Translations under genes and position numbers: made by a program
Notes under the pieces: generated by a model
What the model was told of the DNA's origin: nothing
Database searches by the model: none
The model's input: the letters and a program-made list of their open reading frames with translations, nothing else
Shown: positions 1 to 15,448 of the stretch, piece after piece
How the letters are laid out: each line of letters begins with the position of its first letter
How positions within the stretch are numbered: position 1 is the stretch's first letter
NCBI GenBank assembly: GCA_030685015.1
Contig: JAUXWS010000081.1
Location: forward strand, 1 to 15,448
From: a bacterium
Lineage (GTDB): Bacteria; CAIWAD01
DNA: 15,448 bases
Direction: 5' to 3'

Positions 1-1
1 G

Positions 2-250
2 GTGCTGGCGGCGCGCGGCGTGGCGCGCGCGGACGCCGCGGACGCCCTGCGCGTGGCCTACCGGCAGGGCACGGGCCGCACCCGCGGCCAGATCCGCGCC
101 TCTCGCCTCTTCCGGCCCCTCTTCTACTCGGCGCGGGTCCAGCGGCGCATGCTGGAGATCTTCTGTTCCCTGCCTGAACTGCGCTCGGTGGAATGGAGCG
201 ACATCTTCCGCCACACCCTGCTCGGCCTGCTGCGCAAACCGGGCCTCTGA
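2..250 (+). CDS. C-terminal end of an unidentified protein (5' truncated by window edge)
   Basis: The frame is open from the window edge to TGA at 248-250, so only the last ~82 residues are seen and the true start lies outside. The GTG at 2-4 is simply the first codon and need not be the start. The fragment is soluble and rich in Arg and Ala, with 'RLFRPLFYSARVQRRMLE' and a final 'LLGLLRKPGL'. This arrangement is loosely like the helical C-terminal tail of FAD-dependent geranylgeranyl-reductase/halogenase-type oxidoreductases, but no diagnostic motif is present and I do not assign a function. It is convergent with the degraded gene that ends at 256, leaving only five bases between them. Codon use is GC3-rich, like the native genes of the window. 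Confidence 0.6.
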   Translation: MLAARGVARADAADALRVAYRQGTGRTRGQIRASRLFRPLFYSARVQRRMLEIFCSLPELRSVEWSDIFRHTLLGLLRKPGL

Positions 251-255
251 CCCGC

Positions 256-1625
256 TCAGCCGCCCCGGCCGCTCTCCGCGTTGCGCGCCAGCTGACACAG
301 AAGGCCGCGGAAGACAAGGACGTGCAGGGGCCGGACGGCATGCCAGCAGGCCAGCCCCGCCAGTCCGGAGGGATGGAAGTCGGCACTCTGGCGGATGACG
401 CTGCCGGCGCCGTCGGCCTCCACCTCGAAGTCCAGCCAGGCCCGGCCTGGCACTCTCATCTCGGCGAGCAGCCGCAGACGATGGGGCGGCTCGCACACCT
501 AGACGCGCCAGAAGTCCAACGGATCGCCGGCCCGTAGCGGCCGGCCGATGGGGCGACCGCGGCGCATGCCGACACCTCCGGTGAGCAGGTCCAGCCAGCC
601 ACGCAACCGCCAGAGCAGGTTCCACGAGTACCAGCCGGCCGCTCCACCCAGCCCGGCGATGGGCGCGAAAGCCGCCGCGGGCTGCGTGTCCACATGCCGG
701 CAGCGCTGGTCGACCAAGCGCGTGCCCACCCGCAGGCCGCCGTAGGAGGGAACAGATCCCGACGAACTGACCGCGTCCGACCAGCGGGTCTGGGCGAAGG
801 CCCGCTCCTCGTCGCGCAAGGCGTCGCTGATCGCCTCGGCCGCGCCCCGGGGCCGCGTGTGGAAGAGGGCCGCCGCGGCGGGATCCCGCACGACGGTGGG
901 ATGGCGGATGCTGTCGATGAGCTTGCGGCCGACACGGGCGTAGAGCGGTGTCACCAGTCCCAGCCAGAGGCTGGACAGCCCCGGCGTGAGGACGGGCACG
1001 GGGATCATCCAGCGCCTCAGGCCACGCTGGCGGGTGTATTCGGCCATGAGGGCGCGGTAGGAGAGCACGTCGGCGCCGCCGTTCTCCACGACGCGGCTCT
1101 CCGCCAATTTCAGGTCCACCGCCTCGAGCAGGATCGCCACCAGGTCCTCGATGCCGATGGGCTGCGCCTCGACTTCCACCCAGCGCGGCATGATGAGGAG
1201 GGGCAGCTTCTCGGTCAGCGCACGGATCATCTCGAAGGACAGGCTGCCGGATCCGATGACGATGGAGGCGCGCAGTTCAAGGGTGGGCACGCCGCTTCCG
1301 CGCAGGATGCGGCCTACCTGCTGCCGGCTGCGCAGGTGGGGCGAGAGGTCTTCGCGCTCGTCACCCAGCCCCCCCAGATAGACGATGCCCTCCAGCCCCG
1401 CGCCCCGGGCCGCCGCCGCGAAACGCCGGGCCGACTCCTCCTCCTGCCGCTCGAAGCCGCTCCCGGACCCCATGGCGTGCACGAGAAGACGACCCGGGAG
1501 CATCCGGCCATCGCCCCGGATTGGCCAGCGGTGCCTGCCCCACGGGTGCCCGGATGGCGCGCCAGCGGCCTCGGCGGAAGCGCCGCGGTCTCCGGGCGAC
1601 GACAGCGCGGCGCCGCACCCGTCAG
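256..1625 (-). pseudogene. Degraded SDR-type NAD(P)-binding protein with DUF2867 C-terminus
   Basis: The minus strand from about 1485 down to 501 encodes the recognisable middle of the NAD(P)H-binding/DUF2867 family: 'LVHAMGSGSGF', 'YLGGLGDE', 'LSPHLRSRQQVG', 'ELRASIVIGSGS', 'VPVLTPGLSS' and 'GDPLDFWRV'. Three lesions are visible. (1) An in-frame TAG at 501-499 follows DFWRV, yet the same frame continues to TGA at 258-256 with the family's usual ending ('RLRLLAEMRVPGRAWLDFEV', then 'HPSGLAGLACWHA'). (2) Upstream of ~1485 the homologous text is in another frame ('RRPETAALPPRPLARHPG', 'GAMAGCSRVVF'), implying a one-base loss near 1483-1490. (3) The N-terminal Rossmann TGxxGxxG segment (~30 residues) is absent, because the AraC gene ends where it should be. 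Family members are normally ~480-500 residues. The gene was probably co-transcribed with the regulator upstream. Sequencing error is possible for one lesion but less likely for all three. Confidence 0.8.
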
Positions 1626-2545
1626 CGCGCCGCCGCCTCGCCCAGGCGCCGCACCGGCCTTCCCACGATGTAGCCGCGGTAGCCCAGCGGCTCCAGCTGG
1701 AAACGCGGCGCCGCCTCGTCATCCCAGGCATAGCCCCAGCTTTCGGGCTGGTAGGATTGGATTTGTGCGTCCAGCTCGGCGATCGCCTCCTGGAAGGCGT
1801 CATCGTCGTAGGGCGGCCCCTGGAAGACCATCCACAGGCAGGGCGGCAGCTCGATGAGTTCAAAGCCCTCCGGCACCGGCCCCGGGTAGTCGTGCGCCAC
1901 CTCCACCCCCTGGACGTAGCTCGAAGTGCCCATGGGGCGCAGGCTCCCCGGCAGCCAGAGACCCATCGGCTCATGCAGCGCCTCGGCCACGGACCCCAGC
2001 TGCTCCCAGACCTGGCAGCCCACTTCGTCGCAGTACTCGAAATAGTGCCTGGCCTGCACGCCGCGCTTGAGGATCAGCTTGCGGGCGGGGCGTTCCACCA
2101 CCTGGACGAAGATGGCGGACGCGGGGCGGGATGTTGTCATGGCGGGGCCTCCTTGCACTGGATTCTGGTAGTAGGCGCGCATCCGCTCCGGCATGAACAT
2201 CACCACGGGTGGCCGCTGCCGCTGATAGCTGCGCGGGGACAGGCCGAAGTGCCGTGTGAAGGCGCGCGTGAAGCCTTCATGGGAATCGAAATCGAAGTCG
2301 AAGGCCACATCGATGATGCGCACGGAGGGATCACCCAGGCTGCGGGCGGCGGCGCTGAGCCGGCGCAGGCGCAGGTAGGCGAAGGGCGTGTGGCCTGTCA
2401 TCTCTTTGAAGAGCCGGCTGGCGTGCCAGGGTGAGCAGCCCGCCCGGCGGGCCAGGGCCAACAGCGTGACCGGCCGACCCAGGTTCTCCTCGATGTGGTC
2501 CTGCATGCGGCGGACCACATCGGCCCGCCCTGGCGGAGTCTGCAT
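1622..2545 (-). CDS. AraC-family transcriptional regulator with GyrI-like effector-binding domain
   Basis: The product is 307 residues. An AraC-type double helix-turn-helix occupies roughly residues 8-110: the first HTH is 'LALARRAGCSPWHASRLFK' and the second runs from 'IIDVAFDFDFDSHEGF' to 'FGLSPRSY'. A GyrI-like/AraC effector-binding domain follows at about 146-307 ('HYFEYCDEVGCQVWEQLG', 'FELIELPPCLWMVFQG'). Such proteins are cytoplasmic one-component regulators, often of multidrug or stress genes, whose GyrI domain binds small hydrophobic ligands; the ligand here is unknown. The ATG at 2545 was chosen because GAAGGAG lies five bases upstream and the HTH begins right after it. The frame stays open further upstream through the 11-bp repeat array, but that extension is low-complexity. 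The gene ends at TGA 1624-1622, directly against the degraded SDR gene, which was presumably its operon partner and possible target. Confidence 0.9.
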   Translation of the reverse strand: MQTPPGRADVVRRMQDHIEENLGRPVTLLALARRAGCSPWHASRLFKEMTGHTPFAYLRLRRLSAAARSLGDPSVRIIDVAFDFDFDSHEGFTRAFTRHFGLSPRSYQRQRPPVVMFMPERMRAYYQNPVQGGPAMTTSRPASAIFVQVVERPARKLILKRGVQARHYFEYCDEVGCQVWEQLGSVAEALHEPMGLWLPGSLRPMGTSSYVQGVEVAHDYPGPVPEGFELIELPPCLWMVFQGPPYDDDAFQEAIAELDAQIQSYQPESWGYAWDDEAAPRFQLEPLGYRGYIVGRPVRRLGEAAAR

Positions 2546-2624
2546 GGCGCCTCCTTCGCCCGTCAAGGTGACGAAAGGGCGACCGTTCTTCTTGACCGTG
2601 CTTGCTGACTTCGGGTCGGGGGTC

Positions 2625-2844
2625 GGTGCCAGGCCGGTGCCAGGTCGGTGCCAGGCCGGTGCCAGGTCGGTGCCAGGTCGGTGCCAGGCCGGTGCCAGGC
2701 CGGTGCCAGGCCGGTGCCAGGTCGGTGCCAGGTCGGTGCCAGGTCGGTGCCAGGCCGGTGCCAGGTTGGTGCCAGGTCGGTGCCAGGTTGGTGCCAGGTC
2801 GGTGCCAGGCCGGTGCCAGGCCGGTGCCAGGCCGGTGCCAGGCT
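2625..2844. repeat. Tandem array: 20 x 11 bp GGTGCCAGGYY minisatellite
   Basis: Twenty head-to-tail 11-bp units were counted base by base. The first nine bases (GGTGCCAGG) are identical in all units and only the last two vary. In order the endings are CC, TC, CC, TC, TC, CC, CC, CC, TC, TC, TC, CC, TT, TC, TT, TC, CC, CC, CC, CT. The array lies in the 372-bp space between the AraC start and the end of the P-loop gene, 80-300 bp upstream of the AraC start codon. Because three units equal 33 bp and contain no stop, most frames on both strands are open and give spurious 'PGTGLAPAWHR'-type repeats. Length suggests slippage or unequal crossover; whether it binds a protein is unknown. Confidence 0.95.
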
Positions 2845-2864
2845 CCAGTCCGCCTGCCATGACA

Positions 2865-2894
2865 ACGGCCGGACCCCGCGAGGGATCCGGCCGT
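2865..2894 (-). terminator. Hairpin, probable terminator of the phosphatase-transporter-P-loop operon
   Basis: An inverted repeat of about 12 bp (ACGGCCGGACCC at 2865-2876 against GGGATCCGGCCGT at 2882-2894, one bulged T, loop of about five bases) begins 24 bases after the stop of the P-loop gene. On the minus strand it is followed by TGTCATGG, not by a U-tract, so it is either a weak intrinsic terminator or a 3'-end-protecting hairpin. Confidence 0.55.
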
Positions 2895-2917
2895 CCAATG
2901 TCCAACTCCCGGCGCAC

Positions 2918-3634
2918 TCAGGGCTTGGCAATGCCCCACAAATGCTGCAGGGCGCGCTCCAGCTCCGGACCGAGCAGAGCGGGATCGCCCGTCTTCTCCG
3001 GCATGTTGTCGAAGACCGTGTAGGGGATCTTGTGGTCGCGCACCGTGATGTACCTGGGGTCGGCCGCCTCGATGGCGTCCCAGTCGTTGACCTTGTAGTA
3101 GAAGTCCATCTTGTCGTCGGGCAGGCTGTGGAAGAGGATGGAATCCTCCTGCCCCTTGCGCGCCCGCTTGCGGTTCTTGCGCACCGACTCCTCGTAGGGA
3201 ACCTTGATGTACATCAGGCGGGAACGGCCCAGCAGCTCGTCGGAGAGGTAGCCCAGGGCCTCGCGGAAGCCGTCATCGCCGCCGCGGGCGAACTCGATGA
3301 GCGCCGTGTGCGTCTCATGGTAGCCCGGGTTGTAGGCCAGCTTCTTGGCGTACTCCAGGTTGATCCGCTCCAGGAACATGTTCCAGACGAAGTGCTCGTT
3401 GAAGTAGTACTTCGTGTCGGTGAACTTGCGCGGGCGGCCATGCTTGGAGTAGATGTCGTCGATCTCGAAGCACTCCCAGACGAAGACGAAGTCGTCGATC
3501 TCCTCGAAAGGGCCGATGTGGAAGCGCCGGGCGCGTTCCTCGTCGGAGCACTTCTTGAGGAAGTCGATCACCTCGGACTTGCCCGCCGCCGGGCGGCCGA
3601 TGATGATCAGGTTCTCGAAGGTGTTGGCGGCCAT
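2918..3634 (-). CDS. Uncharacterised P-loop NTPase / kinase-like protein
   Basis: A 238-residue soluble protein with a clear Walker A motif, GRPAAGKS, at residues 13-20 directly after a hydrophobic beta strand (NLIIIG). The rest resembles a nucleotide- or sugar-kinase fold: many acidic/aromatic stretches ('FEEIDDFVFVWECFE'), a hydrophobic strand with basic followers ('LMYIKVPYEESVRKNRKR'), a lid-like Arg/Lys-rich segment, and a conserved-looking end ('IPYTVFDNMPEKTGDP'). I know similar proteins in diverse bacteria only as uncharacterised P-loop proteins; the substrate is unknown. The ATG at 3634 has GAGGAG five bases upstream. It is the last gene of the minus-strand operon, 35 bp after the OPA-type permease, so a role in phosphorylating or sensing the imported compound is an inference from position only. 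Confidence 0.8.
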   Translation of the reverse strand: MAANTFENLIIIGRPAAGKSEVIDFLKKCSDEERARRFHIGPFEEIDDFVFVWECFEIDDIYSKHGRPRKFTDTKYYFNEHFVWNMFLERINLEYAKKLAYNPGYHETHTALIEFARGGDDGFREALGYLSDELLGRSRLMYIKVPYEESVRKNRKRARKGQEDSILFHSLPDDKMDFYYKVNDWDAIEAADPRYITVRDHKIPYTVFDNMPEKTGDPALLGPELERALQHLWGIAKP

Positions 3635-3669
3635 GATTGCTCCTCGTGATGATTGGCTTGTCGTCGTGT

Positions 3670-5169
3670 TCAGTGGGCCCCGCCGCTCTTCCTGGCCGTC
3701 GGGTAGGCGTGCCAGACGCGGGTGGCCAGGTAGAGGCCCAGCGCCGCCACGGGGATCATGGCCAGGGGCCAGGCCCGCCAGTTGGCCGGGTCGGTGGCGG
3801 GGCCGATCAGCTGTCCCGCCTCGTCCAACTGCTGCTGCGGCAGGATGCCGGCGTAGGTGAAGCTCATCACGGCCGTGCCCAGGTAGACGAAGCCGTCGAT
3901 GATGCCCACCGCCACGCCCACGTTGCGTGTGCCACCGAAATCCATGCTCGCCGTGCCCGACAGCATGCCGTGGACGCCGATGACGGCCATCGACATCACG
4001 ATCACCATGAGCCCCACCACCGGCGAGACGTAGAGGAAGGCGAGCGCCGCCGATCCTACCAGCATGACGCCGTAGAGGAGGACGGCCACCGGACCGCGGC
4101 GGCTGCCGAAGATGTGGTCGGAGATGACGCCAGCCAGCACGCCGCCCAGAATGCCGGCGATGCAAAGGAGCAGGCCCCAGTTCTCGTAGACGAAGCTGTC
4201 CTTGAGGTGGAGGATGGCGTCCGTCTGCTTGGCGAAGGTGCGGTACCACTGCATGATCGCCTGGCGCAGGAAGCCGCTGCAGAATTCGATGCCGGCAATG
4301 GTCATGACGATGGGGTTGCGCAGCATCAGCTTGAAGACGGTGGTGGCGCCCAATTGCGGCCCCGTGTCGCCGCTGCTGGCGTCGCCCGTGTTGAAGTCCC
4401 GCTGGCCGGCCTGGCCGGGGGTGTCCCGCACCCAGAAGAAGTCGATGAGCCAGAAGATGCCCAGCAGGATGGCCGGCACGAAAAAGACCCAGGGCAGGCC
4501 GCGCACGGGGTCGGCCTCCGTGCGCAATCCTACGAGGATCATGCGGCTCCAATCGAAGGCGAAGTAGATGCCGAGGCTGATCAGGATGCCGAAGATGGCG
4601 CCGAAGACGCCGCGCTCCCGCACATGGAACCAGGCGGCGTTGACCTTGACGATGGCGACGGCGCCGAAGCTCTGGAAGTACATGTTGGCGCCGTAGAGGA
4701 CGGCGAAGAGCGTGATGAAGTGCTCGGCGATCCAGGCCGAGGCGGGGCCGTGGTGCAGGACGGAAATGGTGGCCAGCCCCATCAGCGTGTTCATCACCAG
4801 GGCGCCGGCGGCCCCCATGAGGATGGAGAAGCGTCCGCCCAGCTTGTCCGTGAGCGGTCCGTTGATGATGAAGGAGAAACCGTAGATGACGGTGCCCACG
4901 CCGAAGATGACGCCGAAGTCGGCATTGCCCATCATCGCCTGGCCGCTCTGGCCCACGATGTCGGAGAAGGCGTGCTTGCTCACCTCCAGGTTGTAGCGCC
5001 CCATGTAGAGGAAGGCGTAGGTGAGGCCCAAGGGCAGCCAGTTGAGTACACGGCGCTGGCGATAGGCCGGGCTGTGGCCCACCTCGATCTTGGGCAGGCG
5101 CATGAGCACCACCGTCACCGCGGCGAGCAGCAACAGGATGGGAAGGATGTTGGACAACCAGACTGGCAT
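3670..5169 (-). CDS. MFS permease of the organophosphate:phosphate antiporter (GlpT/UhpT-like) type
   Basis: A 499-residue polytopic inner-membrane protein with about twelve hydrophobic segments. An extra N-terminal helix (residues 1-22) is followed by 'LNWLPLGLTYAFLYMGRYNL', which matches the OPA-family TM1 region with its conserved R and N after GxY/MGRYN. Later come 'INGPLTDKLGGR' (cytoplasmic loop 2-3 MFS signature), a central hydrophilic loop of about 30 residues ('DFNTGDASSGDTGPQLG'), and 'GVLAGVISDHIFGSRRGP' (loop 8-9 repeat of the signature). OPA carriers exchange phosphate esters such as glycerol-3-P or hexose-P for inorganic phosphate; which ester is used cannot be told. The start ATG has GAGG four bases upstream. 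The gene lies 30 bp after the exported phosphatase gene and 35 bp before the P-loop gene, supporting a phosphate-ester utilisation operon. The third and final segments are Ala/Gly-rich but intact; no truncation is seen. Confidence 0.88.
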   Translation of the reverse strand: MPVWLSNILPILLLLAAVTVVLMRLPKIEVGHSPAYRQRRVLNWLPLGLTYAFLYMGRYNLEVSKHAFSDIVGQSGQAMMGNADFGVIFGVGTVIYGFSFIINGPLTDKLGGRFSILMGAAGALVMNTLMGLATISVLHHGPASAWIAEHFITLFAVLYGANMYFQSFGAVAIVKVNAAWFHVRERGVFGAIFGILISLGIYFAFDWSRMILVGLRTEADPVRGLPWVFFVPAILLGIFWLIDFFWVRDTPGQAGQRDFNTGDASSGDTGPQLGATTVFKLMLRNPIVMTIAGIEFCSGFLRQAIMQWYRTFAKQTDAILHLKDSFVYENWGLLLCIAGILGGVLAGVISDHIFGSRRGPVAVLLYGVMLVGSAALAFLYVSPVVGLMVIVMSMAVIGVHGMLSGTASMDFGGTRNVGVAVGIIDGFVYLGTAVMSFTYAGILPQQQLDEAGQLIGPATDPANWRAWPLAMIPVAALGLYLATRVWHAYPTARKSGGAH

Positions 5170-5199
5170 GGTTCCTCGCGTCTGTTGGTTGATGGATGA

Positions 5200-6708
5200 T
5201 CAGGGCAGGCGCGTGAAGCGGCCGCCGACGGGGGGGATCACCTCCGGGTGCGCCTCTAGCCAGGCGCAGACGGCGGTGAAAAGTGTGCCCTCCCGCTCCT
5301 TGGGCTGCGTCGGCGTGAAGCCCAGGTACTTGTCGGCCAGGCTGAGGACGTAGTCCGCCGTGGCCACGTGGTAGATGGCGGCGGGGTCCACCGCCCGTCC
5401 GCCCACCCGCACCTCCACCAGCTCGGCGCCCTGTGCCCCGTCGCGATAGGTGCAGGCGACGCCGGAGAGCTGGAGGATGCCCTGGGTCTCACGCAGGCTG
5501 GCCTCGGCGTTGGTGCGCAGGATGGTGAGCAGCTCCACGCCCGTGCAGTTGAAGAGCGCGATGGTGTTGCGGAAAGGCAGGATCTGCTTGATGTCCAACT
5601 TCATGATCGGCCCGGCGGCCAGATCGGCGCGCAGACCGCCGCTGTTGAGGAGGGCCACGTCGGCGTCGGTCAGGCCGCGCAGGGCGTCGCACATCCAGTT
5701 GCCCAGCGGACTCTCCAGGTAGTAGCTCCGTCCCAGCGCCTGGGCCGCCCGGCCCACCACCACCGCGTACTCGGCGTCGATCTGCTGCCGGTGATGGGCC
5801 ACCTGGCCCGCCAGGACCGGGTCGGGCGAGGCCACGTCGCGCTCGTAGAGTGGAATGAGCCGGCCCTGGTGGGAGACGACGCGGTCGTGCTCCACCATGA
5901 GGTCGATGCGGCCCAGGTCGCGGGCGTAGGAGCCGGCCTGCGCGACGAGGACGCCGTTGACGAGGCGCGGCTCGCGCAGCCGGGTGTGGGAGTGGCCGCC
6001 GACGATGAGGTCGACGCCCTCGACGCGGGTGGCGAGCAGGCTGTCCGCCTGCCAGCCCTGGTGCGTGAGCAGGATGAGGAAGTCGGTCACGGGGTCCAGC
6101 GCGACCACCGCCGCGCGGGCCGCCTCCGCCACCGGCCGCACCTCGATGCCGGCCATGAGGGCGGGGCTGATCTCGTCGGCCAGGTCCTCCAGGATGAGGC
6201 CGACCACGCCCACGCGGAGGCCGCCCCGCTCGAGGACGACCCAGGGCGCGGGGGCCAGCGGGACGCCGTTCCTGGCCAGGTTGGCGGAGACGACAGGAAA
6301 CTCGGCCAGTGCGATGAGCTGCTCCAGGGCCGCCACCCCGTTGTCGAAATCGTGGTTGCCGATGGTGGAGGCGTCGAAGCCCACCGCGTTCATCATCTGG
6401 AGGAAGGCCCCGCCCTCCACGCCCGCCGCTTCCACTTCCGACAGCGGCGTGCCCGTCAACCAATCCCCGGCGTCCAGCACGAGGACGGCCTCGCTCGCCG
6501 CCCGCTCCCGGGCCACCGCGTCCTGCAGGGCGACCATGCCGCCGATGAGGGGCTTGGGATCCTCCCGGCTCCAGGCCGCCTCCTCTGGCAGGTAGCGGGT
6601 GTGCAGGTCGTTGACATGAAGGATGGTGAGCGGCCTGGGCTGGGCCAGGGCCGTTGTCGCCAGGAGGAAGAGGGCCAGGGTCGGGGTGGTCCGCTGAAAA
6701 TGTGTCAC
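5200..6708 (-). CDS. Exported 5'-nucleotidase / 2',3'-cyclic phosphodiesterase-type metallophosphoesterase
   Basis: A 502-residue protein of the UshA/5'-nucleotidase family. A signal peptide (residues 1-22, 'LALFLLATTALA' then Q) sends it to the periplasm or outside. The calcineurin-like metal-binding motifs are all present: D34 and H36 (NDLH), GD at 81-82, GNHD at 117-120, H216 (THQGW) and GHSH at 238-241. The C-terminal 5'-nucleotidase substrate domain follows, with 'LGNWMCDAL' and 'ALLNSGGLRADL' (family NxGGLR signature) and 'QILPFRNTIALFNCTG'. Such enzymes release phosphate and nucleoside from nucleotides or related esters. GTG at 6708 is preferred as start: GGAG lies six bases upstream and the signal peptide follows at once, whereas the longer open frame upstream covers the hairpin repeats. 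It is the first gene of the operon, so it probably carries the promoter. Confidence 0.93.
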   Translation of the reverse strand: MTHFQRTTPTLALFLLATTALAQPRPLTILHVNDLHTRYLPEEAAWSREDPKPLIGGMVALQDAVARERAASEAVLVLDAGDWLTGTPLSEVEAAGVEGGAFLQMMNAVGFDASTIGNHDFDNGVAALEQLIALAEFPVVSANLARNGVPLAPAPWVVLERGGLRVGVVGLILEDLADEISPALMAGIEVRPVAEAARAAVVALDPVTDFLILLTHQGWQADSLLATRVEGVDLIVGGHSHTRLREPRLVNGVLVAQAGSYARDLGRIDLMVEHDRVVSHQGRLIPLYERDVASPDPVLAGQVAHHRQQIDAEYAVVVGRAAQALGRSYYLESPLGNWMCDALRGLTDADVALLNSGGLRADLAAGPIMKLDIKQILPFRNTIALFNCTGVELLTILRTNAEASLRETQGILQLSGVACTYRDGAQGAELVEVRVGGRAVDPAAIYHVATADYVLSLADKYLGFTPTQPKEREGTLFTAVCAWLEAHPEVIPPVGGRFTRLP

Positions 6709-6739
6709 GGTGCGCTCCGGCCGTTGGTGTTGGGCGGAC

Positions 6740-6745
6740 AATATA
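6740..6745 (-). promoter_or_regulatory. Candidate -10-like element for the phosphatase operon
   Basis: TATATT on the minus strand sits in the only AT-rich patch of an otherwise GC-rich leader, 31 bases before the GTG start. Read as TATATTG it also loosely resembles the Bacteroidota TAnnTTTG element. No good -35 element was found at the expected distance, so this is tentative. Confidence 0.3.
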
Positions 6746-6780
6746 GGGGAGTTCCGGTCAGGAGGGCGTGTGGGCGGATC

Positions 6781-6836
6781 CGGGGCGGCACCATTTGCCG
6801 AGGTGTCCGACCATGGGTCGGACACCTGATCGGCAA
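6781..6836. repeat. Hairpin repeat, copy 1 of a paired ~48-bp intergenic element
   Basis: The core is a perfect 12-bp inverted repeat, AGGTGTCCGACC (6801-6812) and GGTCGGACACCT (6816-6827), with a 3-nt ATG loop. The stem extends further through TTGCCG (6795-6800) pairing with CGGCAA (6831-6836) across a GAT bulge. The upstream flank CGGGGCGGCACCA is shared with copy 2 near 6971, so the repeat is a ~48-bp direct copy and not just a shared palindrome. It lies between divergent genes. It could be a bidirectional structural element, a REP/BIME-like repeat or an operator pair. Confidence 0.8.
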
Positions 6837-6897
6837 TCCAGACAGCCCCCGTCTCCCTCCCCACTTGGGGCATCAGATCGCCCGTCCGGCGCGACAC

Positions 6898-6930
6898 TCG
6901 CCCGCCGGGATATTCTCCGGCTCTGGCGAG
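6898..6930. repeat. Small inverted repeat between the two hairpin repeats
   Basis: CTCGCC (6898-6903) pairs with GGCGAG (6925-6930), and inside it GCCGG pairs with CCGGC around a short TATTC-containing loop. It is one of several stem-forming sequences packed into this divergent spacer; no function can be read from it. Confidence 0.45.
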
Positions 6931-6942
6931 ACGCACCCATTG

Positions 6943-6974
6943 CCGGCTGTCTTGCCGAAGGGCCGTACAGCCGG
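6943..6974. repeat. Inverted repeat CCGGCTGT/ACAGCCGG
   Basis: An 8-bp perfect inverted repeat (6943-6950 against 6967-6974) with a 16-nt interior. Its right arm runs into the beginning of hairpin-repeat copy 2, so the two structures would compete or stack. Confidence 0.5.
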
Positions 6975-7018
6975 GCGGCAACACCTGCCAGGGTGTCCGA
7001 CCCATGGTCGGACACGTG
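6971..7018. repeat. Hairpin repeat, copy 2 of the paired ~48-bp intergenic element
   Basis: GTGTCCGACC (6993-7002) and GGTCGGACAC (7006-7015) form a perfect 10-bp stem with a CAT loop, where copy 1 has ATG. Aligned with copy 1, the block CCGGGCGGCA...TGCC.GGTGTCCGACC...GGTCGGACAC.TG is conserved in direct orientation, about 190 bp away. The first possible ATG of the downstream secreted-protein gene (7004) falls in the loop of this hairpin. Confidence 0.8.
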
Positions 7019-9769
7019 GTCCGCCCTCCTCACACAGGAGCGGCCCTCCTCTCGACCTGTCCGCCGCTGTCAAGCCGCCACCCCATCATTTCCCTTGCAG
7101 CCGCCCCGCTCCTTTCCGTCTTTGCTGCCGTGGCACCGGCACCCTTCATCCTGACGCTCCTCCTGCTCATCACCGGCTCCGCCGCCGCGGCCCGGCCGCT
7201 GGTGGTGGCGGCGGGGGACAGCCTCGTGCTGGAGGGCGCCACCCTGACGGCCAGCCGCACACGACCCGCCGCCCTCGTGCAGGGCACCCTCATCCTGCGG
7301 GACTGCGTGGTGGAGGGCAAGGCGGGGGGAGCATCGCTCCTGGTCTGCGAAGGGCACGAGGCGCGCCTCGTCGTGGAGCGGTGCCGGCTGTGGGCCAGGC
7401 CCAGATCGCGCTGGGCAGGATGGGCCAAGGCGCCGGACGATGCGGCGGACACCCGTCCGGCGAAGCGGACAGCCCTTCCCCCGCTGGTGGAGCTGCGCGG
7501 CGGCCACGCCGAGCTATCCTCCAGCACCCTCTGGGCCCTGGGCGATGGGCCGCTGGTGCAGGTGGCGGCGGGTGCCACGGCGCGCCTGGCCTCCTGCCTG
7601 TTGGGGGGAGGCGGCCCCGCAGCCATCCAAGCCGAGGACGCCCGCTCCGTCGAGCTGGCCTGGTGTCTGGGCGACCGCGCGGCTCCGCCCGATGCGCCGG
7701 CCCGGGCCGGGCACCGCATCGTGTCCGACCTGGGCCTGGTGGACCCCCGCCGCGGGGACTTTCACCTCCGCTGGAACTCGCCGGCCCTGGACGCGGGCGA
7801 TCCCGCCGCGCCCCTGGACTTCGACCTCACCCGCCCCGACATCGGCTGGACCCCCACCTACCCCGTCACACCCCTCAGCGGCGTCCACCAGGGACCTTTG
7901 GAGCGGGGATGGTACGAGGTGGTCGAGGACTGTGCCATCCTGGATGAGGATCTGATCATCCCCGACGGAACGGTCATCCGGGTGACTCCCGGCAAGACCT
8001 TGAGCCTGTCCGCCCAAGGGGCCCCCTCCAATGGCTACCACATTCAGGTTGGTGACTTGGAGGGTGCACGGACCGCACTGGTGGGAAAGACCGATCTCAC
8101 CCAGCAAACGGGTGCAGCGGCCTTCCATTTCGGATCCAGCGCCACCTATCCTCATCAGGCTGAGGTGACCTTCAATGGCGTCCTGTTCCACTATGCGCCT
8201 GAAGGAGGGCTTTACTTCACTCACAGTGATGTGGATCTTGACGGGGAGACATCGCGCTTTTCCCATTACCGGAACCGGGGATTGCAGTTTTACAACAATT
8301 GTGTCGGTCGTGTGGCAGATTTTGACTTCAGAGGATCGCTCAATACGACTGAGGATACTCTTGGCGTGGGATTCCTGGACATCTACAACTCAGCCGTGGA
8401 TGTCGTGAACTGCCAGTTCGAAGCGATGGCGGGATCCTTTCCGTCCAGCATCTTCCAGTACAATTCCTGCTTGGGTCGCGAGCCCGTCATCAGCCACTGC
8501 CGTTTCCAGGGTGTCAGCGCCTACGCCCTGGAGGCGCATCTTCCCGTCTACCTGTTCAATGTGACCAGCCACCAGCACCACAACCTTTACGACAACCTCA
8601 GCTCCGGGGCCATGTGGTTGACCGACACCTATTTGCACATGAACAATGGTGCCGTGAACCGCTTCTTCCGGCGCCCGGATTATGACAGGAATTGGGCGAT
8701 CATTCAAGGTTACCCAAATAGCGCCTATGTCGACATGGAATGTGGATATAATGCTTTTGTTGATTATAGAATTCAGGAACCTCCTTATCGGAATTTTATA
8801 GAGGGCAGTTGTGCCGGCACGGACTGGAACAACAATTACTGGGGAACCACGTGTTACAACACCATTCCGCCCCAGGGTTTGATTCCTTCCTACGCCGTGG
8901 CCAACACCAACTTGAGCACCTGCTACAATGCCCACATCCCCTGCCCGGGCCAGGGGGGCGAGATCCCCTTGTACCTGGCGGGGAAGGGCGCGGCGGATGT
9001 GGGCAACTTCGAGGCGGCCGTCACCTACTGGATCCAGTTCCTGGTCGACCACCCCGTCAGTGCCTACGCCTTGTCGGTGGCCGGCCTGGTCAAGAGCATC
9101 GGCTTGACCACGCCCTTTGGCGCGGACGCCTATGATTCCATCCGGCTGGGCCTGGAGGCGGCCGCGGTGGCGGCCGAGCCCACCGATCCGCACCTGGCCA
9201 TCTTCGAGCTGTGCAGCGGCCTGTGCGTGGAGGCCTGGCACGGGGACCGGGCCTGGGCCGTGGATGCCCTGGACAGCCTGGCCAGCCTGACCAAGGACCC
9301 GGCGGATGCGAAGACCATCGAGGCCGCCCAGCTGGAGATCCAGACCTATCCGCCCCAGGGTCAGACCTCGGCCCTGGGCGCTCCCCTGGCCCAGGTGGGG
9401 CGCACCCTGGCCCTGCAGCGGTCCTTGGCATCACTGCGGCAGACCCTGATCGGCGGACCCTTGCCGGCGGCCGCGCCCGAGGATGGGGCCGCCCCCGGCC
9501 GGCCCCGCCGCCTGGGCATCGCCTCCTGCCACCCCAACCCCTTCAACCCCGCCACGAGCATCGAGATCGACCTGCCGGAGCCGGCCCAGCTCACGCTGCG
9601 TGTGCACAATATCCAGGGGCAATGGGTGGGGACTCTGTGCGACGAGGGGCGGCCGGCGGGCCGCCATGCCTTCCGCTTCGATGGCGGGCACCTGGGATCG
9701 GGCTTGTACTTTGTCCGCGCCGAGGCCTCGGGACAGGTCGCCACCACCAAGATCATGCTGGTGAAATGA
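7004..9769 (+). CDS. Large secreted right-handed beta-helix protein with FCB-type C-terminal sorting domain (first of a pair)
   Basis: 921 residues from ATG 7004. The start is uncertain: that ATG lies inside a hairpin without a Shine-Dalgarno sequence, and GTG 7130 gives a neater signal peptide ('FILTLLLLITGSAAAA', cleaved before RPL). Order of parts: signal segment (about 45-62); short beta-rich region ending in 'NSPALDAGDP', a phrase usual in parallel beta-helix surface proteins; beta-helix core (about 280-640) with many N and F/V ladders and a terminal 'WNNNYWG' resembling the NYWG/NWWG closing motif; an Ala-rich alpha-helical, perhaps TPR-like, stretch (about 660-800, 'AADVGNFEAAVTYWIQFL'); and a C-terminal domain (about 838-921) with 'HPNPFNP', 'NIQGQWV', 'AGRHAFRFDG' and 'SGLYFVRAEASG'. 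Domains of this last kind direct type IX secretion or surface anchoring in FCB bacteria, or act as FlgD-like Ig modules. Ligand and role are unknown. The middle (about 8200-8810) is clearly AT-richer than the ends. The stop overlaps the next start. Confidence 0.85.
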   Translation: MVGHVVRPPHTGAALLSTCPPLSSRHPIISLAAAPLLSVFAAVAPAPFILTLLLLITGSAAAARPLVVAAGDSLVLEGATLTASRTRPAALVQGTLILRDCVVEGKAGGASLLVCEGHEARLVVERCRLWARPRSRWAGWAKAPDDAADTRPAKRTALPPLVELRGGHAELSSSTLWALGDGPLVQVAAGATARLASCLLGGGGPAAIQAEDARSVELAWCLGDRAAPPDAPARAGHRIVSDLGLVDPRRGDFHLRWNSPALDAGDPAAPLDFDLTRPDIGWTPTYPVTPLSGVHQGPLERGWYEVVEDCAILDEDLIIPDGTVIRVTPGKTLSLSAQGAPSNGYHIQVGDLEGARTALVGKTDLTQQTGAAAFHFGSSATYPHQAEVTFNGVLFHYAPEGGLYFTHSDVDLDGETSRFSHYRNRGLQFYNNCVGRVADFDFRGSLNTTEDTLGVGFLDIYNSAVDVVNCQFEAMAGSFPSSIFQYNSCLGREPVISHCRFQGVSAYALEAHLPVYLFNVTSHQHHNLYDNLSSGAMWLTDTYLHMNNGAVNRFFRRPDYDRNWAIIQGYPNSAYVDMECGYNAFVDYRIQEPPYRNFIEGSCAGTDWNNNYWGTTCYNTIPPQGLIPSYAVANTNLSTCYNAHIPCPGQGGEIPLYLAGKGAADVGNFEAAVTYWIQFLVDHPVSAYALSVAGLVKSIGLTTPFGADAYDSIRLGLEAAAVAAEPTDPHLAIFELCSGLCVEAWHGDRAWAVDALDSLASLTKDPADAKTIEAAQLEIQTYPPQGQTSALGAPLAQVGRTLALQRSLASLRQTLIGGPLPAAAPEDGAAPGRPRRLGIASCHPNPFNPATSIEIDLPEPAQLTLRVHNIQGQWVGTLCDEGRPAGRHAFRFDGGHLGSGLYFVRAEASGQVATTKIMLVK

Positions 9770-12231
9770 CCACGCTGCGCACATGGCTGGCGGTGGCCTG
9801 GGGGCTGCCGCCGGCTCTTCTGCCGCCGGCCCTTCTGCCGGCGGCCGTGTTGCCGGTGCCGGACGGGCATCCGACCATCCAGGCGGCCCTGGACGCGGCG
9901 GCGGCGGGGGACACGGTGCTGGTGGCGCGGGGCCACTACCACGAGCGGCTGGTGATGCCGCCACGGGACATCTGCCTGATCTCCGACATCCTGGTGACGG
10001 GGGACACCCTGGCCCTGGAGGAGACCATCATCGACGGGGATCTACAGGGCTCCACCATCACGATCAACACATCACCTATTTATGATTATTCTATAGTTGG
10101 ATTCACAATCAGTGGGGGATTGGGAGGATTTAGGATTGGCGGAGGAATCCATATTGTTGAAGCTGGCAATGTCGTGCTTAAGCACCTGAAATTTGATGGA
10201 AATACTAGTGTGTTTAGTGGTGCGGGGGTGTTGGCTTCAGCTCCTATGAATATAAGCCTTGAGTTCATGAAAATCGGTTCAAACGAGACCTCGGGGACTA
10301 TAATTTCTGTGTACTCGTTGGGAAAAACATATTTTCGTGGTCTGTCTGTCAGATCACCGTGCCCACACAATGTTTTGAGCGCACACGCCGCCGATACCTT
10401 GATTGTCCGCGAAATCCTTATTGCCAATCAAAACCGGGCACCCAGCCTTGTGCTTGGCACCACCGGCCAACACAACAACGGCCACACGGATGTTCGAGAC
10501 ATCACCCTGCGCAACAACACCTTCTCCACGGGCACGGTCATGCGCGTGGGGTCGACCTCGCGCATCAAGGCGCGCAACATCTGGTGGACGGACAACCGCC
10601 AGACGGGGCATTCCTTCCCCTATGCCTCGGTGACAGGCGTGTACCTGGACGCCCTGTCGGACGTGGACGCGGACAGTGTGTACTTCCTGCGCAACCGGAC
10701 CTCCATCGGCCAAGCGGCGGGCGGCATCGTCTCAGGACAGGGCATGGCCCATGTCAAGCATCTGGTCGTCCGGGACTGTGTGGTGGGGGACAGCACCTAT
10801 GTGAACACCCAGGTCACGAACAGCAATGCCCTGTTTTATACGAATCCCGGAATCGTCACCCACTCGGAGTTCAGCAACAACGTCTTCATCAATGCCCCCA
10901 ACCCCGACAACCCACTGGAGGATTGGAAAGGCGCTTCCCTGTTGACGATGCATCCATCATGGCTTCTGGACAGTTGCCGCTTCATCAACAATCATGTCAT
11001 TGAGTTGTCAGACTACGCCGCAATTGGGTTGCCCATGTCAGGAAAGGAGGGCCGCCTCGTTGCGGTGAGTCCTTCTACTTTGCGCAACTTCCGGATCAGC
11101 AATTGTGTCTTCGAGGGGAATCGAAACTCCAACATGGCGCCGGAATATCATTGGACCTGGAACGTGGTTTATGGGGCTGCGACAAACATTGGATCAATGA
11201 TCAAGTTCTACCTTGATCCTTACCTTGTGAATACCAATTACAGGATGGAGAACTGCCTGTTCCGCGACAACGACGAGGGCGGGGTGGACATCCGCGGCAA
11301 TGACTTCACCATGCGGAATGTGGCGCTGATCAATGGGTCCAGGCTGGGTGTCCGCGCCTCAGTCCGCAGCATCCGCATGGACAATGTGTTGATCGACGGT
11401 GTGCGGGCGGTGGATCCCATTCCGCTGGAGTCGGAGCAGATGGCTCTGCTCATCTGGAGCGATGATTCATCCCATGTCACGAACACCACCATCCTGAACT
11501 GCGATACGCCATATCTGGTGCAGCCCGGCTATCGCACGCAACTTGGGGTGGAAAGGGGTCGGGTGGTGTTCACCAATTGCTTGTTCCGGGACAACACCTA
11601 TGGCGCGATGGAGGCCGATCCCAGGGGCTTTGGCCCCATGGACGACGGTCAACCCTTGCCCGGCATCTACCGCCACAGCCTGCTGCCAGAGCCCCGCCTG
11701 CTGCAGGACCAGTGCCTGGTGGCGGTGGATCCCCTTTTCGATGAGATCCTGGGCGCGCCCTTCCTCTCCCCTGAATCCCCCTGCGTGGATGCGGGCCACC
11801 CGGCGTCGGCCTATGAGGACCCCGAGGACCCGGACAACCCCGGCTTCGCCCTCTGGCCCAGCCAGGGCACTCTGCGAAATGACATGGGCTTCACGGGTGG
11901 GCCCCACGCCGCCCTCTACGACACCACTTGGACCCACCTTCCCACGTGGGAGCCGAAAGTGCGACCCCCGGTTTTTTCCCTGGGCGCGCCCTGGCCCAAC
12001 CCCTTCAACCCCGTGACGCACATCCCCCTCACGCTCCTGCGTCCCATGCCCGTCCGCCTCGTCGTGCACAACCTGCTGGGGCAGCAGGTGGCCGTCCTGG
12101 TCGATGGCCTCCTGCCGGCGGGCACGCACCACCTGCCCTTCCAGGCCGGTCGCCTGGCAAGCGGCCTCTATCTGGTCACGTTGGAGGCGGCGGGGCGGGC
12201 GCAGACGAGGACGGTGACGCTGCTACGCTGA
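9766..12231 (+). CDS. Large secreted right-handed beta-helix protein with FCB-type C-terminal sorting domain (second of a pair)
   Basis: 821 residues. The ATG at 9766 overlaps the previous TGA (ATGA), implying translational coupling; no strong Shine-Dalgarno precedes it, which fits. A signal peptide (about 1-28, 'LAVAWGLPPALLPPALLPAA') is followed by 'HPTIQAALDAAAAGDTVLVA', the classic entry into a pectate-lyase-like parallel beta helix. The helix continues with repeated short N-rich rungs ('ITLRNNTF', 'FSNNVFIN', 'CVFEGNRNSN', 'CLFRDNDEGG', 'CLFRDNTYGA') to about residue 690. 'SPCVDAGHPASAYEDP' closes the helix region, and a C-terminal sorting-type domain follows at about 740-821 ('PWPNPFNP', 'NLLGQQVAVLVDG', 'AGTHHLPF', 'SGLYLVTLEAAG'). 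No catalytic residues of a polysaccharide lyase could be identified, so a binding or structural surface role is as likely as an enzymatic one. An abrupt AT-rich segment lies at about 10070-10440 and a weaker one at 11080-11260. Confidence 0.88.
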   Translation: MTTLRTWLAVAWGLPPALLPPALLPAAVLPVPDGHPTIQAALDAAAAGDTVLVARGHYHERLVMPPRDICLISDILVTGDTLALEETIIDGDLQGSTITINTSPIYDYSIVGFTISGGLGGFRIGGGIHIVEAGNVVLKHLKFDGNTSVFSGAGVLASAPMNISLEFMKIGSNETSGTIISVYSLGKTYFRGLSVRSPCPHNVLSAHAADTLIVREILIANQNRAPSLVLGTTGQHNNGHTDVRDITLRNNTFSTGTVMRVGSTSRIKARNIWWTDNRQTGHSFPYASVTGVYLDALSDVDADSVYFLRNRTSIGQAAGGIVSGQGMAHVKHLVVRDCVVGDSTYVNTQVTNSNALFYTNPGIVTHSEFSNNVFINAPNPDNPLEDWKGASLLTMHPSWLLDSCRFINNHVIELSDYAAIGLPMSGKEGRLVAVSPSTLRNFRISNCVFEGNRNSNMAPEYHWTWNVVYGAATNIGSMIKFYLDPYLVNTNYRMENCLFRDNDEGGVDIRGNDFTMRNVALINGSRLGVRASVRSIRMDNVLIDGVRAVDPIPLESEQMALLIWSDDSSHVTNTTILNCDTPYLVQPGYRTQLGVERGRVVFTNCLFRDNTYGAMEADPRGFGPMDDGQPLPGIYRHSLLPEPRLLQDQCLVAVDPLFDEILGAPFLSPESPCVDAGHPASAYEDPEDPDNPGFALWPSQGTLRNDMGFTGGPHAALYDTTWTHLPTWEPKVRPPVFSLGAPWPNPFNPVTHIPLTLLRPMPVRLVVHNLLGQQVAVLVDGLLPAGTHHLPFQAGRLASGLYLVTLEAAGRAQTRTVTLLR
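9805..9849. repeat. In-frame 15-bp tandem repeat inside the second protein's signal peptide
   Basis: CTGCCGCCGGCYCTT occurs twice in tandem (9805-9819, 9820-9834), and a third diverged copy, CTGCCGGCGGCCGTG, follows. It encodes LPPAL-LPPAL-LPAAV and lengthens the hydrophobic core of the signal peptide by multiples of five residues. The third copy is nearly the inverse of the first, so a GCCGCCGGC/GCCGGCGGC hairpin is also possible in the mRNA close to the start codon. Confidence 0.75.
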
Positions 12232-12307
12232 TGCTGGGCGAATTCCCACCGAGGCAACAATCTCCAACAAGCAGTGCCCTGCATCGCATGGCGCGGGTAA
12301 CGCTGCG

Positions 12308-12481
12308 TCAGCTCTGCCCGATGGGAAAGACCGCCCAGAGCAAGTGCAGGGCACCCGTGTCCTTGACGAACACATCTGTCACGCGCGCCGCGCCGAACTG
12401 GGCCTCCAGGGCGTGCAAGCGCGTGAGCAGGGACTCCAGGGCGCTGACGGTGGACGTGTGCCCGATGGCGGCAATGCGCTG
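12308..12481 (-). pseudogene. C-terminal remnant of an unidentified native-type gene
   Basis: On the minus strand, immediately after a TAG at 12484-12482, a 57-codon frame runs to TGA at 12310-12308. It reads like real protein ('AAIGHTSTVSALESLL', 'GAARVTDVFVKDTGALHLL', 'WAVFPIGQS') and its codons are strongly G/C-ending, like the native genes. It has no start codon and no ribosome-binding site. It overlaps, in another frame, the out-of-place tail of the hemerythrin gene. I do not recognise the family. The best explanation is that the 5' part of this gene was replaced by the incoming hemerythrin segment, with a junction near 12485. Confidence 0.55.
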
Positions 12482-12882
12482 CTACTTGCCTGGGAAAGCG
12501 CTTGTTTGTACTGCATGTCCAAATGCAGGATGTGCACCAGCCACCACTGCCGCAGGTAGTGCTTCAGCTCAAGCAACACCGATTCGCCACCATCCTCCAG
12601 CTCTGCGCAGAACCCAGCCACCGCCGCAATATAGGCCGTGTGCTCAGCCCGGTGCGCAGCCAGCCCCGGATAGCCAGCCTGAGCCATCAGCAGCTCTTCC
12701 TCCTCGAAGTGCCCCTGCGCGTACGCTGTCAATCGCGTCAAGACGTCATCCAGTATCTCCCGACTTGCCGAACCATCAATATTATACAGATCTTGCAGAA
12801 TTCGGAAAATCTCCTTGTGTTGGAAATCCAGACTCGCAACACCCACGCTGTACGACGCTGTCCACTCCGATTCCCAATTCAT
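12379..12882 (-). CDS. Bacteriohemerythrin with anomalous C-terminal tail
   Basis: 167 residues from ATG 12882, which is preceded by an excellent AGGAGG. The hemerythrin core carries all seven di-iron ligands at family spacing: H22 (LDFQH), H58 and E62 (HFEEEE), H77 and H81 (HRAEH), and H117 and D122 (HILHLD). Such proteins reversibly bind O2 at a non-heme di-iron site in the cytoplasm and serve in oxygen storage, delivery or sensing. The natural end of the fold should be near residue 128 (MQYKQAL). The remaining ~38 residues ('SSSALPPSGTRPPSAP' and on) are Pro/Ser/Arg-rich and are read out of frame across the remnant of another gene, so they are probably not native. Codons are less GC-rich at third position than in the left-hand genes. 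The gene is divergent from the chemoreceptor gene, 233 bp apart; a shared role in oxygen response is an inference. Confidence 0.9.
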   Translation of the reverse strand: MNWESEWTASYSVGVASLDFQHKEIFRILQDLYNIDGSASREILDDVLTRLTAYAQGHFEEEELLMAQAGYPGLAAHRAEHTAYIAAVAGFCAELEDGGESVLLELKHYLRQWWLVHILHLDMQYKQALSQASSSALPPSGTRPPSAPWSPCSRACTPWRPSSARRA

Positions 12883-13115
12883 GATTCCTCCTGCAGTTGC
12901 TCCCCGTCCCGCGTTACAGGACCATCGCCGCCAGGCGCGGCCAACTCTGCAAGTATCGGCCGGCTCGGTTCTACATTTGAACCATGTCAAAAAGAAAACT
13001 GCCATTTCCATGTGGGAGGTTCAATTCGGCCCGCAATGCTTCCGATACCTGTCCCCGAATCTGGCGTGAGTCAGCGACCGTCACGCAGCACAGATCGAAG
13101 CGATTGGAGGACCCC
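12883..13115. promoter_or_regulatory. Divergent spacer between hemerythrin and chemoreceptor genes
   Basis: This 233-bp region must hold both promoters. It contains a locally AT-rich patch at about 12970-13012. There the minus strand reads TTGACA at 12990-12985 (a possible -35 for hemerythrin, though no convincing -10 follows), and a small inverted repeat GGTTC/GAACC flanks a 7-nt spacer. A GGAGG at 13106-13110 serves the chemoreceptor start. No operator family is recognised. Confidence 0.4.
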
Positions 13116-15173
13116 ATGACGCGAATCCTCGAACAGACTCCCATCCGGCGCAAGATGCTCGCAGCCCTCGCCCCGCCTTTGGCCGGCATGCTCGCTTTCG
13201 TGCTCCTGCTGGCTGGCGCGCGCATGAAGACAGTCACGGACAGCCGCTTGCAAGTCCAGCTCAGTCAGCTCAGCGCCGAAACCAGCGCTCTTGTCCACGA
13301 ATTGCAGCGCGAACGCGGTCTCTCCGCCGGCTGGCTCGGCGGGAACCGCGCCTTCGCCGACGCGCTGGGCGCCCAGCGGCCTGAAACCGACCGCCGGCTC
13401 AAGGCCCTCGCCGCCAGTCTTGATGGCCGCCTCCACGCTGAAGTACGTCGCGCTTTCGAGGGATCCGCACCGCTCGATCCGCCCACCGCCACCACCCTCG
13501 CCGATCTCCGGTGGCGCGTCGACGAGCACACCCTCACTGGCGCCCAGGCAACAGAGCCCTACACCGACTGGATCCAAGGCCTGCTCCGCGCCGTCGAACA
13601 GCTCGGAACCATCGATGCCGACCCGCGCCTACTGCGCATCCGAAGCGCCTACGCCTTCCTGCTCCAAGCCAAGGAACGCGCTGGCCAAGAGCGCGCCGTC
13701 GGTGCGATCGGACACGCAGAAGGCCTCTTCCGCCCCGAAATCCATCAGCGCTTCCTCGCCCTGCTCGCCGAACAGAACGCCTACGCCGAGCTCTTCACCC
13801 GCGACGCACTCCCCGACGCCCGCCAAGCCCTCGAAGCTGTCGAAAATGGTCCCGCCGGCAGAACCCTTCGCACCCTGCGCGACGCGGCGATCGCCAGCCG
13901 AACCCACGACACACCCCTGGTCGCCAGCGCCGACGACTGGTTCACTGCCGCCACCACCCGCATCGACGGCCTCAGGTCCGTCGAAGATCTCGTCACACGC
14001 CAGCTCGTCGACGAAGCCGGACACCTCGCACGCCAGGCCGGAACCGCCCTCGGATCCTTCCTGCTTCTGGCCGGACTGCTCGCTGGCGTCAGCCTCGGCC
14101 TCGCCCTGCTCGTCGTGCGCTCCACCGCCGGGCCTCTTGTCGGAATCACCGCCGCCATGGGCCGCCTCGCCAACGGCGACACCGATCTCGACATCCCCGG
14201 CCTTGGCCGCGGCGACGAGGTCGGACGCATGGCTGCCGCCGTCGAGATCTTCCGCGAGAACGCGGTCCGCATCCGCGCCCTCGAAGCCGAGCAAGCCGAA
14301 CAGGAACAGCGCACCGCCGCCGAGAAAAAGCGCGCCATGGACGAACTCGCTCGCGCCTTCGAAGACAGCGTCGGCACCATCGTCGGCACTGTCTCCTCCG
14401 CCGCCGTCGAACTCGAAGCCACCGCACGCTCCATGTCCGCCATCGCCGAAGAAGTCAACGCCCAGTCCGTATCCGTCGCCGCGGCGTCCGAACAGGCCAC
14501 CGTCAATGTCCAATCCGTCGCTGCCGCCGCCGAGGAACTCAGCGCATCAATCGGCGAAATCCGCCGGCAGTCCACCGGTGCCGCCGACACCGCCGACAAT
14601 GCCGTCCGCCAAGTCCAGGAAGCCGTTGAGCAGGTCCGCGACCTGGCCGTGGCCGCCGGCGAAATCGGCAAGGTCGTCGAACTCATCAAGGCCGTCGCCG
14701 ATCAGACTAACCTGCTCGCCCTCAATGCCACGATCGAGGCGGCCCGCGCCGGCGATGCCGGCAAAGGATTCGCCGTCGTTGCCGCTGAAGTCAAAACCCT
14801 CGCCAACCAAACCGCAGGCGCGACCGACGAGATCGCCACCCAGGTCGGCACAGTCCAGGAAAAAACCCGATCCGCCGCCGATGTCATCGACGCCATCGGC
14901 CGCGTCATCGTCAATCTCAATGAGAATGCCGGCGCCATCTCCGGATCCGTAGAGCAACAAAGCGACGCCACCGGCGAAATCGCGAGAAATGTCGAACAGG
15001 CCGCCGCAGGAACCCGCGAGGTCGGCGCCAGCATCGCCGGCGTCAACCAAGCTGCCAACGAAGCCGGATCGGCCGCCGCACAGGTGCTGTCCGCTTCACG
15101 GGAGCTCGCAGCCAACGCCGCGTGCCTCAAGGCCGAGGTCGACGGGTTCATCCAGCGCATCCGCGCCGCATGA
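13116..15173 (+). CDS. Methyl-accepting chemotaxis protein with NIT-like sensor and HAMP domain
   Basis: 685 residues. ATG 13116 is five bases after GGAGG. Layout: TM1 at about 14-34; a large helical periplasmic sensor at about 45-310 resembling the nitrate/nitrite-sensing NIT domain, with its typical entry '[16 protein letters not shown]'; TM2 at about 312-333 ('[20 protein letters not shown]'); HAMP at about 334-390 ('[20 protein letters not shown]'); and a long methyl-accepting signalling coiled coil to the end. Its CheA/CheW-contacting tip is '[20 protein letters not shown]' at about 529. It would relay ligand binding to the CheA kinase; the ligand is probably a small anion, but the assignment rests on fold resemblance. 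The style of the HAMP-to-tip region ('[20 protein letters not shown]', '[18 protein letters not shown]', '[13 protein letters not shown]') is that of alphaproteobacterial receptors. Codon use (CTC-Leu and GAA-Glu frequent) differs from the left-hand genes, suggesting transfer. Confidence 0.93.
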
Positions 15174-15287
15174 GTCCGGCTGCAGGACTTGTCGCTCACG
15201 CGAGAATCTCTCCGTGCGCCCCACAGACCAAAAGGCGAGCCCCAAGAACACCCCATTCGATTGGTTGCCCCAAGGAACACGCATCGG
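15174..15287. other. Non-coding spacer between chemoreceptor gene and IS end
   Basis: About 114 bp with no convincing frame or strong terminator hairpin. A short imperfect direct repeat, CCCCAAGAACACC / CCCCAAGGAACAC, lies near 15240-15280. Confidence 0.4.
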
Positions 15288-15448
15288 TGTGTCGCCCCCG
15301 GTTCTTTGGACACGGTTTTAGACATCAGGCGACCTGCCTGACGGTGGCGGCTTGACGGGCCTCGAAGGGAGTCAGATAGCCCAGCTTTTCGAGCCGCCAA
15401 TGGGCATTGTAGCGATCCACGAAGTCGGCAACGGCGTGCCGGAGTTCC
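15288..15448 (-). mobile_element. IS3-family insertion sequence, right-end portion (cut by window edge)
   Basis: The segment contains the end of an IS3-type transposase (separate entry) and, just outside its stop codon, the sequence TGTGTCGCCCCCGGTTC followed by TTTGGACACGG, beginning with TG as IS3-family terminal repeats do. The outer boundary is placed at 15288 (or 15290) on that basis. The other end of the element is outside the window, so the inverted repeat and target duplication cannot be checked. Confidence 0.7.
15325..15447 (-). CDS. IS3-family transposase (OrfB / rve integrase), C-terminal 40 residues
   Basis: The minus strand from the window edge to TGA at 15327-15325 reads 'ELRHAVADFVDRYN', then 'HWRLEKLGYLTPFEARQA', then 'TVRQVA'. 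This is the well-known C-terminus of IS3-family DDE transposases ('FVxxYNxxWRLEKLGYxTPxEAR'). The catalytic DDE residues lie beyond the edge, so integrity of the element is unknown. It is too short to appear as a full gene and is truncated only by the window. Confidence 0.85.
   Translation of the reverse strand, partial: ELRHAVADFVDRYNAHWRLEKLGYLTPFEARQAATVRQVA

Follow-up and report, generated by a model that had tools for sequence, protein, structure and literature searches.

A 20-unit, 11-bp array upstream of an AraC-family gene probably belongs to a lineage-specific, REP-like family of dispersed tandem arrays

REPs are short, many-copy intergenic repeats; a genome holds several families, and each of these is linked to a Y1/HUH transposase gene that has members of that family at its flanks (PMC6006769, PMC3116915, PMC2817692). 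Each tnpA_REP has its own REP family, and these transposases (RAYTs) appear not to move together with their repeats as one transposing unit (PMC6006769, a text from which the words "tandem" and "direct repeat" are both absent). In E. coli, TnpA_REP binds, cleaves and rejoins single-stranded REP (PMC8266576). The arrays described here resemble such REPtrons in combining short dispersed intergenic repeats with a flanked Y1/HUH gene, but they consist of 11- or 12-bp head-to-tail direct repeats, up to about 27 in a row, whereas REPs are 20–40-bp palindromes with a GT[AG]G tag. Other described systems share single traits. The REPIN/REP tandem clusters of Pseudomonas fluorescens SBW25 are likewise ordered tandem arrays found in both orientations at several places (PMC3116915), but their modules span tens to more than 100 bp and contain palindromic REPs, whereas here a bare 11-bp unit repeats with no spacer. 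STRR or heptamer arrays of cyanobacteria and Beggiatoaceae (e.g. TAACTGA) also have a short tandem unit at many intergenic loci per genome (PMC4679880); their units are 7 bp, and that study reports no evident mechanism of transfer, while in the present case a transposase clade is bracketed by arrays. The BrickBuilt MITE of Porphyromonas gingivalis is a minisatellite in a mobile element, always intergenic, with about 19 copies per genome and a leader and tail (PMC4596501). Its 23-bp units lie inside inverted-repeat MITE ends; the window array, in contrast, has no terminal inverted repeats.

The window, i.e. the whole 15,448-nt stretch of DNA analysed, comes from a 3.6 Mb genome that is 97% complete (G000). 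Two congeners (G001 and G002) and a member of a sister genus in the same family (G003) were compared with it, and four other genomes of the phylum formed the comparison set. A sequence-only reading had described an expanded 20-unit, 11-bp array upstream of an AraC-type gene, with nine invariant bases and variation limited to two final pyrimidines, and all of this holds (Table 1). TRF returned a period of 11, 20.0 copies, 94% matches and zero indels over 2624–2843, and a literal search of the window found 20 starts of GGTGCCAGG spaced 11 bp apart (first 2625, last 2834). The nine-base core is identical in 20/20 units, which end in CC, TC, TT or CT, and the two-unit pattern gave 19 matches in the window vs 0 in 200 dinucleotide shuffles.

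Table 1. Features of the window and the other family-A arrays of the source genome.
Feature	Location	Strand	Evidence or remark
11-bp tandem array (family A), 20 units of GGTGCCAGG(C/T)(C/T)	2625..2844	+	TRF, literal search, shuffles
AraC-family regulator gene, 307 aa, ATG at 2545	1622..2545	-	PF12833 E=4.7e-22
238-aa gene, P-loop-like N-terminus (GRPAAGKS)	2918..3634	-	G001 ortholog 85% identical
Conserved left flank TCTTGACCGTGCTTGCT	2590..2606	.	G001 counterpart TCTTGACCATGCTTGCT, array begins straight after
Conserved right flank	2862..2894	.	inverted repeat ACGGCCGGA...TCCGGCCGT at 2865-2894; G001 counterpart GACAACGGCCGGCCCCGGGAGGGACCGGCCGT
Family-A array, 7 units	G000 C19		
Family-A array, 8 units	G000 C24		
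Family-A array, 5 units	G000 C76		
Family-A array, 13 units	G000 C87		
Family-A array, at least 3 units	G000 C101		contig end
Family-A arrays, 2 units each	G000 C20, C38, C60		

On the minus strand the order is the 238-aa gene, the inverted repeat, the array, 79 bp and then the AraC gene; the array lies 73 bp behind the stop of the 238-aa gene, for which a Pfam search returned no match. An AGGAGG ribosome site precedes the ATG of the AraC gene. Since the unit yields no stop codon on either strand, all reading frames are open through the array, and a GTG-initiated ORF of 431 aa (1622–2917, minus strand) crosses it. The 307-aa start is the better choice, and a coding role for the array was rejected, the open frames being a mere result of the stop-free unit. 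Automatic gene calls may report a falsely long AraC protein of 431 aa that includes a WHRPGTGLAPA-type repeat.

The sequence-only reading had proposed searching the genome and its relatives for further arrays, and the unit recurs at about nine loci of G000, the window included (0 for a reversed-pattern control). A second 11-bp family, family B (CACCAGGGCRR), occupies eleven G000 loci and is absent from all three relatives compared (G001, G002 and G003). Family-A arrays of G000 have 2 to 20 units and family-B arrays 7 to 27. A 780-kb survey of DNA not picked for family A contained five strong 11-bp arrays, of which two were family A and three family B. All listed G000 arrays of both families lie outside predicted genes, as positioned by a crude codon-model gene call; a weak match at C87:149326, inside a predicted gene, was dropped. 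Two arrays are in divergent gaps, one is in a convergent gap and others are between tandem genes, two of them hugging stop codons at distances of 4 bp (OYE-like gene) and 19 bp (a small gene). Much of what the sequence-only reading would have taken as evidence against itself was found, namely arrays of variable length, both of the same family and of a second one, at divergent, tandem and convergent intergenic sites and directly after stop codons. As separate observations, a family-A array of two units lies about 80 bp from a family-B array in one convergent gap on G000 C20 (L152 2761–2993), this family-B array terminates in CACTGTCCATTTCT, resembling the tails of G001 family-A arrays, and a DnaA-box-like TGTGGATAA, GTGGATAA or TTATCCACA abuts three arrays, at G000 C19 and C60 and G001 C279 (L036 4920–4930, L154 contig start and L083 near 60–90).

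Family A extends to the congeners, with 24 arrays in G001 and about 10 loci in G002; it is intergenic in all three genomes of the genus, and each has its own predominant version of the unit. This is GGTGCCAGGYC in G000 (48/59 units) and RGTGCCAGAGC in G001 (107/141, some units with GGTC), while the 106 units of G002 include 60 of GGTGCCGGTGY and 16 of GGTGCCAGGGT. The 11-bp version was not found in G003, where a 12-bp version, GGTGCCARGGAC, gave 387 two-unit matches. This 12-bp family (e.g. L225 2018–2247) is much larger and has the same GGTGCCAG core. Across about 85,000 GTDB species, the three-unit pattern appeared outside the G001 assembly only in isolated records from unrelated taxa. As most G001 arrays sit at contig ends (21/24 within 30 bp), their assembled lengths are lower bounds. 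The longest GGTGCC-unit array seen in the genus is a 27-unit GGTGCCRGTGY array on the reverse strand of G002 C113 (L164 2380–2676). Some arrays also have shared ends: six in G001 adjoin a tail, TTTCTGGCGCCAGCAGAAAGGTGG / TTTCTGGCGCCARCAGAAAGGTGGAAAACA or a close variant, and several in G002 turn around or finish at a hairpin, GGTGCCAGGAGCGCTCCTGGCACC. In the DNA searched, whose G001 part had been chosen for arrays, the G001 tail TTTCTGGCGCCARCAGAAAGGTGGAAAACA turned up only next to arrays. A literature search on GGTGCCTGACACC-type palindromes found nothing relevant.

The window site has a counterpart in G001, split over contigs C237 (AraC ortholog, 70% identity) and C243 (ortholog of the upstream gene, 85%). 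Both contigs terminate in the array, with the matching flanks TCTTGACC[GA]TGCTTGCT and GACAACGGCCGG, and together their ends hold at least 12 units; unit number differs among loci, and in this ortholog the array is cut by the contig ends. We rejected an assembly artefact because a second, independent assembly has an array at this position too. The G001 units are mostly of the AGAGC type, a type found in 0/20 window units (Fisher test 1.7e-7, the units inside one array not being independent of one another). Selection on all nine bases of the core, suggested by the sequence-only reading, finds no support in the relatives: only GTGCCAG is kept at this site, where most units end in AGC. From this sequence comparison, the window array appears to be an old insertion that predates the split of the source species from G001. 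A second site, at the end of the OYE gene, is common to both species (G000 C24, G001 C125). Other sites differ: G000 C59 has no array at the site orthologous to that of the G001 C226 array, and G001 C80 lacks the family-B array of G000 C87. Exact insertion ends could not be mapped from these orthologous empty sites because the intergenic DNA is too diverged. The AraC ortholog on G001 C237 (7833–8679) is split over two frames; either the gene has decayed or the sequence, with its coverage of about 5x, contains an error.

Y1_Tnp genes number five in G000, with 21 matches over the four genomes of the family, and some are associated with arrays. The RAYT of G000 C100 has family-B arrays on both sides in one orientation (8.5 and 17 units, positions 1–94 and 911–1098), that of G002 C281 has 11/22-bp CCGGGGCAAGC-type arrays on both sides, and on G002 C83 a GGTGCCRGTGY array begins right after the RAYT stop codon, on one side. 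The C83 unit is also dispersed at G002 C113 and C254; the 27-unit C113 array is distant from its apparent cognate RAYT on C83. These three RAYTs form one clade (support 91/98), with 41–44% identity to the first of them, and the HUH motif (H60-x-H62) and Y120 are invariant in their alignment. The RAYT of G003 C59, which lies beside a 12-bp GGTGCCAGGGAC array, falls outside this clade, and a weak GACTGTCCGCA array stands by a RAYT at a contig end on G000 C6. Array-linked transposase genes matched PF01797 (E=7e-10 and 5e-7); against the NCBIfam model REP_Tyr_transpos (cut-off 80), the G000 C100 protein scored 59 bits, below the cut-off, and the G003 C59 protein 85 bits, above it. For a 640-bp gene placed at random, the chance of a strong array within 1.2 kb is 1.2%, and a strong array is near 3/11 RAYTs of the genus, giving a binomial probability of 3e-4, or 0.015 at fourfold array density, for a pattern that had been seen before the statistic was calculated. 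The single RAYT–array neighbour in G003 could be chance, as the arrays of that genome are many. Transposase genes flanked by repeat copies were thus found for related families; no RAYT bracketed by the exact window unit GGTGCCAGGYC was found in G000, and the family-A link to a RAYT depends on the relatives (GGTGCCRGTGY in G002, the 12-bp unit in G003). It is plausible that family-A cases are missing from the data through arrays breaking contigs, given the 21/24 G001 arrays close to a contig end. A different RAYT, on G000 C19, is flanked on both sides by the palindrome GGTGTCCGACC-nnn-GGTCGGACACC (L034 1313–1339 and 2137–2161) and looks like a conventional REPtron.

Of the traits of REPs, dispersal of copies in intergenic DNA is present here. 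The palindromic or hairpin structure is not: family B folds no better than shuffles (z of +2.0 and +0.8) and the window unit modestly better (-2.1 and -1.2), and a REP or hairpin nature of the unit itself was rejected on this folding. The only hairpins seen were those that end arrays in G002 and those in the G001 tails. GTAG and GTGG are both absent from the predominant G000 unit, unit junction included. The array system may work like a REP system; we do not class it as REP, because the structure of its unit is un-REP-like.

We consider it somewhat probable (roughly 0.6) that the window array is a RAYT-free member of a lineage-specific, REP-like dispersed family of short tandem arrays, with any effect on the AraC gene incidental or acquired later. 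By analogy with the action proposed for TnpA_REP on REP, we infer that the repeat may be mobilised by a RAYT: an enzyme of the three-gene clade would recognise it in single-stranded DNA and seed new intergenic sites with it, after which the seeded array would grow or shrink by slippage or recombination (or strand transfer) and its units would be homogenised within each genome. Slippage is an established cause of length change in bacterial minisatellites, and an account by slippage alone would have separate duplications of a common, short, GC-rich word arise at many intergenic sites and then drift, with no transposase. Such an account fits unit numbers that vary from 2 to 27 and an exact G000 family-A unit that is without a cognate RAYT, but it is unlikely, as one unit stands at many unrelated loci per genome yet in a different version in each relative, RAYT genes have one and the same unit on either flank, and independent slippage does not predict shared non-array parts such as the conserved tails beside six G001 arrays. 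Alternatively, the arrays may have come first and been favoured as insertion targets by RAYT or IS200-like genes, so that the association would reflect target choice and not array formation. At G000 C100 and G002 C281 a RAYT could indeed have entered a pre-existing single-orientation array; however, each of the three RAYTs in the clade is linked to arrays of a different unit, which is better matched by one cognate repeat per transposase, and the apparent failure of RAYTs to transpose together with their repeats (PMC6006769) also makes target choice a rather improbable explanation.

The sequence-only reading had instead pointed to a period close to one helical turn, with units facing nearly one side of the helix, as suited to cooperative protein binding or DNA bending, and to promoter spacing that would change with copy number. 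Taken as a regulatory module, the array would recruit the AraC-type regulator or another DNA-binding protein cooperatively, and copy number would tune the promoter. The upstream position agrees with this, as does the retention of the array at the same place in G001 even though the AraC proteins are only 70% identical. Yet arrays of the same family also follow stop codons or occupy a convergent gap, G002 retains arrays with no AraC-gene ortholog detectable there, and the argument from the helical turn is weakened by the 12-bp period that the core has in the sister genus. A search of positions 2500–2960 for sigma-70-like promoters was negative, although the promoters of this organism may not follow that consensus. 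Overall we regard a regulatory binding array as very unlikely. A possible regulatory effect on the AraC gene is without locus-specific support, and the window locus is not marked out from the other arrays, though its conserved position in two species leaves a local role possible.

Returning to the RAYT-free, REP-like family that we favour, a bolder form of it, which we hold only tentatively, is that the arrays and their transposases represent a new kind of REPtron, in which a RAYT clade has a non-palindromic 11-bp direct-repeat array as its cognate and the HUH enzyme spreads, and perhaps lengthens, arrays by cleaving single-stranded DNA one unit at a time and transferring the strands. If true, this would account for a period that is fixed, for the dispersal, for hairpins at array ends and for the presence of one family per transposase. 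MAG contigs of this lineage break at arrays, which leads to underestimates of array length and of the number of bracketed transposases. The present case also cautions against taking an array for regulatory because it precedes a regulator. How dispersed short tandem arrays arise in bacteria is largely unexplained, and the TAACTGA study (PMC4679880) reports no evident mechanism; the arrays described here are tied to specific transposase genes, which makes it a testable question whether an HUH RAYT acts on a non-palindromic tandem substrate.
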